From Edaphocola aurantiacus (GTDB taxonomy: Bacteria; Bacteroidota; Bacteroidia; Chitinophagales; Chitinophagaceae): 64,000 nt of DNA. Positions 1 through 64,000 of this stretch are shown here, piece by piece (the stretch's first letter is position 1; each line of letters begins with the position of its first letter). A program made the translations under genes and the position numbers. The notes under the pieces were generated by a model. The model was not told the origin of the DNA and did not search any database. It saw nothing but the letters and a program-made list of their open reading frames with translations. The DNA lies in assembly GCF_019797745.1 (NCBI RefSeq), contig NZ_VOSI01000003.1:1-64000 (forward strand), read 5' to 3'.

Positions 1-89
1 GTGTTCACCTCTTCCCATTCCGAACAGAGCAGTTAAGCCCATCATGGCCGATGATACTGGTGTATTCCGGGAAAGTAGGTAGCTGCCAT
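1..89 (+). rRNA. rrf: 5S ribosomal RNA, 3' part (truncated by window start)
   Basis: The sequence carries the conserved 5S loop text CATTCCGAACAGAGCAGTTA, then the GATGATACTGGTG region, and finishes at the GGGAAAGTAGGTAGCTGCC end typical of bacterial 5S rRNA. About 25-30 nt of the 5' part lie outside the window. It is the last RNA of an rRNA operon and is followed within about 12 nt by a strong intrinsic terminator. Confidence 0.95.
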
Positions 90-100
90 ATTTATTTTAA

Positions 101-134
101 GACACCCTTCAAAACTGAAGGGTGTCTCTTTTTT
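101..134 (+). terminator. Intrinsic terminator of the rRNA operon
   Basis: A perfect 10-bp stem GACACCCTTC / GAAGGGTGTC (101-110 and 117-126) with an AAAACT loop is followed by a T-rich tract. It lies directly behind the 5S rRNA. Confidence 0.9.
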
Positions 135-220
135 ATGTATATACTTACCTAAAGGCAGTACTACAAGACATAACATCATACCATACTATAGCAGCAATAC
201 CATACAAATAAATAGCCCAT

Positions 221-258
221 ACACAATAAGCGCCCTGAAAACAGGGCGCTTATTGTGT
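221..258. terminator. Perfect 17-bp hairpin in the gap behind the 5S rRNA
   Basis: ACACAATAAGCGCCCTG (221-237) and its exact reverse complement (242-258) are separated by AAAA. No long T-run follows, so it may be a back-up or bidirectional terminator or only a structural element. The rest of the 90-477 gap is AT-rich, with one more imperfect hairpin at 281-308 and a promoter near 369-399. I see no gene in it. Confidence 0.5.
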
Positions 259-280
259 ATTATTAGTATCTGTCTTACTA

Positions 281-308
281 TAAAAGCATCCACTTAGAGG
301 TGCTTTTA
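281..308. terminator. Imperfect small hairpin
   Basis: TAAAAGCA (281-288) pairs with TGCTTTTA (301-308); one bulge allows two further CC/GG pairs. It is a third possible stop after the rRNA operon. The short stem makes this a weak call. Confidence 0.35.
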
Positions 309-368
309 TAGGCTGAATAATTAATTGTTTCCTTAAGGTAAATTATTTTAGAATAAATCTCTTAACTC

Positions 369-399
369 TTGACTTTGTGAATAATGTGTTATACATTTG
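369..399 (+). promoter_or_regulatory. Bacteroidota-type promoter for the secreted protein at 478
   Basis: TTG at 369-371, a 20-bp spacer and TACATTTG at 392-399 fit the -33 TTG / -7 TAnnTTTG pattern. Transcription would start near 406, leaving an AT-rich leader of about 70 nt before the ATG at 478. Confidence 0.55.
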
Positions 400-477
400 A
401 TTGTGCTATATGAAGAGTGGCATTTTTAATTTCATAGTAATTTAGTTTTTAATCCCTAAACATTTAATTATTCCTTT

Positions 478-2118
478 ATGAACAAAAAATTACTGCTATC
501 CGCTCTTCTGCTGGGAAGCTTTGCTACGGCAATTCCTGGTTTAGCTCAAAACGCTTCTGTTGTACCAGAAGCTCCATTACCTAACTATACCTTCGGTGGC
601 GGTACGTCCGGACCAGTTGTGCGTCCACAAAACGCCAGTGCCAGCACTATGCAGGATATTATCGGGCCTTCCGGTGCTACCGAAAACCTCTATATCCATA
701 GTTGGGATGTATATTCTTCTGCACAATACAATGGTATTGCCTGGAGACGTACCGATGCAAGTGGTAGCCTGATCAATGAAGACTATATTCCGATTAAATA
801 TGCAGATGATATTGATGCGGTAATTTTCGAAGATGGTGGTGCCTATTTCGTGCTGGCTGCTTATTATTATAATGACGGTTTTGGCACCAAAGGACACTAT
901 TATGATATCTATAAATGGGATGTTACAGGCTTGGTTCCGGTTTCTACGATGAATCTGCTTTCAACTTCTCCTAATTTCGGAAGAATCAATGTTGATGCCA
1001 CAGTTTATGGTCTGGCAATCATCTGGTGCGAACCTTTAGTTGGTATCAGTACCACTGTAAGCTTCTTCCCGGGTGTAGCTTTCGGTCCTAATGTACTGTT
1101 ACCTGGTACGGATGACAAAATAGATCCGGATGTATGTATCCGTCGTGGCGGCGGTGGTAGTAATACCGGTCTGGACCTGCAAATGACATTCCTGAACAAC
1201 ACGCAGAATGTTTTGTATGAATATCGTTTACCATTCTTTAATGCTCTTTCCGGTTCTGCAGCAGGATTTACTTATGAGTATGGAACCGGCACAGTTGGTA
1301 CCAATAAGTATAGCCCTCCGCGTATCGATTGTCCGGATATCTGGAATACGCAAAGATGGGCGGTATCTATCGGGATCAATAATGTTACCGGTACTACCAA
1401 TACAGAATGGATTTATGCAATGGTAAAGAATGACGATTGGAGTCCAACACCATCTCTGGTGAACCTTAGTTATGTTTCTTACACCAGTACTACTTATCCT
1501 GAATACTGTAATCCGGTTCTGGCTTATAATGACGCCAACGATCAGATATTTGTAGGCTGGATCACACGCCAGAGCACTCCTCTTATTCCGAGTACTTATG
1601 ATGTAAAATATGTAGCGAGCGATATTAAAGATAATGGTGGTGCCGCACCGGCCTTTATTCCGGGATCGTTTAATATGATCTCTAATACGGTGGCGAGTCA
1701 TGAACCTGTACTGGCTTTCTCTGGTCAGGATAGAAATAGTGGTTTCGATGGCTTGTACACCGCTTTCTCTCAATATGCTACCGTATTCCCTTCAGATTAT
1801 AGTATGATGTCTAAAACCAGAAAATGGACCTTAAGTACATTTAAAGGTCTTGCCGATCTTAAAACAGATAAGGTTATTATGTCTGTTACTCCTAATCCGT
1901 TTGCGGGCAACCTGAACTTCCAGGCTCCTGGCGAGGGAAAATATAAAGTAAGCCTGTTCACCATAGATGGCAGAGAGGTTTATAGCAATACTGCAACATT
2001 AACCCAGGGACAAGCATTCCAGTTCAGCACAGAAGAATTGGCTTCCGGTACTTACATCGTAAAAGTACTGTCTCCTGAAAATGGCGTTAATTATACACAG
2101 AAAATGGTTAAAAAATAA
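478..2118 (+). CDS. Secreted protein with type A T9SS sorting domain
   Basis: This 546-residue exported protein of unknown function starts with a signal peptide (MNKKLLLSALLLGSF, cleavage near AQN at about residue 24). The middle (about 60-440) is rich in Tyr, Trp, Gly and Asn and resembles a beta-propeller or sandwich, but I recognise no catalytic motif. The last 80 residues form a classic type A C-terminal domain: VTPNPF, then YKVSLFTIDGREV, then LASGTYIVKV and a basic KMVKK end. Such domains send cargo through the type IX system to the cell surface or medium. The gene is monocistronic, with its own promoter and a strong terminator. Confidence 0.85.
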   Translation: MNKKLLLSALLLGSFATAIPGLAQNASVVPEAPLPNYTFGGGTSGPVVRPQNASASTMQDIIGPSGATENLYIHSWDVYSSAQYNGIAWRRTDASGSLINEDYIPIKYADDIDAVIFEDGGAYFVLAAYYYNDGFGTKGHYYDIYKWDVTGLVPVSTMNLLSTSPNFGRINVDATVYGLAIIWCEPLVGISTTVSFFPGVAFGPNVLLPGTDDKIDPDVCIRRGGGGSNTGLDLQMTFLNNTQNVLYEYRLPFFNALSGSAAGFTYEYGTGTVGTNKYSPPRIDCPDIWNTQRWAVSIGINNVTGTTNTEWIYAMVKNDDWSPTPSLVNLSYVSYTSTTYPEYCNPVLAYNDANDQIFVGWITRQSTPLIPSTYDVKYVASDIKDNGGAAPAFIPGSFNMISNTVASHEPVLAFSGQDRNSGFDGLYTAFSQYATVFPSDYSMMSKTRKWTLSTFKGLADLKTDKVIMSVTPNPFAGNLNFQAPGEGKYKVSLFTIDGREVYSNTATLTQGQAFQFSTEELASGTYIVKVLSPENGVNYTQKMVKK

Positions 2119-2143
2119 GCTATTTATAATAGTTTGTTGTCCG

Positions 2144-2175
2144 GAAGCTGCCCTGTTACAGGGCAGCTTCTTTGT
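2144..2175 (+). terminator. Intrinsic terminator
   Basis: A perfect 12-bp stem GAAGCTGCCCTG / CAGGGCAGCTTC (2144-2155, 2159-2170) with loop TTA is followed by TTTGTTTATTTTT. It closes the transcript of the secreted protein ending at 2118. Confidence 0.9.
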
Positions 2176-2274
2176 TTATTTTTACCACGCATGAAGGTTC
2201 TAAAGCATTGTTAATTAACGCTATCGACCCATATTGATTTGTTGTATTATTGTTTTTGTGATACATTCTTTTTT

Positions 2275-2282
2275 TATATTTG
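2275..2282 (+). promoter_or_regulatory. -7 element TATATTTG ahead of the cupin-like gene
   Basis: TATATTTG matches TAnnTTTG exactly; a TTTG at 2255-2258 is the nearest upstream box, slightly closer (16 bp) than usual. Because the start of transcription would be near 2289, the box argues for translation from the ATG at 2306 rather than from ATGs at 2234 or 2285. Confidence 0.45.
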
Positions 2283-2305
2283 TTATGAATCTAACCCGCC
2301 TTAAT

Positions 2306-3169
2306 ATGAATCTAACTGAAATTGAAAGAGTTAAAGATATCAGTCATGAAGACTTTCAAAAAAAGTACCTTAAGGCTAACAAACCCGTGATCCTCGAAAA
2401 CAGAGCACATGAGTGGAATGCCTATACAAACTGGAACTGGGATTTGTTTAAAGCGCTGGTAGGGCAGGTCGATGTACCGATCTATAACAATACCCGGGCT
2501 GGAGCCAAAGTACCGGTAAATGGTGGAGACGGCTTTATGAAGTTTGGCGATTACCTGGATGAGATCCGGAAAGGACCTTCGGAACTACGGCTATTCCTCT
2601 TCAATATTTTCAAACATGCCCCGCAACTGAAAAACGATTTCACCTGGCCGGAAGACCTCATGGGTGGTTTCCTCAAATTTTTTCCGGTATTATTTGTAGG
2701 TGGTGCTGGATCTATTGCGCATATGCACTATGATCTGGACCTTGCTAATATTTTTCACACACAATTTATGGGCCGTAAGCAGATATTGCTTTTCCCTTTC
2801 GAAGAAAGCAGGAAACTCTATAAAATGCCCCTTACGGTAGAGAGTGCTGCCAGTTTTGTACACTGGTATACAAAAGGCTTTGATACGGAAAAGTTTCCGA
2901 AGCTGAATGAAGTGAAGGGCTATCGCAGTGTATTGAAGCATGGCGATACCTTATTCATGCCCAGCAAATACTGGCATCATATGGAATATCTTGATAGTGG
3001 CTTTGCCATGAGCTTAAGGGCACTGCCTGTTACCCTATCTGGTAAGCTGAACAGTGTTTACCACCTGAGCCTGATGCGGGGTCTGAATAACCTGCTGATC
3101 AAAACAGCGCCGGAATGGTGGTATCGGAAAAAGAGAGCCATGGCCTATGAAACGGCACAAAAAGCATAA
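2306..3169 (+). CDS. Cupin-like / JmjC-type domain protein
   Basis: A soluble protein of about 287 residues resembling the cupin_8/JmjC family of Fe(II)/2-oxoglutarate oxygenases. The core shows a candidate metal motif H-x-D (HMHYDLD), a conserved GRKQILLFPF strand, a GDTLFMPSKYWHH segment carrying the distal His, and an SLRALP strand after it. The N-terminal KKYLKANKPVILEN stretch is typical of the family. Substrate is unknown; relatives hydroxylate protein or tRNA residues. I place the start at 2306 because a promoter -7 box overlaps the upstream in-frame ATG. A single gene transcript is likely, ended by a bidirectional hairpin. Confidence 0.75.
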   Translation: MNLTEIERVKDISHEDFQKKYLKANKPVILENRAHEWNAYTNWNWDLFKALVGQVDVPIYNNTRAGAKVPVNGGDGFMKFGDYLDEIRKGPSELRLFLFNIFKHAPQLKNDFTWPEDLMGGFLKFFPVLFVGGAGSIAHMHYDLDLANIFHTQFMGRKQILLFPFEESRKLYKMPLTVESAASFVHWYTKGFDTEKFPKLNEVKGYRSVLKHGDTLFMPSKYWHHMEYLDSGFAMSLRALPVTLSGKLNSVYHLSLMRGLNNLLIKTAPEWWYRKKRAMAYETAQKA

Positions 3170-3170
3170 A

Positions 3171-3201
3171 AAAGGGAGATTCCACACGGAATCTCCCTTT
3201 T
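3171..3201. terminator. Bidirectional terminator between convergent genes
   Basis: AAAGGGAGATTCC / GGAATCTCCCTTT form a perfect 13-bp stem with an ACAC loop, with A-run on the left and T-run on the right, so it can stop transcripts from both sides (cupin-like gene and the leftward T9SS gene at 3233). Confidence 0.85.
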
Positions 3202-3232
3202 ACTCATAAATAGTTTAAGCAATAATGTATCA

Positions 3233-4087
3233 TCAGTATTTGACAAATGATTGTACGGTATAGGTTTTGTCCGTGTAAAGTAGCAGGTAATAATTTCCTT
3301 CCGGCAGTGTAGTCAGGGATATGTTTCGATTGAATGCCTGCTGCATGCGTACCTTACCCGTTACATCTGTTATTTGTATCCACTGAAAAGACACCGGACT
3401 TTCTATATGCAGCTGATCACGTACCGGGTTGGGGTATAGGCTTACCGGAACGCGTGCTATAGTACGGATCGCTGTGGGCTCATGGTTAATAAACTGTAAT
3501 TCGTCGATCAGCAGGTGGGTCTCTGGGTGAGGATTTGCAATACTGTTATTGAAGGTAATACCGGCGTAACGGGGCGTATCATTACTAAAATATGTGATGG
3601 CTAAAGAGACACGCATATAATCCGGATGTACCTGCCACACCGTTCCGCTGGCAGTACCTATCTCCATCATGGTTTCATCGCAGATAGAAACCGAACATAA
3701 GCCGGTATCCTGGTTGTTTTGCTTATACTTATAGTAAAAAACAAAGGAATCGGGCCGCTCAGTAATCGGGAAAAAATAATTAAAGGTGGTAAAGGGCAGA
3801 GAATCAGTATTAGACATCGCTCCTCCCATAATGCCGGTTTGCTGTGTATAATTATATGCATTACGGAGCGACAGGCAATAGTTGCCAGACTTGCCTTCCG
3901 GGTAGCGTTCCATCAGCGGACCGGTATATTCAATGGAATCGCCAATGGTAAAACACTGTAATAAGGGATTCCAGTAGGAGATACTACCGTCCGAATTGGC
4001 TTGTTCAAAGCTGGAATTGGGGATCTGGCTGTGTACCGCAAAAAAGCTGCAGCACCAGAATAAAAGGGTCATAGTGTACTTTTTCAT
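3233..4087 (-). CDS. Secreted T9SS type A protein, carbohydrate-binding-like fold
   Basis: This 284-residue protein has a signal peptide (MKKYTMTLLFWCCSFFAVHSQ) and mature start IPNSSFEQANSDGSISYWNPL. The phrase NSSFE, then G-x-x-x-YW, is typical of jelly-roll domains found beside PCMF and carbohydrate-binding modules in Bacteroidota. The C-terminal 75 residues form a type A sorting domain (SLYPNPVRDQLHIE, LPEGNYYLLLY, final QSFVKY). Export through T9SS follows from that domain; its ligand is not visible. It lies in its own leftward unit between two hairpins. Confidence 0.75.
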   Translation of the reverse strand: MKKYTMTLLFWCCSFFAVHSQIPNSSFEQANSDGSISYWNPLLQCFTIGDSIEYTGPLMERYPEGKSGNYCLSLRNAYNYTQQTGIMGGAMSNTDSLPFTTFNYFFPITERPDSFVFYYKYKQNNQDTGLCSVSICDETMMEIGTASGTVWQVHPDYMRVSLAITYFSNDTPRYAGITFNNSIANPHPETHLLIDELQFINHEPTAIRTIARVPVSLYPNPVRDQLHIESPVSFQWIQITDVTGKVRMQQAFNRNISLTTLPEGNYYLLLYTDKTYTVQSFVKY

Positions 4088-4216
4088 GATATATACTTTT
4101 GTGGGTTATTGATTTATCAAAAGTAAGCCCATTATGCCCAGATCGGAAGAAAACAAGGTATACATCAGGTTTACATAAGCCTGAAATGATGTGTACTTGA
4201 GGTTGCAATACCTTAA

Positions 4217-5833
4217 TTACAGCGATTGTATAAAGCTGGCCAGGTTATCTTCTGTCTTTAAGCCCAGCTTTTTGCGTAACCGGTAGCGCGCCATTTTAAC
4301 GCTGTCCGGCGATATATTCAGGATGTTGGCCATTTCTTTAATGGAAAGGTTCATTTTGATCAGGGTACAGATCTTCAGTTCGTTTTGACTGATTTCGGGA
4401 TACTTTTCTTTAAGTTTCTGCTGGAAATTCTTGTTTACACTTTCAAAGGTCATATTAAACTCCTCCCATTCCTGGTCCTGCGTAATGCCTTTATGCAGCA
4501 GCTTGTCAATATGCTGGCTACTCAACCGGGGCTCCTGTGCAACAGTATCTTTCAGTTCATTGATCAGTTCATTGCGCATACTGATCTGCAGGGCCATGGC
4601 ACTCAGCTGGCTTTCTTTAAAATCAATTTCATTTTGCAGCAATGCCTGCTCCTGGGCCTGTTGCCGCAATTGCAGCTCATGATTCTGTTGCTGTAGTGAG
4701 AATAAGGCTTTTTGCTGTTGCTGGTTTTTACGCTGATAGCGGAATATGATGAACATTAATATTCCGGAGCATACAATAGCGCCAATGAGAATGTAATTTA
4801 ACCGCCGGGCGCTTTGGCTGGCCTTTTTTTCCTGTACAAGTGCATGCTGATGGGCCTCAATATCATATTGCACTTCCAGGTTTTGGGCCAGCTGCTCTTT
4901 TTCCCAATCCGCCCCGACCTGTTGTATAGAATCGATATGGGTTAGTACAGCAAGTGCCTCGCGGTAACGACCCTCTTGCATCAGCAAATCTTTTTGGGTA
5001 CCCAGTGCTGCAATGCTAAACTGCAGATCGCTTAACTGTCGGGCGATGTCTATCGCATCATGTACATATTGATAGGCTGAATCATATTGCCCGGCAGCCT
5101 GCCACCATTTAGCCAGCGCTATACGACCAGAAACTTCAGCCTGCCGGTTATGCAGCTGCTGCGCATAATTAAGGGCTTCGTGATAGTAATCAAAACTTTT
5201 CTGGGTGTGGCCCGCTCTCTGAGCGATATCACCTGCCTTAATCAGTGAGCCGGGCAGATAAACAAGGTCTTTTCGATCCTGCCGTTCTTTAAGGGCAAGA
5301 TTGTAATAATAGTCCGCAGAATCTGTCTTGCCTAAATGGCTGAATATATTACCGAGCAGCTGGAAAATAATGCCCTGTGTCCCGGTGGTATCCTGTGTGT
5401 AGTCATATGTCCCTAAGGCATCATAACAAAGGGCCAGGGCTTCCTGGTGCTGCCCGCTTCTCGCCTTAATGGTAGCCAGCAGGGTACGGGCCCGGCCAGT
5501 ACCCAATGCCGCGATCTCCGGAGCCGAAGACTGCAGCTGCTGATAATGGTCCAGTGCTTTATGTGCATACTTAAGTCCGTTGCTTTTACTGGAGCCGTAA
5601 CTGGCAAAACCCATGTAAAGCAATGCTTCGGCCTGCCCGGCTTCCTGCCCCTGCTTTGTGTAGAGTGTATAGGCAGTATCAAAATAGCGTAAAGCCGTAG
5701 TATCATTATCCTGAATCAGTGCCTGCCATCCCGTTTGCAAAAACCGGTGTGCATCCTGTGCCCTGGCAGCCATACCGGTGCAAAGGCAACAGTATAAAAG
5801 CAGTAAAAGGCTAAGCGGACGATGTATATACAT
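4217..5833 (-). CDS. TPR-repeat membrane regulator with LuxR-type HTH
   Basis: About 538 residues. A signal or anchor segment (LSLLLLLYCCLC) comes first. The region from about 30 to 330 is a series of tetratricopeptide-like helices (ALLYMGFASYG, LGNIFSHLGKTDSADYYYNLAL, AGQYDSAYQYVHDAIDIA). One transmembrane helix follows (NYILIGAIVCSGILMFIIF), then a coiled coil rich in Gln, and a C-terminal LuxR/GerE-type helix-turn-helix (ELKICTLIKMNLSIKEMANIL...VKMARYRLRKKLGL). This is the layout of Bacteroidota one-component membrane regulators. The ATG at 5833 is preferred to an upstream one at 5881 because it leads directly into the signal segment. Target genes are unknown; it sits among T9SS cargo genes. 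Confidence 0.8.
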   Translation of the reverse strand: MYIHRPLSLLLLLYCCLCTGMAARAQDAHRFLQTGWQALIQDNDTTALRYFDTAYTLYTKQGQEAGQAEALLYMGFASYGSSKSNGLKYAHKALDHYQQLQSSAPEIAALGTGRARTLLATIKARSGQHQEALALCYDALGTYDYTQDTTGTQGIIFQLLGNIFSHLGKTDSADYYYNLALKERQDRKDLVYLPGSLIKAGDIAQRAGHTQKSFDYYHEALNYAQQLHNRQAEVSGRIALAKWWQAAGQYDSAYQYVHDAIDIARQLSDLQFSIAALGTQKDLLMQEGRYREALAVLTHIDSIQQVGADWEKEQLAQNLEVQYDIEAHQHALVQEKKASQSARRLNYILIGAIVCSGILMFIIFRYQRKNQQQQKALFSLQQQNHELQLRQQAQEQALLQNEIDFKESQLSAMALQISMRNELINELKDTVAQEPRLSSQHIDKLLHKGITQDQEWEEFNMTFESVNKNFQQKLKEKYPEISQNELKICTLIKMNLSIKEMANILNISPDSVKMARYRLRKKLGLKTEDNLASFIQSL

Positions 5834-5882
5834 AACAGATTTTGGTACAAGATAGGAAGAATCCCGACTATTTATATACAAA

Positions 5883-5912
5883 AAAAGGCCCTCCCGAAAC
5901 GGAAGGACCTTT
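5883..5912 (-). terminator. Terminator of the T9SS gene at 5939
   Basis: Read on the minus strand, AAAGGTCCTTCC pairs, with G-U wobbles, with GGGAGGGCCTTT and is followed by a run of seven T. It separates the HmuY-like gene from the TPR regulator. Confidence 0.7.
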
Positions 5913-5938
5913 GAACATATACAATTGGGGGGTATATC

Positions 5939-7252
5939 TTATTGTACGATCAGTTTTTGGGTATTGCGAATACCTTCACCCTGAATATTTACCATGTACA
6001 TACCAGCGCTGAAGTTGCCGGTACGGATTGGGAACTGCTGGAATCCGCTCTGGATATTTTTTTGCTCCTGGTAAACGATTCTGCCATTGATATCAGCAAC
6101 AGTGATCATTACATTGCTTACTGCTTTTTTAGCATCGATGATCAGGTGCGTGTAACCACCCTGAGCAGGGTTTGGTGCTAAAGCTACAGTGCTTAATGCA
6201 ACATTTACATTTTTTACAGTAGTAGAGGTATCCACGAAAGTGTATACTTTACGTTTTTTCAGTGCTACCAGACCAGGTTGTGTCGCTGCAGAACCAGAAT
6301 TGTGTGCAGTGAAAACCATTTGCCATACATCACCGTTATTCACTTTTACAAAGTAGCTCAGAGAGTCTGTCATGGTAACACCACTTTGACCTGAAGCTTT
6401 CCACTCACGACCGATAGAGTTGTTCAGAGAATCGTAAGCATAAGCGCTGTAAGTCAGGTTGTCAAATTGATCAGTAGTGTCCACTTTAGCAACTTTCAAT
6501 TTTTCGTTGTTGATGACACCGAACACTTTGTATTGTGTATTGGAGAACACAACGTTTTCATCATTATAGTTAGAGAATACAAAATCCCATGCAGTAGCAG
6601 CAGGCTCTCTGTCTAAGAATGCATCTGTAGCGATATTGTAGTACGCGAAATATTTACCGGCATATGGGCTTGCAGATACATTGAATGTTTTAGTAACCGG
6701 GCTTGTACCGTTGATTTTAGCCACTTTGAATACATAAACAGGAGCGCTGCCCGCTGGAGTAGTTTCTTTTCTGCTGATAAATACCTGGAAGCTGTCTGCA
6801 CCGCTGATCAGACCAAAGATCACACGACCTGACAACCAGTGAGTAGCCATATCATATGTAGCCCAGCCATAAGTAGCTGCTGCAGTCTGGTTGAAAGCAC
6901 CCATTTCCCATGTAGTATTGGAGTTGTACAGAGGCATAGGATGTGCAGTAACCGAATCTGCTAATTTTGCAGTCAGGTCAGTACCGAATAAAGTTGTATC
7001 CGTAGCAATAACATATAATTTTACACCTTTATCTGCACTATTTGCGATAATGCTAGGGCTGAATCTGCTTGTAGAGAAACCAATATGCCAGTTATCAGCA
7101 GCTGCAGTACCTGCACTACCGTTTTCCAGGCTATAATAAACATTTTTCAGATAGCCAGCTTCTGTAGAAATGGTATCGTGAATCCAGGTTTGCGCTTTTG
7201 CCGCAGGAGCAATTGCTAATGCCGCTAAGGCCAATGTGTATTTAAGTCTCAT
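5939..7252 (-). CDS. Secreted T9SS type A protein with HmuY-like features
   Basis: The 437-residue product has a signal peptide (MRLKYTLALAALAIAPAAKAQ). The body contains WHIGFSTSRFSP, AWDFVFSNYND and SIGREWKASG, phrases that recall the duplicated beta-fold of HmuY-like haemophore proteins, but I do not see the heme-ligand histidines clearly, so haem binding is not claimed. The C-terminal 85 residues are a type A sorting domain (VALAPNPAQGG, VMITVADINGRIVYQEQ, FSAGMYMVNIQGEG, final KLIVQ). It is likely surface attached or released by T9SS. It forms a single-gene unit with its own terminator. Confidence 0.75.
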   Translation of the reverse strand: MRLKYTLALAALAIAPAAKAQTWIHDTISTEAGYLKNVYYSLENGSAGTAAADNWHIGFSTSRFSPSIIANSADKGVKLYVIATDTTLFGTDLTAKLADSVTAHPMPLYNSNTTWEMGAFNQTAAATYGWATYDMATHWLSGRVIFGLISGADSFQVFISRKETTPAGSAPVYVFKVAKINGTSPVTKTFNVSASPYAGKYFAYYNIATDAFLDREPAATAWDFVFSNYNDENVVFSNTQYKVFGVINNEKLKVAKVDTTDQFDNLTYSAYAYDSLNNSIGREWKASGQSGVTMTDSLSYFVKVNNGDVWQMVFTAHNSGSAATQPGLVALKKRKVYTFVDTSTTVKNVNVALSTVALAPNPAQGGYTHLIIDAKKAVSNVMITVADINGRIVYQEQKNIQSGFQQFPIRTGNFSAGMYMVNIQGEGIRNTQKLIVQ

Positions 7253-7352
7253 ATTTAAAAAGTTTCCGCAAAAATATACACGAAGCGTTATAATTGATTG
7301 ATAATGTGTTTATTATGACAGAAAAATGACATCTTATTTTACTTTTTTATGA

Positions 7353-7383
7353 CAAAAAAGTCCGGCACCTACCAGTGCCGGAC
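7353..7383 (-). terminator. Terminator behind the pseudouridine synthase gene
   Basis: The perfect 9-bp stem GTCCGGCAC / GTGCCGGAC (7360-7368, 7375-7383), followed on the minus strand by six T, ends the operon containing the small membrane protein, ybeY and the RluA-type gene. Confidence 0.85.
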
Positions 7384-7416
7384 CAATTGTAATTTTATTG
7401 TCAGATTTTCAATGAT

Positions 7417-8130
7417 TTAGCTCCATTTGTCCAATTGCTTTACGCTTGCAGACAGGTCTTTAGGGAGTGGGGCGTCAATCTCTACCTGTTTGCCGTCCAT
7501 ACCTTCAAAACGTAATTGAGCTGCATGTAAAGCCAGGCGATTCAGGATCGGTTTCTCCTCACCCAGTGGATCTGCATTTTTGAAGTTCTTTTTTAAAGAA
7601 GAAATGTATAACCCTTTTCCATTACTGTAGATCGGATCGGCTACAACCGGGTGCCCGATGTATTGCATATGTACACGAATCTGGTGCGTGCGGCCGGTAT
7701 GAATACGGATGCGCAGCAAGGTATATCCCTGCCATTCCTTTATCGTCTCATAATCGGTATGCGCCTGTTTACCTCTTTTGTGTACAATCATAGTACCTCT
7801 TTTAGCCATATTTTCGCTAATAGGCATTTCTATGCTGCCAGAGGGCGTAATCATTCTTCCGTTAACCAGTGCAGTATAGTATTTTTCTACACTACGGCTT
7901 TCAAAAAGTTGTGAGAGGTATTTATGACTTTCTTCGTTTTTGGCAAAACAGATAATACCGCTGGTGTCCTTATCCAGTCGGTGTACCGGTATGATGCTCT
8001 CATACTTCGCCTGTGCCATACGATACAGGTTTGGTATTTCCGCATTAAAGCGGTCGGGGATACTCAGCAGACCGCTGGGTTTATTAAACGCAATCAGCTG
8101 ATCGTCTTCGTAAATTATTTCCAGTTTCAT
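7417..8130 (-). CDS. RluA-family pseudouridine synthase
   Basis: A 237-residue enzyme that isomerises uridine to pseudouridine in rRNA or tRNA. The catalytic motif HRLDKDTSG is at residues 50-58 with the Asp nucleophile at 53; downstream are GRTHQIRVHMQYIGHPVVAD, the usual RluA RNA-contact motif, and LALHAAQLRF. There is no N-terminal S4 domain, so it is a short, catalytic-domain-only form; exact target site cannot be told. It is the last gene of a three-gene leftward operon, 17 nt after ybeY, which suggests a shared role in rRNA maturation. Confidence 0.88.
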   Translation of the reverse strand: MKLEIIYEDDQLIAFNKPSGLLSIPDRFNAEIPNLYRMAQAKYESIIPVHRLDKDTSGIICFAKNEESHKYLSQLFESRSVEKYYTALVNGRMITPSGSIEMPISENMAKRGTMIVHKRGKQAHTDYETIKEWQGYTLLRIRIHTGRTHQIRVHMQYIGHPVVADPIYSNGKGLYISSLKKNFKNADPLGEEKPILNRLALHAAQLRFEGMDGKQVEIDAPLPKDLSASVKQLDKWS

Positions 8131-8147
8131 TGTTTACATTAATAGCT

Positions 8148-8579
8148 TTAAGCACCGAAGTAGCCTTTCAGGCAAAGATCTTCCTGACGGCGCATTTCCT
8201 TTTCTTCTTCCGGTTTTTTGTCTTTGAAACCGCATAAGTGCAGGATACCGTGAAAAAGTACACGATGCAATTCAGTATTATAGGATACACCGAACTGCTG
8301 TGCATTATCGGCAACACGGTCTACACTGATGTATATTTCCGAATTCAGTTCGGTCTCACTTTCAGACAGGTCGAAGGTGATGATATCTGTCAGGGTATCG
8401 TGATTGAGGAATGCAATATTTTTCTCCAGCAAACCTTCGTCTGTGCAGAAAATGTAGTTGATTTCCACTTTTTTTACATCCAGGTGCTGATCTATGACCT
8501 GACGGATGTAAGTATTAAGTGCTCTCTTTCCGGACAGGCGTGCTTTTACGCCTTCTTCTTCAAAATATCGGATAGCCAT
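8148..8579 (-). CDS. ybeY: Endoribonuclease YbeY, 16S rRNA maturation factor
   Basis: The 143-residue protein has the YbeY metal site HGILHLCGFKD (His-110, His-114 and a third ligand at Asp-120, as usual in Bacteroidota), preceded by ILTF-type strands (DTLTDIITFDL, EIYISVDRVADNAQQFGVS). YbeY is a zinc-dependent single-strand endonuclease for 3' end processing of 16S rRNA and ribosome quality control. Length and motif order are normal. It follows a small membrane protein gene by 9 nt and precedes the pseudouridine synthase by 17 nt. Confidence 0.93.
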   Translation of the reverse strand: MAIRYFEEEGVKARLSGKRALNTYIRQVIDQHLDVKKVEINYIFCTDEGLLEKNIAFLNHDTLTDIITFDLSESETELNSEIYISVDRVADNAQQFGVSYNTELHRVLFHGILHLCGFKDKKPEEEKEMRRQEDLCLKGYFGA

Positions 8580-8588
8580 TACAGAGAT

Positions 8589-8819
8589 TTAGTTACTTTT
8601 TGAAAATATAACACGGTACAGCCGGAACAGACCATAAATAACAAATACGGCGGCGAGTACATACACAAAAGTTAATCCGAGGCTGATGTATCCTTGTTTT
8701 TCTGCCCATACCATAACTGCGGCCACCAGGATATATAAGATGCCCATTACGGTATCTCTTACTTTCTTAAGATTACCTACAGGGTTTTTACGGGGAGTAC
8801 GTGGGGTAAACTGACTCAT
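8589..8819 (-). CDS. Small two-helix membrane protein
   Basis: About 76 residues beginning MSQFTPRTPRKNPVGNLKKV. A basic N-terminus is followed by two hydrophobic helices (TVMGILYILVAAVMVWAE and LGLTFVYVLAAVFVIYGLFRLY). I do not recognise a family. The start at 8819 is chosen because a longer reading frame would run back through the tsf terminator and a TACTTTTG promoter box at 8840-8847 on the same strand. First gene of an operon with ybeY and the RluA-type gene. Confidence 0.7.
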   Translation of the reverse strand: MSQFTPRTPRKNPVGNLKKVRDTVMGILYILVAAVMVWAEKQGYISLGLTFVYVLAAVFVIYGLFRLYRVIFSKSN

Positions 8820-8839
8820 TTGTATGATTAAATGTTGTG

Positions 8840-8847
8840 CAAAAGTA
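8840..8847 (-). promoter_or_regulatory. -7 box of the small-protein/ybeY operon
   Basis: TACTTTTG on the minus strand matches TAnnTTTG, 20 nt upstream of the chosen ATG and just downstream of the tsf terminator. No good TTG box at the right distance was found, so the call rests on the -7 element and position. Confidence 0.4.
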
Positions 8848-8854
8848 CGCAAAT

Positions 8855-8888
8855 AAAAATCCCGATTGGACACCAACCGGGATTTTTA
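8855..8888 (-). terminator. tsf terminator
   Basis: AAAAATCCCGGTTGG / CCAATCGGGATTTTT with one internal mismatch and a TGT loop lies 24 nt after the tsf stop. The T-rich 3' arm supplies the U-tract. Confidence 0.8.
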
Positions 8889-8911
8889 AATATGATTTTC
8901 AGGAAAATAGA

Positions 8912-9751
8912 TTATCCTAAAGCTACACGGTAGAAAGAGGTAACTACCAGACCAGCTTCAACATTGTTCAGATATTGAGCGATAGTAACGCCGTTATCTT
9001 TTACGAATGGTTGGTTAACCAGAGTATTTTCTTTGAAGAATTTGTTCATTTTACCAGCAGCAATTTTCTCTGCCATATCAGCTGGTTTACCTTCAGCAAC
9101 GATTTGCTCGATAGCTAAAGCTTTCTCACGCTCGATAACTTCAGGAGCGATAGAGTTTTCATCCAGACCCAGTGGGTTCATCGCAGCGATTTGCATAGCT
9201 ACATCGCGACCAGCAGCAACCAGAGCATCAGATTTTGCTTTGTTTAAGCCAACCAGTACACCGATACGGAAGTTACCGTGGATGTAAGGAACAACACATT
9301 CGCCAGTGATTTGCTCGTAACGAACTACGTCGATTTTCTCACCGATTTTAGCTACCATTTCCAGTAATTTATCTGCAACAGTAGCATTACCCATAGACAG
9401 TGCTTTTAAAGCATCAACGTCAGCAGGTTTATTTTCTAAAGCAATTGCAGCGATCTCGTTAGAGAAATCGATGAATTCCTGGTTTTTAGATACGAAATCA
9501 GTCTCAGCAGAAACTTGTAATACGATACCGTAAGTACCTTCAGAATTTGCCACAGCAATAGCTACACCTTCTTTAGCATCACGATCGCTACGGTTAGCAG
9601 CTACTTTTTGACCTTTTAAACGTAAGTAGTCGATTGCTTTTTCGAAATCGCCACCGCTTTCGGTCAGCGCTTTGCGACAATCCATCATACCCGCGCCAGT
9701 AGCCTGGCGTAATTTGTTTACATCAGCAGCAGAAATGCTTACAGTGCTCAT
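8912..9751 (-). CDS. tsf: Elongation factor Ts
   Basis: The 279-residue product starts MSTVSISAADVNKLRQ and carries the EF-Ts signature TGAGMMDCRKAL with the following KAIDYLRLKGQ; downstream are the TDFVSKNQEF core and the C-terminal dimer region. EF-Ts recycles EF-Tu by GDP release. The start at 9751 matches the family length; an upstream in-frame extension would pass through the promoter. Unusually, rpsB is not the upstream neighbour: an aminotransferase gene is, and tsf has its own promoter and terminator. Confidence 0.96.
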   Translation of the reverse strand: MSTVSISAADVNKLRQATGAGMMDCRKALTESGGDFEKAIDYLRLKGQKVAANRSDRDAKEGVAIAVANSEGTYGIVLQVSAETDFVSKNQEFIDFSNEIAAIALENKPADVDALKALSMGNATVADKLLEMVAKIGEKIDVVRYEQITGECVVPYIHGNFRIGVLVGLNKAKSDALVAAGRDVAMQIAAMNPLGLDENSIAPEVIEREKALAIEQIVAEGKPADMAEKIAAGKMNKFFKENTLVNQPFVKDNGVTIAQYLNNVEAGLVVTSFYRVALG

Positions 9752-9814
9752 TGTGTTAATTTTATTAAGATGATTAATATTTGTATTTTCCCTAATGTTT
9801 ACACATAGGGAGGG

Positions 9815-9846
9815 CAAAATTACAAATTATTTTTTGTAATACCAAT
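9815..9846 (-). promoter_or_regulatory. tsf promoter
   Basis: On the minus strand TTG at 9843-9845 and TAATTTTG at 9815-9822 are 20 bp apart, an excellent match to the Bacteroidota primary promoter. The leader is roughly 55 nt. It supports tsf as a monocistronic gene separated from rpsB. Confidence 0.7.
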
Positions 9847-9889
9847 TAGAACCCGAACCCTGTTCTATATTTAGCAAAAGCTTAATCTC

Positions 9890-11071
9890 TTACAGCTTAT
9901 CCAGCACCCTGATCAGACGGGTACAGGCCTCTGTAATTTCCTCCATAGTGATGGTCAGTGGCGGTACAATACGGATGCTGTCTGAGGCAAAAAGGAACCA
10001 GTCCGTAAATAAGCCTTCCTCCAGGCATCCCTTGATCACCTGCTGTACTTCATCAAATCCGGAGAAACGTACAGCCATCATCAGGCCGCGACTGTTTATA
10101 TTTAAGATGCGGGGGTGTTGTAATAGTTTCAGGAACAAAGCTTCCTTGTCGCGCACACCGGTAACCATATGCTCCTCCAGTAAGGCTTCCATGGCAGCTT
10201 TACCCGCAGCACAGCTTACCGGATGACCACCGAAGGTCGTAATATGACCCAGTACCGGATTGTGGCTCAGACATTTCATGATCTCATTACTGCTGATAAA
10301 AGCACCCAGGGGCATACCGCCACCTAACGCCTTACCCAGCAAGAGCACATCTGGAATGATGCCATACTGCTCAAAGCCCCATAGCGTACCACAGCGCCCG
10401 AAGCCAACCTGAATCTCATCCAGGATCAGGAGCGTACCGGTTTCGGTACATCTGTTACGAAGGGCATACATCCATGCTGCCGAGGGAGCCAGTACACCGC
10501 CTTCGGCCTGTACCGTTTCCAGTATAATGCAGGCGGTTTGATCCGTAATCTGGCCCAGGCTCTCAAAATTATTATGATGTACGTGCTTTATCTGTGGTAA
10601 TAAAGGACGGTATGCATTGCGGAAATATTCATCGCCCAGCAAGCTGAGTGCACCTTGTGTCGAACCATGATAACTGTAATGACAGGCAATGATCTCGTTG
10701 CGTCCGGTATAACGCTTAGCCAGTTTCATCGCACCCTCCACAGCTTCGGCACCGGAATTGGTAAAATACACGCAGTCTAAACTGGTAGGCAGGTGCTGCG
10801 ACAGCAGGTGCGCATATTGTACCTGTGGAGATTGGATCACCTCGCCGTACACCATAACGTGTAAGTACTGGTCGGCCTGGTCTTTAATCGCCTGTACCAC
10901 TTTAGGGTGGCGATGCCCTACATTACACACACTGATGCCCCCGATCAGGTCGATATATGCCTTGCCGGTATCATCATATAAATATACCCCTTCGGCCTTT
11001 GTAATGGGCAGGGCCATTGGTTCGGGTGAGGTAGGGGCTACATGTTGTTGAAATAACTGTCTCTGGTTCAT
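9890..11071 (-). CDS. Class III pyridoxal-phosphate aminotransferase
   Basis: A 393-residue aminotransferase of the ornithine/acetylornithine type. Key features: GGISVCNVGHRHPKV near residue 45-57, TNSGAEAVEGAMKLA for phosphate binding, the LLILDEIQVGFGR motif with Asp-218, and the Schiff-base lysine Lys-247 in GKALGGGMPLGAF. Members transfer an omega- or alpha-amino group to 2-oxoglutarate; the exact donor cannot be read from the sequence. There are no arginine genes nearby. It lies 8 nt after a sugar-phosphate nucleotidyltransferase gene, so the two are probably co-transcribed. Confidence 0.88.
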   Translation of the reverse strand: MNQRQLFQQHVAPTSPEPMALPITKAEGVYLYDDTGKAYIDLIGGISVCNVGHRHPKVVQAIKDQADQYLHVMVYGEVIQSPQVQYAHLLSQHLPTSLDCVYFTNSGAEAVEGAMKLAKRYTGRNEIIACHYSYHGSTQGALSLLGDEYFRNAYRPLLPQIKHVHHNNFESLGQITDQTACIILETVQAEGGVLAPSAAWMYALRNRCTETGTLLILDEIQVGFGRCGTLWGFEQYGIIPDVLLLGKALGGGMPLGAFISSNEIMKCLSHNPVLGHITTFGGHPVSCAAGKAAMEALLEEHMVTGVRDKEALFLKLLQHPRILNINSRGLMMAVRFSGFDEVQQVIKGCLEEGLFTDWFLFASDSIRIVPPLTITMEEITEACTRLIRVLDKL

Positions 11072-11079
11072 CTGTAAAA

Positions 11080-11814
11080 CTAATTTTTAAATAATACGGC
11101 AGCCTGCTCCAGGCTTTCCGGTTTGCCCACGTCCAGCAGCAGATCACCGGTATGGTCCCAGGCCATAATAGATTCTGTACAGCATAAAGACAGGTACACA
11201 TCGATCAGAGAGAATTTTCCATGCTGGCTGATCTTATGTAAAAAAGCCTGTTGTACAATCTGTATACCGCTGAAAGCATATTCTTCATATGAGGGGCTCA
11301 TGGTAGGGCAGGGCAGTTTCTCCTCTTCGGTCTGCACATTGCGCCAGCCGCATAATCTTCTGCGCTCCTGCTCTTCTCTGAACAGAAGGTAACGGGAAGA
11401 ATTACGTTTTTGTACCGCCAGTGTAGCCATAGCCTGTGAGTCCTCGTGATGTGACAGCATCTTAGCCAGGTCTATATTGGATAAAATATCCACATTCAGG
11501 ATCAGGATGTTCTTCTCTTCCAGGAAAAAGGGGATTGCTTTTTTCAGGCCGCCACCGGTTTCAAGCACTACATCAGTCTCATCAGAAATCTCAAAACGGC
11601 TACCGAACCCCTCATTGGCTTTGAGGGTATGAACGATCTGGTCGGCAAAGTGATGCACATTAACCACAATATCATAAATACCAAAACGCTGCAGATTGCG
11701 GATATTATGCTCCAGCAGGGTCTTGCCATTAACCGGTGCCAGCGCTTTTGGGTGATTGTCCGTAAAAGGTTTCAGGCGGGTACCCAGACCCGCAGATAAG
11801 ATAAGTGCTTTCAT
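11080..11814 (-). CDS. NTP-transferase family sugar-phosphate nucleotidyltransferase
   Basis: This 244-residue protein opens with the nucleotidyltransferase signature ALILSAGLGTRLKPFT, followed by HPKALAPVNGKTLLEH and later LNVDILSN, the metal-binding Asp region. It resembles MurNAc-1-phosphate uridylyltransferase (MurU) and mannose-1-phosphate guanylyltransferases of the short form; no extra hexapeptide acyltransferase domain is present. Product is a nucleotide-activated sugar for cell-wall recycling or glycan synthesis, but which sugar is unclear. It is the first gene of a pair with the aminotransferase. Confidence 0.8.
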   Translation of the reverse strand: MKALILSAGLGTRLKPFTDNHPKALAPVNGKTLLEHNIRNLQRFGIYDIVVNVHHFADQIVHTLKANEGFGSRFEISDETDVVLETGGGLKKAIPFFLEEKNILILNVDILSNIDLAKMLSHHEDSQAMATLAVQKRNSSRYLLFREEQERRRLCGWRNVQTEEEKLPCPTMSPSYEEYAFSGIQIVQQAFLHKISQHGKFSLIDVYLSLCCTESIMAWDHTGDLLLDVGKPESLEQAAVLFKN

Positions 11815-11935
11815 AAGATATTGCTGCAGAGATTGGTTTCACGATCTCAGAACCAGGCAAATTTAGTATAAAATAACCGATGCCGGCCAATTATCCACAG
11901 GCTTTAAAGAAGCGCTTTTCTGACTTATTTAACAC

Positions 11936-11968
11936 TTGCAATAAACAGGATTTTATTGCGTAATTTTG
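11936..11968 (+). promoter_or_regulatory. Promoter of the rhomboid operon
   Basis: TTG at 11936-11938, a 22-bp spacer and TAATTTTG at 11961-11968. Transcription would start near 11975, which excludes the upstream TTG codon at 11956 and supports translation from ATG 11992. Confidence 0.6.
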
Positions 11969-11991
11969 GGCGGTTACATACTTCATTATAT

Positions 11992-12693
11992 ATGCAGCAA
12001 ATAAGACCTTCGGGCAGCTTTCAGATCCTTCCACCTGTTATTAAAAACCTGATCATTATTAATGTTCTGGTTTTCCTGGCAAAACTTGGCTTAAAAAACT
12101 TCGGCATAGATCTTGATTACTATTTAGGTTTATTCTATTGGAAATCTCCTTACTTCCGTTTCTGGCAGCCCATTACCCACCTGTTCATGCATGGTAATTT
12201 TACCCATTTGCTCTTTAATATGTTTGCCCTCTGGATGATGGGCAATACAGTAGAAACGTATTTGGGCGCGAAGAAATTCATGATTTTATACCTGATCAGT
12301 GGTTTAGGTGCAGCCTTATGCCAGCTGATGGTATACCATTTCCAGTTAGCCGAATTTGTAGAGATGATGAAGCTCTATCCTCAGGAATATGCAGAGCTTT
12401 ATTACCACCCTAACTTCCCTTTAAATACCCCTATGGTAGGTGCCTCGGGAGCCGTGTTCGGTGTATTGTTTGCCTTTGGATATATGTTCCCCAATGCCAT
12501 GATCTACCTGTATTTTGCGATTCCGATCCGGGCCAAGTACTTTGTAGCTATCTATGCTGCTATAGAGCTCTTCTCCGGCCTCAGGAATTCAGTAGGCGAT
12601 AATGTGGCGCACTTTGCCCATCTTGGAGGTATGGTCTTTGCCTTCTTCCTCCTGGCATATTGGAAAAAGACCGGAAAATTGTATTTACGATAA
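11992..12693 (+). CDS. Rhomboid-family intramembrane serine protease
   Basis: About 233 residues with six predicted membrane helices. All catalytic signatures are present: HLFMHGNFTHLLFNM in the L1/TM2 area, the catalytic serine in GASGAVFG, and the catalytic histidine in FAHLGGMVF. Rhomboids cut transmembrane helices within the bilayer. The start follows a good promoter (TAATTTTG 24 nt upstream). It is the first of three genes; the next one is a rhomboid paralogue with degraded catalytic motifs. Confidence 0.9.
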   Translation: MQQIRPSGSFQILPPVIKNLIIINVLVFLAKLGLKNFGIDLDYYLGLFYWKSPYFRFWQPITHLFMHGNFTHLLFNMFALWMMGNTVETYLGAKKFMILYLISGLGAALCQLMVYHFQLAEFVEMMKLYPQEYAELYYHPNFPLNTPMVGASGAVFGVLFAFGYMFPNAMIYLYFAIPIRAKYFVAIYAAIELFSGLRNSVGDNVAHFAHLGGMVFAFFLLAYWKKTGKLYLR

Positions 12694-12723
12694 AATATCC
12701 CATCTTAGCAGATAATTAGTATT

Positions 12724-13590
12724 ATGAATTACACAAACAGTAGTAGAAAAACAGTATTGTCGGACTACGAACATAATCCGCTGATCCGCCTGGTTTTTGC
12801 CTGTGGTGCCGGATATATATTATTACACCTGGCCAAAATCGTCATTTTTATGTGGGGGCAGGTACCTGTACTGGAAAGTACCCGCTTTTTCTACGATAAG
12901 ATCCTGATCCATTTTGCCCTGCAACCAATGGAAGGAATACTGCAGCGGCCATGGACCATTTTAACCTACATGTTTACCGGTCTGGGATTCTTCAAGCTGT
13001 TCACCAGTATGGTATGGCTGGTTGTATTTGGAAACGTATTGCAGCAGCTGATCGGAAAGAGTGAGGTCGTTCCCTTGTTTATTGTTACCAATATAATTGG
13101 TGGTGTAGCCTTTGTTGTGCTGCAGCAGTATTTTCCACTTGCCGGTTATGATAAGATGTTTGTGGGTGCCGATGCGGCCATCCTGGGCATGGCATTAGGC
13201 GGCATTACCCTGGCCCCAAAATACCAGGTATATTTTACCCGTAGTCTGGCGGTGCCTTTATGGGGATTGGTACTGATTTATATTATTCTGAATATTGTAG
13301 TGCTGTATGGTAATCATAATTACCCGCTGATTGGATTAATGATTGCCGGTGCACTTACGGGTGCGGCCTATGTAATGCTGGTTAAATCCGGTATGAAACT
13401 GGGTGAATGGACCAACCGTACCTGGGCCCGTATGATGGGTGGCTTTCACCCGAAAAAGAAAGGTGTACTGGAAGATAAAGAAGAGATCCGTTATGACCTG
13501 GACAGCATCCTGGACAAGATCAACGAGCGCGGCATCCGCTCTCTGACCAAAGGAGAAAGAGAATTTTTACAACATCATAATGATCAATAA
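12724..13590 (+). CDS. Rhomboid-like protein lacking catalytic residues, with DUF6576-like tail
   Basis: The 288-residue protein has the rhomboid membrane topology, but the motif aligned to GASGA reads GADAA, so Ser is replaced by Asp, and the segment matching HLGG reads ALTG, with the His lost; the HGNFTHLLFN segment is also not kept (TGLGFFKLFTS). It is therefore very likely a pseudoprotease. The cytoplasmic C-terminus (about 230-288) has DLDSILDKINERGIRSLTKGEREFL, resembling the DUF6576 tail of Bacteroidota rhomboids. It follows the active rhomboid by 30 nt and precedes an EEP-family gene by 6 nt, consistent with an operon. Confidence 0.82.
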   Translation: MNYTNSSRKTVLSDYEHNPLIRLVFACGAGYILLHLAKIVIFMWGQVPVLESTRFFYDKILIHFALQPMEGILQRPWTILTYMFTGLGFFKLFTSMVWLVVFGNVLQQLIGKSEVVPLFIVTNIIGGVAFVVLQQYFPLAGYDKMFVGADAAILGMALGGITLAPKYQVYFTRSLAVPLWGLVLIYIILNIVVLYGNHNYPLIGLMIAGALTGAAYVMLVKSGMKLGEWTNRTWARMMGGFHPKKKGVLEDKEEIRYDLDSILDKINERGIRSLTKGEREFLQHHNDQ

Positions 13591-13596
13591 ACACTA

Positions 13597-14787
13597 TTGG
13601 CCAGGTATCAGCAAATATTCATAAAGATTGCGGCATTCTTCCGTGGTACAGCACTCCTGTTTAATATAGGCGTGTTTGTATGGTTATGCCTTTGTCTGTA
13701 TGCCGGGTACAAGAATGTGGCCAATAATCCTTCTTACATCAGCTTCATTAGTTTTACCAACGTATTTGCAGTAGGGCTGAATGTATTTTTTGCCCTCTTC
13801 TGGCTGTTTACCCGCAAGCGCTATCTGGCCCTGATTTCTCTTTCGGGCCTGCTGATCTGCATGCCCGTTACCCGTTCTGCTTTCGGTTATAACCTGGTAG
13901 GATCTAATGTGACCGACAGCGATAATGTAGAGCTTAAGGTCATGACCTGGAATGTACACCTGTTTGACCTGGGAGAGTGGACCAAGAACAAAGAATCCAA
14001 AAATAAAATTGTAGACCTGATCAAGCAGCAGGATCCCGATATCCTCTGCCTGCAGGAGTTCTATTTCGATAACGATAATCCCAACGAGCCGTATACAGAA
14101 ATGCTGCGTCAGCTGGGCTATACGTATTATGAATTTTCCAAAGAAGAAGATCTGCTGAAACGGTCGATTAATATCGGTGCCAAACCGGAAGATATTATCC
14201 AGGCCGGCCATGCTGTATTCTCTAAACTGCCGCTGAAAAATAAAGTACGATACAGCCTGGACAGTGCCAACTATTATAATATGCTAGGCGTAGATGTGCA
14301 GTTGAATGAACATACCACCGCCCGCTTAAATGTAGTACACCTCCATTCTGTAACCTTCAGTGATAAGGAAGTGAAATTTGCCGAAAACAGGGCAGATAAG
14401 CTTTCTGCAAAAATGGAAGACAAGACCAAAGGATTGCTGAAGAAACTGATGCTGGCATCCTCCAAGCGTGCAGTACAGGCACAGATCATCGATTCCATCC
14501 TGGACAAGTCGGTTTACCCCAATATTGTCTGCGGCGATTTTAATGATATGCCGGGCTCTTATGTATACCAGGAAGTAAAGGGTGGGCTTAAAGACGCTTT
14601 TGTCTCCAAAGGGCTGGGGCTGGGCCGTACCTATCGAAAAATATTCCCCACATTAAGGATTGATTATATACTGTATAATCCAGATCTGCTTGCTTGCAAA
14701 GGATATAGTAGTCCTGATGTTAGCCTTTCTGATCATAATCCCGTAATTGCCACTTTTTCAGTGAAAGAGAAAGGCGCTAAAAATTAA
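13597..14787 (+). CDS. Membrane-anchored endonuclease/exonuclease/phosphatase family protein
   Basis: 396 residues. Three hydrophobic helices (about 10-100) anchor a C-terminal EEP domain: [21 protein letters not shown] with the metal Glu, GDFNDMPGS and the terminal [10 protein letters not shown]. The fold hydrolyses phosphodiesters in nucleic acids or lipids; the substrate here is unknown. Translation appears to begin at TTG 13597, six nt after and in frame with the preceding stop, since no ATG occurs before residue 88 and the membrane helices would otherwise be lost. Its stop overlaps that of the convergent thymidine kinase gene. Confidence 0.85.
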
Positions 14788-15356
14788 GCCTGCTGTCCTT
14801 CATAAAAGCAGCTGCGGCATCTTGGTTCATAAGATTCCGTTTCTCCCAGCATCACTTTTTGTGTCTGATCCGTTTTGCGGTAAGAGAAATTAGCAATATT
14901 TCCGCAACGCACGCAGATCGCATGCAGTTTGGTAATATAATCGGCTGTCGCCAGTATCTGCGGCATAGGGCCGAAAGGCTTTCCAGAAAAGTCCATGTCC
15001 AGTCCGGCGATAATCACACGTACACCACTGCGGGCCAGTGTTTCTGCAACCTCAACAATGCCTTCATCAAAAAACTGGGCTTCATCAATACCCACTACTT
15101 CCACCTCATCGGCCAGCAGCAAGATATTCTGCGAGGCGCTTACCGGTGTGGAGCGGATGCGGCTGGCATCATGCGATACCACATCATGCTCATCATAACG
15201 GGTATCAACAGCCGGCTTGAAAATTTCTACCCGCATATTGGCAATCTGTGCCCGTTTCAACCTGCGGATCAGCTCCTCCGTCTTGCCGGAAAACATAGAG
15301 CCGCACACCACTTCTATCCATCCGGTTTTGTGGGTATTAAAAGGTTCAATAAACAT
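14784..15356 (-). CDS. tdk: Thymidine kinase
   Basis: A 190-residue type II thymidine kinase of the salvage pathway (thymidine plus ATP to dTMP). The P-loop GSMFSGKT is at residues 19-26, IDEAQFFD is the Walker B/catalytic Glu motif, and the zinc-binding lasso cysteines CVRC and CRSC are near the C-terminus, along with SYEPRCRSC. The ATG at 15356 gives the normal family length; ten residues upstream are not needed. Its last codons overlap the stop of the convergent EEP gene (TTAA shared), leaving no room for a terminator. Confidence 0.94.
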
Positions 15357-15525
15357 AGTCGGGTAGCAAATTAATGAAGAGCGCAAAAGTAATTATTTCT
15401 GTATAAAATAATCGGTTTGATATTCGTTAAGGAGCAGGTTTATACATGTTAGAAATATTATTGATTGGTTATTGTCATATTTATAATGCTCAAAGAAGAG
15501 ATTTGTATTTACTTTTGCAGCTGTT

Positions 15526-16143
15526 ATGTTCCTCAAGAAAATTCCTAAATGGCTTCAAAAGCTTTATTCCGGTTACGTATGGGAGATCCCTCCAAGGGAG
15601 AAACCTACTGTATACCTGACTTTTGATGATGGGCCACATCCCCGGATTACCCCCTGGGTGCTGGATCTCCTGGAGCAATACAGTGCAAAAGCAACCTTCT
15701 TCTGTATCGGGAAGAATGTTATAGAATACCCTGAAGTATATGCCGATATCCTGGCCCGCGGGCACAGGGTAGGCAACCATTCCCATAATCACCTTCGTGG
15801 TACTGCATATAAGGCAAAGCCTTATGTAGAAAATATCAACCGCGCCAAACAGTATATCGATTCCGACCTTTATCGTCCTCCCTACGGACGCATCAAATCT
15901 TCCCAAAGCAAAATCCTGAAAGATATTGGGTATAAGATCGTAATGTGGACCGTCATTCCGGGAGACTGGGACAAAGAAATCAGTCCGGAAGACTGTCTCG
16001 AAAATGTAGTCTTCAATATAGCACCAGGCAATATCGTGGTCCTGCATGATAGTGAAAAAGCCTGGGAACGAATGAGTTACGTGCTGCCTAAAGTACTCGA
16101 ATACTGCAGGAAACAAGGCTGGGCCGTAGAAGTAATCTCCTGA
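15526..16143 (+). CDS. Polysaccharide deacetylase (NodB homology domain)
   Basis: The 205-residue protein is almost entirely a carbohydrate esterase 4 domain: TFDDGPHP with Asp-34 and Asp-35, HSHNH with metal histidines 85 and 89, RPPYG, and VVLHDS near the C-terminus. Such enzymes remove N-acetyl groups from peptidoglycan, chitin or other glycans with a divalent metal. There is no clear signal peptide (a short amphipathic N-terminus MFLKKIPKWLQKLY instead), so it may be membrane-proximal. It is a single gene ahead of the sigma/anti-sigma locus. Confidence 0.9.
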   Translation: MFLKKIPKWLQKLYSGYVWEIPPREKPTVYLTFDDGPHPRITPWVLDLLEQYSAKATFFCIGKNVIEYPEVYADILARGHRVGNHSHNHLRGTAYKAKPYVENINRAKQYIDSDLYRPPYGRIKSSQSKILKDIGYKIVMWTVIPGDWDKEISPEDCLENVVFNIAPGNIVVLHDSEKAWERMSYVLPKVLEYCRKQGWAVEVIS

Positions 16144-16179
16144 TAGACCCGCATACAGGGTCCTTTTCAAAAAAAATCT

Positions 16180-16222
16180 GCAAACACATAGGGGTAGAAG
16201 GCAAGTATCTTGTCTTTATTGT
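16180..16222 (+). promoter_or_regulatory. Candidate ECF-sigma promoter (copy A), upstream of the sigma gene
   Basis: GCAAACACATAGGGGT (16180-16195), 12 nt, then TCTTGTCTT (16208-16216). The same two blocks at the same spacing occur at 19776-19812 before another gene of this locus. This is the pattern expected for an ECF-type -35/-10 pair. Placement 45-50 nt before the sigma gene suggests autoregulation. Recognition by this particular sigma factor is inference. Confidence 0.65.
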
Positions 16223-16267
16223 ACATTCACCATTGATTGTAATCGATTGATCACTATATAGCCGTAC

Positions 16268-16852
16268 ATGACCAATACTTTACCCTTACACTGGAACACA
16301 GAAGCAGGCTTCGAAGAGCTGTTCAGGGCTTTGTATGCTCCTTTGTACCGTTATGCATCCGGCTTGCTCGCAGATGAAATGCAGGCAGAGGAAGCGGTGC
16401 AGGATGTATTTCTGCGCCTATGGCAGCAAAAGGATCAGGTGTCTATAGAGACCAATGTCCAGGCATACCTCTACCGGGCTGTACATAACCAGTCTATGAA
16501 CATCCTAAACCATGAAAAAGTGAAAGAAAAATACCAGCAGTATGCCCGGCATAGCAGCCCTCAGTATGCTGATGGCCCGGCACAGGGAATGTATGCCAAA
16601 GAGCTGCAGCAGCAGATTGGCAAGGCTATGGAAAAAATCCCGGAGAAATGCCGTACCGTATTTCACCTCAGCCGGCAGGAAGAGCTGAGTTATAAGGAAA
16701 TTGCTGCAAAGTTAGGATTGTCTATCAAGACAGTGGAAAACCAGGTAGCTAAGGCGCTAAAGATCCTGCGTACAGAACTGAAGGATTACCTGCCCATGCT
16801 GGCGGTAATGGTGACCATATTCAAATTATTTTTTAAAAACGGGGATTTATGA
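16268..16852 (+). CDS. ECF RNA polymerase sigma-70 factor (FecI-type)
   Basis: This 194-residue sigma factor has region 2 (FEELFRALYAPLYRYASGLL, AEEAVQDVFLRLWQQ) and region 4 (CRTVFHLSRQEELSYKEIAAKLGLSIKTVENQVAKAL), the layout of Bacteroidota ECF sigma factors controlled by FecR-like proteins. The ATGA overlap with the next gene (16849-16852) ties it to its anti-sigma factor. A candidate promoter matching one further down the locus lies upstream, which would make it autoregulated. The signal is presumably sensed at the outer membrane by the STN-domain protein two genes on. Confidence 0.93.
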   Translation: MTNTLPLHWNTEAGFEELFRALYAPLYRYASGLLADEMQAEEAVQDVFLRLWQQKDQVSIETNVQAYLYRAVHNQSMNILNHEKVKEKYQQYARHSSPQYADGPAQGMYAKELQQQIGKAMEKIPEKCRTVFHLSRQEELSYKEIAAKLGLSIKTVENQVAKALKILRTELKDYLPMLAVMVTIFKLFFKNGDL

Positions 16853-17799
16853 TGGACGATTTACTCATAAAATATATTGTGGGCGAAGCCAGTGTAGCGG
16901 AACGGAATGAGGTGGAGGACTGGATCGGATCGGATCCTGCCAACCGTCAGGCTTATGAGCGACTGCATACAATCTGGCAACACGGTAAAACACCAGATGC
17001 TGCAACAGCACCGGATGTTGATGCTGCCTGGAAGCGATTTGCAGCTAGAAGAGCAGAAGAGCTTGCATACCATGCACCGATGACAATCCGTAAAAACAAT
17101 AGCTGGAAGCGATTTGCAGCCGCAGCTGCTGTACTACTGATCGTTTTTTCCGGAGCGCTTTGGTACTTTAACAGTGGTACCGTGTACCGTACCAAAGCCC
17201 TTGCAGAGGTGCTCACCTTACCGGACCAGTCAACCATTACGCTGAACAAAAATTCCAGGTTGTCCTATGCACGCAGTTTTAACCGTAAAGATCGTGTCGT
17301 AACATTAGAGGGAGAAGGCTTCTTTGATGTCGCCAAAAATCCGAAGAAACCCTTTATTATTCATGTCAAAGATATTGACGTAAGAGTCGTAGGCACCTCC
17401 TTCAATATCCGCTCTACAAATGATTTGACCGAAGTGGCCGTGGAAAGTGGTATTGTAAAAGTAATGGGTAAGGGACAGACCTATACATTAAGGGTAGGAG
17501 ACAAGGTTACCTTTAAGAAAGGGGTACCGCAGGCAGCGGTGGAGCAGATTCAAAACCAGCTATACCAGTATTACCGGACCAATATGTTTGTATGTGAAGG
17601 TACACCGCTACCGGAGCTCATACAAGGACTGAGTGATGCTTACGGGGTAGCGATAGACATACAGAACCCGCTACTGGAACAACAACACCTGACCAGTAAG
17701 TATCCACGGACCGATTCAATAGAACCCATACTACAAAAAGTAGCCCTTACGCTGAATGCCCGCCTCATCAGGCAAGCCAAAGGCTATATTCTTAAATAA
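16849..17799 (+). CDS. FecR-family anti-sigma regulator
   Basis: The 316-residue protein has an N-terminal cytoplasmic anti-sigma segment (DLLIKYIVGEASVAERNEVEDWI), a single membrane helix near residues 85-105 (RFAAAAAVLLIVFSGALWYF), and a periplasmic FecR domain (LPDQSTITLNKNSRLSYARSF, GEGFFDVAKNPKKPFIIHV, VVGTSFNIRS), followed by a DUF4974-like C-terminus (GTPLPELIQGLSDAYGVAIDI). It should hold the sigma factor until a partner STN domain signals. Start codon overlaps the sigma stop as ATGA; the following gene lies beyond a hairpin 67 nt downstream. Confidence 0.93.
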   Translation: MMDDLLIKYIVGEASVAERNEVEDWIGSDPANRQAYERLHTIWQHGKTPDAATAPDVDAAWKRFAARRAEELAYHAPMTIRKNNSWKRFAAAAAVLLIVFSGALWYFNSGTVYRTKALAEVLTLPDQSTITLNKNSRLSYARSFNRKDRVVTLEGEGFFDVAKNPKKPFIIHVKDIDVRVVGTSFNIRSTNDLTEVAVESGIVKVMGKGQTYTLRVGDKVTFKKGVPQAAVEQIQNQLYQYYRTNMFVCEGTPLPELIQGLSDAYGVAIDIQNPLLEQQHLTSKYPRTDSIEPILQKVALTLNARLIRQAKGYILK

Positions 17800-17801
17800 C
17801 A

Positions 17802-17839
17802 ATAACCGGAGCAGGACAAATATGTTTTGCTCCGGTTAT
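17802..17839 (+). terminator. Hairpin between anti-sigma and STN gene
   Basis: ATAACCGGAGCA (17802-17813) pairs perfectly with TGCTCCGGTTAT (17828-17839) around a 14-nt loop. No long T-run follows, so it could be a weak terminator or an attenuator that lowers read-through into the STN gene. A TTTG in its loop side (17826-17829) and TACGTTCG at 17849-17856, 19 bp apart, make a possible separate promoter for the STN gene. Confidence 0.5.
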
Positions 17840-17866
17840 GCTTAACTTTACGTTCGAATCCTGAAT

Positions 17867-19765
17867 ATGATAATACCTGTACACGAAAAATATTTTTATA
17901 AAAAAGTAATTTGTTTCCTGGCTTTCTTTTTCCTGTGCTGTACCGCTACTGCACAGGATTTGCTGCAATTGAAACTTACGGTGGATGCAGACAAACGTCC
18001 ATTGAAAGAAGTGCTGAACCAGATGGAGACAAAGGGCAAGTTTTTCTTCTCTTATAACAGCGATATCATTTCGGACAAAAAAATAGTGACCGTTCATGCA
18101 CAGGAACAACCGGTAGAGCAGATACTGGAAAACCTGCTGGGCACCGCCTATCGCTACCAGGTAATGGACAATCATATTATCATCAGGAGTGCCATCGGTC
18201 AGGGCATTATTGTATCCGGACGATTGATAGAAGCCGAAACCGGCCATCCTATTGAATTTGCTTCGGTGTACGAAAAGTCAGTGCTGTCCGGAACCATGAC
18301 CGATGCCAATGGCAACTTTAAGCTGCACATCAGGCAACCATTGAATAATTATGAACTCGTCATCAGTAAACTGTCTTATGAAGATACGGTGATACAGGTG
18401 CAGAAAAGTTTCTCTCCGCAGCAGCCGATCGCATTGCGCAAGTCTGTATACATGCTCGATAGCGTAGATGTGGTAGGTATACAGAATCACTGGCTGGCCC
18501 GCCGTCTGCTGAGTACCAAATCAAAAGTAAACAGCATTAACCTCAATAAATTCTTTGCCAGACAACCTTTCCAGTTTAGTGTATTACCCGGTATCAGTTC
18601 CAAAAACCGCCTGGGTAGCCAGACCATCAATAAATTTTCATTCAACCTGTTGGGCGGATACTCGGCAGGTGTAAGAGGCTTTGAGTATGGAACCGTATTC
18701 AATATTGTACAGAAAGATATGCAATATGTACAGCTCAGCGGCCTGTTCAATATGGTCGGTGGCAGCATGGAAGGCGTGCAGGTAGGCGGTGTATATAATT
18801 ATGTGCGCAATGACGTGGATGGTGTGCAGACCAGTGCTGTATTTAATTCGGCCAATGGCAGTGTACATGGTGTACAGGTCAGCGGGGTATATAACCGATC
18901 CATGCAGTTGCATGGTGTACAGGCCTCTGCGGTGTTTAACTGGAATAAAGAAGAGGTACACGGCGCGCAGATAACCGGTATCATCAATAAAGCCCATAAT
19001 ACAGAAGGCATACAGGCTTCAGGCTTTATGAACTGGAACGAGACCTCAATGGAAGGGCTGCAGTTTGCCGGAGTACTGAACAAAAATAATGAGTTGAACG
19101 GAGTGCAATTTACCGGTGGGGTCAATTACACACAGGAGCAGACCAAAGGGGTACAGATCTCCGGTATTGCCAATGTGACCCGTAAAATTATGGATGGGGT
19201 ACAGATCGCAGGCCTCCTGAATTATGCAAAGACAGTTAATGGTACACAGATCGGTCTCGTGAACATTGCTGACACTACAACAGGCTTAAGTATTGGCCTC
19301 ATCAATATTATTCTTAAAGGAAAACATAGTATTGATATCAATACCACTGAATGGCAACCATATAGTATAGCCTATAAATCCGGGTCTGACCGCTTGTATA
19401 ATATCTTCCAGGCAGGAGGTAATCTGCGTCCGGATCATAAGATGCTCAGCATCGGTTATGGTATTGGGAATACATTGCCACTTGGCCGTAAACATACGCT
19501 GGTACAGGAAATAAGCGTAAACACCATTTATGCCGGTAACTGGAACGAGCAGAATATGCTTTCACGCTATCAGCTCATGTACCAGTATCAGCTGCATCCT
19601 AACCTGCGTGTATATACAGGACCCGCTTTTTCAGTATTATACTACGAAAGCACCAATGTATATGAAGGCTTTGCTACGCCTTATAAAACAGCATATCCTT
19701 CTTTTGCCATAGGTAGCCATGTCAATTGCTGGCTGGGCTGGACCCTGGGCATTTCCATTTTTTAA
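17867..19765 (+). CDS. STN and carboxypeptidase-regulatory domain protein with surface repeats
   Basis: 632 residues. Signal peptide to about residue 30 (FLCCTATAQ); an STN domain at about 31-104 (VDADKRPLKEVLNQMETKGKF, VTVHAQEQPVEQILENLL); a carboxypeptidase-like regulatory domain at about 110-190 (GRLIEAETGHPIEFASVY, TDANGNFKL). Instead of a TonB-dependent plug and barrel, residues about 262-475 hold ten or more 15-16 residue repeats, [VIL]Q-x-[SAT]-[GA]-x-x-N...G (for example VQISGIANVTRKIMDG). They resemble the LA_2272-type surface repeats. The tail is beta-rich. STN domains usually talk to FecR, so this protein is the likely signal input for the upstream pair. Confidence 0.85.
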   Translation: MIIPVHEKYFYKKVICFLAFFFLCCTATAQDLLQLKLTVDADKRPLKEVLNQMETKGKFFFSYNSDIISDKKIVTVHAQEQPVEQILENLLGTAYRYQVMDNHIIIRSAIGQGIIVSGRLIEAETGHPIEFASVYEKSVLSGTMTDANGNFKLHIRQPLNNYELVISKLSYEDTVIQVQKSFSPQQPIALRKSVYMLDSVDVVGIQNHWLARRLLSTKSKVNSINLNKFFARQPFQFSVLPGISSKNRLGSQTINKFSFNLLGGYSAGVRGFEYGTVFNIVQKDMQYVQLSGLFNMVGGSMEGVQVGGVYNYVRNDVDGVQTSAVFNSANGSVHGVQVSGVYNRSMQLHGVQASAVFNWNKEEVHGAQITGIINKAHNTEGIQASGFMNWNETSMEGLQFAGVLNKNNELNGVQFTGGVNYTQEQTKGVQISGIANVTRKIMDGVQIAGLLNYAKTVNGTQIGLVNIADTTTGLSIGLINIILKGKHSIDINTTEWQPYSIAYKSGSDRLYNIFQAGGNLRPDHKMLSIGYGIGNTLPLGRKHTLVQEISVNTIYAGNWNEQNMLSRYQLMYQYQLHPNLRVYTGPAFSVLYYESTNVYEGFATPYKTAYPSFAIGSHVNCWLGWTLGISIF

Positions 19766-19775
19766 AATATTTTTT

Positions 19776-19812
19776 GCGAGCGCATAGGGGTTGAAGATGA
19801 GGTTCTTGTCTT
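19776..19812 (+). promoter_or_regulatory. Candidate ECF-sigma promoter (copy B)
   Basis: GCGAGCGCATAGGGGT (19776-19791), 12 nt, then TCTTGTCTT (19804-19812), almost identical to the sequence before the sigma gene at 16180-16216 and with the same spacing. It lies 20 nt before the ATG at 19832, so the second repeat protein and perhaps the genes after it would be induced by the same sigma factor. Function is inference from sequence identity and position. Confidence 0.65.
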
Positions 19813-19831
19813 ATTATAAAAGACAAAAAAC

Positions 19832-20959
19832 ATGCTTACAAACTTTAAATCTCTACTGTTCCAATCCCTGGTTGCCGGTGTAACGGGTATCACTTTACTG
19901 AATCCTGTTGCCGTGCAGGCGCAAGAGCATCAGCGTGCTCACTTCGGATTAGTATATCCAATCAGTACTAATGGTATTCGTGCGGCACAGATTAGCAATA
20001 CCGTTTCTTTACACGTACTGGCCGGTGTAAGTGCCGGAGAAGATGGTGCAGCCATTTCAGGACTGGCTACTATTATCAAAGGATCACAACGTGGTGTGGT
20101 GATCAGTGGTTTATGTACCCTGATCAGTGGAGATGTATCCGGTGTGCAGATCTCTGGCTTAGTGAATACTGCAGGATCGGGTAACGGAGCACAAGTAGCC
20201 GGACTGGTCAATACCGCCCGTAGTCAGGATGGTGTGCAGGTGGCAGGTCTGACCAATATAGCTTCGGTTAATGCAACTGCACAGATCGCAGGTCTTGTGA
20301 ATACAGCACAGACGGCAACCGTACAGATTGCAGGCATCAGCAACCTGAGTGCAAAAAGCAGTAATGTACAGATCGCAGGACTGGTCAATACCAGTGCGAA
20401 CAGTAACGGGCAGATCGCCGGGCTGGTCAATATTGCCGGTAAAGTTAAAGGAGTACAGATCGCCGGACTGGTCAATATCGCAGCAGAAAGCGATTGCCCG
20501 ATCGGTATCCTGAACCTGGTTAAAAACGGAGAAAAGCAATTGGGCGTTACCGTAGATGAAGCCGGAAATGCAGTACTGGCCTTACGTACAGGCGGCAAGC
20601 GTACTTATGGCATCCTGGGTGCGGGTATGAATATGCGTATGCCCGATGCGCCATATACAATGGAAGCGGGTCTCGGCTTACGTGTGCCGCTGAGCAAAGC
20701 ACTACGCCTCAACTTCGAGGTGAGCAATACCGCCAACACAAATTTCAAAGAAATCTCTTACTATAAATCCTCTTTCAGAGCCTTACTGGGCCTGCAATTG
20801 GGCCGTGTAGAACTGGTAGCCGGACCTACATTTAACTATGTCAATTATATCTCCGGACAGGAAAGCTATACCAGCCACAGCCTTTGGGATTTTTACGGTA
20901 AGGAGTCTACCAACAGCCTGTTCATCGGCGGATTCGCCGGAGTACATATCCGTATATAA
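19832..20959 (+). CDS. Secreted or outer-membrane surface-repeat protein
   Basis: The 375-residue product has a signal peptide (MLTNFKSLLFQSLVAGVTG... ending VAVQAQ). Residues about 65-235 hold at least ten copies of the repeat [AV]Q-[IV]-[AS]-G-L-[VTS]-N, for example VQISGLVNTAG and VQIAGLVNIAA, the same repeat class as in the preceding protein. The C-terminal 130 residues look like paired beta-strands (YTMEAGLGLRVPLS, FRALLGLQLGRVELVAGPTFNYV), as in small outer-membrane barrels. Function is unknown. It follows candidate ECF promoter copy B, so it is probably a regulon output of the sigma/anti-sigma pair. Confidence 0.75.
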   Translation: MLTNFKSLLFQSLVAGVTGITLLNPVAVQAQEHQRAHFGLVYPISTNGIRAAQISNTVSLHVLAGVSAGEDGAAISGLATIIKGSQRGVVISGLCTLISGDVSGVQISGLVNTAGSGNGAQVAGLVNTARSQDGVQVAGLTNIASVNATAQIAGLVNTAQTATVQIAGISNLSAKSSNVQIAGLVNTSANSNGQIAGLVNIAGKVKGVQIAGLVNIAAESDCPIGILNLVKNGEKQLGVTVDEAGNAVLALRTGGKRTYGILGAGMNMRMPDAPYTMEAGLGLRVPLSKALRLNFEVSNTANTNFKEISYYKSSFRALLGLQLGRVELVAGPTFNYVNYISGQESYTSHSLWDFYGKESTNSLFIGGFAGVHIRI

Positions 20960-21021
20960 CTTTTTACTACTTCAATACATACTCAACTACTATTTATCTC
21001 AATCTTAAAAACAAAATCATA

Positions 21022-21747
21022 ATGAAAAAGATCAGTTCATTAATTGCTATAGTATTCGTTATTGCCGGCATCGCCAGCCTGAGCTCCTGCCGCAAAATTA
21101 TCGGTGAAGGTCCTGTACTTACAGAAGAACGCACCGTTGCCAATTTTACAGAAGTAGAGACCAGCATTCCCGGTGCAGTATATCTTGCCGAGGGTACGGT
21201 GCAGCAGGTAAGAATAGAATCACAGCAGAACATCATTGATGTGGTAGAGACAAAAGTAGAAGACGGCGTATTGAAACTGAAATTGCGCAACAATACCATC
21301 CTCGCCAATAACAGTAATTTGAAAGTATACATTAGCATACCTAAATTCCGTGCGATCAGCCTGATGGGTTCCGGTAATGTAAATGCAGAAAGTGGTCTGA
21401 ATAGTTATGAACTGGATCTTAAACTGACTGGCTCCGGTAATATAGATATAGATCGCCTGTACGGCAGTAATCTGTACAGCCAGCTGACCGGCAGCGGAAA
21501 TATCCGCATCGGTGCCGGTACTGTAGAGTACCAGACCGTACGTATTACAGGCAGTGGCGATTATGATGCAAAAAATATGAACAGCAATTATGCCGATGTA
21601 ACCATTACCGGATCGGGAAATGCTACGGTAAAAGCCAATAATAGCCTGAAAGCAAGAATCTCCGGTAGCGGAAATGTGTATTACTATGGTAATCCGGTTA
21701 CGGATGTAAGTATTACTGGTTCCGGCAATGTAAAACATCAGAATTAG
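21022..21747 (+). CDS. DUF2807 (head-GIN domain) lipoprotein
   Basis: The 241-residue protein has a lipoprotein signal (IASLSSC, lipid-anchored Cys at about residue 24). The body matches the head-GIN/DUF2807 family: FTEVETSIPGAVYLAEG and many GSGN-type turns (MGSGNVNAES, LTGSGNIDID, ITGSGDYDAK, ISGSGNVYYYG), which form a right-handed beta-solenoid. Its biochemical role is not known. It lies 62 nt after the surface-repeat gene with no terminator between them, so it may share the ECF-controlled transcript. Confidence 0.88.
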   Translation: MKKISSLIAIVFVIAGIASLSSCRKIIGEGPVLTEERTVANFTEVETSIPGAVYLAEGTVQQVRIESQQNIIDVVETKVEDGVLKLKLRNNTILANNSNLKVYISIPKFRAISLMGSGNVNAESGLNSYELDLKLTGSGNIDIDRLYGSNLYSQLTGSGNIRIGAGTVEYQTVRITGSGDYDAKNMNSNYADVTITGSGNATVKANNSLKARISGSGNVYYYGNPVTDVSITGSGNVKHQN

Positions 21748-21783
21748 TATGAAGATGGAATAAGGTGTACACCAAAACGAGAG

Positions 21784-21836
21784 GGCAGCCTGCGGGTAAA
21801 TGATCATCGCTGACAAGGCCTGCAGGTTTGCCTTTT
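21784..21836 (+). terminator. Possible weak terminator behind the lipoprotein gene
   Basis: GGCAGCCTGC (21784-21793) can pair with GCAGGTTTGCC (about 21822-21832) through one internal loop, followed by TTTTACAATTTTT. The loop is long and the pairing imperfect, so it is only a tentative boundary between the surface-repeat/lipoprotein unit and the dehydrogenase pair. Confidence 0.35.
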
Positions 21837-21867
21837 ACAATTTTTACTCACTTTAAAACATCAAGTA

Positions 21868-22665
21868 ATGACTAGAGAACAGTTTGTGCTGATTACCGGA
21901 GCCGGTAAAGGCCTGGGCAAAGCGTTTGCCACACAATGTGCCCGCATGGGCTATAACCTCATCTTACTGGCACTACCCGGAGAGAATACCGAAGCCCTTG
22001 CCCGGCACATTATGTATGAATACAAAGTCCTGGTGCATACCTACGAACTGGATATGACAGACGAGGTATTGCTGGAACAGGCTATGGAAGATATAAACAG
22101 CCGTTACCAGGTATTCTTCCTGATCAATAACGCCGGCATCGGAGGTACCGCATCTATTACCCGTGCGGCTTTCCGCGACCTGGACCGCATTATTAACCTA
22201 AATGTAAGGGCTACCGTAAAGGTCACCACCATGCTCTTGCCTAACCTGTTGCAGGCAGAAAAAAGTTATATCCTCAACATCGCCAGTATGGCGGCCCTCT
22301 CGCCGATTGCCTATAAGACCGTTTACCCAGCATCCAAAGCATTTATAGCCTCCTTTTCCCTCGGGCTCAGGGAAGAACTGAAAGGGCAGGGTGTATCGGT
22401 AAGTATTGTGTACCCCGGCCCCATCATGACCAACTGTAATGTGTCCGGACGTATACTGGCACAGGGTTACATTGCCCGAATGGGACTGATCAACACTGAT
22501 GCTATAGCCCGTACCGCTATTGAAAAAACATTATCGGGCAAAGCCCGTATTGTACCAGGTATCTGGAACAGGATCTCTTCTAAATTATTACAGTGGCTGC
22601 CTGCCGGTACCGCATTACGCCTCATCTCTACTTCCGTAAAGAAGGAACTGCAATTCACCTCCTAA
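21868..22665 (+). CDS. Short-chain dehydrogenase/reductase (classical SDR)
   Basis: 265 residues. The cofactor motif TGAGKGLGKAFA is near the N-terminus, NNAGIGG is in the middle, and the catalytic YPASKAF (Tyr and Lys three apart) is at about residue 153-159 with the Ser of NIASMAAL before it. It will be an NAD(P)-dependent oxidoreductase; substrate is not evident. The FSLGLREELKGQGVSVSIVYPGP segment is typical of the DltE/YqjQ-like group. It sits 10 nt before an epimerase/dehydratase-type gene, so the two are probably co-transcribed. Confidence 0.88.
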   Translation: MTREQFVLITGAGKGLGKAFATQCARMGYNLILLALPGENTEALARHIMYEYKVLVHTYELDMTDEVLLEQAMEDINSRYQVFFLINNAGIGGTASITRAAFRDLDRIINLNVRATVKVTTMLLPNLLQAEKSYILNIASMAALSPIAYKTVYPASKAFIASFSLGLREELKGQGVSVSIVYPGPIMTNCNVSGRILAQGYIARMGLINTDAIARTAIEKTLSGKARIVPGIWNRISSKLLQWLPAGTALRLISTSVKKELQFTS

Positions 22666-22675
22666 ATTTTTAATC

Positions 22676-23665
22676 ATGGATCAAACAGTATTGATTACCG
22701 GCGCCTCAGGGTTGCTGGGGGCTAATCTTGTGCGCTATATGTATTCATTGGGTTATACGATCAGGGTTCTGGTCAGACCCGGCGCAGATCTGTCTTTACT
22801 GGCCGATATACCTATGGATATCCGTTATGGTTATATCGATCGTAAAGCCTCTGTCGAAGAAGCCATACAAGGTTGCCGTTATGTGGTGCATGCAGCTTCG
22901 CTCACCACACAATGGGGCACGGCATACGAGGCTTACCAGACGATCAACATCACCGCAACCCAATATATTGCAGAAGCCTGTATGGCATATGGTGTGAAGC
23001 GGATGATTTACATCGGTACAGCCAACACATTGGCACCAGGCTCAAAGTCCGCACCAGGCACGGAGTTAAATGCTTTCGGTCTGCACCATATTAATTCTGG
23101 TTATATCAACAGTAAATATGTAGCCCTGCAATACATACAGGAGCAGGTGCAGCAAAAAGGCCTGCCGGCGGTTATCATCAGCCCCACGTTTATGATCGGT
23201 GCATATGACATCAAGCCCAGTTCCGGGCAGCTCATCCTGCATGGATTGAGCCGCAGCTGGATGGCTTATCCTTCCGGCGGCAAGAATTTTGTACATGTTA
23301 CAGATGTATGTAAGGGCATTATACAGGCGCTGGATCGCGGAGGGATAGGGGAGCATTACCTGCTGGCAGGTCATAACCTAACCTACAAAGAATTTTTCCG
23401 TACCGTAGATGCTGCTTCCGGAATTGTGAGAAGAAAATTGCGCATTCCCGGTACCTTACTGAGAGGGCTGGGCCGTGCCGGTTCCCTGCTGGAACAGGTT
23501 ATACGCCGCCCGGTAAAGTTGAACTATGCCGGAGCATACATGTTATCGCTGGATAATTATTATTCCGGGGCCAAAGCTGCACGGGAATTAGACATACAGT
23601 ACCAGGATATAGATACTGCCGTAGCCGATGCCCTGCAATGGTTCAGACAGCAGCGTTATTGTTAA
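22676..23665 (+). CDS. NAD-dependent epimerase/dehydratase-family protein
   Basis: 329 residues of the extended SDR type. The glycine motif TGASGLLGANLV opens the Rossmann fold, followed by VVHAASLTTQWG and the catalytic Tyr-x3-Lys in SGYINSKYVA. The IISPTFMIGAYDIKPSSGQ and FVHVTDVCKGIIQAL segments match dihydroflavonol-reductase-like and sugar-epimerase-like enzymes. The C-terminal part is not diagnostic of one substrate. It forms a pair with the SDR gene just upstream (10 nt), suggesting a small redox or sterol/lipid-modifying module; that is inference. Confidence 0.85.
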   Translation: MDQTVLITGASGLLGANLVRYMYSLGYTIRVLVRPGADLSLLADIPMDIRYGYIDRKASVEEAIQGCRYVVHAASLTTQWGTAYEAYQTINITATQYIAEACMAYGVKRMIYIGTANTLAPGSKSAPGTELNAFGLHHINSGYINSKYVALQYIQEQVQQKGLPAVIISPTFMIGAYDIKPSSGQLILHGLSRSWMAYPSGGKNFVHVTDVCKGIIQALDRGGIGEHYLLAGHNLTYKEFFRTVDAASGIVRRKLRIPGTLLRGLGRAGSLLEQVIRRPVKLNYAGAYMLSLDNYYSGAKAARELDIQYQDIDTAVADALQWFRQQRYC

Positions 23666-23718
23666 CCGGGTTTATAGCCCTATAAAGTCTATCGAAATTA
23701 TGTTAATAGCAATTTTTG

Positions 23719-23726
23719 TAATTTTG
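23719..23726 (+). promoter_or_regulatory. -7 box of tatD
   Basis: TAATTTTG matches TAnnTTTG and lies 50 nt before the tatD ATG. No clear TTG box occurs at 19-22 bp, so the call is tentative. Confidence 0.4.
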
Positions 23727-23776
23727 CGTGCGCTGCTGGCCAAGTATGGTATTACCCGCAGCAAATCCAGACCAAT

Positions 23777-24535
23777 ATGATTGATACGCACGCACACTTG
23801 TATGACGAACAGTTTTCAGCAGATATCGCAGAGATCATCTCCCGTGCCCGGGCAAATGGGGTAGAGAAGGTATATCTGCCCAACTGTGACAGTAGTACGA
23901 TTCCGGCTATGATGGCATTGACAGAGCAATACCCCGGTTATTGTATTCCCATGATCGGTATCCATCCCTGTTATGTAAAGGAGTCGTATGAAGCAGAACT
24001 GAAGATCATGCAGGAATGGCTGGATAAAGCATCTTTTGCTGCGATCGGCGAGATCGGACTGGACTATTACTGGGACCAGACCTTTGTTGCAGAGCAGAAA
24101 GATGCTTTTCGCCGTCAGATCGATTGGGCACTGGAGCGTGCGCTGCCTATCGTGATCCATAGCAGAAATGCCACTCAGGACTGTATCGATATTGTCCGTG
24201 AAAAACAAAATGGTCAGCTGAAAGGAATATTTCATTGCTTCGGCGACGACCTTAATGCCGCAGAACAGATCATTGATCTGGGTTTTAAGCTGGGCATTGG
24301 TGGTGTGGTGACTTTTAAAAACAGTACTTTACCCGAAGTCTTACGTGCAGTTGACCTGGAGCACCTGGTGCTCGAGACAGATGCTCCTTACCTGGCACCG
24401 GTTCCATACCGGGGCAAGCGCAATGAAAGCAGTTATATTCCCCTGATCGCTCAGAAAGTAGCCGATATTAAAGAAGTACCATTGAGTATGGTGGCTGAGC
24501 GTACCACTAAAACTGCAGAGGCTTTATTCTCTTAA
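23777..24535 (+). CDS. tatD: TatD-family metal-dependent hydrolase
   Basis: The 252-residue protein starts with the metal motif DTHAHLYD (His-5, His-7), then GIHPCYV, AIGEIGLDYYWD with the bridging Glu, IVIHSRNA, FHCFGDD and a terminal LETDAPYLAPVPYRGKRNE, all standard for TatD-like deoxyribonucleases. Members act as 3'-5' exonuclease or deoxyribonuclease in DNA repair or quality control. The DxD... start at residue 1-3 is exact. It is monocistronic, 113 nt before the giant repeat gene. Confidence 0.92.
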   Translation: MIDTHAHLYDEQFSADIAEIISRARANGVEKVYLPNCDSSTIPAMMALTEQYPGYCIPMIGIHPCYVKESYEAELKIMQEWLDKASFAAIGEIGLDYYWDQTFVAEQKDAFRRQIDWALERALPIVIHSRNATQDCIDIVREKQNGQLKGIFHCFGDDLNAAEQIIDLGFKLGIGGVVTFKNSTLPEVLRAVDLEHLVLETDAPYLAPVPYRGKRNESSYIPLIAQKVADIKEVPLSMVAERTTKTAEALFS

Positions 24536-24601
24536 TATAATCATATTGTTAACAATCATGTATACTTAAGTCAAATTAATATGTAGTTAATCTGACACAG
24601 A

Positions 24602-24609
24602 TACTTTTG
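24602..24609 (+). promoter_or_regulatory. -7 box of the giant repeat gene
   Basis: TACTTTTG fits TAnnTTTG and lies 40 nt before the ATG at 24649. A -33 TTG is not obvious. Confidence 0.4.
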
Positions 24610-24648
24610 CTCGGTTTTATCATAAGGATTTTCCTTTATTGATTTATT

Positions 24649-27600
24649 ATGAGCAAGAAGTTTACATTGATTGGCGCCCTTTGGGTGCTCATTTTCGCGT
24701 CTTTGTCTGCATACAAAGTGCAGGCGCAGACATGTCCCCGTATATTAAGTATTTATGTAGATGCCTGTACCCCCAGCGATGAGGGATACAATGAACTATT
24801 TACCTTCCAGGTAGGTACGACAGCTATCAGCAACTATAATAATATAGACATTACCTGGGCAACAACAAATAATCCCTTTAACGGCTTTATTAAAAATACA
24901 ACCACCGCGAGCAAGGTGACAGCGTTTAATAATGCGATCATCAATGCAAATGGTTGTGGTCGCCTGATTGAACCTACCGGAACTTCTTTGCCTGCTAATG
25001 CAAAGGTTGTTGTCTTTACCAGCCAGAATGTAGATCCTAACTATATTTCATTCGGAGCCCTGGCAGAGGATATGTATGTGCTCTTCCATAATAATCCATC
25101 CAATACCAATGGTTATTTTGCCAATAATGGATCCTCCGCCATGCGTTACCTTACTCTGGAGACAGCCAGTCCATCTTGTTCCACAACCGTTGGATATAAC
25201 AGGGCCAATCTGGCGAATACAGATGGTGCCAGTGTAAGCTTTAATGCCAGCGGTACACCTACATACCTGAATAATGGTTGTGTCGCGCCGGTTAATACCA
25301 GTCCGGGTGCGATGGCAGATATTACTGTCGCATCAGGATCAGTCAGTACTGCAACCTTATGCCGCAATACAGCGATGACTGCCATTGTTTTCAATGTGAC
25401 TAATGCAACCGGTGCAACAGCAACAAACCTTCCACCCGGTGTAAGCGGGACTTATAATAGTACGACGAATCAATTTACCCTGAGTGGTACCCCGACTACA
25501 GCCGGGTTATATAACTATAAAGTCAAGACCACGGGCGGTTGCGGCGTAGATTCTGTTATGGCTACATTGGCCGTTACTAATCCGGTCACACCGATTTTTA
25601 CCCAAGTCCCTGCAATCTGTTCTGGTGCTAGTTTATCAGCTTTACCAACACAATCTACTAACGGTATCACCGGAACCTGGTCTCCAGCCTTGAACAACAC
25701 GGCTACGACTACCTATACGTTTACGCCGAATGCTAATCAATGTGCCGGTAGTACTACAATGACCATCACCGTCAATCCGGTTGTTGATCCAGTATTTACC
25801 CAAGTCCCTGCCATCTGTTCTGGTGCTGCTTTATCTGCTTTGCCTACTCAATCGACTAACGGCATCACCGGGACCTGGTCTCCTGCCTTGAGTAATACGG
25901 CTACGACTACCTATACGTTTACGCCGAATGCTAATCAATGTGCCGGTAGTACTACAATGACCATCACCGTCAATCCTGTTGTTGATCCAGTATTTACCCA
26001 AGTACCTGCAATTTGTGCTGGTACTGCTTTATCGGCTTTGCCTACTCAATCTATTAACGGCATTACCGGAACCTGGTCTCCAGCCTTGAATAATACAGCT
26101 ACGACTACATATACATTTACACCAAATGCCAATCAATGTGCCGGCAATACCACGATGACCATCACAGTCAATCCAGTTGTTGATCCTGTATTTACCCAAG
26201 TGCCTGCCATCTGTGTCGGTGCTACTTTAGCGGCATTACCAACACAATCAAATAATGGGATTACCGGAACCTGGTCACCTTCCTTGAATAATACTGCTAC
26301 GACGACGTATACCTTTACACCGAGTGCCAATCAATGTGCGGGCAGTACCACAATGACCATCACTGTCAATCCGGTTATTGATCCGGTCTTTACTCAAATC
26401 CCTGCCATCTGTTCTGGCGCTAACTTAGCATCATTACCAACACAATCCACAAATGGTATCACAGGTAGCTGGTCACCTGCTATCAACAATACAGCGACTA
26501 CTACATACACATTTACACCTGATCAGAATCAATGTGCCGGTAGTACCACAACGACCATCACCGTCAATTCCGTTATTGATCCAGTATTTACACAGGTACC
26601 TGCAATCTGTTCTGGAACTACTTTGTCTGCTTTACCAACACAATCAAATAACGGTATCACCGGAACCTGGTCTCCTGCATTAAATAATACTACAACGACA
26701 ACGTATACCTTTACGCCTAGTCAGAATCAGTGTGCCGGTAGTACCACAATGACCATCACCGTCAACCCGGTTATTGATCCAGTATTTACCCAAGTACCTG
26801 CAATTTGTTCTGGCGCTAACTTAGCATCATTACCTACACAATCCACAAATGGTATCACAGGTAGCTGGTCGCCTGCTATCAACAATACAGCGACTACTAC
26901 ATATAACTTTACACCTGATCAAAATCAGTGTGCTGGTAGTACCACAATGACTATTGAGGTAAATAATAATACTACACCGACGTTCACCCAAGTACCTGCA
27001 ATTTGTGCTGGTACTGCTTTATCAGTTCTGCCAACAACTTCGAATAATGGTATTACCGGAACCTGGTCTCCAGCCTTGAATAATATGGCTACGACGACGT
27101 ATACTTTTACACCTGGTCAGAATCAGTGTGCCGGAACTACCACAATGATCATCACGGTCAATCCTGTTGTTAATCCAGTATTTACCCAAGTCCCTGCCAT
27201 CTGTTCTGGCGCTACTTTAGCGGCTTTACCAACGCAATCAAATAACGGTATTACCGGAACCTGGTCGCCAGCCTTGAATAATATGGCTACTACGACCTAT
27301 ACGTTTACGCCTGATCAGAATCAGTGTGCCGGCAGTGCCACAATGACGATTGAAGTCAATAATAATACTACACCCACGTTTACACAAGTACCTGCAATTT
27401 GTGCTGGCGCTAACTTAGCATCATTACCGACACAATCCACAAATGGTATTACCGGGACTTGGTCGCCTGCAATCAACAATACAGCGACTACTACATATAC
27501 ATTTACACCTGATCAGAATCAGTGTGCTGGTAGTACGACAATGACTATTGGGGTCAATAATAATACCACACCGACGTTCACACAAGTGGCTCCGATCTGT

Positions 27601-30600
27601 ACCGGTAATGCTTTAGCGGCTTTGCCAGCAACTTCGAATAACGGTATTACAGGTAGCTGGTCTCCTGCCTTGAACAATGCTGCAACGACGACCTACACAT
27701 TCACACCGAATGCAAACCAATGTGCGGTTAGTACTACAATGACAATTCAAGTCAATAGCAATACCACACCAACATTCACGCAAGTGCTTGCAATTTGTGC
27801 TGGCGCTAACTTAGCATCATTACCTACACAATCCACAAATGGTATCACAGGTAGCTGGTCACCTGCTATCAACAATACAGCGACTACTACATATACATTT
27901 ACACCTGATCAGAATCAGTGTGCGGGCAGTACCACAATGACCATTATAGTCAACCCTGTTGTTGATCCAGTATTTACCCAAGTACCTGCAATCTGTTCTG
28001 GCGCTACCTTAGCGGCTTTACCAACGCAATCAACTAACGGGATTAGTGGAAGCTGGTCTCCAGCCTTGAATAATACAGCTACTACGACCTATACGTTTAC
28101 GCCGAGTGCCAATCAGTGTGCCGGTAGTACAACAATGACCATCACCGTCAACCCGGTTATTGATCCTGTATTTACCCAAGTACCTGCAATTTGTGCTGGT
28201 GCTAACTTAGCATCATTACCTACACAATCCACAAATGGTATCACAGGTAGCTGGTCACCTGCTATCAACAATACCGCTACGACAACGTATACCTTTTCGC
28301 CAAGTGCAAACCAATGTGCGGGAACTACCACAATGACCATCACGGTCAACCCTGTTGTTGATCCTGTATTTACACAAGTACCTGCAATTTGTGCCGGAGC
28401 TATTTTAGCGGCTTTACCAACGCAATCAAATAATGGGATCACCGGAACCTGGTCTCCTGCATTAAATAATACCGCTACGACAACGTATACCTTCACGCCA
28501 AGTGCAAACCAATGTGCAGGAACTACCACAATGACCATCACGGTCAATCCTGTTATTGATCCTGTATTTACGCAAGTACCTGCGATTTGCGCTGGTACTG
28601 TATTATCAACTTTACCTACTCAGTCGAATAATGGTATTAATGGAACCTGGTCTCCTGCATTGAACAATACAGCAACTACTACATACACCTTTACGCCAAG
28701 TGTAAATCAATGTGCAGGTAGTACTACAATGACCATCACTGTCAATCCTGTTGTTGATCCAATATTTACACAAGTACCTGCCATCTGTTCTGGCGCTAAC
28801 TTAGCATCATTACCTACACAATCCACTAATGGTATCACTGGGACCTGGTCGCCTGCATTAAATAATACTACAACTACAACGTATACCTTTACACCTAGTC
28901 AGAATCAGTGTGCCGGTAGTACCACAATGACGATTGAAGTCAATAATAATACTACACCCACGTTCACACAAGTACCTGCAATTTGTGCTGGCGCTAACTT
29001 AGCATCATTACCGACACAATCCACAAATGGTATTACCGGGACCTGGTCGCCTGCAATCAACAATACAGCGACTACTACATATACATTTACACCTGATCAG
29101 AATCAGTGTGCTGGTAGTACGACAATGACTATTGGGGTCAATAATAATACCACACCGACGTTCACACAAGTGGCTCCGATCTGTACCGGTAATGCTTTAG
29201 CGGCTTTGCCAGCAACTTCGAATAACGGTATTACAGGTAGCTGGTCTCCTGCCTTGAACAATGCTGCAACGACGACCTACACATTCACACCGAATGCAAA
29301 CCAATGTGCGGTTAGTACTACAATGACAATTCAAGTCAATAGCAATACCACACCAACATTCACGCAAGTGCCTGCAATCTGTGCAGGAGTTGCTTTACCT
29401 ACTTTGCCTACTCAATCAAATAACGGTATCACCGGAACCTGGTCACCTGCTATCAACAATACAGCGACTACTACATATACATTTACACCTGATCAAAATC
29501 AATGTGCCGGTAGTACTACAATGACCATCACCGTCAACCCGGTGGTTGATCCAGTATTTACACAAGTACCTGCCATCTGTGCTGGTGCTGCTTTATCGGC
29601 TTTGCCTACTCAATCTACTAATGGGATTAGCGGAACCTGGTCTCCTGCCTTGAACAATACGGCTACGACTACATATACATTTACGCCAAGTGCAAACCAA
29701 TGTGCCGGCAGTGCTACAATGACCATCACCGTCAATCCGGTTGTTGATCCTGTATTTACACAAGTGCCTGCGATCTGTACTGGCGCTACCTTAGCAGCTT
29801 TACCAACCCAATCTACTAATGGTATTAGTGGAACCTGGTCACCTGCAATCAACAATACTGCAACTACTACATACACCTTTACGCCAAGTGCAAACCAATG
29901 TGCAGGTAGTACTACAATGACTATTGAGGTCAATAATAATACTACACCAACGTTTACCCAAGTCGCTCTGATCTGTGCTGGTGCTAACTTAGCAGCTTTA
30001 CCAACACAATCTACTAATGGTATCACTGGAACCTGGTCTCCAGCCTTGAATAATACGGCTACTACGACCTATACGTTTACGCCGAATGCCAATCAATGTG
30101 CCGGCAGTGCTACAATGACCATCACCGTCAACCCGGTTGTTGATCCTGTATTTACCCAAGTACCTGCAATCTGTGCCGGAGCTACTTTAGCAGCTTTGCC
30201 AACGCAATCAAATAACGGGATTAGTGGAACCTGGTCACCTGCCTTAAACAACACGGCTACGACTACCTATACGTTTACGCCGAATGCCAATCAATGTGCG
30301 GGCAGTACCACAATGACCATCACCGTCAATCCGGTTATTGATCCAATATTTACACAAGTACCTGCAATCTGTGCAGGAACTGCTTTAGCGGCTTTGCCGG
30401 CAACTTCGAATAACGGTATTACAGGTAGCTGGTCTCCTGCATTGAACAACACGGTTACTACTACATATACATTTACACCTGATCAAAATCAGTGTGCTGG
30501 TAGTACGACAATGACTATTGGGGTCAATAATAATACCACACCAACGTTCACCCAAGTCGCCCCGATCTGTGCTGGTGCCACTTTATCAGCTCTGCCAGCA

Positions 30601-33600
30601 ACTTCGACTAACGGTATCATAGGCACCTGGTCACCTGCATTGAACAATACGGCTACGACGACCTATACATTCACTCCAGCAGCAGGACAATGTGCTATTA
30701 CTACTACGATGACGATTCAAGTCAATAATAATACTACACCAACATTCACGCAAGTGCCAGCTATCTGCGCCGGTACCGCTTTATTAGCTTTACCAACGAC
30801 TTCGAATAATGGCATTACAGGGACCTGGTCGCCTGTCTTGAACAATACCGCAACGACAACGTATACCTTTACGCCAAGTGCAAACCAATGTGCAGGACCT
30901 ACCACAATGACGATTGAGGTCAATCCTGTTGTTGATCCAATATTTACACAAGTACCTGCGATTTGCGCTGGGACTGTATTATCAGCTTTACCTACTCAGT
31001 CGAATAATGGTATTAATGGAACCTGGTCTCCTACATTGAACAATGCCGCAACGACGACCTACACATTCTCTCCAGCAGTAGGACAATGTGCAGTTAATAC
31101 TACGATGACGATTCAAGTCAATAATAATACTACACCAACGTTCACGCAAGTCGCTCCGATCTGTACCGGTGCTACACTTTCGGCATTGCCTACCCAATCG
31201 ACTAACGGTATCACTGGCACCTGGTCACCTGCTTTAAATAATACCGCAACGACTACTTATACATTTACTCCAGCAGCAGGACAATGTGCGGTTACTACTA
31301 CGATGACGATTCAAGTCAATAATAATACTACACCAATGTTCACGCAAGTGCCTCCGATCTGTGCTGGTGCTACGTTATCAGCTCTTCCGGCAACTTCTAA
31401 TAATGGTATTACTGGAACCTGGTCTCCTGCTTTGAACAATACGGCTACGACAACATATACTTTTACACCAGGTGCGAATCAATGTGCAGCTACGACTACA
31501 ATGACGATTACGGTTAATCCAGCTGTAACACCAACGTTCACGCAAGTGTCTTCGATCTGTGCTGGTGCTACGTTATCAGCACTGCCAGCAACTTCGAACA
31601 ATAGTATCACTGGAGCTTGGTCACCTGCATTGAACAATACGGCTACGACTACTTATACCTTTACACCGGGTGCGAATCAATGTGCCGTTACGGCTACAAT
31701 GACGATTCAGGTCAATAATAATACCGTACCAACGTTCACACAGGTGGCTCCGATCTGTGCTGGTGCTACGTTATCAGCTCTTCCGGCAACTTCTAATAAT
31801 GGTATTACTGGAATCTGGTCTCCTGCCATGAACAATACGGCAACGACAACGTACACCTTTACACCGGGTGCAAATCAATGTGCAGCTACGACTACAATGA
31901 CGATTACGGTTAATCCAGCTGTAACACCAATGTTCACGCAAGTGCCTACAATCTGTGCGGGTACTACTTTATCAGCTTTGCCAACGACTTCTAATAATGG
32001 TATTACAGGTTCCTGGTCACCTGCATTGAATAATACGGCTACGACTACTTATACCTTTACACCGGGTGCGAATCAATGTGCAGCTACGACTACAATGACG
32101 ATCACCGTTAATCCGGCTGTAACACCAACGTTTACGCAGGTTGCTCCGATCTGTGCCGGTACCGCTTTATCAGCTTTACCAACGACTTCTAATAATGCTA
32201 TCACAGGTAGCTGGTCACCTGCCTTGAACAATGCCGCAACGACGACCTATACATTCACTCCAGCAGCAGGCCAATGTGCGGTTAATACTACGATGACGAT
32301 TCAAGTCAATAATAATAACACACCGACGTTCGTACAAGTCGCTCCTATCTGTACTGGCACTACACTTTCGGCTTTGCCTACCCAATCGACTAACGGTATC
32401 ACTGGTAGCTGGTCACCTGCAATCAACAATACAGCAACTACCACATACACATTCACTCCAGCAGCAGGTCAATGTGCGGTTAGCACTACGATGACAATTC
32501 AAGTCAATAATAATACCACACCAACCTTCACGCAAGTGCCTGCAATCTGTGCGGGTACTACTTTATCAGCTTTACCAACGACTTCGAATAATGGTATCAC
32601 AGGTTCCTGGTCTCCTGCCTTGAACAATGCTGCAACGACAACATATACTTTTACACCGGGTGCGAATCAATGTGCAACTACAACTACAATGACGATCACC
32701 GTTAATCCGGCTGTAACACCAACCTTCACGCAAGTGCCTGCAATCTGTGCGGGTACTACTTTATCAGCTTTACCAACGACTTCGAATAATGCTATCACCG
32801 GTAGCTGGTCTCCTGCTATGAACAATGCTGCAACGACTGCTTATACATTTACCCCGGCAACTGGTCAATGTGCGGCAACTGCAACGATGACCATCACTGT
32901 CAATCAACCGGTCACGCCTGCGTTTACCGCTGTATCACCGGTATGTATCGGATCGGTAATTGCTCCATTGCCTGCTATCTCTAACAATGGTATTAATGGT
33001 AGCTGGAGTCCGGCATTGGATAATACGACCACTACAACCTATACCTTTACGCCTGTAGCAGGGCAATGTGCTGGTACGGCAACAATGACTATTGTGGTGC
33101 AGCCTCACCCCTCAGGTAACCGCCAGGTAACTATATGTGCCGGTAGCAGCTATACATTTAATGGTGTGGTCTATACGGCAAGTAATCATACCGCAAAGGA
33201 TACTATTCCTAATCCGGCCGGATGTGATAGTATTATTACGCTTGATCTTACCGTATTGCCAGTGAATGCGATTGCAACGGTGCAAACCCTGAATGGATGC
33301 GGATCTATTGTGTTTAATGGGGTAACCTATACTCAGAATACGCAATTGAAGGATACTATACCAAACCAGTATGGTTGCGATAGTATCTACAGGATAACGC
33401 ATATTGTGATTTATCCGCAAAACGGAATAGCACGCAGCATAGATACAGTTGGCTGTGACAGGGTAGTATACAACGGAAAAACATACTATGAAAATACCAT
33501 ACTGAAGGATACGCTGTACACCGTTAATGGTTGCGACAGCCTTTACCTTACAGTGAATGTACATGTTGAAAAAATGGGGCTGACCTTGTCCGTTGAGCCG

Positions 33601-34104
33601 GAGCAGCCTTACGAAGGAGAGTATTTTACCTTAAAGACAGACAATACTTCCGGCATTGCATATGAGATCGTATCCTGGAGTCCTGCAAGTTTATTTAACG
33701 ATCAGTACAACAGGACGCAGCAGCTAAAATTAAATCAGGCTACAAACATCAGTGTCGTAGCAATATCTGCTTCGGGTTGTATGGACACAGCAACAATTGA
33801 TATTAACCTGAGACCTTATCGTAAAGATGTAATGATGCCGAATGCCTTTACACCAAATGGAGACGGAAAGAACGATGTTTTTGCACCCGTACTGGCATTG
33901 GATCGTAGCTATAATATGGTTGACTTCAGAATATTTAACCGCTGGGGTCAGGTGCTGCATTCCACATCTAATATCAATAGCGGATGGGATGGCACTTTCA
34001 AAGGGGCACCGCAAGAGCAGGGTGTTTATTATTATACGCTTACGATATACTTTATGGATGGGTCCAAACAGGCCTTTAAAGGAGACCTGATGTTGATCCG
34101 CTAA
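24649..34104 (+). CDS. Giant secreted repeat protein with type B T9SS C-terminal domain
   Basis: 3151 residues. A signal peptide (ends KVQAQ) leads into a lamin-tail-like domain (about 27-210; IYVDACTPSDEGYNELFTF, NAKVVVFTSQNVD) and an Ig-like linker. Then 38 tandem 66-residue units run from residue 315 to 2822, each with VPAIC, NGITG(T/S)WSPAL, TTTYTFTP, NQCAG and TMTI, and two Cys at unit positions 10 and 51. Three related 50-residue modules (KDTIPNxxGCDSI) follow, and the end is a gliding-motility-type domain (PNAFTPNGDGKNDVF, FRIFNRWGQVL, SGWDGTFKG). It is an SprB-like adhesin or filament candidate; function is inferred from architecture only. Confidence 0.88.
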   Translation: MSKKFTLIGALWVLIFASLSAYKVQAQTCPRILSIYVDACTPSDEGYNELFTFQVGTTAISNYNNIDITWATTNNPFNGFIKNTTTASKVTAFNNAIINANGCGRLIEPTGTSLPANAKVVVFTSQNVDPNYISFGALAEDMYVLFHNNPSNTNGYFANNGSSAMRYLTLETASPSCSTTVGYNRANLANTDGASVSFNASGTPTYLNNGCVAPVNTSPGAMADITVASGSVSTATLCRNTAMTAIVFNVTNATGATATNLPPGVSGTYNSTTNQFTLSGTPTTAGLYNYKVKTTGGCGVDSVMATLAVTNPVTPIFTQVPAICSGASLSALPTQSTNGITGTWSPALNNTATTTYTFTPNANQCAGSTTMTITVNPVVDPVFTQVPAICSGAALSALPTQSTNGITGTWSPALSNTATTTYTFTPNANQCAGSTTMTITVNPVVDPVFTQVPAICAGTALSALPTQSINGITGTWSPALNNTATTTYTFTPNANQCAGNTTMTITVNPVVDPVFTQVPAICVGATLAALPTQSNNGITGTWSPSLNNTATTTYTFTPSANQCAGSTTMTITVNPVIDPVFTQIPAICSGANLASLPTQSTNGITGSWSPAINNTATTTYTFTPDQNQCAGSTTTTITVNSVIDPVFTQVPAICSGTTLSALPTQSNNGITGTWSPALNNTTTTTYTFTPSQNQCAGSTTMTITVNPVIDPVFTQVPAICSGANLASLPTQSTNGITGSWSPAINNTATTTYNFTPDQNQCAGSTTMTIEVNNNTTPTFTQVPAICAGTALSVLPTTSNNGITGTWSPALNNMATTTYTFTPGQNQCAGTTTMIITVNPVVNPVFTQVPAICSGATLAALPTQSNNGITGTWSPALNNMATTTYTFTPDQNQCAGSATMTIEVNNNTTPTFTQVPAICAGANLASLPTQSTNGITGTWSPAINNTATTTYTFTPDQNQCAGSTTMTIGVNNNTTPTFTQVAPICTGNALAALPATSNNGITGSWSPALNNAATTTYTFTPNANQCAVSTTMTIQVNSNTTPTFTQVLAICAGANLASLPTQSTNGITGSWSPAINNTATTTYTFTPDQNQCAGSTTMTIIVNPVVDPVFTQVPAICSGATLAALPTQSTNGISGSWSPALNNTATTTYTFTPSANQCAGSTTMTITVNPVIDPVFTQVPAICAGANLASLPTQSTNGITGSWSPAINNTATTTYTFSPSANQCAGTTTMTITVNPVVDPVFTQVPAICAGAILAALPTQSNNGITGTWSPALNNTATTTYTFTPSANQCAGTTTMTITVNPVIDPVFTQVPAICAGTVLSTLPTQSNNGINGTWSPALNNTATTTYTFTPSVNQCAGSTTMTITVNPVVDPIFTQVPAICSGANLASLPTQSTNGITGTWSPALNNTTTTTYTFTPSQNQCAGSTTMTIEVNNNTTPTFTQVPAICAGANLASLPTQSTNGITGTWSPAINNTATTTYTFTPDQNQCAGSTTMTIGVNNNTTPTFTQVAPICTGNALAALPATSNNGITGSWSPALNNAATTTYTFTPNANQCAVSTTMTIQVNSNTTPTFTQVPAICAGVALPTLPTQSNNGITGTWSPAINNTATTTYTFTPDQNQCAGSTTMTITVNPVVDPVFTQVPAICAGAALSALPTQSTNGISGTWSPALNNTATTTYTFTPSANQCAGSATMTITVNPVVDPVFTQVPAICTGATLAALPTQSTNGISGTWSPAINNTATTTYTFTPSANQCAGSTTMTIEVNNNTTPTFTQVALICAGANLAALPTQSTNGITGTWSPALNNTATTTYTFTPNANQCAGSATMTITVNPVVDPVFTQVPAICAGATLAALPTQSNNGISGTWSPALNNTATTTYTFTPNANQCAGSTTMTITVNPVIDPIFTQVPAICAGTALAALPATSNNGITGSWSPALNNTVTTTYTFTPDQNQCAGSTTMTIGVNNNTTPTFTQVAPICAGATLSALPATSTNGIIGTWSPALNNTATTTYTFTPAAGQCAITTTMTIQVNNNTTPTFTQVPAICAGTALLALPTTSNNGITGTWSPVLNNTATTTYTFTPSANQCAGPTTMTIEVNPVVDPIFTQVPAICAGTVLSALPTQSNNGINGTWSPTLNNAATTTYTFSPAVGQCAVNTTMTIQVNNNTTPTFTQVAPICTGATLSALPTQSTNGITGTWSPALNNTATTTYTFTPAAGQCAVTTTMTIQVNNNTTPMFTQVPPICAGATLSALPATSNNGITGTWSPALNNTATTTYTFTPGANQCAATTTMTITVNPAVTPTFTQVSSICAGATLSALPATSNNSITGAWSPALNNTATTTYTFTPGANQCAVTATMTIQVNNNTVPTFTQVAPICAGATLSALPATSNNGITGIWSPAMNNTATTTYTFTPGANQCAATTTMTITVNPAVTPMFTQVPTICAGTTLSALPTTSNNGITGSWSPALNNTATTTYTFTPGANQCAATTTMTITVNPAVTPTFTQVAPICAGTALSALPTTSNNAITGSWSPALNNAATTTYTFTPAAGQCAVNTTMTIQVNNNNTPTFVQVAPICTGTTLSALPTQSTNGITGSWSPAINNTATTTYTFTPAAGQCAVSTTMTIQVNNNTTPTFTQVPAICAGTTLSALPTTSNNGITGSWSPALNNAATTTYTFTPGANQCATTTTMTITVNPAVTPTFTQVPAICAGTTLSALPTTSNNAITGSWSPAMNNAATTAYTFTPATGQCAATATMTITVNQPVTPAFTAVSPVCIGSVIAPLPAISNNGINGSWSPALDNTTTTTYTFTPVAGQCAGTATMTIVVQPHPSGNRQVTICAGSSYTFNGVVYTASNHTAKDTIPNPAGCDSIITLDLTVLPVNAIATVQTLNGCGSIVFNGVTYTQNTQLKDTIPNQYGCDSIYRITHIVIYPQNGIARSIDTVGCDRVVYNGKTYYENTILKDTLYTVNGCDSLYLTVNVHVEKMGLTLSVEPEQPYEGEYFTLKTDNTSGIAYEIVSWSPASLFNDQYNRTQQLKLNQATNISVVAISASGCMDTATIDINLRPYRKDVMMPNAFTPNGDGKNDVFAPVLALDRSYNMVDFRIFNRWGQVLHSTSNINSGWDGTFKGAPQEQGVYYYTLTIYFMDGSKQAFKGDLMLIR
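27338..27787 (+). repeat. 450-bp duplicated block, first copy
   Basis: This block (end of unit 9 to the start of unit 12) recurs at 28922-29371, exactly eight units (1584 bp) downstream, with only two mismatches that I could find by reading both. Neighbouring units differ far more. It indicates a recent multi-unit duplication or gene conversion. Confidence 0.9.
28922..29371 (+). repeat. 450-bp duplicated block, second copy
   Basis: Near-identical to 27338-27787, spanning the end of unit 17 to the start of unit 20; units 18-19 encode the same protein sequence as units 10-11. Confidence 0.9.
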
Positions 34105-34130
34105 GGTGACAGGTAGCCAAATGAATATAG

Positions 34131-34165
34131 TGAGGGGTTATGTATCATGCATAATCCCTCATTAT
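34131..34165 (+). terminator. Terminator behind the giant repeat gene
   Basis: TGAGGGGTTATG pairs with CATAATCCCTCA, one G-T wobble included, and is followed by TTATTTTAATAAT. Confidence 0.75.
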
Positions 34166-34306
34166 TTTAATAATATAGCGAAAAGCAATGCAGAATTAAC
34201 ATTTACTATTGATAATACATTTTTTTGGGAGAACCCGGATTTTTATTTTTGTATTGAAGTAAATGAAATAAACCGTGATCGGCCGGTTAGCCGCTAGTTG
34301 TATTAT

Positions 34307-34462
34307 ATGAATAGTAGCAACACAACGCTTCACCTGATCTGGTGGGCGTCTTTAAAAGTATCAGAAAAACTATTGCTAAGCAAAAAACACAATATCAGTT
34401 TTATTTCAGATAGCGTTATTTGCTCCATGTGGGAAGCAGAAGGGAAACCAGACTTAAGATAG
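34307..34462 (+). CDS. Possible 51-residue ORF in a gene-poor gap
   Basis: ATG at 34307 to a stop at 34460-34462 encodes MNSSNTTLHLIWWASL and an end of MWEAEGKPDLR. I recognise no family and see no promoter. The gap from 34166 to 34477 is otherwise empty apart from the hairpins at its two edges. This may be chance or a degraded gene end. Confidence 0.2.
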   Translation: MNSSNTTLHLIWWASLKVSEKLLLSKKHNISFISDSVICSMWEAEGKPDLR

Positions 34463-34477
34463 TTGATCAAACAAAAT

Positions 34478-34509
34478 ATAAAAGCACTTCTGTTAAGAAG
34501 TGCTTTTAT
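34478..34509 (-). terminator. Terminator of the TerC-family gene
   Basis: A perfect 13-bp stem ATAAAAGCACTTC / GAAGTGCTTTTAT with a TGTTAA loop (plus-strand order) lies 25 nt after the stop of the leftward TerC gene; the U-rich arm provides the tract. Confidence 0.85.
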
Positions 34510-34533
34510 ATTTGATGCTTATGTACGGTATTA

Positions 34534-35550
34534 TTATTGATGCTCTTTTTTCTCTCCCGGGAAAATCAGAGAGAGTATTACAGAAACAATGAGTACACCT
34601 CCTACGATGGTTAATGATATCGGAGAAGAAATATGTACCCATGGTGCGATCAGCATTTTAATACCAATGAAGGTAAGAATGATCGACAACCCGTAAGGTA
34701 ATTTGCTGAACATGTGAATAAAGTTGGACAGCAGGAAGTATAATGATCTCAGACCCAGTATCGCAAAGATATTTGAGGTATACAGGATGAAGGGATCTTT
34801 AGAGATCGCAAAGATCGCAGGGATGGAATCCACCGCAAACAGTACATCCGTAAACTCGATTACCGAAACAACAACCAGTAATGGTGTGGCCATTTTAATA
34901 CCGTTCTGTATGGTGAAAAAACGATCTCCATCGTATTCATCACTTACCTTATACAGGCGCTTTACCAGGTTAGCTCCGGCCGAGCGGCTGAAATCTTTTT
35001 CTTCATCTTTATTGCCACCGCCCCAGGATTTGATACCGGCGTAGATCAGGAACAGCCCGAAAAGTGTAAGCACTACATTGACCTGCACATTCTGTCCAAA
35101 CAGGTTCATTTCCGGCAGGAAAGTAATATTGATGATACCGACACCGGCAAAAATGAAAATCGCACGGAAAATTAATGCCCCGATGATACCCCAGAACAAT
35201 ACTCTGTGGTGGAGTGCACGGGGTACATTGAAATAATTAAATACCAGTATAAATACAAAGAGATTATCTACAGACAGCGCTTTCTCAATCCAGTATGCAG
35301 CCTGGAACTGGGCGAATTTGTCAAGAGCTAAAGTATGACCACCAGCATCTTTATTGAATACCCAGTAAACAACACCGGAAAAGATCATGGCCAGTGAGAT
35401 CCATACAAAGCTCCAGATGGCAGCCTCTTTAGAGGATACCTCGTGGCTTTTCTTATTGAAAATGCCCAGATCTAATAAAAGCATAATAATCACCAGGATG
35501 GCAAATCCCCAGACAAGGCTGGGATGTAATGCGGCAATGTTTGTTTCCAT
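34534..35550 (-). CDS. TerC/Alx-family membrane protein
   Basis: The 338-residue protein has about nine membrane helices and the TerC signatures YWIEKALSVDNLFVF and VVVSVIEFTDVLFAVDSIPAIFAIS, two acidic motifs inside membrane helices that probably contact a metal ion. The family is linked to Mn2+ export and to tellurite or pH stress. It lies 29 nt downstream of the RemB/Wzi-like gene on the same strand, so it is probably translated from that transcript; there is no room for a yybP-ykoY-type riboswitch directly before it. Confidence 0.9.
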   Translation of the reverse strand: METNIAALHPSLVWGFAILVIIMLLLDLGIFNKKSHEVSSKEAAIWSFVWISLAMIFSGVVYWVFNKDAGGHTLALDKFAQFQAAYWIEKALSVDNLFVFILVFNYFNVPRALHHRVLFWGIIGALIFRAIFIFAGVGIINITFLPEMNLFGQNVQVNVVLTLFGLFLIYAGIKSWGGGNKDEEKDFSRSAGANLVKRLYKVSDEYDGDRFFTIQNGIKMATPLLVVVSVIEFTDVLFAVDSIPAIFAISKDPFILYTSNIFAILGLRSLYFLLSNFIHMFSKLPYGLSIILTFIGIKMLIAPWVHISSPISLTIVGGVLIVSVILSLIFPGEKKEHQ

Positions 35551-35579
35551 GATACGTATTTCTGAATAGTTGATGTTAC

Positions 35580-37301
35580 TTAAAATGTGCTGTAATCTCT
35601 TCTTGCAAAGTTGAGTCTTAGTCCTGAATATATATAAGTCGATTGCTGGTCAGGTATAATTTGCGCTGCTACAGTATAGCGTCTGTGGGTACCTCCGAGG
35701 TCAAAATACAGACCAGAGGCGATCTCGTAACTCAGGTTCAGACTCAGGGACATGCCCGTTGCCTGAGGACCGTTGATCATATGTACACCGTACAAGGCCG
35801 GAATATCTTTATTGTATGCTTTAGACAGGTCATTTCCGTAGTTGACATTGCCGGTATCGATCCCTTGCTGGTATAACAGCGCTTTAGCCTGTATATTCCA
35901 GCGGGCACCAGGACGGTAATTTGCCATCAGCACCAGTTCCCGGAAGCCGGCACCTAAAGGGTGGGCCAGGGGCAGGTTGTTGTTGGTGAAATTAGAGGCA
36001 ATATAACCCTGGTTATTCCGGTCGTAATGCTGGAACGTATAAGGACGCAGTACATTTACCTCTGCCTGCAGGTCAAGGTTAGGCACCGTAAAAGCATCAT
36101 AGTAGTTCACGCCCAACTGTCCGCCCCATTTGTTATGCAGGTAGCCATTGTTGCCGAAAAACTCTTTTGCCGTAAATTCATTGATCAGGAACTGTCCATA
36201 CAAAGCCAGACCTTTAGCCGGTATAGCCTTGGCTCTTATACCGATCGCTACTTTGTCCGGACTGCCCAGACTACGCTCAATGGCACGGTAGAAGATCATC
36301 GGATTCATATAGCCGAGCTCGAAATGATTACTGCGGTTGAAGACCACCATTTCATACACACCCAGGTTCAGCCAGGAAGTAATGTTGGCACTCAGGTGAT
36401 GGGCTGTGGCATATTTATATCCGTAACTGTTATCTGTAAGATCATTGCCCGGTATATGCTGATCCGGACTAAGGCGCATGTACAGGTTATCATACTGCAG
36501 TTTCCATATTTTGGTATGCAGGTGCACGTAAGCAGCCGGTGCCGAAAAATCAGACAGGATAAGGCTTCTGTACCCATCACCGATTTTCTGGTAATCATAG
36601 CCTGCTGCAATGGAAACATAATCCTTTATCAGGCTGGCACTGATCTGACCGGTAGGTAACCAGTACTGATATTGTCCCGGTGCTGTTTGTCGGAACTTAT
36701 GTACTCCTATCAGTGTATTGCGCCTGTCGTTATATTGCTGGTAAAAGCTTACCGGTTCTTCATATACATAGCGCAGATTGAAGTCTGCGCCGATAAAGTT
36801 TTTATAAGTAGCCCGCAGTTTAGCACCGGCAGTAAAATACTGTTTGTATCCTTCACCGTTTTCCGATCGCTCGTATAATCCCTGGTAACCCAATACAGGG
36901 TTTATACTCAGGAACAGGTCACGGCTGTTATGATAGATGAAGTCTGTTTTTGTTTTGTAAAAGCTATTCATCACAGGCATCCTTGACCGGATAGCCCCGT
37001 CATGATCTTCTGTAACCCATTCTCCGTTCTGACCCAGGTAACGGCTCATCAGGCCATTATCAGTATTACTCCATCCGTTACGGAGATTTTGCTGCTGCGC
37101 TTCTTTCAGGAACGCCGCAACATCTTTGCGCTGCAGCGGTTGTACAGCAGTATGCAGTTCATCAGATAATTCGCCGGACAAGGCCTCGATTCGGCTCAGG
37201 TAAGCAGCAGTGCCATCCTGGATATCCACCCGGCCACTCTGGGCAGTAGCCTTTACGGCAATCCCCAGGCTCAGGCAAGAAAGAAGTAAGCTGTATTTCA
37301 T
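35580..37301 (-). CDS. RemB/Wzi-like outer-membrane beta-barrel protein
   Basis: 573 residues with a signal peptide (MKYSLLLSCLSLGIAVKATAQ). The mature part alternates aromatic beta-strands typical of a barrel. Phrases such as GDGYRSLILSDFSAPAAYVHLHT, GYMNPMIFYRAIERSLGSPDKVAIG, AFTVPNLDLQAEVNVLRPYTF and PLAHPLGAGFRELVLM are characteristic of Bacteroidota outer-membrane proteins related to the gliding protein RemB and to capsule-assembly Wzi. The role may be in surface polysaccharide or motility; this is by resemblance only. First gene of a pair with the TerC-family gene. Confidence 0.7.
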   Translation of the reverse strand: MKYSLLLSCLSLGIAVKATAQSGRVDIQDGTAAYLSRIEALSGELSDELHTAVQPLQRKDVAAFLKEAQQQNLRNGWSNTDNGLMSRYLGQNGEWVTEDHDGAIRSRMPVMNSFYKTKTDFIYHNSRDLFLSINPVLGYQGLYERSENGEGYKQYFTAGAKLRATYKNFIGADFNLRYVYEEPVSFYQQYNDRRNTLIGVHKFRQTAPGQYQYWLPTGQISASLIKDYVSIAAGYDYQKIGDGYRSLILSDFSAPAAYVHLHTKIWKLQYDNLYMRLSPDQHIPGNDLTDNSYGYKYATAHHLSANITSWLNLGVYEMVVFNRSNHFELGYMNPMIFYRAIERSLGSPDKVAIGIRAKAIPAKGLALYGQFLINEFTAKEFFGNNGYLHNKWGGQLGVNYYDAFTVPNLDLQAEVNVLRPYTFQHYDRNNQGYIASNFTNNNLPLAHPLGAGFRELVLMANYRPGARWNIQAKALLYQQGIDTGNVNYGNDLSKAYNKDIPALYGVHMINGPQATGMSLSLNLSYEIASGLYFDLGGTHRRYTVAAQIIPDQQSTYIYSGLRLNFARRDYSTF

Positions 37302-37366
37302 AGTCAGAGGTTCTGCCTTTTTGTAAAAGATGCAATTTACAAAGAAAACCGACGACTTGCATTAAA

Positions 37367-38611
37367 TTAAAGGAGCCAGTGAGATAAGACATAGATCAGC
37401 AGTCCGACCAGTCCGCCGACTATAGTACCATTGACGCGTATAAACTGCAGATCCTTACCTACTTCCAGCTCCAGCTTCTCACTCAGGTCCCGTCCCTGCC
37501 AGTTACCTACCGTATTACTGATGAGGTCGCCTGCCTTATGGCGGTGTTTCATAATAGCCTTATAGGCATTGTAACGGATCCAGTTGTTGATCTTGTCAAT
37601 AATAGCCTCATCAGACTGGAATGTATTGGCCAGATCATCGATCGTTTTGATCATATATAACTTCAGGCCGGAGTGTTCATCATCCAGTCCTTCCAGCAGG
37701 CTGTCTTTAATGCTCCTCCAGATATCCGCAGCCATAGCATCCGTTTTGGCAGAGGACAGCAGGTCTTCTCTCAATAGCCTCAGCTCATCATACCATTCCG
37801 TTTTTACTTTAATGTCTTCTGCCAGCTGTAATAATTGCTGCTGTATATCCTGTCGTACCTTATGCTGTTGATTCTGTTCTATTTCTTCAAAATAGCGGGC
37901 CAGACCACTGGTGATTTTCTTTGCGATCAGGTTGTCTACAAAACCCGGGATCAGCATAGAGCTTTCCTGTTTTACCCGGTCTTTTACCAGCGATTCATTC
38001 TCTGTAATGTAGGTCTTTAACTTTCCTGCAATAAAACCCACAACTTTTTCTTGTGCCCCTTTTTCGACCAGGTAGGTAATCCCGTTCGATAGCAGCAGGT
38101 TTATATTCAGTGTATGGATCAGTTCTTTTCCCTTCCGGGCAATAAGGTCTGCAATAAAAGCATCATCCAGTTCTGTAATGATCTTACGCAGCCAGTGACT
38201 GATCTCGTCCTGCAGCAATTTTTTATGCTGGGGTTTCTGCAGCCAGTCGGCTATGTATTGCGCAATATTCAGCCGGCCGATGTAGGGACGTATATTCTCT
38301 GCGGTAAGAAAGTTGTCTACAACAAAGTTTCCGAGATTGTCGCCGATGCGCTGCTTGCTGTTTTCGATCAGGTTGGTATGCGGTATACGAATGCCTAAAG
38401 GATAGTGGAACAGGGCCGTTACCGCAAACCAGTCGGCCAGTGCACCCACCATTGCAGCTTCTGAAAAGGCCTTTACATAACCCAGCCAGGGCCAGGATTC
38501 ATGCTTAAGTAATAGGGTAGTGGTGATAAAGACCGCTGCCATAAGCAGGAAGAGGCCCGTGGCAAAAAACTTATATTTACGGAGCTGTATGCGTTTTTCT
38601 TCGTTGGTCAT
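37367..38611 (-). CDS. DUF445-family membrane protein
   Basis: About 414 residues. The N-terminus has a membrane helix (FATGLFLLMAAVFITTTLL), then the family signature KAFSEAAMVGALADWFAVTALFHYPLG and IPHTNLIENSKQRIGDNLGNFV. Long amphipathic helices with alternating charge fill the middle, and a second membrane helix ends the protein (GTIVGGLVGLLIYVLSHWLL). DUF445 (YjiN) proteins are envelope proteins of unknown biochemical role. The start at 38611 gives the MTNEEKRIQLRKYK form; a longer frame extends into the terminator of the next gene upstream. Confidence 0.88.
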   Translation of the reverse strand: MTNEEKRIQLRKYKFFATGLFLLMAAVFITTTLLLKHESWPWLGYVKAFSEAAMVGALADWFAVTALFHYPLGIRIPHTNLIENSKQRIGDNLGNFVVDNFLTAENIRPYIGRLNIAQYIADWLQKPQHKKLLQDEISHWLRKIITELDDAFIADLIARKGKELIHTLNINLLLSNGITYLVEKGAQEKVVGFIAGKLKTYITENESLVKDRVKQESSMLIPGFVDNLIAKKITSGLARYFEEIEQNQQHKVRQDIQQQLLQLAEDIKVKTEWYDELRLLREDLLSSAKTDAMAADIWRSIKDSLLEGLDDEHSGLKLYMIKTIDDLANTFQSDEAIIDKINNWIRYNAYKAIMKHRHKAGDLISNTVGNWQGRDLSEKLELEVGKDLQFIRVNGTIVGGLVGLLIYVLSHWLL

Positions 38612-38647
38612 AGCTTTTTGTTTTAGGGAAATCGCAGATGATATCAA

Positions 38648-38680
38648 GAAAAAAGCCAAAAGCCTTCAGGCTCCTGGCTT
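38648..38680 (-). terminator. Terminator of the TerB-like gene
   Basis: AAGCCA-GG-AGCC / GGCT-TT-TGGCTT hairpin (read on the minus strand) with six T behind it, 8 nt after the stop at 38688. Confidence 0.7.
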
Positions 38681-38687
38681 TCGTGGA

Positions 38688-39053
38688 TTAATCTTTGTTT
38701 TCGATGTTCCAGTGATCAAACAATAAGTTTAAATAATAGTTTTCTGTTTTGGTGATGATGTTGTCAGCCTTTGTCAGTTTTAACGCAAACTCAATAAAGT
38801 CCAGTCGTTCTTTTTCTGTGGCATCATCATAAAAATCGTCCATGTACTGCAGGAAATGATTTTCCCAGTCTTCCGGTTCCAGCCTGCTGATCTTGTCCAT
38901 TTCCTTGTCGAGGCTGATGTGAAACGGGAATTCTTTAACCAGGTATTCCCGGATGATCATATCACCTTCCGGATTAAATTTAAAGTCAACAGCAGAAAGG
39001 ATCATTAACAAGTGGTAGCCGGCAATAGTCTTATTCGTTCGTTGGTGTTGCAT
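38688..39053 (-). CDS. TerB-like alpha-helical protein
   Basis: The 121-residue acidic, all-helical protein begins MQHQRTNKTIAGYHLLMILS and has DFIEFALKLTKADNIITKTENYYLNLLF near its end, a pattern shared with the TerB (tellurite resistance/co-chaperone-like) fold of Bacteroidota. Metal-binding residues are suggested by the acidic DDFYDDATEKE segment. Function is unknown. It lies 39 nt after the alanine dehydrogenase gene on the same strand and could be its co-transcribed partner. Confidence 0.6.
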   Translation of the reverse strand: MQHQRTNKTIAGYHLLMILSAVDFKFNPEGDMIIREYLVKEFPFHISLDKEMDKISRLEPEDWENHFLQYMDDFYDDATEKERLDFIEFALKLTKADNIITKTENYYLNLLFDHWNIENKD

Positions 39054-39092
39054 AATTAGTAGTAGAAATAGGAGTAAATCGGTGTTTGGTTT

Positions 39093-40304
39093 TTATATAA
39101 AGTTGTTCATGATCAGGTCAAGATCAGTATATTTCAGGTCAAAGCGTTTGGCGATATGCTGGTTCGTTACCATGCCCTTGTACAGGTACACTCCGTTACG
39201 GATACCCGATTTGTTTTTCAGCAGGTAGTCCACGCCGCCTTTGCCGGCGATATCCAGCACGATCGGCATCAGTACGTTACTGATCGCTCTTGAGGCCGTA
39301 CGGGCTACACCGGAAGCAATATTGGGTACACAATAGTGAATCACATCATATTTGGTAAATACCGGGTTGTCATGTGTGGTAGGACGCGAGGTTTCTACAC
39401 AACCACCACGGTCGATGCTGACATCAATAATGACAGAACCAGACTTCATCATGCCCACCATCTCTTCAGTAATCACCAGTGGCGTTACCCCATTGATAGG
39501 CTTCAGCGCACCGATCACTACATCAGCTTTCGGGAGCACTTTCTTCAGTTCATTCGGGTCAATGACGGAGGTATAGAGGCGTTGTCCTACATTATTCTGC
39601 AGGCGCATAAGGCGGTAGATAGAATTATCGAAGATCATTACATTCGCACCCAGCCCAAGGGCTGTACGGGTTGCCGATTCGCCCACAATACCCGCACCGA
39701 TAACAACAACCTGTGCCGGCGGCACACCGGAGATACCCCCCAGCAATACGCCCACACCACGGTTAGAGGTGCTCAGGTATTTGGCCGCCTCAATAATGGC
39801 AGAGCTACCGGCAATCTGGCTCATGGAGCGCACAATGGGATAGGTTCCGCTATCGTCCTTGATAGAATCAAAGGCAATGGCGATGATTTTTTTATTGACC
39901 AGCTGCTGCATCATTCCTGCCTTCAGAAAGGGCAGGTGTATAGGGGAGATGACAACCTTACCTGCTTGCAGCAGGCAGATCTCCTCTTCCGAAATAGGCG
40001 CAGATTTGATCACAATATCAGACTGGAATACCTCGGCCTTATCATAAGCGATTTTGGCACCGGCTTCACTGAAATCTTTGTCGGAATAATAGGCATGTTC
40101 GCCCGCATTATGTTCTACCACTACCTCATGTCCGTTCTGGATCAGTACAGATACTGCATCGGGTGTTAATGCAATCCTGTTTTCGGAAAAAGTATCTTCT
40201 TTTGGAATCCCAATAAAGAGCTGTTTCTTTCTCGGAATTATTTCGATAGTCTCTTCTAAAGGGATGTACGAAAATGAAGAAGAAATTTTTACCCTGGTAG
40301 ACAT
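39093..40304 (-). CDS. ald: Alanine dehydrogenase
   Basis: The 403-residue enzyme has the AlaDH/PNT N-terminal domain (IGIPKEDTFSENRIALTPDAV, NAGEHAYYSDKDFSEAGAKI) and NAD domain (VVVIGAGIVGESATRTALGLGANVMIFD), with DVSIDRGGCVETSRPTTHDNPVF late. It reversibly deaminates L-alanine to pyruvate with NAD. There is a 40-residue N-terminal extension, as in other Bacteroidota, and no transmembrane part, so it is not the transhydrogenase alpha subunit. Divergent from rpoN, with a 139-nt shared AT-rich intergenic region. Confidence 0.88.
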   Translation of the reverse strand: MSTRVKISSSFSYIPLEETIEIIPRKKQLFIGIPKEDTFSENRIALTPDAVSVLIQNGHEVVVEHNAGEHAYYSDKDFSEAGAKIAYDKAEVFQSDIVIKSAPISEEEICLLQAGKVVISPIHLPFLKAGMMQQLVNKKIIAIAFDSIKDDSGTYPIVRSMSQIAGSSAIIEAAKYLSTSNRGVGVLLGGISGVPPAQVVVIGAGIVGESATRTALGLGANVMIFDNSIYRLMRLQNNVGQRLYTSVIDPNELKKVLPKADVVIGALKPINGVTPLVITEEMVGMMKSGSVIIDVSIDRGGCVETSRPTTHDNPVFTKYDVIHYCVPNIASGVARTASRAISNVLMPIVLDIAGKGGVDYLLKNKSGIRNGVYLYKGMVTNQHIAKRFDLKYTDLDLIMNNFI

Positions 40305-40443
40305 AATTTATGCAAGTGTATTAGGGATTAAAAGTAAGGTTCTGTCTGTAATATAGCAAATATTTTATGTAAATTTAAATTATTTACAACAATTTGTTTG
40401 TCGGTAAAATAATACCTTCGCAAGACACTAAAGACTAGTCCCT

Positions 40444-41922
40444 TTGCTCAAATTAACCCAAAGCCAAAAGCTGCTTCAGAAACTGTCGCCGCAACAGATA
40501 CAATTTATAAAACTGTTGCAGGTGCCCACCGCGAACCTGGAAGAAAAAATTAAAGAAGAACTGGAAATTAACCCCGCATTAGATGTGGGAGCAGCACCCC
40601 AGGAAGACGATCCGTATCACTTGTCCGATCAGTATGATCAGGATGGAGAACCGGTATCTCAGGAGTCCTCGGGAGAGGATGGTCAGACCGAAGATATTTC
40701 GGATTACCTGATGGACGAATCGGATAATATGTCGGACTATCACGTGCGCGAGCATGGAGATGACGATGATGACAGCCGGGAAGTGCCCATCCGGGAAGAA
40801 TCAACTTTTCACGAATATTTACTAAGCCAGGTTGGCCTGCTGGATCTTACAGAAACAGAACAGCAAGTGGCAGAGCAGGTGATCGGCAGTATAGACGATG
40901 ACGGCTATCTGCGCAGAGATGTCATGAGCATTGTAGATGACCTCGCTTTTAACCGGAATATATATGTTACAGAGGCGGATGTTAAACGCATCCTTAAACT
41001 CATACAGGAATTTGATCCTGCCGGTGTCGGCGCTTCTGACCTGCAGGAATGTCTTTTGCTGCAGCTGGATAAAATGACCGGAACCAATGGTGCCGCCAAA
41101 GTGGCCAAAGTAATCCTTACCGATTATTTTGAAGAGTTTACCCGCAAACATTACGACCGCATACGCCAGCATTTATCGCTGGATAATGAAGCCTTTAAAG
41201 AAGCTATACAGGTTATCCTGAAGCTGACGCCGAGACCGGGCATTGCCTTCTCCAATGGCTCAAAAGACAATGGATATATCATTCCCGATTTCTTTATCCA
41301 TAACAATAACGGAGTGCTGGAGTTAACCTTAAACTCCCGTAATGCGCCGGAGTTAAGGGTTTCGGAAGAGTATAAAGATATGCTGAAGACATACGAAGAC
41401 GGCTCGCTGAAAGACAAAAAACAGAAAGAAGCGGTAATGTTCATCAAGCAGAAAATAGATTCTGCCAAATGGTTTATTGATGCCATTCGTCAGCGCCAGC
41501 ATACATTGTTATATACCATGAAAGCGATTATGGATTACCAAAGGGAATACTTCCTTTCCGGCAATGAGTCGGCTTTGCGTCCTATGATCCTTAAAGATAT
41601 TGCCGATAAGATTGGTATGGATATTTCTACCGTAAGCCGTGTGGCTAATAGTAAATATGTACAGACCGAATATGGTACCTTCCTGTTGAAATACTTTTTC
41701 TCAGAAGCCATTACTACCGATTCAGGCGAAGAGGTATCAACTTATGAAGTAAAAAACCTGATACAGGATTTCGTCGCTAATGAAGACAAGCACAGCCCGC
41801 TTTCTGATGAGAAACTGATGGAAATGCTTTCTGAAAAAGGCTTCCAGGTGGCCCGCAGAACGGTAGCCAAATACCGCGAGCAATTGCATATACCGGTAGC
41901 CCGGTTGAGGAAGCTGGCATAG
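40444..41922 (+). CDS. rpoN: RNA polymerase sigma-54 factor
   Basis: The 492-residue protein has region I (LTQSQKLLQKLSPQQIQFIKLLQVPTANLEEKI), an acidic region II (DDDDSREVP), a core-binding/HTH domain (LKDIADKIGMDISTVSRVANSKYVQTEYG) and the RpoN box near the C-terminus (ARRTVAKYREQ). It directs RNA polymerase to -24/-12 promoters that need an AAA+ activator. The first usable codon is TTG at 40444; there is an in-frame stop 15 nt before and no earlier ATG, and the family normally starts at this MLK position. A hairpin terminator follows. Confidence 0.95.
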   Translation: MLKLTQSQKLLQKLSPQQIQFIKLLQVPTANLEEKIKEELEINPALDVGAAPQEDDPYHLSDQYDQDGEPVSQESSGEDGQTEDISDYLMDESDNMSDYHVREHGDDDDDSREVPIREESTFHEYLLSQVGLLDLTETEQQVAEQVIGSIDDDGYLRRDVMSIVDDLAFNRNIYVTEADVKRILKLIQEFDPAGVGASDLQECLLLQLDKMTGTNGAAKVAKVILTDYFEEFTRKHYDRIRQHLSLDNEAFKEAIQVILKLTPRPGIAFSNGSKDNGYIIPDFFIHNNNGVLELTLNSRNAPELRVSEEYKDMLKTYEDGSLKDKKQKEAVMFIKQKIDSAKWFIDAIRQRQHTLLYTMKAIMDYQREYFLSGNESALRPMILKDIADKIGMDISTVSRVANSKYVQTEYGTFLLKYFFSEAITTDSGEEVSTYEVKNLIQDFVANEDKHSPLSDEKLMEMLSEKGFQVARRTVAKYREQLHIPVARLRKLA

Positions 41923-41940
41923 GAAGTAAAAGTATACATG

Positions 41941-41992
41941 TAAAAAGTCAACAAGAGCTAACCTGATTCAGGTATCTCATGTTGACTTTTTA
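41941..41992 (+). terminator. rpoN terminator
   Basis: A 13-bp perfect stem TAAAAAGTCAACA / TGTTGACTTTTTA (41941-41953, 41980-41992) encloses a smaller CCTG/CAGG stem at 41962-41972. T-rich arm ends the structure. Confidence 0.8.
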
Positions 41993-42075
41993 GTTTAAGT
42001 AATATTGATGACTGTATAAACTTCTGATGCGGTTATGGCAAGCAGTGTTTATTCGGAATCTTTTGGAATTTTGGC

Positions 42076-42645
42076 TTACTGGTAATATCTGTTCTCCTTT
42101 ATATACTCAATCACCGCACCGGGTACCAGGTATTGGATACTTTTTTCGCTTTTGATCTGTTGACGGATGAAGGTTGAAGAGATCTCGATTAACGGGGCCT
42201 GTAGCACTAATGTGTGCTCCGATAACTTTTCTGAAACAGGATATTGAGGGCGTTGGTATACGATAACCTGGTATTGTTGCAGCAGCTGCTCATAATTCTT
42301 CCAGCGGGGGAGATTCTGATAGCTGTCGCTGCCCATGATCACCGAAAAACGTTCATGCGGAAACTTTTCCTGCAGGTAAGTAAGCGTATCAATCGTGAAA
42401 GAAGGGCGGGGCAGGGTGAATTCTATATTGCTCGCCCGGAACTTGGGATTGTCCTTAATGGCCAGTTCCACAAGGTGTAGCCGGTTATACTCGTTCAGCA
42501 GCGTACTGGCCGGTTTCAATGGATTATGCGGCGATACCACAAACCATATTTTATCCAGATCAGTATTTTCAATAATATGGTTGGCAATAATCAGGTGTCC
42601 GGTATGAATGGGATTAAAGCTTCCGAAATAAAGGCCTATATTCAC
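42076..42645 (-). CDS. nadD: Nicotinate-nucleotide adenylyltransferase
   Basis: The 189-residue enzyme joins ATP to nicotinate mononucleotide to form deamido-NAD. The N-terminal GLYFGSFNPIHTGHLIIANHI contains the nucleotidyl-transferase (T/H)xGH motif; VVSPHNPLKP and IMGSDSYQNLPRWKNYE follow, and ISSTFIRQQIKSEKSIQYLVP near the C-terminus is the KMSKS-like ISSTxIR motif. Family length is normal. It lies 13 nt downstream of feoA on the same strand and is probably co-transcribed with it. Confidence 0.94.
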   Translation of the reverse strand: MNIGLYFGSFNPIHTGHLIIANHIIENTDLDKIWFVVSPHNPLKPASTLLNEYNRLHLVELAIKDNPKFRASNIEFTLPRPSFTIDTLTYLQEKFPHERFSVIMGSDSYQNLPRWKNYEQLLQQYQVIVYQRPQYPVSEKLSEHTLVLQAPLIEISSTFIRQQIKSEKSIQYLVPGAVIEYIKENRYYQ

Positions 42646-42658
42646 GTTAAGGAGTATT

Positions 42659-42904
42659 TTAAACAGGTTCTTGAGTTGGAGCCAGCTCTACCCATATGGT
42701 CGCTGCTTCCGCTTTTCTGATGCTCAGCACATAGCCGGCTACATTTATTGCCATAGGATCGCCCATCGGAGCTATATGATCTACCATGATCATGTGGCCG
42801 TCCAGGAAGCCCATTTCCATTAGTTGCACCAATGAATCGCTGGCATCAATACGCCGTATGATCGCTGTTTGTCCTTTTTGTAATTGGGAAAGGGGTGTTA
42901 ACAT
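42659..42904 (-). CDS. feoA: FeoA-domain protein
   Basis: An 81-residue SH3-like protein: MLTPLSQLQKGQTAIIRRID, LVQLMEMGFLDGHMIMVDHIAPMGDPMAINVAGYVLSIRKAEA. These are the FeoA signature segments (MGFL, G-x-x-I, LR(K/R)xEA). FeoA regulates or assists the FeoB ferrous-iron transporter. No feoB gene is adjacent: the downstream gene is nadD. It could serve a distant feoB or be a stand-alone regulator. Promoter at 42924-42954. Confidence 0.88.
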   Translation of the reverse strand: MLTPLSQLQKGQTAIIRRIDASDSLVQLMEMGFLDGHMIMVDHIAPMGDPMAINVAGYVLSIRKAEAATIWVELAPTQEPV

Positions 42905-42923
42905 ACAACACAGTTAATTTTCG

Positions 42924-42954
42924 CAAAATTACGGCTATTTGCCCGCACAGCCAA
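42924..42954 (-). promoter_or_regulatory. feoA-nadD promoter
   Basis: On the minus strand TTG (42952-42954), a 20-bp spacer and TAATTTTG (42924-42931), a near-perfect Bacteroidota promoter starting about 12 nt before the feoA ATG. Confidence 0.7.
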
Positions 42955-42961
42955 TCGCAAA

Positions 42962-42995
42962 TTGTAAAAAATGTTCGTAAAAAAGGTTACTTTCG
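42962..42995 (+). promoter_or_regulatory. Weak promoter candidate for manC
   Basis: TTG at 42962-42964, a 23-bp spacer and TACTTTCG at 42988-42995 (one mismatch to TAnnTTTG), 28 nt before the manC ATG. Divergent from the feoA promoter. Confidence 0.35.
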
Positions 42996-43022
42996 CAGCT
43001 CATACACACTAAGTTAACCTGA

Positions 43023-44108
43023 ATGAGTATTCATCATAATTATGTAGCCATCATGGCCGGCGGTATTGGCAGCCGGTTCTGGCCGGAGAGCAGGCAACAC
43101 TTGCCCAAACAATTTTTGGATATTTTAGGTACTGGTCGCACGTTTATACAAGAGACATACAAGCGTTTTAAAGATATTTGCCCTAAGGAGAATATTTACA
43201 TTGTTACCCATCACTCATACGAACACCTGGTCCGAGAGCAGATCCCAGAGATCGATCCGGCCAATATCATAAAAGAGCCTTATCGTAAAAACACGGCACC
43301 TGCTGCGGCTTACGTTACCTACAAATTAAAGGCACTTGATCCCAAAGCAAACATTATTCTGGCTCCGGCCGATCACCTGATCCTGGATCAGCGCAGTTTC
43401 GAACTGACCGCTTTCCAGGGACTGGATTTTGCTGCTAAAAATGATGCTATCCTGACTTTTGGTATTCAGCCTACACGTCCCGATACGGGTTACGGGTATA
43501 TTCAATACCAGAAAGATGATCTTCAGGACGGCGTAAGCAAGGTAAAAGTATTTACAGAAAAACCCGATATAGAACTGGCCCGTGTATTCCTGAAATCAGG
43601 CGATTTTGTATGGAATTCCGGTATTTTTGTATGGAATGTGCAGACTTTTACCAAAGCCTTCAAAGTGTATCAGCCAGAAATGGCAGAAGTATTTGAGCAG
43701 GCAGCGTCGGCATATAACACACCGAAAGAGTATACCGTTATGGAACGCCTGTATACCCAGTGCACCAACCTGTCTATCGACTATGGTCTGATGGAAAAGG
43801 CGGCAAATGTATATGTGATCCCGTCCAACTTCGGCTGGAGTGATCTCGGTACATGGGAGTCGGCTTATGAGCATTCCGAAAAGGATTACCTTGGTAATGC
43901 CGTAACCGGTGGTAATGTAATGGTGGTAGATGCATCTGAATGCATGATCAAAACATCGAAAGATAAACTGGTTGTGGTACAGGGCTTACAGAATTTTATT
44001 GTGGTCGATACGGATGATGTATTGCTGGTATGTGAGCGCAGTAAAGAACAGCAGATTAAAGATTATGTAGCCGAGGTAAAGCGCAATATCGGTGAACAAT
44101 ACTTGTAA
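43023..44108 (+). CDS. manC: Mannose-1-phosphate guanylyltransferase
   Basis: A 361-residue enzyme of the ManC/GMP family: YVAIMAGGIGSRFWPESRQHLPKQFLDI opens the nucleotide-binding site; KEPYRKNTAPAAAYVTYKL, LAPADHLIL (metal Asp) and FTEKPDIELARVFLKSGDFVWNSGIFVWNV follow. It forms GDP-mannose from mannose-1-phosphate and GTP for glycan synthesis. There is no second phosphomannose isomerase domain, so it is a single-function form. It begins a rightward run with pyrH, nth and a GyrI-like gene, though the first gap (55 nt) may hold a separate start. Confidence 0.92.
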   Translation: MSIHHNYVAIMAGGIGSRFWPESRQHLPKQFLDILGTGRTFIQETYKRFKDICPKENIYIVTHHSYEHLVREQIPEIDPANIIKEPYRKNTAPAAAYVTYKLKALDPKANIILAPADHLILDQRSFELTAFQGLDFAAKNDAILTFGIQPTRPDTGYGYIQYQKDDLQDGVSKVKVFTEKPDIELARVFLKSGDFVWNSGIFVWNVQTFTKAFKVYQPEMAEVFEQAASAYNTPKEYTVMERLYTQCTNLSIDYGLMEKAANVYVIPSNFGWSDLGTWESAYEHSEKDYLGNAVTGGNVMVVDASECMIKTSKDKLVVVQGLQNFIVVDTDDVLLVCERSKEQQIKDYVAEVKRNIGEQYL

Positions 44109-44163
44109 AGTATTGTTACGGAGAGATGGAATAAAGAACGAAAAATAAACAACAATATATACA

Positions 44164-44880
44164 ATGCTTCCTAAATTTAAAAGAGTTCTCGTAAAGCTTT
44201 CTGGAGAATCGCTGATGGGCGATAAAAATTACGGACTGGATTCCAAAATGCTGGCCAGCTATGCACAGGACATCAAAGAAGTGGTGGAACTGGGTGTGGA
44301 AGTCGCAATTGTGATCGGAGGAGGTAATATCTACCGCGGGATGAATGAAAAAGAAACCGGTATTGAACGTGCACATGGAGATTACATGGGTATGCTGGCC
44401 ACCGTGATTAACGGTATGGCTTTACAGGCATCTCTGGAAAAGATCGGTGTGAAAACACGTTTGCAGTCTGCACTGGTTATGGACCAGGTTGCAGAACCGT
44501 ACATCCGTCGTAAAGCCATCAGACACCTGGAGAAAGGTCGTGTAGTAATCTTTGGTGCCGGTACCGGTAATCCATACTTCACTACCGATACTGCTGGTTC
44601 CCTGAGAGCGATTGAGATTAATGCCGATGTGATCCTGAAAGGTACCCGTGTAGATGGTATCTATACAGAAGATCCGGAGAAAAATCCTGAAGCTACCCGT
44701 TACGAGAGCATTTCTTTCGATGATGTAATTGCCAAAGGTCTGGCTGTAATGGACCTGACTGCATTTACTTTGTGTAAAGAAAACAACCTGCCGATTATCG
44801 TGTTCGATATGAACAAAAAGGGTAATCTGACACAAGTAGTTTCCGGTAAGAATGTAGGAACTATCGTAAATAAGGGCTAA
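44164..44880 (+). CDS. pyrH: UMP kinase
   Basis: The 238-residue protein has the bacterial UMP kinase pattern: [14 protein letters not shown] at the start, [51 protein letters not shown] and [18 protein letters not shown]. It phosphorylates UMP to UDP and is a hexamer regulated by GTP/UTP. frr, its common neighbour, is not here; nth follows after 15 nt. Length and motifs are complete. Confidence 0.96.
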
Positions 44881-44895
44881 ACTTTTTAGAACGAT

Positions 44896-45540
44896 ATGAC
44901 AAAAAAGGACCGTTACCAGTTCGTGATCGATTATTTTTCGGAACATGCACCAGATGCAGAGACTGAATTGTTTTATGATAATCCGTATCAGCTGCTGGTA
45001 GCGGTTATTTTATCGGCACAATGTACCGATAAGCGGGTGAACCTGACCACCCCGGCCATCTTTGAACGTTATCCCGGCCCGGAAGCCTTGTCTGAAGCCA
45101 CTTTCGACGAACTGTTTCCCCTCATTCGCAGCATCAGTTATCCGAACAATAAGACCAAACATCTTATTGGTATGGCCCAGATGCTGATTCATGATTTTAA
45201 CGGTGAGGTACCGATGACGGTAAATGAACTGATCAAACTGCCGGGAGTAGGACGTAAGACCGCCAATGTGATCACCTCTGTGATCGATAACCAACCCAAT
45301 ATGGCCGTAGATACGCATGTATTCCGCGTGTCGGCAAGACTGGGGTTAACTACCCGGGCCAAAACACCACTGCAGGCAGAACTGCAACTCATTAAATATT
45401 TCCCCAAAGAGCTCATACACAAAGCGCACCACTGGCTCATCCTGCATGGTCGCTATATATGTCTGGCCCGTAGCCCCAAATGCGAGGCATGCGGCCTGAA
45501 GTCAATCTGTCTTTATTATAAAAAATTACAAAGCGCTTAA
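44896..45540 (+). CDS. nth: Endonuclease III
   Basis: The 214-residue base-excision glycosylase/AP lyase cuts oxidised pyrimidines from DNA. It carries the helix-hairpin-helix LPGVGRKTANVI, the catalytic Lys/Asp region (AVDTHVFRVSARLG), and the four-cysteine [4Fe-4S] cluster C-x6-C-x2-C-x5-C near the C-terminus (CLARSPKCEACGLKSIC). Family length is normal. It is 15 nt after pyrH and 9 nt before the GyrI-like gene. Confidence 0.95.
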   Translation: MTKKDRYQFVIDYFSEHAPDAETELFYDNPYQLLVAVILSAQCTDKRVNLTTPAIFERYPGPEALSEATFDELFPLIRSISYPNNKTKHLIGMAQMLIHDFNGEVPMTVNELIKLPGVGRKTANVITSVIDNQPNMAVDTHVFRVSARLGLTTRAKTPLQAELQLIKYFPKELIHKAHHWLILHGRYICLARSPKCEACGLKSICLYYKKLQSA

Positions 45541-45549
45541 CGCAATACT

Positions 45550-46176
45550 ATGGACAAACTGGATTTAGCAAAACACTATAAAAACTATTATACGGCTAAA
45601 TCTAAGCCGGAGTATATTCAGCTGGATGAAGCGATTCCCTATTTATCTATTCTCGGCAAAGGAGACCCCTCCGGCCCCGGATTTGCATCAGATATACAGG
45701 CCATGTATACGACTGCTTATGCCCTTAAGTTTAAATACAAGGCAGAGGGTAAGGATTATGTAGTGGCTAAATTAGAGGGACTCTGGTGGTATGATGAAGC
45801 AGCTTTTGAAGGCTTATCTATCAAAGAAGCATCAGTAAAGGTGCCGCGCAGTGAATGGAATTACCGTTTGCTCATTCGCCTGCCGGAGTATGTAGACGGA
45901 CAATTCCTGGAGCAGATGAAACATGGACTGGCAGCAGAGAAAGCCAATCCGCAGATTGTTGATGTGCATTATTTTACCCTTACCGAAGGGAAATGTGTGC
46001 AGATGTTGCATGTAGGACCTTTCAATAAAGAACCTGAAACGCTGGAGGTTATGAAGACCTTTATGGATGCTGAAGGACTGGGCCGTAATGGGCTGCACCA
46101 CGAAATATACCTGTCTGACCATAGAAAAACAGCTCCCGAAAAACTGAGAACAATTCTGCGGGAGCCGGTTAAATAG
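45550..46176 (+). CDS. GyrI-like small-molecule-binding domain protein
   Basis: 208 residues without signal peptide. DKLDLAKHYKNYYTAKSKPEYIQL, LSILGKGDPSGPGFASDIQAMYTTAYALKF and QMLHVGPFNKEPETLEVMKTF follow the pattern of the GyrI-like/SOUL-related small-molecule-binding family, related to the effector domain of MerR/AraC regulators but without any DNA-binding part. Ligand is unknown. It is the last gene of the pyrH run. Confidence 0.8.
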   Translation: MDKLDLAKHYKNYYTAKSKPEYIQLDEAIPYLSILGKGDPSGPGFASDIQAMYTTAYALKFKYKAEGKDYVVAKLEGLWWYDEAAFEGLSIKEASVKVPRSEWNYRLLIRLPEYVDGQFLEQMKHGLAAEKANPQIVDVHYFTLTEGKCVQMLHVGPFNKEPETLEVMKTFMDAEGLGRNGLHHEIYLSDHRKTAPEKLRTILREPVK

Positions 46177-46198
46177 CATTATTAAGCATATTCGTCGT

Positions 46199-46281
46199 TA
46201 GGAGATGTCTCCACTTCGGTTGACAAGACGAAGCGATCTTTTCGTCATTTCGAGCGGAATGTAGTGTAGCCGAGAAATCTC
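46199..46281. repeat. Intergenic inverted-repeat element, copy 1
   Basis: Left arm 46201-46230 (GGAGATGTCTCC, ending GACAAGACG) and right arm 46241-46281 (TTCGTCATTTCGAGCGG, ending GAGAAATCTC) are related in inverted orientation, joined at their TCGTC ends. A second element at 51408-51501 has the same two arms in the opposite arrangement. Similar TTTCGAGC...GAGAAATCTC sequences are scattered between genes in many Bacteroidota genomes (recollection). It fills the gap between two convergent genes (GyrI-like and metF), so it may also act as a transcription end. Confidence 0.6.
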
Positions 46282-46338
46282 AAATGTGATACTGGTATAT
46301 TGGCTATTACATTTCTATTCCATTAATCAGGAATTGAC

Positions 46339-47295
46339 CTAAAATATAGACTGGGCCACAGTTTTGATGTTATCGCTTTTGCCCATAGAGTAAAAATGAA
46401 GAGCAGGCACGCCTTTAGCCTTCAGTTCTTTGCATTGCTGAATACTCCACTCAATACCCACCTGCTTCACCGCCTGGTTGTCTTTACATTTAATGATCTC
46501 TACCACCAGGTCATCCGGCAGATCTACCTTAAAGCGATGCGGGATCATGCTCAGCTGACCTTTGGTCGCAATCGGTTTTAAGCCTGGTATAATCGGTACC
46601 TCGATACCCGAGGCGCGGCATTTGTCTACAAACTGGAAGTACTTATCATTGTCGAAGAACATCTGCGTTACGATATAATCCGCACCGGCTTCCACCTTTT
46701 GCTTCAGGTATAAAACATCCTGCTGCAGACTCGCGGCCTCCATATGCTTTTCCGGGTAGGCGGCTACGCCTATATCAAATGAAGTAGGGTTACTGTTCTC
46801 CAGGTAATCGTCAAGATACTGTCCGTCATTCATAGACTGTATCTGTGTTACCAGCTCATGTGCAAAGTTGTGGCCGTTGCGTTCGGGACGGAAGTAAATC
46901 TCACTCTTGATCGCATCGCCCCTTAAGGCCAGTACATTATCAATGCCCAGGAAGTCCAGGTCGATCAGGAAGTTTTCCGTATCTTCTTTATCAAATCCTC
47001 CGCAAAGAATATGTGGTATAGCATCTACCTTATATTTACTCTGTATCGCAGCACAGATACCCACTGTGCCGGGACGCTTGCGCACCACTTTCTTTTCCAG
47101 CAGTCCGTTAGGCTTCTCCAGGTACAGGTATTCTTCACGATGATAGGTTACATCAATAAAGGCCGGGTTAAACTCGATCAGGTTATCGATAGTATTATAA
47201 ATGGATTGCACATTGTCTCCCTTTAGCGGAGGCAGTATCTCGAAAGAGAACAGCGTATTACCTTGTGCTTTCCTGATGTGTTCCGTTACTTTCAT
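46339..47295 (-). CDS. metF: Methylenetetrahydrofolate reductase
   Basis: The 318-residue flavoenzyme makes 5-methyltetrahydrofolate for methionine synthase. FSFEILPPLKGDNV at the N-terminus, FIDVTYHREE, CGGFDKEDTENFLIDLDFLGIDNVLALRGDAI, DIGVAAYPEKHMEA, and QMFFDNDKYFQFVDKCRASGI are typical of MetF. It lies 22 nt downstream of metH on the minus strand and is the third gene of the methionine operon controlled by the SAM riboswitch. Confidence 0.95.
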   Translation of the reverse strand: MKVTEHIRKAQGNTLFSFEILPPLKGDNVQSIYNTIDNLIEFNPAFIDVTYHREEYLYLEKPNGLLEKKVVRKRPGTVGICAAIQSKYKVDAIPHILCGGFDKEDTENFLIDLDFLGIDNVLALRGDAIKSEIYFRPERNGHNFAHELVTQIQSMNDGQYLDDYLENSNPTSFDIGVAAYPEKHMEAASLQQDVLYLKQKVEAGADYIVTQMFFDNDKYFQFVDKCRASGIEVPIIPGLKPIATKGQLSMIPHRFKVDLPDDLVVEIIKCKDNQAVKQVGIEWSIQQCKELKAKGVPALHFYSMGKSDNIKTVAQSIF

Positions 47296-47317
47296 AATAT
47301 TGTTTAAACAGTGTTTT

Positions 47318-49984
47318 TTAATCGGCGAGGTTAGGGCCCAGCCATTTTTTTGCTTTAGACAGTTCTATATTTTTTCTACTGGCAAAGTCTGCCAATTGAT
47401 CTTCCTTAATACGACCCAGGCCGAAGTATTTACTGCCTTCGTGTGCGAAATAATACCCGCTTACACTGGCAGCAGGCCACATCGCCAGGCTTTCGGTAAG
47501 GCTTACCCCAATGCGCTCCTCAACCTGCAACAGTTGCCAGATGGTCTCCTTCTCCAGGTGATCGGGGCAGGCAGGGTAGCCGGGGGCCGGACGTATGCCT
47601 TTGTATCGTTCTTTAATCAGGTCCTCATTGGTCAGGCTTTCTGTAGCCGCATAACCCCAGTCCTCCTTACGCACCTTCGTGTGCAGGTATTCAGCATAAG
47701 CCTCTGCAAGACGATCTGCCAGCGCCTTCACCATAATAGAGTTATAATCATCGTGCTGTGCCTCGTATTGAGCGGAGAGTACATCGGTACCGAATCCTGC
47801 CGTTACACAGAAGCAACCCACGTAATCCTGTATGCCGCTTTCTTTAGGAGCTACGAAATCAGACAGTGCTATATTGGGTATACCAGCTGCTTTTTTCGTT
47901 TGCTGCCTTAATGTATAAAATGTAGCCAGGGGTTCTTTCGTTTCCGGGTCCTGTACTTCAATATCATCATCCTGTATACGGTTGGCCGGGAAGATGCCCC
48001 AGACCGCTTTCGCAGTAAGCAGTTTGCGGTCTATAATGTCCTGCAGCATTTCCTGTGCATCCTTAAACAAGGCCGTGGCCTGTGTACCCACGACTTTATC
48101 GGTCAGGATATCCGGGAATTTGCCATGCAGGTCCCAGCTGCGGAAGAATGGAGACCAGTCGATATAAGCCTTCAGTTCTTCCAGCGGCAGCTCCTCGCTT
48201 ACCTTTACCCCCAATGTATGCGGCACAGTAACTGTTGCAGTATCAAAGGTCAGTTGCAGTTTATTGGTACGGGCATCGGTAATGCTCAGGTAATCTTTCT
48301 GTACATTATGGTTCAGGTAATTATGGCGTATGCGCTCATTTTCTTCCTTCACCTCTCTGCCATATTCAGTCTTCCGGTCCTGACTCAGGATACTGCTCAC
48401 CACATTTACCGCGCGGGAAGCATCATTGACATGAATTACTGTATTCTGATACTGCGCATCAATCTTTACCGCAGTATGCACCTTAGAAGTCGTTGCGCCG
48501 CCAATCAGCAGAGGAATGTTCAGGCCGCGATGCTGCATTTCAGCCGCTACATGTACCATTTCATCCAGGCTGGGGGTTATCAGGCCACTCAGCCCGATCA
48601 CATCAGCATTTTCTGCAATCGCCGTCTCCAGTATCTTTTCTGCAGGCACCATGATGCCCAGGTCTATGATCTCGTAGTTATTACAGGCCAGCACCACACT
48701 GACAATGTTCTTACCAATGTCGTGTACATCGCCCTTTACAGTAGCCATCAGTACTTTACCGGCACTGGGTCTGGTACTGTCTTTTTCCTGTTCAATATAC
48801 GGTTGCAGGTAAGCAACGGCCTTCTTCATCACACGGGCCGATTTTACCACCTGCGGCAGAAACATCTTACCACTACCAAACAGATCGCCCACAAGGTTCA
48901 TCCCGGTCATCAGGTATATCTCTATCACCTCAAGCGGCCTCTTGCTTTGCAGTCGTGCCTCCTCGGCATCTTCCTCCACAAATTTATCTATACCATTGAC
49001 CAGCGCATAATTGATCCTGTCCTGTAAAGGCAGGTTGCGCCAGGCCAGTTCTTCCGTTTTATCTTTCTTAACGGCCTTATTCTGTTCCGCATATTCGATG
49101 AGTTTCTCCGTAGCCTCTTCGTCCCGGTCCAGCATCACATCTTCGATCAGTTGCAGGAGATCTTTGGGTATTTCATCATACACAATCAGCAAAGCCGGGT
49201 TTACGATACCCATGTTCATACCCACTTTAATGGCATGATAGAGGAATACCGAGTGCATGGCTTCCCGCACCGTATCATTGCCCCGGAAAGAGAACGATAC
49301 ATTGCTGACCCCACCGCTTACGCCTACCTGCGGATAATTTTCCTTTACCCATTTCGTAGCCTCGAAGAAGTCCAGTGCATTGCGCCTGTGTTCTTCCAGA
49401 CCGGTAGCCACAGGGAAAATGTTCAGGTCGAAAATAATATCGGTCGGTTTGAATTTCACCACATTGACCAGGATGTCATAAGATCGCTTCACGATCTCCA
49501 GCCTGCGTTCGTAGTTATCTGCCTGTCCTTTTTCATCAAAAGCCATGACAATCACCGCTGCGCCGTAGCGCTTCACCAGCTTTGCCTGGCGGATGAAGGT
49601 TTCTTCACCTTCTTTAAGGCTGATCGAGTTGACAATTGCTTTACCCTGCAATACCTGCAGACCAGCCTCCAGGATTTCCCATTTGGAGCTGTCCACCATG
49701 ATCGGAATACGGGCAATGTCGGGTTCTGCAGCAATCAGGTTCAGAAAATGTACCATAGCCATCTTACCGTCCAGCAGACCGTCATCCATATTTACATCCA
49801 GTACCTGTGCGCCGCCTTCTACCTGGTCGCGGGCAATATCCAGTGCTTCGGTATATTTTCCTTCCTTGATCAGGCGCAGAAACTTCTTGGAGCCCGCCAC
49901 ATTCGTGCGTTCTCCTATATTGATAAAATTACTTTCAGGGGTAATGACCAAGGCTTCCAGCCCACTTAATTTCAAATGCTTCAT
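47318..49984 (-). CDS. metH: Methionine synthase, folate/B12/activation modules (MetH C-terminal part)
   Basis: 888 residues covering the pterin-binding domain ([31 protein letters not shown]), the B12-binding domain with the DVHDIG lower-ligand motif ([43 protein letters not shown]), and the S-adenosylmethionine activation domain ([19 protein letters not shown]). The homocysteine-methyltransferase module is missing from this protein; it is encoded separately 17 nt upstream. Together they catalyse cobalamin-dependent methionine formation. Confidence 0.95.
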
Positions 49985-50001
49985 GAATGTTTCGTGTCGT
50001 T

Positions 50002-51012
50002 TTAGTGAGCGGCTTCCGTCTTACGGGGAGCATAACGTGCAGCCAGATCGGCCAGTGCGCGGATGTGCTCCGGGGTAGTGCCGCAGCAACCTCCGATAAT
50101 ATTAATAATTCCTTTCTCTAAATAATCATGTACCTGCGCTGCCATCAGTTCCGGCGTCTCATCATACTGGCCAAAGGCATTGGGCAGGCCCGCATTGGGG
50201 TAGGCCGATATGGCAATGTCTGTGTTCTGCGATAAGATCTCCAGGTAGGGCGCCAGCTGCCGGGCACCCAGTGCACAGTTAAACCCGATGCTGATCAGCG
50301 GGAAATGCTCCAGCGACACCAGGAAGGCTTCTGGTGTCTGACCGGATAACGTACGACCCGATGCATCGGTGATCGTTCCGCTGACCATTACCGGGATATC
50401 TATACCACGCGCTTCTTTCACCTCTTCTATGGCAAAGAGCGCAGCTTTAGCATTCAGGGTATCAAAAACAGTTTCTACCAGCAGTATATCCGAGCCACCA
50501 TCGATCAGTCCTTCGATCTGTTCGGTGTAGGCCTCTTTCAATTCGTTGAAGGTAATGGCCCGAAAGGCGGGGTTATTGATGTCGGGAGATATGCTGGTGG
50601 TTTTATTGGTCGGACCTATGGCACCGGCTACGAATTTTATACTGCCCGGATGTGCTTCCATATAAGCGGTACAAGCTTCTTTGGCCAGTTTGGCCCCTTC
50701 CACATTCAGCTCATAGGCCAGTGCTTCCATGCCGTAATCGGCCATGGCAACAGTTGTAGAGGAGAAGGTATTGGTCTCAATAATATCGGCTCCTGCTTCC
50801 AGGTATTGGTAATGTATGGTGCGTATGGCATCCGGCTGGGTGAGGGATAGCAGGTCGTTATTACCTTTTACCGGACTCGGCCAGTCTTTGAAGCGATCGC
50901 CTCTGAAGGCCGCTTCATCAAACGGATAGCGCTGTATCATGGTACCCATGGCACCATCCAGCACCAGGATGCGTTCTTTTAATAATGATTTTATGGTTTC
51001 TGTAGTATTCAT
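50002..51012 (-). CDS. metH: Homocysteine S-methyltransferase module of MetH
   Basis: About 336 residues: [17 protein letters not shown] at the start, [53 protein letters not shown], and the zinc Cys pair in [17 protein letters not shown]. This is the N-terminal homocysteine/zinc module of MetH, split from the folate-B12 part (next gene, 17 nt). The start at 51012 is chosen over an upstream in-frame ATG, since the latter lies within the leader after the riboswitch. First gene of the met operon. Confidence 0.9.
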
Positions 51013-51108
51013 GATCAATGTTAAATAGTAATGCCGCACGGAAAAAAACTGCAAAGCAAAAGCCGCAGGATATGATCCTGTATCGAAAAAAGTACCGCGT
51101 TGAAAATG

Positions 51109-51132
51109 AAAAAAAGAAAAGCCCGGAGGGCT
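51109..51132 (-). terminator. Riboswitch-controlled terminator of the met operon
   Basis: On the minus strand AGCCC-TCC-GGGCT is followed by TTTTCTTTTTTTC. It lies 13 nt after the 3' end of the SAM riboswitch and about 95 nt before the first gene, as expected for transcription attenuation. Confidence 0.75.
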
Positions 51133-51144
51133 AATTGAGACGTA

Positions 51145-51243
51145 TTATCTATCCGCATTTGGTAGAATGTAGCACCTTCTTTATACAGGATAAAGGGTTG
51201 CTAAGGCTTCATCGGGTCTAATCCCTCTGCCTTTCTTGATAAC
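51145..51243 (-). ncRNA. SAM-I riboswitch (S-box leader)
   Basis: Read on the minus strand, conserved S-box blocks occur in order: TTATCAAG (P1), GGCAGAGGGATTAGACCCGA, TGAAGCC, GCAACC, and AAGGTGCTA, with a closing GATAA that pairs with TTATC. It is followed by an intrinsic terminator. Binding of S-adenosylmethionine should stop transcription of metH-metF genes, so they are on when SAM is low. A good promoter lies about 20 nt before it. Confidence 0.9.
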
Positions 51244-51265
51244 ACTTTCAAACAAAGAACTGCTG

Positions 51266-51296
51266 CAAATATATTATAAAGAATGATTATGGCAAA
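51266..51296 (-). promoter_or_regulatory. Promoter of the SAM-riboswitch met operon
   Basis: TTTG (51293-51296), a 19-bp spacer and TATATTTG (51266-51273) on the minus strand; the start of transcription would be near 51259, about 15 nt before the riboswitch. Confidence 0.65.
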
Positions 51297-51407
51297 TTTA
51301 TTTTGCAAGGGGAGTGTAAAAGATGGTTGTTGCACTTGGGTTTGGTGTGGGGTTAAATGGGCACACGCGGGGGCGCGTGCGCCAGTGGGAAGGTTAATAC
51401 TCCCTAT

Positions 51408-51501
51408 CGTTATTTCGAGCACAGCGCAGCGGCGCCGAGAAATCTCCTCTGGATTTTAATGGTGTAATGGGAGATATCTCCGCTCCGGTCGATATGACGA
51501 G
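51408..51501. repeat. Intergenic inverted-repeat element, copy 2
   Basis: CGTTATTTCGAGC...GAGAAATCTC (51408-51446) followed after 23 nt by an inverted partner GGAGATATCTCC...GATATGACG (51470-51499). The arms match those of the element at 46199-46281 but are joined at the opposite ends. Just before it, 51364-51379 holds a CACGCG/CGCGTG GC-rich hairpin. Confidence 0.6.
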
Positions 51502-51519
51502 AGAAGGGCATTAATAATC

Positions 51520-51771
51520 TATGATGGCAGTATAATTCGTTATGGCGGAATCGAATTTCATACTGATGACAGAATATTGCACTCTGGCGGCTTAATAATG
51601 CATTCTGACCGCAAAATAATCTTTTCTGATGGTGTAGTAATTTGTTCTGGCGGGATAGGATTTCGTTCAGACGATCTGATAATGCATGCTGGTGGCTTCA
51701 TAATTCTTTCTGATGGTGGAATAATTCGTTCTGGTGTGATAGAGTTGCGTTCTGACATAATGATAAATGTG
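51520..51771. repeat. Twelve-unit 21-bp tandem repeat
   Basis: Units of exactly 21 bp repeat without gaps, for example TCTGGCGGCTTAATAATGCA (first 20 nt) and TCTGATGGTGGAATAATTCG. Position 5-6 alternates GG/GA through most of the array, giving a 42-bp super-period. On the plus strand it reads as heptads S-[GD]-G-x-I-I-[RH], on the minus strand as P-x-E-x-I-I-x. Neither frame has a convincing gene start, and the array may be a degenerating minisatellite between the met promoter and a hypothetical gene. Confidence 0.75.
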
Positions 51772-51803
51772 TATAATCATAAGGTGCAATCGTAGTATAT
51801 GTA

Positions 51804-52556
51804 TTAACTGCAGTATTCATTTAAGTTTTTCAGTATGGCAATCTGTTGCTCAAAGTTGTCCGTTGAAAAATTAATATCTGGATTATCATTGTCTGGCATT
51901 ATATTCTTAAGGTATTGTTCTGCCACATTTTTTCCCTTCTGCTGCTCTATCGTTTTTGCAATTGATAAGGCTCTTTGGTAGGCCAAAATTGTTCTTTGCT
52001 GTTTAAAACCAGTCCACTTTTTCAGGTGTGGTTTGATATTTTCAGTTTGATTCACTTTATCTGCATACAGTACCGCTTCCATTAAGTACTCCTGATCAAA
52101 GTATAAGCCAGGTTGTGTAAGATAGTAATCAAGATATTTGCTCAGATAGTCAATACATTTATCTGTGTTGAAATAGGCAAGAACCAGTGCATAAATATGT
52201 CCGACACAACACACTTCACTTTTCAGTAAATGAGTGCCTATTATTTTACTCAATTGTTCGTAGCCTTTTACCGCCGCGAAATAAGAGCCAACTAATCTAG
52301 GTCGCCAGTCAAATTCGCCCAGAAGCGCAAGGCATACATCAACTGTTATTTCATCCTTAAGTGCTTTTATATCATCAATCCAGCTCAGATCTTCACTATT
52401 GCCAATCTCCATATAAAACGGAATGACCCATTTTTTGATGAAATCGGTCGATAATTCAGCATCATTTTTATGGGATGGCAAATCTGCAAAAATTGATCGG
52501 TGTCTTACTATTGCTCCAGCAGAATGTTGTTGAGCCATTTCTTCAAAGTCTGTCAT
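51804..52556 (-). CDS. Hypothetical protein, DUF6000-like
   Basis: The 250-residue soluble protein has the phrase FDWRPRLVGSYFAAVKGYEQLSKIIGTHLLKSEVCCVGHIYALVLA in the middle, resembling DUF6000 proteins as I recall them, but without a database check. The rest is alpha-helical with many Asn and Lys. Such small helical proteins near accessory regions are often polymorphic immunity-like proteins, but no toxin gene is seen here, so no function is claimed. A perfect palindrome (TTGCAGGTA/TACCTGCAA, 52625-52648) lies upstream. Confidence 0.6.
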   Translation of the reverse strand: MTDFEEMAQQHSAGAIVRHRSIFADLPSHKNDAELSTDFIKKWVIPFYMEIGNSEDLSWIDDIKALKDEITVDVCLALLGEFDWRPRLVGSYFAAVKGYEQLSKIIGTHLLKSEVCCVGHIYALVLAYFNTDKCIDYLSKYLDYYLTQPGLYFDQEYLMEAVLYADKVNQTENIKPHLKKWTGFKQQRTILAYQRALSIAKTIEQQKGKNVAEQYLKNIMPDNDNPDINFSTDNFEQQIAILKNLNEYCS

Positions 52557-52624
52557 AATAAGTTGGGATTATAGTATTTGTACTGAAGGGTTTATGACGG
52601 AAACATAAGCAATAATAGTACAAT

Positions 52625-52648
52625 TTGCAGGTATATTATTACCTGCAA
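52625..52648. promoter_or_regulatory. Palindrome upstream of the DUF6000-like gene
   Basis: TTGCAGGTA (52625-52633) and its exact reverse complement (52640-52648) around TATTAT. Could be an operator or a small terminator between divergent genes. Confidence 0.3.
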
Positions 52649-52755
52649 CATCCTTTATTGTGAAAAAAAGTTTATTGATTATCAATATTGAAATTCAATC
52701 AAACATGTTTCGTTTTAATGGATTGAGCTAATATTGAAAGAACTAAACAATTCCT

Positions 52756-52947
52756 ATGACCTTTAAATTTGTATTATATATTTTATTTAATGTCTGGATA
52801 ATTATTGGATTCTTGAAAAACTTCCGGTCTTTTGAAAAATATAATGTTACTCGGAGTGTATATATAAGCATACTGATCATTTCGCTCCTTATTATTGGAT
52901 GGGCATATGTAAACGTGGATATCTTCTGTACGTTTTTTAATAGCTAA
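52756..52947 (+). CDS. Small two-helix membrane protein
   Basis: A 63-residue protein, MTFKFVLYILFNVWIIIGFL then a short charged loop (KNFRSFEKYNVTRS) and a second hydrophobic helix (VYISILIISLLIIGWAYV). Codon use is AT-rich, like the surrounding accessory region. No family recognised. A stem-loop (about 52956-52993) follows its stop. Confidence 0.5.
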   Translation: MTFKFVLYILFNVWIIIGFLKNFRSFEKYNVTRSVYISILIISLLIIGWAYVNVDIFCTFFNS

Positions 52948-52955
52948 ATGTAAAC

Positions 52956-52993
52956 GATAAAGCCTGGATGATTACTCCGGACTTTGTCGTTAT
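52956..52993. terminator. Imperfect hairpin behind the small membrane protein
   Basis: ACGATAAAGCCTGGA pairs, with wobbles and one mismatch, with TCCGGACTTTGTCGT, followed by TATTTTAG. It can act in both directions. Confidence 0.45.
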
Positions 52994-53106
52994 TTTAGAC
53001 TCTTGTTGTTATTTTCTTTTTCAAATATCTGATTTTCTACTTCTAGATTGAATAATGCTCTTGAGGATACACCTACAACTAATATTTCTGAAAAATCTAT
53101 TGCCAT
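52990..53106 (-). pseudogene. 5'-nucleotidase N-terminal remnant
   Basis: A 38-codon open frame starts MAIDFSEILVVGVSSRALFN, followed by LEVENQIFEKEN and then stops. This matches the N-terminus of cytosolic 5'-nucleotidases (SSRALFDLExENxIF), whose full length is several hundred residues. Nothing homologous follows, so the gene appears truncated just after this motif. A short independent peptide cannot be excluded. Confidence 0.6.
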
Positions 53107-53231
53107 AATAATAACTTGTTAGTTTTACTTTCAATTAGCGTTCAAGATAATAGTCCCATGCAATAAATACAACTGCCTTTCTCCCGTATTTAATCCCGTT
53201 TTTTTTTACGGAATAGCAAATAATCGTAATG

Positions 53232-53273
53232 AAAAAAGGACTGCTCCCTTTGGTATACAACCGGGAGCAGTCC
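53232..53273 (-). terminator. Terminator of the hydrophilic small protein gene
   Basis: GGACTGCTCCC / GGGAGCAGTCC (11 bp perfect; 53238-53248 and 53263-53273) followed on the minus strand by TTTTTT, 23 nt after the stop of the gene at 53296. The stretch 53107-53231 before it holds nothing that I can identify. Confidence 0.85.
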
Positions 53274-53295
53274 TGTATCAAGATGAGTACTGTAA

Positions 53296-53481
53296 CTATT
53301 TTTTGTCTTTGCCTTCGCTTTTGTGTTCTTTCTTGTTATGCGTTTCATCATTGCCTTTGAACTCCTGTTCTTCGCCTTCGCGGCTGTCCAGTTTGTCTTT
53401 GTTCTGCGGGCGTTTGCTGTTGTCCGGTGCTTTTGGATTGGCTTGCGGCACCTGATTGTGGTTTTGATTGTTCGTTTTCAT
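53296..53481 (-). CDS. Short hydrophilic, disordered protein
   Basis: 61 residues from ATG 53481, composed almost only of Asn, Lys, Glu, Asp, Gln, Pro and Gly (MKTNNQNHNQVPQANPKAP, ending KKEHKSEGKDKK). There is no hydrophobic core, so it is likely disordered. Comparable small Lys/Glu-rich peptides in Bacteroidota occur near general-stress genes; that role is inference. It lies 37 nt downstream of the DUF6496 gene on the same strand. Confidence 0.55.
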   Translation of the reverse strand: MKTNNQNHNQVPQANPKAPDNSKRPQNKDKLDSREGEEQEFKGNDETHNKKEHKSEGKDKK

Positions 53482-53518
53482 AAATTTCAATTTCAGGGGT
53501 TAAAAAAAGAGCTTGTGT

Positions 53519-53707
53519 TTAATCTTTTTTGGAGGCACTTTTCTTCGGGACTTTAGCCCCGGCTTCCCGCGCTTCGGACAGGCCGATAGCGATAGCCTGT
53601 TTGCGGCTGGTTACTTTCTTGCCGGTACCGGTTTTGAGCGTACCATGTTTCAGCTCATGCATGGCTTTCTCCACTTTTTTACTGGCGGTTTCAGCTGATT
53701 TTGCCAT
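53519..53707 (-). CDS. DUF6496-type small basic protein
   Basis: The 62-residue protein has MHELKHGTLKTGTGKKVTSRKQAIAIGLSEAREAGAKVPKK, the signature of DUF6496, a small Lys-rich family (resembling plasmid/phage and stress-associated small proteins). Function is unknown; it may bind nucleic acid because of its basic character (inference). It pairs with the hydrophilic small gene downstream. Confidence 0.8.
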   Translation of the reverse strand: MAKSAETASKKVEKAMHELKHGTLKTGTGKKVTSRKQAIAIGLSEAREAGAKVPKKSASKKD

Positions 53708-53912
53708 AGATACTTTCTTTTAAAGTGTAAAAAAATATCCATTTGTATAACCTCTTTGTATATTGAATAGCAGTGCGGACACAACGCTGTTCAGAATCCT
53801 GTTATGAAATTACAAACAATTTAAAGTGTAATATGTTTGATAAACACAAGATTAACAGTACAGGCGATTAAAAATTACTTTATTAACTTGCTTTTTGAAT
53901 AAACGGAAAGAA

Positions 53913-54311
53913 ATGGAGATTAATCATAGCGTACAGGGCAGGATAGGAACATCCTGTCAGACAACCATAACAGCAGGAAGGAATACGATTATCAGCGATG
54001 AGCCCATTGCCCTGGGTGGAAAAGAAGAGGGATTTAATCCCTTTGAGCTACTGGCGTCGAGCCTGGCAGCCTGTACCTGTGCTACTTTACGCATGTATGC
54101 CGATCGCAAGCGATGGCCTTTAACCGGGGTAGAAACGGAAGTCACCATTATCCGCAGCGATAGTACCACCACAACAGTATTTACCCGCCAGATCAAAGTA
54201 TCGGGCGACCTGGACGAGACGCAGAAGAGTCGTATACTGGCTATTGCCAATGCCTGTCCGGTACATAAGATTCTCTCCGGAACGGTGGAGATCCAGACGA
54301 AAATGGATTAA
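53913..54311 (+). CDS. OsmC/Ohr-family peroxiredoxin-like protein
   Basis: 132 residues from ATG 53913 (MEINHSVQGRIG). Family motifs: ALGGKEEGFNPFELLASSLAACTCATLRMYADRK, with the first reactive Cys, and ILAIANACPVHKILSG, with the second. OsmC/Ohr proteins reduce organic hydroperoxides through a Cys pair, homodimeric. Short, single-domain form. A TTG codon 18 nt upstream could extend it slightly but lacks support. Confidence 0.9.
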   Translation: MEINHSVQGRIGTSCQTTITAGRNTIISDEPIALGGKEEGFNPFELLASSLAACTCATLRMYADRKRWPLTGVETEVTIIRSDSTTTTVFTRQIKVSGDLDETQKSRILAIANACPVHKILSGTVEIQTKMD

Positions 54312-54355
54312 TGAACATCCAGTCGCTGAGGGACTCGAAGCAACAGTGTGCTTAT

Positions 54356-54363
54356 ACTTTTGT
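54356..54363 (+). promoter_or_regulatory. Isolated TACTTTTG box
   Basis: TACTTTTG matches the -7 element, but no gene follows on the plus strand before the convergent-side hairpin. It may be part of the neighbouring repeat-like stretch or a chance match. Confidence 0.25.
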
Positions 54364-54600
54364 ACCATTCGATTGCCTTAGGTTACGATTCTTACAAGTA
54401 CAGATCGCTCAAAAGGCATTATAAATCCGGCGTTCATAAAATCATTGGCTCGGTCAATAAAGTCGTAAACCATTGTCTGAGCGCAGCGTTCTGGTTTGCG
54501 ACCGACCGACACATTGATTTTTAGCCAGGGATTTATACAGCCTTGATTTTTTGGCGGTACCTTTTGCATCAAGGCAAAAGGTAGCAAAGTAATAAACAAA
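54364..54600. repeat. Probable interspersed element with hairpin
   Basis: A gene-poor stretch holding the perfect inverted repeat TACCTTTTG...CAAAAGGTA (54558-54583) and the text CCTTGATTTTTTGG, CATCAAGGCAAAAGG. Such lines recur between genes of Bacteroidota (recollection) and give false short reading frames. A 73-codon leftward frame here looks like one of these, so I do not call it a gene. Confidence 0.4.
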
Positions 54601-54614
54601 TTTACTTTATATAG

Positions 54615-54653
54615 AAAGGGGTATAATCAATTGAAATTGATTATACCCCTTTT
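54615..54653. terminator. Perfect 17-bp bidirectional terminator
   Basis: AAAGGGGTATAATCAAT / ATTGATTATACCCCTTT with a TGAA loop, 22 nt after the stop of the DPP IV gene on the minus strand; a T run is on the right and A run on the left. Confidence 0.85.
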
Positions 54654-54674
54654 AAACGACGCTCTAAATGATAT

Positions 54675-56849
54675 TTACAGGTTCTCCATGATATAAGCCG
54701 TCAATTTCTTGAACAGGTTATAGCGCGTATAGCCACCATAGATACCATGATTTTTATTGGTATAGTAGAATGCATCAAAGTCCTTATTGGCATTCACCAG
54801 GGCATTAGACATTTCAGTAGCATTCTGCAGGTGCACATTATCATCAGCAGTACCATGTACCAGCAGGTACTTACCTTTCAGGTTTTTGGCCATGCTTAAT
54901 GGCGCATTATCATCATATCCCTTTGCATTTTCCTGCGGCTGGCGCATATAACGTTCTGTATAGATGTTATCATAGAAACGCCAGTTGGTTACCGGTGCCA
55001 CGGCAATCGCCATTTTAAATACTTCCGGTGCTTTCATCAGACAGGTAGTACTCATGAATCCGCCATAGCTCCAGCCCCAGATACCAATACGGGCGGCATC
55101 TACATAAGATTGCTGTGCCAGGTATTTGGCCACTGCGATCTGGTCATCACTCTCGTATTTTCCTAATTGCAGGTAAGTCTTCTTTTTAAATGCTTCTCCG
55201 CGGCCACCGGTTCCGGTACCGTCTGCTACCACAATGATATAGCCTTTCTGTGCCAGCATCTGGTGCCACCAGTAGTGATCCAGCGTATTGTGGTTCACCA
55301 CCTGTTGTGATCCCGGACCAGAGTACTGGTACATCAGTACCGGGTACTTTTTGCCAGCATCAAAGTTTGGTGGTTTGATCATATAAGCATTCAGCGTATC
55401 GCCATTACCATTAGGGATACCCATAAAGGTAACCGGGCTGGTCTGGTACTCTGCCATGCGTTGTGTCAGTTGCTTGTTTTCTTCCAGTACGCGTACCGCT
55501 TTTCCGCTCTGATCCATCAAAGTGAATACCGGTGCGCTGTTTGCAGTGCTGTATTTGTCTACGAAATACTTGAATCCGTTGCAAGGCATGATGTCGTGCG
55601 AACCAATGCCTTTACTTAATGTTTTTTGCTGCTTGCCGTCCAGGCTGATGACATTAAAGGTATTGTTGATCGCCTTATCGGTAGCGGTATAATAAATTTT
55701 ATTGCCTTTCAGATCCACGCCCAGCAAATCTTTCACCTCATTGATACCACTAGTGATCGGGCTTAATTGCTGTTTGGCCCAGTCCCATTTGTACAGCTGG
55801 TTATAGCCGCTGCGCTCAGAATTGAATACGAAAGAATGATTGTCGTTCAGGAATGTCAGGTTATCATTGATCTCCAGGTATGCCGGGTTAGACTCGGTAT
55901 AGATCACTTTGGTTTGGCCGTTGCCAGCATTGGTCAGTAAGAGGTCCAGCTTATTTTGCAGGCGGTTCAGGCGATAGATACACAGCTCCTGCTCATTGTT
56001 GCTCCATTTAATGCGGGGAATGTACTGATCTGTTTCTGTACCGATATCGGCAGTGGCCGTTTGTCCGTTCGCCAAAGTGTAGGTATGTATCTTTACGATA
56101 GAGTTCGCTTCACCGGCTTTAGGGTATTTATAGCTATAGTTTCTCGGGTATTCTTTGCCCTCGTAGTATGGAATTACATATTCCTTTACTGCACTTTCAT
56201 CGAATAAATAATAGGCAAGAAAATTGCCCATTGGAGACCATTGGTAGGCCTGTGTAAACTCAAACTCTTCTTCATAAACCCAGTCACAGTTACCGTTGAT
56301 GATCTTATTATGTGCACCATTGGTCGTTACCGCAACTGTTTTACTATTGCTCAGGTCTTTATAATACAGGTTATTAGCCTTTACAAAAGCAACTTTTGTA
56401 CCGTCCGGAGAGAAAGATGCATGCAATACTTTATCCGCATCCAGTTGTTGGATCGATTTTGTTTTAAGGTCGAAAATGTAGACATAATGCAGCACAGAGC
56501 GTCTGTATATATTCTCAGAACTGGTCAGCAGCAGCATTTTCTGTTCGTCTGCACTAAATACAAACTCATCCACATCCAGTGCCTTGCCCTCAAAAGTGTT
56601 CGTTGATTTTTCAAACAATGTGCGCAGTTGCTTATTGCTTTTCATATCAAATACGGAAATGTTCCCGTTCTCCTGCTTCACATAGCTGGTGCCATTGTTC
56701 AGGACATCGAAACCCGGTACTGATGCGGCTTTAAAGCTGCCCTTCAGCAGGATATCATCCAGGGTAATTTCTTTTTGGGCATAAGTGTTTGCGTGCAGGC
56801 ACCATTGTGAACCCGCCAGCAATAACATAGTTTTGAACAGATGCTTCAT
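54675..56849 (-). CDS. S9-family dipeptidyl-peptidase IV-like serine peptidase
   Basis: 724 residues with signal peptide (MKHLFKTMLLLAGSQWCLHANTYAQ). The N-terminal two thirds form a beta-propeller; NCDWVYEEEFEF is the double-Glu motif that binds the substrate N-terminus in DPP IV. The C-terminal alpha/beta-hydrolase domain has the nucleophile GWSYGGFMST, the Asp in TADDNVHLQNA, and the His in NKNHGIYGG. It would remove dipeptides (Xaa-Pro) from peptides in the periplasm. Last gene of the rimO operon. Confidence 0.94.
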   Translation of the reverse strand: MKHLFKTMLLLAGSQWCLHANTYAQKEITLDDILLKGSFKAASVPGFDVLNNGTSYVKQENGNISVFDMKSNKQLRTLFEKSTNTFEGKALDVDEFVFSADEQKMLLLTSSENIYRRSVLHYVYIFDLKTKSIQQLDADKVLHASFSPDGTKVAFVKANNLYYKDLSNSKTVAVTTNGAHNKIINGNCDWVYEEEFEFTQAYQWSPMGNFLAYYLFDESAVKEYVIPYYEGKEYPRNYSYKYPKAGEANSIVKIHTYTLANGQTATADIGTETDQYIPRIKWSNNEQELCIYRLNRLQNKLDLLLTNAGNGQTKVIYTESNPAYLEINDNLTFLNDNHSFVFNSERSGYNQLYKWDWAKQQLSPITSGINEVKDLLGVDLKGNKIYYTATDKAINNTFNVISLDGKQQKTLSKGIGSHDIMPCNGFKYFVDKYSTANSAPVFTLMDQSGKAVRVLEENKQLTQRMAEYQTSPVTFMGIPNGNGDTLNAYMIKPPNFDAGKKYPVLMYQYSGPGSQQVVNHNTLDHYWWHQMLAQKGYIIVVADGTGTGGRGEAFKKKTYLQLGKYESDDQIAVAKYLAQQSYVDAARIGIWGWSYGGFMSTTCLMKAPEVFKMAIAVAPVTNWRFYDNIYTERYMRQPQENAKGYDDNAPLSMAKNLKGKYLLVHGTADDNVHLQNATEMSNALVNANKDFDAFYYTNKNHGIYGGYTRYNLFKKLTAYIMENL

Positions 56850-56882
56850 TCTTAGAAGTGTTATAATGAGAGTATGTAGTAT

Positions 56883-57521
56883 TTATTGTATTTCCGGCGC
56901 GTTAGGATCTTCCTTGAATTTCTGATCGGCAGTATGTGCAGCCGATCCGGTAATGCCTCCGCTTACGGCAAATTTCATGGCTTCCGCAGCATTCATCCCC
57001 TCAACCGGGCGTATATTATGTGCATCAGTAACGATTACCCAGCCAGAGATGGCATAAGAGTGGGGCAGGTACACCGATACTTTATCCGGCAGCGACGCAA
57101 AGTCCATGTCGCTCTGGGTCAGGAAGCCGATGCGCCAGATCTCCGGTTCGTTCTGGGTCTTGACCCATACCGGGTTATTGAATTTCTTTTTATCTCCGAC
57201 GAAAGATACCATCACGTCTTTGATAGCCGTATAAATGAATTTAATGCCGGGTGTATTTTCCAGCATATGTCCGAACAGGTCTACCAGGAAGCGCCCGATA
57301 AAGAAACGGGTACCCAGTATACCAATCAGGGTAGTGACCGTCAGGATCAGTATAAACACCAGACCCGGAAACTCCTTAGACAGGCTGGGTATAAGACTAT
57401 CTACACTGGTAAATATATACCAGATTACGGCAACGGTTACACTGATCGGTCCCAGAATGACCAATCCCTGGAAGAATGCCTTCAGTAAGAATTTGCCAAG
57501 GTTAGTATCGGATTGAGACAT
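56883..57521 (-). CDS. DUF502-family membrane protein
   Basis: 212 residues, two membrane helices near the N-terminus (FFQGLVILGPISVTVAVIWYIF and FILILTVTTLIGILGTRF), then the conserved NTPGIKFIYTAIKDVMVSFVGDKKKFNNPVWV and VSVYLPHSYAISGWVIVTD. The family is of unknown function and widespread in bacteria. It lies 3 nt after the YtxJ-like gene and 33 nt before the peptidase, so it is probably in the same transcript. Confidence 0.9.
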   Translation of the reverse strand: MSQSDTNLGKFLLKAFFQGLVILGPISVTVAVIWYIFTSVDSLIPSLSKEFPGLVFILILTVTTLIGILGTRFFIGRFLVDLFGHMLENTPGIKFIYTAIKDVMVSFVGDKKKFNNPVWVKTQNEPEIWRIGFLTQSDMDFASLPDKVSVYLPHSYAISGWVIVTDAHNIRPVEGMNAAEAMKFAVSGGITGSAAHTADQKFKEDPNAPEIQ

Positions 57522-57524
57522 GAT

Positions 57525-57848
57525 TTATGCGTTTTGTAAATGGGCCTGCAATACTGAAGCCCGGATCCTCCAATGAGATTCGTTAAATATACAAACTCCT
57601 TTGGAAATTACCAGTACCTGCGGCGATTTATGCAATACACCATAACGATGCGCGATCTCATCAGAGATGTCGCGGTAGCGGAGCAGGTCGAGGTAATAAG
57701 CCTCTGTATCGGCCGTTTCCAGCTCATCGTAAGTATCTGCGCTGATATTGCAACGGGTACTGTGCTTGAATATAATCTGCAGCTGATCCTCTGAAGCCAG
57801 GTCAATAGCATCGAGCTGGCTCATTTCAGTAAGCGGTATCCAGTTCAT
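57525..57848 (-). CDS. ytxJ: YtxJ-like bacillithiol-system thioredoxin-fold protein
   Basis: The 107-residue protein has IIFKHSTRCNISADTYDEL, matching the monothiol active site of YtxJ-type (DUF2847) proteins, and SPQVLVISKGVCIFNESH near the end. YtxJ is thought to act as a bacilliredoxin-like or general-stress redox protein. It lies 15 nt after rimO and 3 nt before the DUF502 gene. Confidence 0.82.
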   Translation of the reverse strand: MNWIPLTEMSQLDAIDLASEDQLQIIFKHSTRCNISADTYDELETADTEAYYLDLLRYRDISDEIAHRYGVLHKSPQVLVISKGVCIFNESHWRIRASVLQAHLQNA

Positions 57849-57863
57849 AAATTGTTCAGGTTA

Positions 57864-59171
57864 TTATACCAGTTCGGCTTCCAGATCGTAATCATACGCC
57901 TTAGTAATGCGTACAGTTACAAAGTCACCAACCGGCAGGTCTTCTTCCGTATTAATGATTACTTCATTATCTACCTCCACACTGTCAAATTCTGTACGGG
58001 CAATATATCTGCCTGCCTCAATCTTGTCGATCAGCACGCGGAACTCTTTACCCACATATTCCTGGTTTTTGGTGTAGGAAATTTCCTGCTGCACCTCCAT
58101 GATATCCTGCGCTCTTCTTTCCTTCTCTTCACTGCTCAGGGTATCTTCCAGTTCATAAGCGGTAGTATTCTCCTCATGTGAGTAGGTAAATATACCTACG
58201 CGCTCAAACTGCATTTCTTCCAGGAAAGCCTTCATCTCTTCCACATCATCCAGCGTTTCGCCCGGGAATCCGGTGATCATCGTCGTACGGATGGCAATAC
58301 CAGGCACCGCAGCACGGATATCCTGTATCAGCTCCACCATTTCTTTCTTGGTGATCTGGCGTTTCATGGCCTTCAGCATATTGTCACTGCAGTGTTGCAG
58401 GGGAATATCCAGGTAGTTACAAATATTATCGTATTTTCTGATTACCTCCAGCACATCCATCGGGAATTTGGTAGGGTAAGCATAGTGCAGGCGTATCCAT
58501 TCCAGGCCTTCGACCTGTGCCAGTTGTTCCAGCAGGTCGGCCAGTGCACGTTTTTTATACAGGTCCAGACCATAATAGGTCAGTTCCTGGGCAATCAGCA
58601 TAATCTCTTTTACACCATTCTTCACCAGGTGTCTGGCTTCTGTAAGGATCTCCTCAACTGGTTTGGATACGTGACCGCCACGCATTAAAGGGATCGCACA
58701 GAAAGAACAGGTACGGTTACAACCTTCAGATATCTTCAGGTATGCATAATGTTTAGGGGTACTCAGCAGGCGTTCGCCCAGTAATTCCTTTTTGAAATCT
58801 GCTTCCAGCTCTTTCAGGATAAAAGGCAGCTCCAGGGTACCGAACCAGGCATCTACCTCTGGTATCTCCTTAGCCAGGTCCTGACGGTAACGCTCACTTA
58901 AGCAGCCGGTTACCAGTACCTTATCCAGTTTACCTTCTTCCTTCAGGGCTACCTGCTCCAGGATGGTGTTTACAGACTCTTCTTTGGCCTTGTCGATAAA
59001 ACCGCAGGTGTTCACCACAACAATATTATGGTCCAGGCGTTCATTCTCATGCACTACGGCAATCTCATTTGCTTTGAGTTGTCCGCTCAATACTTCACTA
59101 TCCACCAGGTTTTTAGAACAGCCCAGTGTAATGATGTTTACTTTATTTTGTTTAAGCGTTTTGCTTTTCAT
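57864..59171 (-). CDS. rimO: Ribosomal protein S12 methylthiotransferase
   Basis: The 435-residue radical-SAM enzyme adds a methylthio group to Asp of ribosomal protein S12. N-terminal cluster motif LGCSKNLVDSE, VVNTCGFIDKAKEESV, the radical-SAM triad CNRTCSFCAIP, GFPGETLDDVEEM, and a C-terminal TRAM-like domain (DKIEAGRYIARTEFDSVEVDNEV) are all present. It starts a four-gene leftward operon with ytxJ, DUF502 and the peptidase. Confidence 0.95.
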   Translation of the reverse strand: MKSKTLKQNKVNIITLGCSKNLVDSEVLSGQLKANEIAVVHENERLDHNIVVVNTCGFIDKAKEESVNTILEQVALKEEGKLDKVLVTGCLSERYRQDLAKEIPEVDAWFGTLELPFILKELEADFKKELLGERLLSTPKHYAYLKISEGCNRTCSFCAIPLMRGGHVSKPVEEILTEARHLVKNGVKEIMLIAQELTYYGLDLYKKRALADLLEQLAQVEGLEWIRLHYAYPTKFPMDVLEVIRKYDNICNYLDIPLQHCSDNMLKAMKRQITKKEMVELIQDIRAAVPGIAIRTTMITGFPGETLDDVEEMKAFLEEMQFERVGIFTYSHEENTTAYELEDTLSSEEKERRAQDIMEVQQEISYTKNQEYVGKEFRVLIDKIEAGRYIARTEFDSVEVDNEVIINTEEDLPVGDFVTVRITKAYDYDLEAELV

Positions 59172-59191
59172 CTTTGATTTTATTCGGCCTG

Positions 59192-59199
59192 CAAAGGTA
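59192..59199 (-). promoter_or_regulatory. -7 box of the rimO operon
   Basis: TACCTTTG on the minus strand, 20 nt before the rimO ATG. A -33 TTG is not evident. Confidence 0.4.
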
Positions 59200-59224
59200 C
59201 AAATATTATCCTTAACACTATTTA

Positions 59225-59256
59225 TTGTGTGAATTAGCGTATAATGTTTATTTTTG
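59225..59256 (+). promoter_or_regulatory. ahcY promoter
   Basis: TTG at 59225-59227, a 21-bp spacer and TATTTTTG at 59249-59256; leader of about 30 nt. It excludes translation from upstream TTG 59225 and supports ATG 59294. Confidence 0.65.
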
Positions 59257-59293
59257 CCTGAATTTTTTACGAAAAAACTTTAATTACTATATT

Positions 59294-60622
59294 ATGAGTG
59301 TTGCATCTAAAGCACATATCGATTTTGCATTACCATACAAAGTAGCCGATATTTCTCTGGCTGAATGGGGTAGAAAAGAAATTAAACTGGCAGAAGCTGA
59401 AATGCCGGGTCTGATGAGCCTGAGAGCAGAGTATGGTGCGAGCCAGCCGCTGAAAGGCGCACGTATCGCTGGTTGTCTGCACATGACTATCCAGACTGCT
59501 GTACTGATCGAAACATTGACTGCCTTAGGTGCGGAAGTACGCTGGAGCTCTTGTAATATCTTCTCTACTCAGGACCACGCTGCTGCTGCTATCGCGGCTA
59601 CAGGCGTTCCGGTATTTGCCTGGAAAGGTGAGACCCTGGAAGAGGCTGACTGGTGTATTGAGCAGACATTATTCTTCGGTAGCGAAGATCGTCCGCTGAA
59701 TATGATCCTGGATGACGGTGGTGACCTGACTAACATCGTTCTGGATAAATATCCTGAACTGGTTGCTGCAATCAAAGGTCTGTCTGAAGAGACTACTACT
59801 GGTGTACACCGTTTATATGAGCGTATGGCTAATGGTACTTTACCAATGCCTGCAATCAATGTAAATGATTCTGTTACCAAATCTAAATTCGATAACAAAT
59901 ACGGTTGTAAAGAATCTCTGGTAGATGCGATCCGTCGTGCTACAGATATTATGATGGCTGGTAAAGTAGCGCTGGTAGCTGGTTACGGTGATGTGGGTAA
60001 AGGTTCTGCAGAATCTCTGAGAGGTGCAGGTGCCCGTGTAATCGTTACTGAGATCGATCCGATCTGTGCTTTACAGGCTGCTATGGACGGTTTTGAAGTG
60101 GCAAGAATGGAAAAAGCGGTTAAAGAAGCAGATATCATCGTGACGACTACAGGTTGTCGTGACATCGTTACCGAGAAAGAATTCCGTGCAATGAAAGATA
60201 AAGCGATCGTTTGTAACATCGGTCACTTCGATATCGAAATCGATATGGAGTGGTTGAACAATAACTACGGTCAGACTAAAGATACCATTAAACCACAGGT
60301 TGATCTGTACAACATCGATGGTAAAGAAATCATCGTGCTGGCAGAAGGCCGCCTGGTAAACCTGGGTTGTGCTACCGGTCACCCTTCATTTGTAATGAGT
60401 AACTCTTTCACTAACCAGACTTTAGCGCAACTCGAACTGTGGACTAACACTGCAGCATACGAAAACAAAGTATACGTTCTGCCTAAACACCTGGATGAGA
60501 AAGTAGCTCGTCTGCACCTGTCTAAAATCGGTGTAGAACTGGATATCCTGACTGATGCACAGGCTTCATACCTGGGTCTGTCTAAAGAAGGTCCTTACAA
60601 ACCAGAGCATTACAGATATTAA
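59294..60622 (+). CDS. ahcY: Adenosylhomocysteinase
   Basis: 442 residues. AhcY hydrolyses S-adenosylhomocysteine to adenosine and homocysteine, which feeds the metH-metF operon of this window. Signatures: [44 protein letters not shown]-binding [32 protein letters not shown], and the C-terminal [11 protein letters not shown]...KPEHYRY. The family start is at the [13 protein letters not shown] position. Single gene; the codon use is rich in common codons, as expected for a well-expressed protein. Confidence 0.97.
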
Positions 60623-60661
60623 TCATAACTCGGGCTTACCCGGTTTATAATATACTTTTCC

Positions 60662-60693
60662 TCAAACGCCTTTCCAAACCGAAAGGCGTTTGA
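60662..60693. terminator. Hairpin behind ahcY
   Basis: TCAAACGCCTTTC / GAAAGGCGTTTGA, perfect 13-bp stem, loop CAAACC. No T-run follows on the plus strand, so termination efficiency is uncertain. Confidence 0.6.
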
Positions 60694-60727
60694 TATTCGG
60701 TAAAAAAGCCATGTGTTTTATTTTCGG

Positions 60728-60735
60728 TATATTTG
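60728..60735 (+). promoter_or_regulatory. -7 box of the DUF4251 gene
   Basis: TATATTTG matches TAnnTTTG exactly, 22 nt before ATG 60757; no clear -33 box. Confidence 0.4.
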
Positions 60736-60756
60736 TTTAAGACAAAATACAGCATC

Positions 60757-61266
60757 ATGAAATATATAATAGCCTGTCTCGTGTTCTGCAGTTTCGGATT
60801 GATGGCACTGTCACCACCAAGGCCTCCGAGAGGTGTCATAGAAATGGCTGTTCAAAGCCAGCGCTTTACATTTAAAGCAGAGACGGCAAGGCCAATGGAA
60901 GATGTCAACATGGCGGTGATGGACATGTTTCCGAATGCAAGAGATCTTTACCGGATCGGAGAAGGTAATTATATACTACAGGTGACTCCCGATTCTCTTA
61001 TCGTATCCCTGCCGTATTTCGGGCGATCTTACACCTCGCTCTATGGTACGACAGATATCGGTATCAAATTCAGTTCATCAAAATATACCTACCAGGTAAG
61101 CAGACCATCGAAACGCAACAGACCATACGAAATACAGATCAAACCCCTGGACAGGAGTGACATCAATCGTATTACGGTAAGTGTATTTGACAATGGAAAT
61201 GCAACTGTTTATATATCCAGTGTATATCGTAACCCGATCAGTTACCAGGGTACATTGGTGAAATAA
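60757..61266 (+). CDS. DUF4251-like secreted protein
   Basis: About 169 residues with signal peptide (MKYIIACLVFCSFGLMALS). Matches to DUF4251 are QRFTFKAETARPM, NYILQVTPDSLIVSLPYFGRSYTS, DIGIKFSSSKYTYQVS, and VSVFDNGNATVYISSVYRNPISYQGTL. It is likely a periplasmic or envelope protein of unknown role. The ATG at 60757 follows a TATATTTG promoter box by 22 nt, which makes it preferable to an upstream TTG. Confidence 0.82.
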   Translation: MKYIIACLVFCSFGLMALSPPRPPRGVIEMAVQSQRFTFKAETARPMEDVNMAVMDMFPNARDLYRIGEGNYILQVTPDSLIVSLPYFGRSYTSLYGTTDIGIKFSSSKYTYQVSRPSKRNRPYEIQIKPLDRSDINRITVSVFDNGNATVYISSVYRNPISYQGTLVK

Positions 61267-61287
61267 TACAGCAGACTTTATTCTTAT

Positions 61288-61995
61288 ATGGGACAAAAAA
61301 AATTAGTACGTTTTAACGAGATCAAGACATTCGAAAACGTTTTAGAATTCCCGCAGGATATGCAGGGAAAATGGAATACCTTTTTTAAAAATGATAACCC
61401 TATTACCTTAGAGCTGGCCTGTGGTAAAGGAGAATATGCCGTAGGACTGGGTCGTCTGTACCCGGAGCGCAATTTCATCGGTATCGATATTAAAGGCAAC
61501 CGTATCTGGAGAGGTGCTAAAACAGCACTGGAAAATGGCCTGCACAATGTTGGCTTTGTACGGTCGCATATTGATAAAATTACCGATTACTTTACGCCCG
61601 GCGAAGTAAGCGAGATCTGGATCACCTTTCCCGATCCGCAGCTGAAAGGCGCGCGTATGAAAAAGCGCCTGACATATCCTCGTTTCCTGAGACTGTACCA
61701 GCAGATCATTACCCCTGATGCCACCATCAACCTGAAAACCGACAGCCCGGATCTGTACAACTTTACCAAAGCGGTTATAGACCTGTATGAGCTGGAAGTG
61801 CTGGTGGATGATGATAATATTTATGCAAAAGGTGCGGTATCTCCGGAATTGAGCATCAAAACGCACTACGAAGGACTGGATATCGCGGGTAGTAACCGCA
61901 TTCATTATTTGAAATTTAAGATCAATAAAGAACTGCCACTGGAGAAAGACGCTGTGCTGAAACAGATGTTTGCACACCAGGAAACAGAAGAATAG
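61288..61995 (+). CDS. trmB: tRNA (guanine-N7)-methyltransferase
   Basis: 235 residues. TrmB makes m7G46 in tRNA with S-adenosylmethionine. Motifs: LELACGKGEYAVGLGRLYPERNFIGIDIKGNRIWRGAKTALE (SAM-binding), then VSEIWITFPDPQLKGARMKKRLTYPRFL, the family's FPDPW-like segment (here FPDPQ), and LKTDSPDLYNFT. Complete. It lies 22 nt after DUF4251 and 13 nt before the DUF5522 gene. Confidence 0.95.
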   Translation: MGQKKLVRFNEIKTFENVLEFPQDMQGKWNTFFKNDNPITLELACGKGEYAVGLGRLYPERNFIGIDIKGNRIWRGAKTALENGLHNVGFVRSHIDKITDYFTPGEVSEIWITFPDPQLKGARMKKRLTYPRFLRLYQQIITPDATINLKTDSPDLYNFTKAVIDLYELEVLVDDDNIYAKGAVSPELSIKTHYEGLDIAGSNRIHYLKFKINKELPLEKDAVLKQMFAHQETEE

Positions 61996-62007
61996 ATCAG
62001 TCTCCAT

Positions 62008-62199
62008 ATGTTACAGGAAGGAACAGACTTTTACTTTAATGAAAACGGATTAATGGTGCTTACCGCAGCATACCACCTCAAAAGAGGGCGCTGCTGTGGT
62101 AATGGCTGTCTGCATTGCCCTTATGATTTTATCAATGTCAAGGAGCCTAAGCGCAGCGAATTATTGAAGCAAAGACAGGAGAAAAATCAGAAACCATAG
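62008..62199 (+). CDS. DUF5522-family small cysteine protein
   Basis: 63 residues, DFYFNENGLMVLTAAYHLKRGRCCGNGCLHCPYDF; the Cys cluster RGxCCGxGCxHCPY is the family hallmark and probably a metal site. Function unknown. Between trmB and the GDSL hydrolase, spaced by 13 and 13 nt, consistent with one operon. Confidence 0.88.
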   Translation: MLQEGTDFYFNENGLMVLTAAYHLKRGRCCGNGCLHCPYDFINVKEPKRSELLKQRQEKNQKP

Positions 62200-62211
62200 T
62201 ATATTTACGGG

Positions 62212-62823
62212 ATGCAAACATACTTAGCTTTAGGAGATTCATATACAATAGGAGAAGGCGTAGGGGCTACCGAAAACTTTCCTAACCAGTTGGTACAGGT
62301 ATTAAAAGACCGTTATCAGGTCGAAGTCAGTACACCGGAGATCATCGCCGTAACCGGCTGGACGACCGATGAACTGCAAGCTGGTATTGCTGAGCGGGAT
62401 TTGCAGGATACCTTTGATATGGTAACCTTACTGATTGGCGTGAATAACCAGTACCGTGGCCGCGACCTGGATAATTATGCCGCAGAATTTACCGGCTTAC
62501 TGGAACAGGCTATTGCTTTTGCCAAAGGCAATAAAGAAAAAGTTTTTGTAGTATCCATCCCCGATTGGGGGCATACCTCATTTGCTATTGAGAAAGGCTC
62601 CGATGCGGCAAAAGTAACTGCAGAGATCAAGGCATATAATGAGCGTAAGCAGGCCATTGCCGATGCACACGGTATTGTATTTGTAGATATTACGGAACTG
62701 ACCGATCAGCATGCCGGAGATGAGGCTACTTACCTGGTAGATGATAAGCTACACTACAGTGCAGCCATGTACCGTCTCTGGGCCGAAAAGATTGCAGATC
62801 GTATACACAATCATTTAGGATAA
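62212..62823 (+). CDS. SGNH/GDSL-type hydrolase
   Basis: 203 residues without a signal peptide. LALGDSYTIGEG contains the nucleophile block, TLLIGVNNQYRG the block with the oxyanion Asn, and DDKLHYSAAMY the catalytic Asp-x-x-His. It would hydrolyse esters (lipid or carbohydrate); substrate unknown. Terminated by a strong hairpin. Confidence 0.9.
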   Translation: MQTYLALGDSYTIGEGVGATENFPNQLVQVLKDRYQVEVSTPEIIAVTGWTTDELQAGIAERDLQDTFDMVTLLIGVNNQYRGRDLDNYAAEFTGLLEQAIAFAKGNKEKVFVVSIPDWGHTSFAIEKGSDAAKVTAEIKAYNERKQAIADAHGIVFVDITELTDQHAGDEATYLVDDKLHYSAAMYRLWAEKIADRIHNHLG

Positions 62824-62837
62824 TCATATTTATTTAT

Positions 62838-62876
62838 AAAAGGAATCCCGGTAGCCTGGCTACCGGGATTCCTTTT
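62838..62876. terminator. Strong bidirectional terminator
   Basis: AAAAGGAATCCCGGTAGCC and its exact reverse complement (62858-62876) nearly touch, with T-rich right arm. It ends the trmB-GDSL transcript; the stretch to 62972 holds nothing else recognisable. Confidence 0.9.
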
Positions 62877-62972
62877 GTAAATAAGCCTATACATTGTATG
62901 CTTTGATCATATTACCCTTCGAGTACATCAGGCTACGAAACCTTCAGTAACCAGGACTCGCAAAGCAGCGCT

Positions 62973-63584
62973 TTATAAATTGACCGTCAGTTTCAGGTCA
63001 AACTGTAAGGGCAATTTTGTCTTATTATCATTCAGTTCATTAAATGTATCCAGCAACCTTTTCTCCCAGGCCAGCTGCTTATCTTCGATCAGGGAGTGCT
63101 CGGTTTCACGGTCATAATCACTGTTCAGCTTTGCCGCACGATCTTCAACCTGTTTACAGATTTTCCTGATCTCCTCCTTATAATTCCGGGTAAAACGGTA
63201 TTCAGAAATCGCCTGTTCCAGCCATAGGTGTTTGATCAGGCCGATCAGGTAATGGCCTTGTTCATGTCGCAGCAGGCGCGCCTTTCGCTCCGCATTAGCC
63301 GTGCGCATAAAGCTGCGCAGCACAAAACTCTCCTTTCGGTTAACGGTAAGCTTCGACTTGAAATCGATATATGCTACCTTGTTATTTTTAACGGAGCTCT
63401 CCCAGGAATATTCAGTATGTACACTGATGGCAGCAGTGCCATGAGCATTCACCCGGATCTGATCGGTCGGGGTAAAATCACTCCAGCTGATGGGTAAATC
63501 TTTATAACTTACCTGGGCAGAAGCATTCCTTCCCAGACAGAGGAATAAGATCGCTACAGGCAAAAATTTCATTGTAAATTGCAT
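62973..63584 (-). CDS. DUF922-family secreted metal-dependent protein
   Basis: About 203 residues from ATG 63584 (or 63572), with signal peptide (FLPVAILFLCLGRNASAQ). DUF922 motif: the zinc-protease-like RHEQGHYLIGLIKHL (HExxH) and the preceding ISWSDFTP strand. It is probably a periplasmic Zn-dependent peptidase-like protein of unknown substrate. It is divergent from sbcD, whose ATG lies 110 nt away. Confidence 0.8.
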   Translation of the reverse strand: MQFTMKFLPVAILFLCLGRNASAQVSYKDLPISWSDFTPTDQIRVNAHGTAAISVHTEYSWESSVKNNKVAYIDFKSKLTVNRKESFVLRSFMRTANAERKARLLRHEQGHYLIGLIKHLWLEQAISEYRFTRNYKEEIRKICKQVEDRAAKLNSDYDRETEHSLIEDKQLAWEKRLLDTFNELNDNKTKLPLQFDLKLTVNL

Positions 63585-63693
63585 GGAAATAAGATCAGTA
63601 CAGAACAGCGAAGTTACACGCATGTTCGTTAAGTTTTTGTTTAATGTGCATGCTGATTCGTATGAATATACATCAGCCAAACAGGTTAATTAT

Positions 63694-64000
63694 ATGCGAT
63701 TATTACATACAGCAGACTGGCATTTAGGAAAGAAACTGGGTACCTTCAGCCGCATCGAAGAACAGGTGCAGGTGCTGGAAGAGATCGTGGATATTGTGGA
63801 AGCAAACGGAGTTGATGCCGTGCTGATCGCAGGAGATATATTTGATAGTGCCAATCCGCCTACAGAAGCCCTGGAACTGTTTTACAGTACTGTTAAACGA
63901 TTGTCCGACGAGGGGCGCAGGCTGGTAGTGGCCATTGCCGGAAACCATGATAGCCCGGATAAGATCGATGCACCCGATGCATTGGCGCGGGCAAGTGGTA
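63694..64000 (+). CDS. sbcD: Exonuclease SbcD, N-terminal part (runs off the window)
   Basis: 102 codons to the window end. MRLLHTADWHLGKKLG, VLIAGDIFDSANPP and VVAIAGNHDSPDKI are the first three metal motifs of the SbcD/Mre11 calcineurin-like nuclease. With SbcC, it cuts DNA hairpins and ends. The partner gene is beyond the window. Confidence 0.92.
   Translation, partial: MRLLHTADWHLGKKLGTFSRIEEQVQVLEEIVDIVEANGVDAVLIAGDIFDSANPPTEALELFYSTVKRLSDEGRRLVVAIAGNHDSPDKIDAPDALARASG

Follow-up and report, generated by a model that had tools for sequence, protein, structure and literature searches.

A gene set conserved in Bacteroidota seems to carry a surface signal to a sigma factor by way of a small outer-membrane protein, and not by the usual nutrient importer. 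The locus is probably an autoregulated cell-surface-signalling (CSS) circuit of the FecI/FecR type that uses something other than a TonB-dependent transporter as its outer-membrane transducer. To our knowledge, nearly all understanding of STN-FecR signalling comes from TonB-dependent importers, which sense what they take up. If a conserved variant relies on a small outer-membrane transducer that transports nothing, signalling would be uncoupled from import, and FecR systems would be tied to the Dma proteins, which have been described recently. This arrangement is not described in the literature surveyed by titles and the starts of abstracts, with subscription papers outside that scope. Its promoter sequence is at hand and its predicted regulon is small, so a direct reporter test is possible.

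The locus and its predicted outer-membrane transducer

Within the window (the whole 64,000-nucleotide stretch of DNA that was analysed), ORF coordinates and Pfam/NCBIfam matches confirm the gene order read by the initial annotation: an ECF sigma factor, a FecR-type anti-sigma factor sharing 4 bp (ATGA) with it, and then a protein with STN, CPD (CarboxypepD_reg-like) and repeat parts (Table 1). The sigma factor matches the r2 and r4_2 domains of Pfam and scores 181 bits with TIGR02985 (cut-off 126). FecR begins with a DUF4880-like segment and has a single TM stretch, judged by eye, a FecR domain (PF04773, E 3e-17) and a FecR_C domain (PF16344, E 2e-8), both domains above cut-off, and its relatives in the PDB, 4m0n (E 5e-14) and 4m0h (E 9e-14), are named putative anti-sigma factor. 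FecR is encoded by one ORF and the STN protein by another, so that no single chain spans both membranes. The genome has two FecR and two STN matches, and each FecR adjoins one STN protein.

Table 1. Features of the locus, in positions of the window
Feature	Position	Strand	Basis
Predicted ECF promoter P1 (TAGGGGTAGAAGGCAAGTATCTTGTC), 5' of sigma gene	16189..16214	+	de novo motif in relatives, aligned sites
ECF sigma factor, TIGR02985 Sig70_bacteroi1 type, 194 aa	16268..16852	+	profile matches
FecR-type anti-sigma factor, 316 aa	16849..17799	+	profile matches; ATGA overlap with sigma
Predicted outer-membrane transducer, 632 aa: signal peptide, STN, CPD, linker, beta-repeats, C-terminal barrel	17867..19765	+	profiles and fold
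STN signalling domain, residues 61-108 (Pfam); fold begins near residue 33	18047..18190	+	
CarboxypepD_reg-like domain, residues 116-201	18212..18469	+	Pfam
Low-confidence linker, residues 191-234	18437..18568	+	AlphaFold2 pLDDT 35-52, blocks 191-250
LA_2272-type 15/16-residue beta repeats (GxQxxGxxN), residues 235-484	18569..19318	+	
Predicted small 8-strand outer-membrane beta-barrel, residues 486-632, last residue Phe	19322..19762	+	
Predicted ECF promoter P2 (TAGGGGTTGAAGATGAGGTTCTTGTC), 5' of 375-aa gene	19785..19810	+	motif match
STN-less repeat and barrel paralogue of 375 aa, a predicted target of sigma	19832..20959	+	
DUF2807 / head-GIN protein, 241 aa	21022..21747	+	DUF2807/GIN match E 1e-47

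The 632-aa protein has a signal peptide (read by eye from the sequence) and matches above their cut-offs to STN (PF07660, 30.4 bits against 28.4), CarbopepD_reg_2 (PF13715, 51 against 32.2) and the LA_2272 repeat (NF047436, 37 against 25). Foldseek places PupA (2a02, TMt 0.68, E 0.035) and PupB (9cuv, TMt 0.61, E 0.074) among the STN matches, in rows that carry no aligned range, and the CPD resembles the N-terminal extension of SusC (9hfj; Foldseek E 2e-4, profile E 2e-6). The protein lacks a TonB plug and barrel, as the initial annotation held, and a hidden one is excluded by Pfam across the family, with Plug or TonB barrel matching 0 of 69 close members and 0 of 24 wider members at E<=0.01. 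The further claim that a solenoid takes the place of a barrel is only half right, because the repeats precede about 150 residues that are predicted to form a small outer-membrane barrel of the protein's own.

The repeats probably form a beta-solenoid. No solved solenoid backs this reading, since all 50 Foldseek matches listed for the isolated part are outer-membrane or designed barrels, except for one phage tail fibre. The barrel matches themselves are weak (best E 0.007; target-normalised TM 0.26-0.63 against 8-strand barrels), and they do not fix the number of strands because larger porins match too. Strands of 12-14 residues in DSSP raised the possibility that the repeats belong to a large transmembrane barrel; this was rejected, as six of these strands lack strong hydrophobic alternation, with a face difference of 0.1-1.8 against 1.0-3.7 in the eight C-terminal strands, on a scale in which Tyr and Trp were assigned positive values by the analyst. 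If the barrel is oriented in the usual way, the repeats would be on the periplasmic side and not at the surface.

Sigma and FecR genes ahead of the STN/repeat gene, as initially annotated here, recur across families, beyond what chance would give. Among the best 80 of 171 confirmed matches in named genomes, 67 loci have both directly upstream on the same strand, two are truncated where the contig stops (FecR can be seen in one of them), and 11, all from Chitinophaga, Flavihumibacter or [Flexibacter], have neither regulator adjacent and no motif upstream. At order level, 24 of the 39 stretches fetched are STN-type (19 with both regulators, three with FecR only, two with neither), and in other families at class/phylum level 13 of 20 are (11, one and one, respectively). 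These counts are not frequencies, because only the best 80 of 171 matches were retained and the other stretches were hand-picked from the search hits (78 of 395 genomes in one of the searches). Pfam finds STN in 61 of the 69 close members. In the wider set of 24, STN is matched in 18 and CPD in 14, so distant members lose the CPD and not the STN.

The STN/barrel protein could instead be a structural or adhesin-type outer-membrane protein that is merely co-transcribed, with FecR controlled in another way. The 11 STN-form copies without a linked regulator pair fit such a role, as do seven of the 20 class/phylum loci, where repeat/barrel proteins lack both STN and sigma or FecR neighbours, and the STN-less proteins elsewhere that are predicted sigma targets. 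However, the STN is kept where the CPD is lost, the STN gene lies within the sigma operon and has no motif of its own, FecR and STN matches are paired in this genome, and in some relatives a sigma gene is followed by the repeat/barrel module in fusion with a TM anchor. A purely structural role is quite improbable.

Predicted promoter and targets

The sequence TAGGGGT-N14-TTGTC occurs as a perfect site exactly twice in the 3.69 Mb genome, at P1 and P2, and it is likely to be a sigma-dependent promoter. The motif GGGTA-N14-TGTC was found de novo in 55 of 109 upstream regions, while no motif reached more than 7 across 10 resampled sets. It lies upstream of the sigma gene in 43 of 66 cases, the repeat-only paralogue in 28 of 43 and a receptor-like neighbour in 23 of 32, but is rare or absent before GIN genes (3/37), fecR (0/67), the STN gene (0/67) and other ORFs (9/726). 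Over-long sigma ORF calls can hide sites, and perfect sites lie inside the called ORF at L036 and L191. The counterpart of P2 in a same-genus genome scores 18.0 (shuffle maximum 10.5). Perfect sites number 38 in 16 chosen genomes, where the reversed pattern gives 6, and two of these genomes have a repeat paralogue away from the sigma locus that carries the site, which ends 22-25 bp before its start. We infer that the locus sigma factor reads the motif, and its target sites are predictable from the sequence.

Loci L074-L153 served to build the motif model, and some of the other loci tested are near relatives or come from the same genomes. When upstream regions were tested singly, the motif was present in 8 of 16 for f1 and 8 of 17 at class level, and in none of those for f11/f12, f18 and f3. 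Separate motifs for f18 and f3 were rejected: the best one for f18 is present in 3 of 24 regions (shuffles 3-4), and that for f3 in 4 of 15 (shuffles 2-3). Chance readily produces the short form GGGTA-N13-15-TGTC, as the window has three occurrences and 12 of 100 shuffles reach that number. A genome-wide regulon allowing two mismatches was discarded, because its 165 sites are fewer than the 331 of the control. There are seven sites with one mismatch, and the five that were read (all but L207 and L211) each fall within an ORF that is 100 aa or longer.

At E<=0.1 the 375-aa protein matches nothing in Pfam or NCBIfam, but it does match the repeat/barrel model with an E of 2e-66. The 62-bp gap between its gene and the GIN gene is without the motif, and the two are probably co-transcribed. 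The initial annotation saw two further surface-type genes here; both are present, but they seem to make up an operon of targets, read from a separate sigma-type promoter, and not to be additional parts of the sensor.

In many relatives a gene for a receptor-like protein of 760-860 aa adjoins the locus, at most two genes downstream, and its motif makes it look like another target; importers are therefore not absent from the pathway. Among 11 of these proteins scanned, all have a CPD, eight match Plug at E<=0.001 (four above the curated cut-off) and two match the TonB barrel. It is conceivable, if unlikely, that this protein, with CPD, often a plug and no STN, is the real sensor, to which the STN/barrel protein lends its STN. 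The frequent motif and the presence of Plug or TonB barrel in nine of the 11 would suit such a split receptor. So would VreA, which has been proposed to act with an unknown outer-membrane partner (PMC2729926). Against a split receptor, this locus has no receptor-like gene, and none is found on the same strand among the listed neighbours of the 15 Dyadobacter loci with downstream sequence. Moreover, a promoter does not make the gene a sensor, because in classical CSS the receptor itself is also a target. As a separate observation, nine of these 15 Dyadobacter loci have an ORF of 882-896 aa on the opposite strand.

Signalling model

In the favoured circuit, with a transducer that is not a TonB-dependent transporter, a presumed contact between STN and FecR would hold or protect FecR at rest, by analogy with FoxA/FoxR. 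Binding of a cue to the outer-membrane module, or perturbation of the module, would alter this contact, FecR would be cut, and sigma would be released. The domains, the gene order and the motif with its distribution are computational findings, while the contact, the direction of control, the proteolysis and the cue are inferences. Released sigma would transcribe its own operon from P1 as well as outer-membrane targets from TAGGGGT-N14-TTGTC promoters, here the STN-less paralogue and GIN genes from P2, and in relatives also the receptor-like gene and an outer-membrane-type protein of about 200 aa. The initial proposal that a repeat-containing surface protein, not an importer, is the sensor stands in part: the gene order without a TonB-dependent transducer is conserved, but the repeats would face the periplasm, and many relatives have target-like importers.

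The module may be a gauge of envelope state and not a ligand receptor. A correctly assembled barrel would keep STN near FecR, and loss of this assembly or a wider periplasm would free sigma. This is a sub-model of the favoured circuit, so their likelihoods overlap, and it is tentative, at somewhat less than an even chance. The same outer-membrane module occurs tethered by a long linker to an inner-membrane segment. Dma proteins share this layout, and cells that lose them vesiculate more (PMC13088901). Without signal, the STN of FoxA shields FoxR from proteolysis (PMC11637429). The predicted targets are mostly outer-membrane-type proteins, and one study unifies DUF2807 with the Toastrack domain, which has been linked to envelope stress (PMC11237479). 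The same source predicts Toastrack to be intracellular, which is at odds with a secreted GIN protein, and variable repeat number could equally indicate ligand binding.

A broader proposal, to which we give just under an even chance, is that one repeat/barrel sensor module is coupled to ECF sigma factors in Bacteroidota by two independent routes, non-covalently by STN docking on FecR and covalently by a Dma-like tether to an inner-membrane anti-sigma segment. It would be a TonB-independent sensor of outer-membrane state, with a regulon that includes STN-less copies of the sensor and so gives feedback.

Comparison with known systems

The locus shares with FecIRA-type CSS (FecA/FecR/FecI, FpvA, FoxA/FoxR, PupB/PupR) an ECF sigma factor, a FecR with FecR_C, an N-terminal STN and adjacent genes, and its motif is consistent with autoregulation. 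It differs in its transducer, which has a CPD, beta-repeats and a small predicted C-terminal barrel in place of a plug and 22-strand TonB barrel, and in its predicted targets, which are several outer-membrane-type proteins.

The PUMA3 system of Pseudomonas aeruginosa (VreA-VreR-VreI) likewise has an STN protein, there without a beta-barrel, which acts together with an ECF sigma factor and a regulator resembling FecR (PMC2729926). VreA is described there as mainly soluble and probably periplasmic with a TolA/TonB-like C-terminal domain, whereas the C-terminal part of the 632-aa protein is all-beta repeats and a predicted outer-membrane barrel, not such a domain. The LA_2272 and VC2662 models (NF047436, NF047437), of which the first matches here above its curated cut-off and the second below its own, name repeats or a short protein and involve neither STN nor CPD nor a link to sigma.

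Relatives in family f3 resemble Dma anti-sigma factors in layout, with an ECF sigma factor directly followed by a protein having an N-terminal segment, TM, a long linker (TM and linker read by eye) and a C-terminal module. This module is homologous to the repeat/barrel part of the 632-aa protein, the barrel being assigned by that homology to the folded module, and the sigma upstream is a different ECF sigma factor (best NCBIfam match TIGR02952, under cut-off). It adjoins eight of 10 fusions fully and one partly masked, and the tenth begins at a contig end; the count excludes L058, which may be an eleventh, divided over two ORFs where a contig begins. Two of the fused proteins were scanned with Pfam, which finds no anti-sigma domain in either. 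Compared with Dma, the inner- and outer-membrane parts at the present locus are two proteins, presumably joined through STN and FecR.

The STN/CPD/repeat protein and its locus

The sigma/FecR locus of E. aurantiacus encodes five proteins on one strand (table), and domain matches uphold the order STN (signalling domain), CPD (carboxypeptidase-regulatory-like domain) and repeats that the initial annotation read for the 632-aa protein. Among named relatives, Edaphocola flava came out nearest, with 98% identity of the 632-aa protein. The 3.69-Mb genome has two FecR and two STN matches, one of each at this locus; the second set lies together on contig C2, where sigma and FecR accompany a 1185-aa ORF with the second STN. 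The window also has a 3151-aa ORF (24649-34104, +) with numerous near-identical repeats (FTQVPAICAG...TTTYTFTP), and its C-terminal stretch is presumably similar to gliding-motility/T9SS-type C-terminal domains.

Genes of the sigma/FecR locus in the window
Feature	Position	Strand	Basis
Sigma	16268-16852	+	ORF call and domain matches
FecR	16849-17799	+	ATGA overlap with sigma gene
632-aa STN/CPD/repeat protein	17867-19765	+	ORF call and domain matches
375-aa repeat protein	19832-20959	+	ORF call
DUF2807/GIN protein	21022-21747	+	ORF call and domain match

The AlphaFold2 fold of the 632-aa protein (input alignment of 69 sequences, whole-chain pTM 0.56) has STN and CPD with pLDDT mainly 80-94, a low-confidence stretch at residues 191-250 (35-52, climbing up to 280), and an all-beta remainder from residue 281 onward (87-98). 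Residues 231-632 folded alone reach a mean pLDDT of 93.5 and pTM 0.84, with a single low stretch at 351-360. The only whole-chain Foldseek match at E<=0.001 is the SusC N-terminal extension (CPD), and the next rows are the signalling domains of PupA and PupB (E 0.035 and 0.074). The isolated 231-632 part has no Foldseek match at E<=0.001; its best rows, which are weak (best E 0.007, ~146-187 columns), come from outer-membrane barrels, among them NspA, OmpA, OmpX, OprF and Opa, and sequence search at E<=0.1 finds no solved relative of this part. Polar and apolar faces alternate in the final eight strands (residues 486-632), and the chain ends in Phe; no clear alternation appears in the six repeat strands tested. 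From the predicted fold we conclude that the protein would consist of STN, CPD, a linker, a beta-repeat domain and a small outer-membrane barrel. The beta-repeat domain is probably a solenoid, and given an even strand number and normal topology it would face the periplasm. Pfam finds CPD in 69/69 and STN in 61/69 close members (14/24 and 18/24 in a wider set); neither set has a Plug or TonB-barrel match, as expected from the initial proposal of an STN protein that is not a TonB-dependent receptor.

Gene order and fused relatives

Sigma and FecR before the STN/repeat gene are conserved. At order level, 24 of 39 fetched stretches are STN-type by alignment (including the same-genus locus L035), with both regulators directly upstream in 19, FecR only in 3 and neither in 2. 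The remaining 15 comprise ten fused loci of family f3, a candidate split fusion (L058), the repeat-only loci L069, L072 and L073, and L071, a putative TonB-type locus of the window's own genome. The best 80 of 171 confirmed matches in named genomes have the pair upstream in 67 cases and neither in 11, and at contig ends FecR only in one and nothing visible in one. Nine of these 11 are Chitinophaga records, and the others are one Flavihumibacter MAG and [Flexibacter] sp.; the pair is present in two further Chitinophaga records, L125 and L151. At class and phylum level, 13/20 fetched loci are STN-type (both regulators in 11, FecR only in one, neither in one), and the other seven encode repeat/barrel proteins with neither STN nor sigma/FecR neighbours.

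The orphans L082, L083, L084, L085, L086, L089, L090, L098, L104, L142 and L149 have an open STN/barrel gene with no adjoining sigma, FecR or motif. Either these signal to an unlinked FecR, or their STN serves another role. Dyadobacter loci L087, L097, L101, L112, L121, L123, L130, L131 and L135 have a recurrent 882-896-aa opposite-strand ORF a few genes downstream of the module.

In the f3 fusions a C-terminal module with 27-35% identity to the window protein over ~400 residues follows a brief N-terminal segment, a single apparent TM stretch and a long linker. Eight of the ten lie directly behind a full ECF sigma gene and one behind a sigma gene partly hidden by an N gap; the tenth locus starts at a contig end. 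Their sigma belongs to a clade other than that of the window: a search with the window sigma retrieves four of the eight at E 7e-4 to 3e-3 and misses the other four at E<=0.01, and two that were scanned score 64 and 71 bits against a TIGR02985 cut-off of 126. Pfam finds no anti-sigma domain in two fused proteins scanned. That a module which elsewhere carries STN beside FecR is here fused to an anchor behind a sigma gene speaks for its belonging to the signal path. Beside the fused pair at L057 (7987-9688) are a second ECF sigma and a TPR protein with a weak zinc-finger match just under cut-off, making two sigma systems neighbours.

Predicted promoter motif and targets

GGGTA-N14-TGTC is the commonest bipartite motif, in 55/109 non-redundant upstream regions, against at most 7 for any motif in ten resampled sets. 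Aligned sites read CATAGGGGTA-N14-TGTC, and T precedes TGTC in 44/53. Counted with one fixed regular expression (resampled means 0.1-0.6 per set), the motif lies upstream of the sigma gene (43/66), repeat-only paralogues (28/43), 760-860-aa receptor-like genes (23/32), GIN genes (3/37) and other ORFs (9/726), and is absent before fecR (0/67) and the STN gene (0/67; 0/13 in loci without a visible sigma/FecR pair). Eleven receptor-like proteins scanned have CPD in all cases, Plug in eight (four above the curated cut-off) and a TonB barrel in two. Regions tested singly have the motif in 8/16 f1 and 8/17 class-level cases, and in none before f11/f12, f18, fused f3 or orphan genes, nor is it upstream of the putative TonB-type locus in the window's genome. 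No alternative motif was prominent in the upstream regions of f18 or f3.

The window has 3 sites of the short form, a count that 12/100 shuffles also reach; this form is not rare there. TAGGGGT-N14-TTGTC has exactly two perfect sites in the whole genome, 16189-16214 (P1, before the sigma gene) and 19785-19810 (P2, before the 375-aa gene), and its reversed pattern has none. In 16 chosen genomes perfect sites number 38, compared with 6 matches to the reversed pattern; two of these genomes have no perfect site. Sites G174:C40 and G191:C1:1364897 each stop 22-25 bp short of a repeat-only paralogue, located on another contig or 675 kb off the sigma locus. At L242, L243 and L248 the site precedes the gene for a ~200-aa outer-membrane-type protein or overlaps its called start; f18 homologues of this protein adjoin the STN gene or are at most two genes away (E 4e-7 to 3e-12). 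With the motif before both kinds of gene in other genomes, the predicted regulon agrees between lineages. The ~200-aa proteins form one secreted family, located by the STN gene in L061_5, L062_5, L063_6 and L066_3 and as unlinked predicted sigma targets at L242, L243 and L248; the L242 member has no NCBIfam match, and the family has no match in the window's genome.

Five of 13 perfect sites read (L234, L235, L245, L256, L257) are within an ORF or have no ORF nearby, and L246 falls within one ORF, ahead of a second; these six may be chance. At L239 and L250 (G191:C1:955652, G174:C9:110466; two genomes of one genus) a perfect motif lies 125-128 bp before a 137-138-aa secreted protein, a possible further target. 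In the window's genome, a one-mismatch motif (L212, G000:C5:237855-237880) lies 41 bp upstream of a gene for a small membrane protein, within the preceding ORF's end, and may also be chance.

Proposed circuit and known systems

Without signal, the STN of FoxA protects FoxR from proteolysis (PMC11637429). By analogy, STN would here be in contact with FecR in the resting state. A change at the outer membrane may lead to cleavage of FecR, which would release sigma for transcription from P1 and P2. Since most predicted targets are proteins of outer-membrane type and the analogy with Dma (anti-sigma factors spanning both membranes) concerns vesiculation, we tentatively favour a gauge of outer-membrane state over a ligand receptor, with somewhat less than even confidence in the gauge.

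The arrangement first noticed at this locus is real and conserved, and there is more to it than the initial annotation held. The predicted f3 layout is that of the Dma proteins as published (PMC13088901), and VreA shows that a cell-surface signalling partner may be without a barrel (PMC2729926). The proposed circuit would be a variant form of cell-surface signalling, and not outside the known types, since PUMA3 (VreA-VreR-VreI of Pseudomonas aeruginosa) and Dma bracket it.
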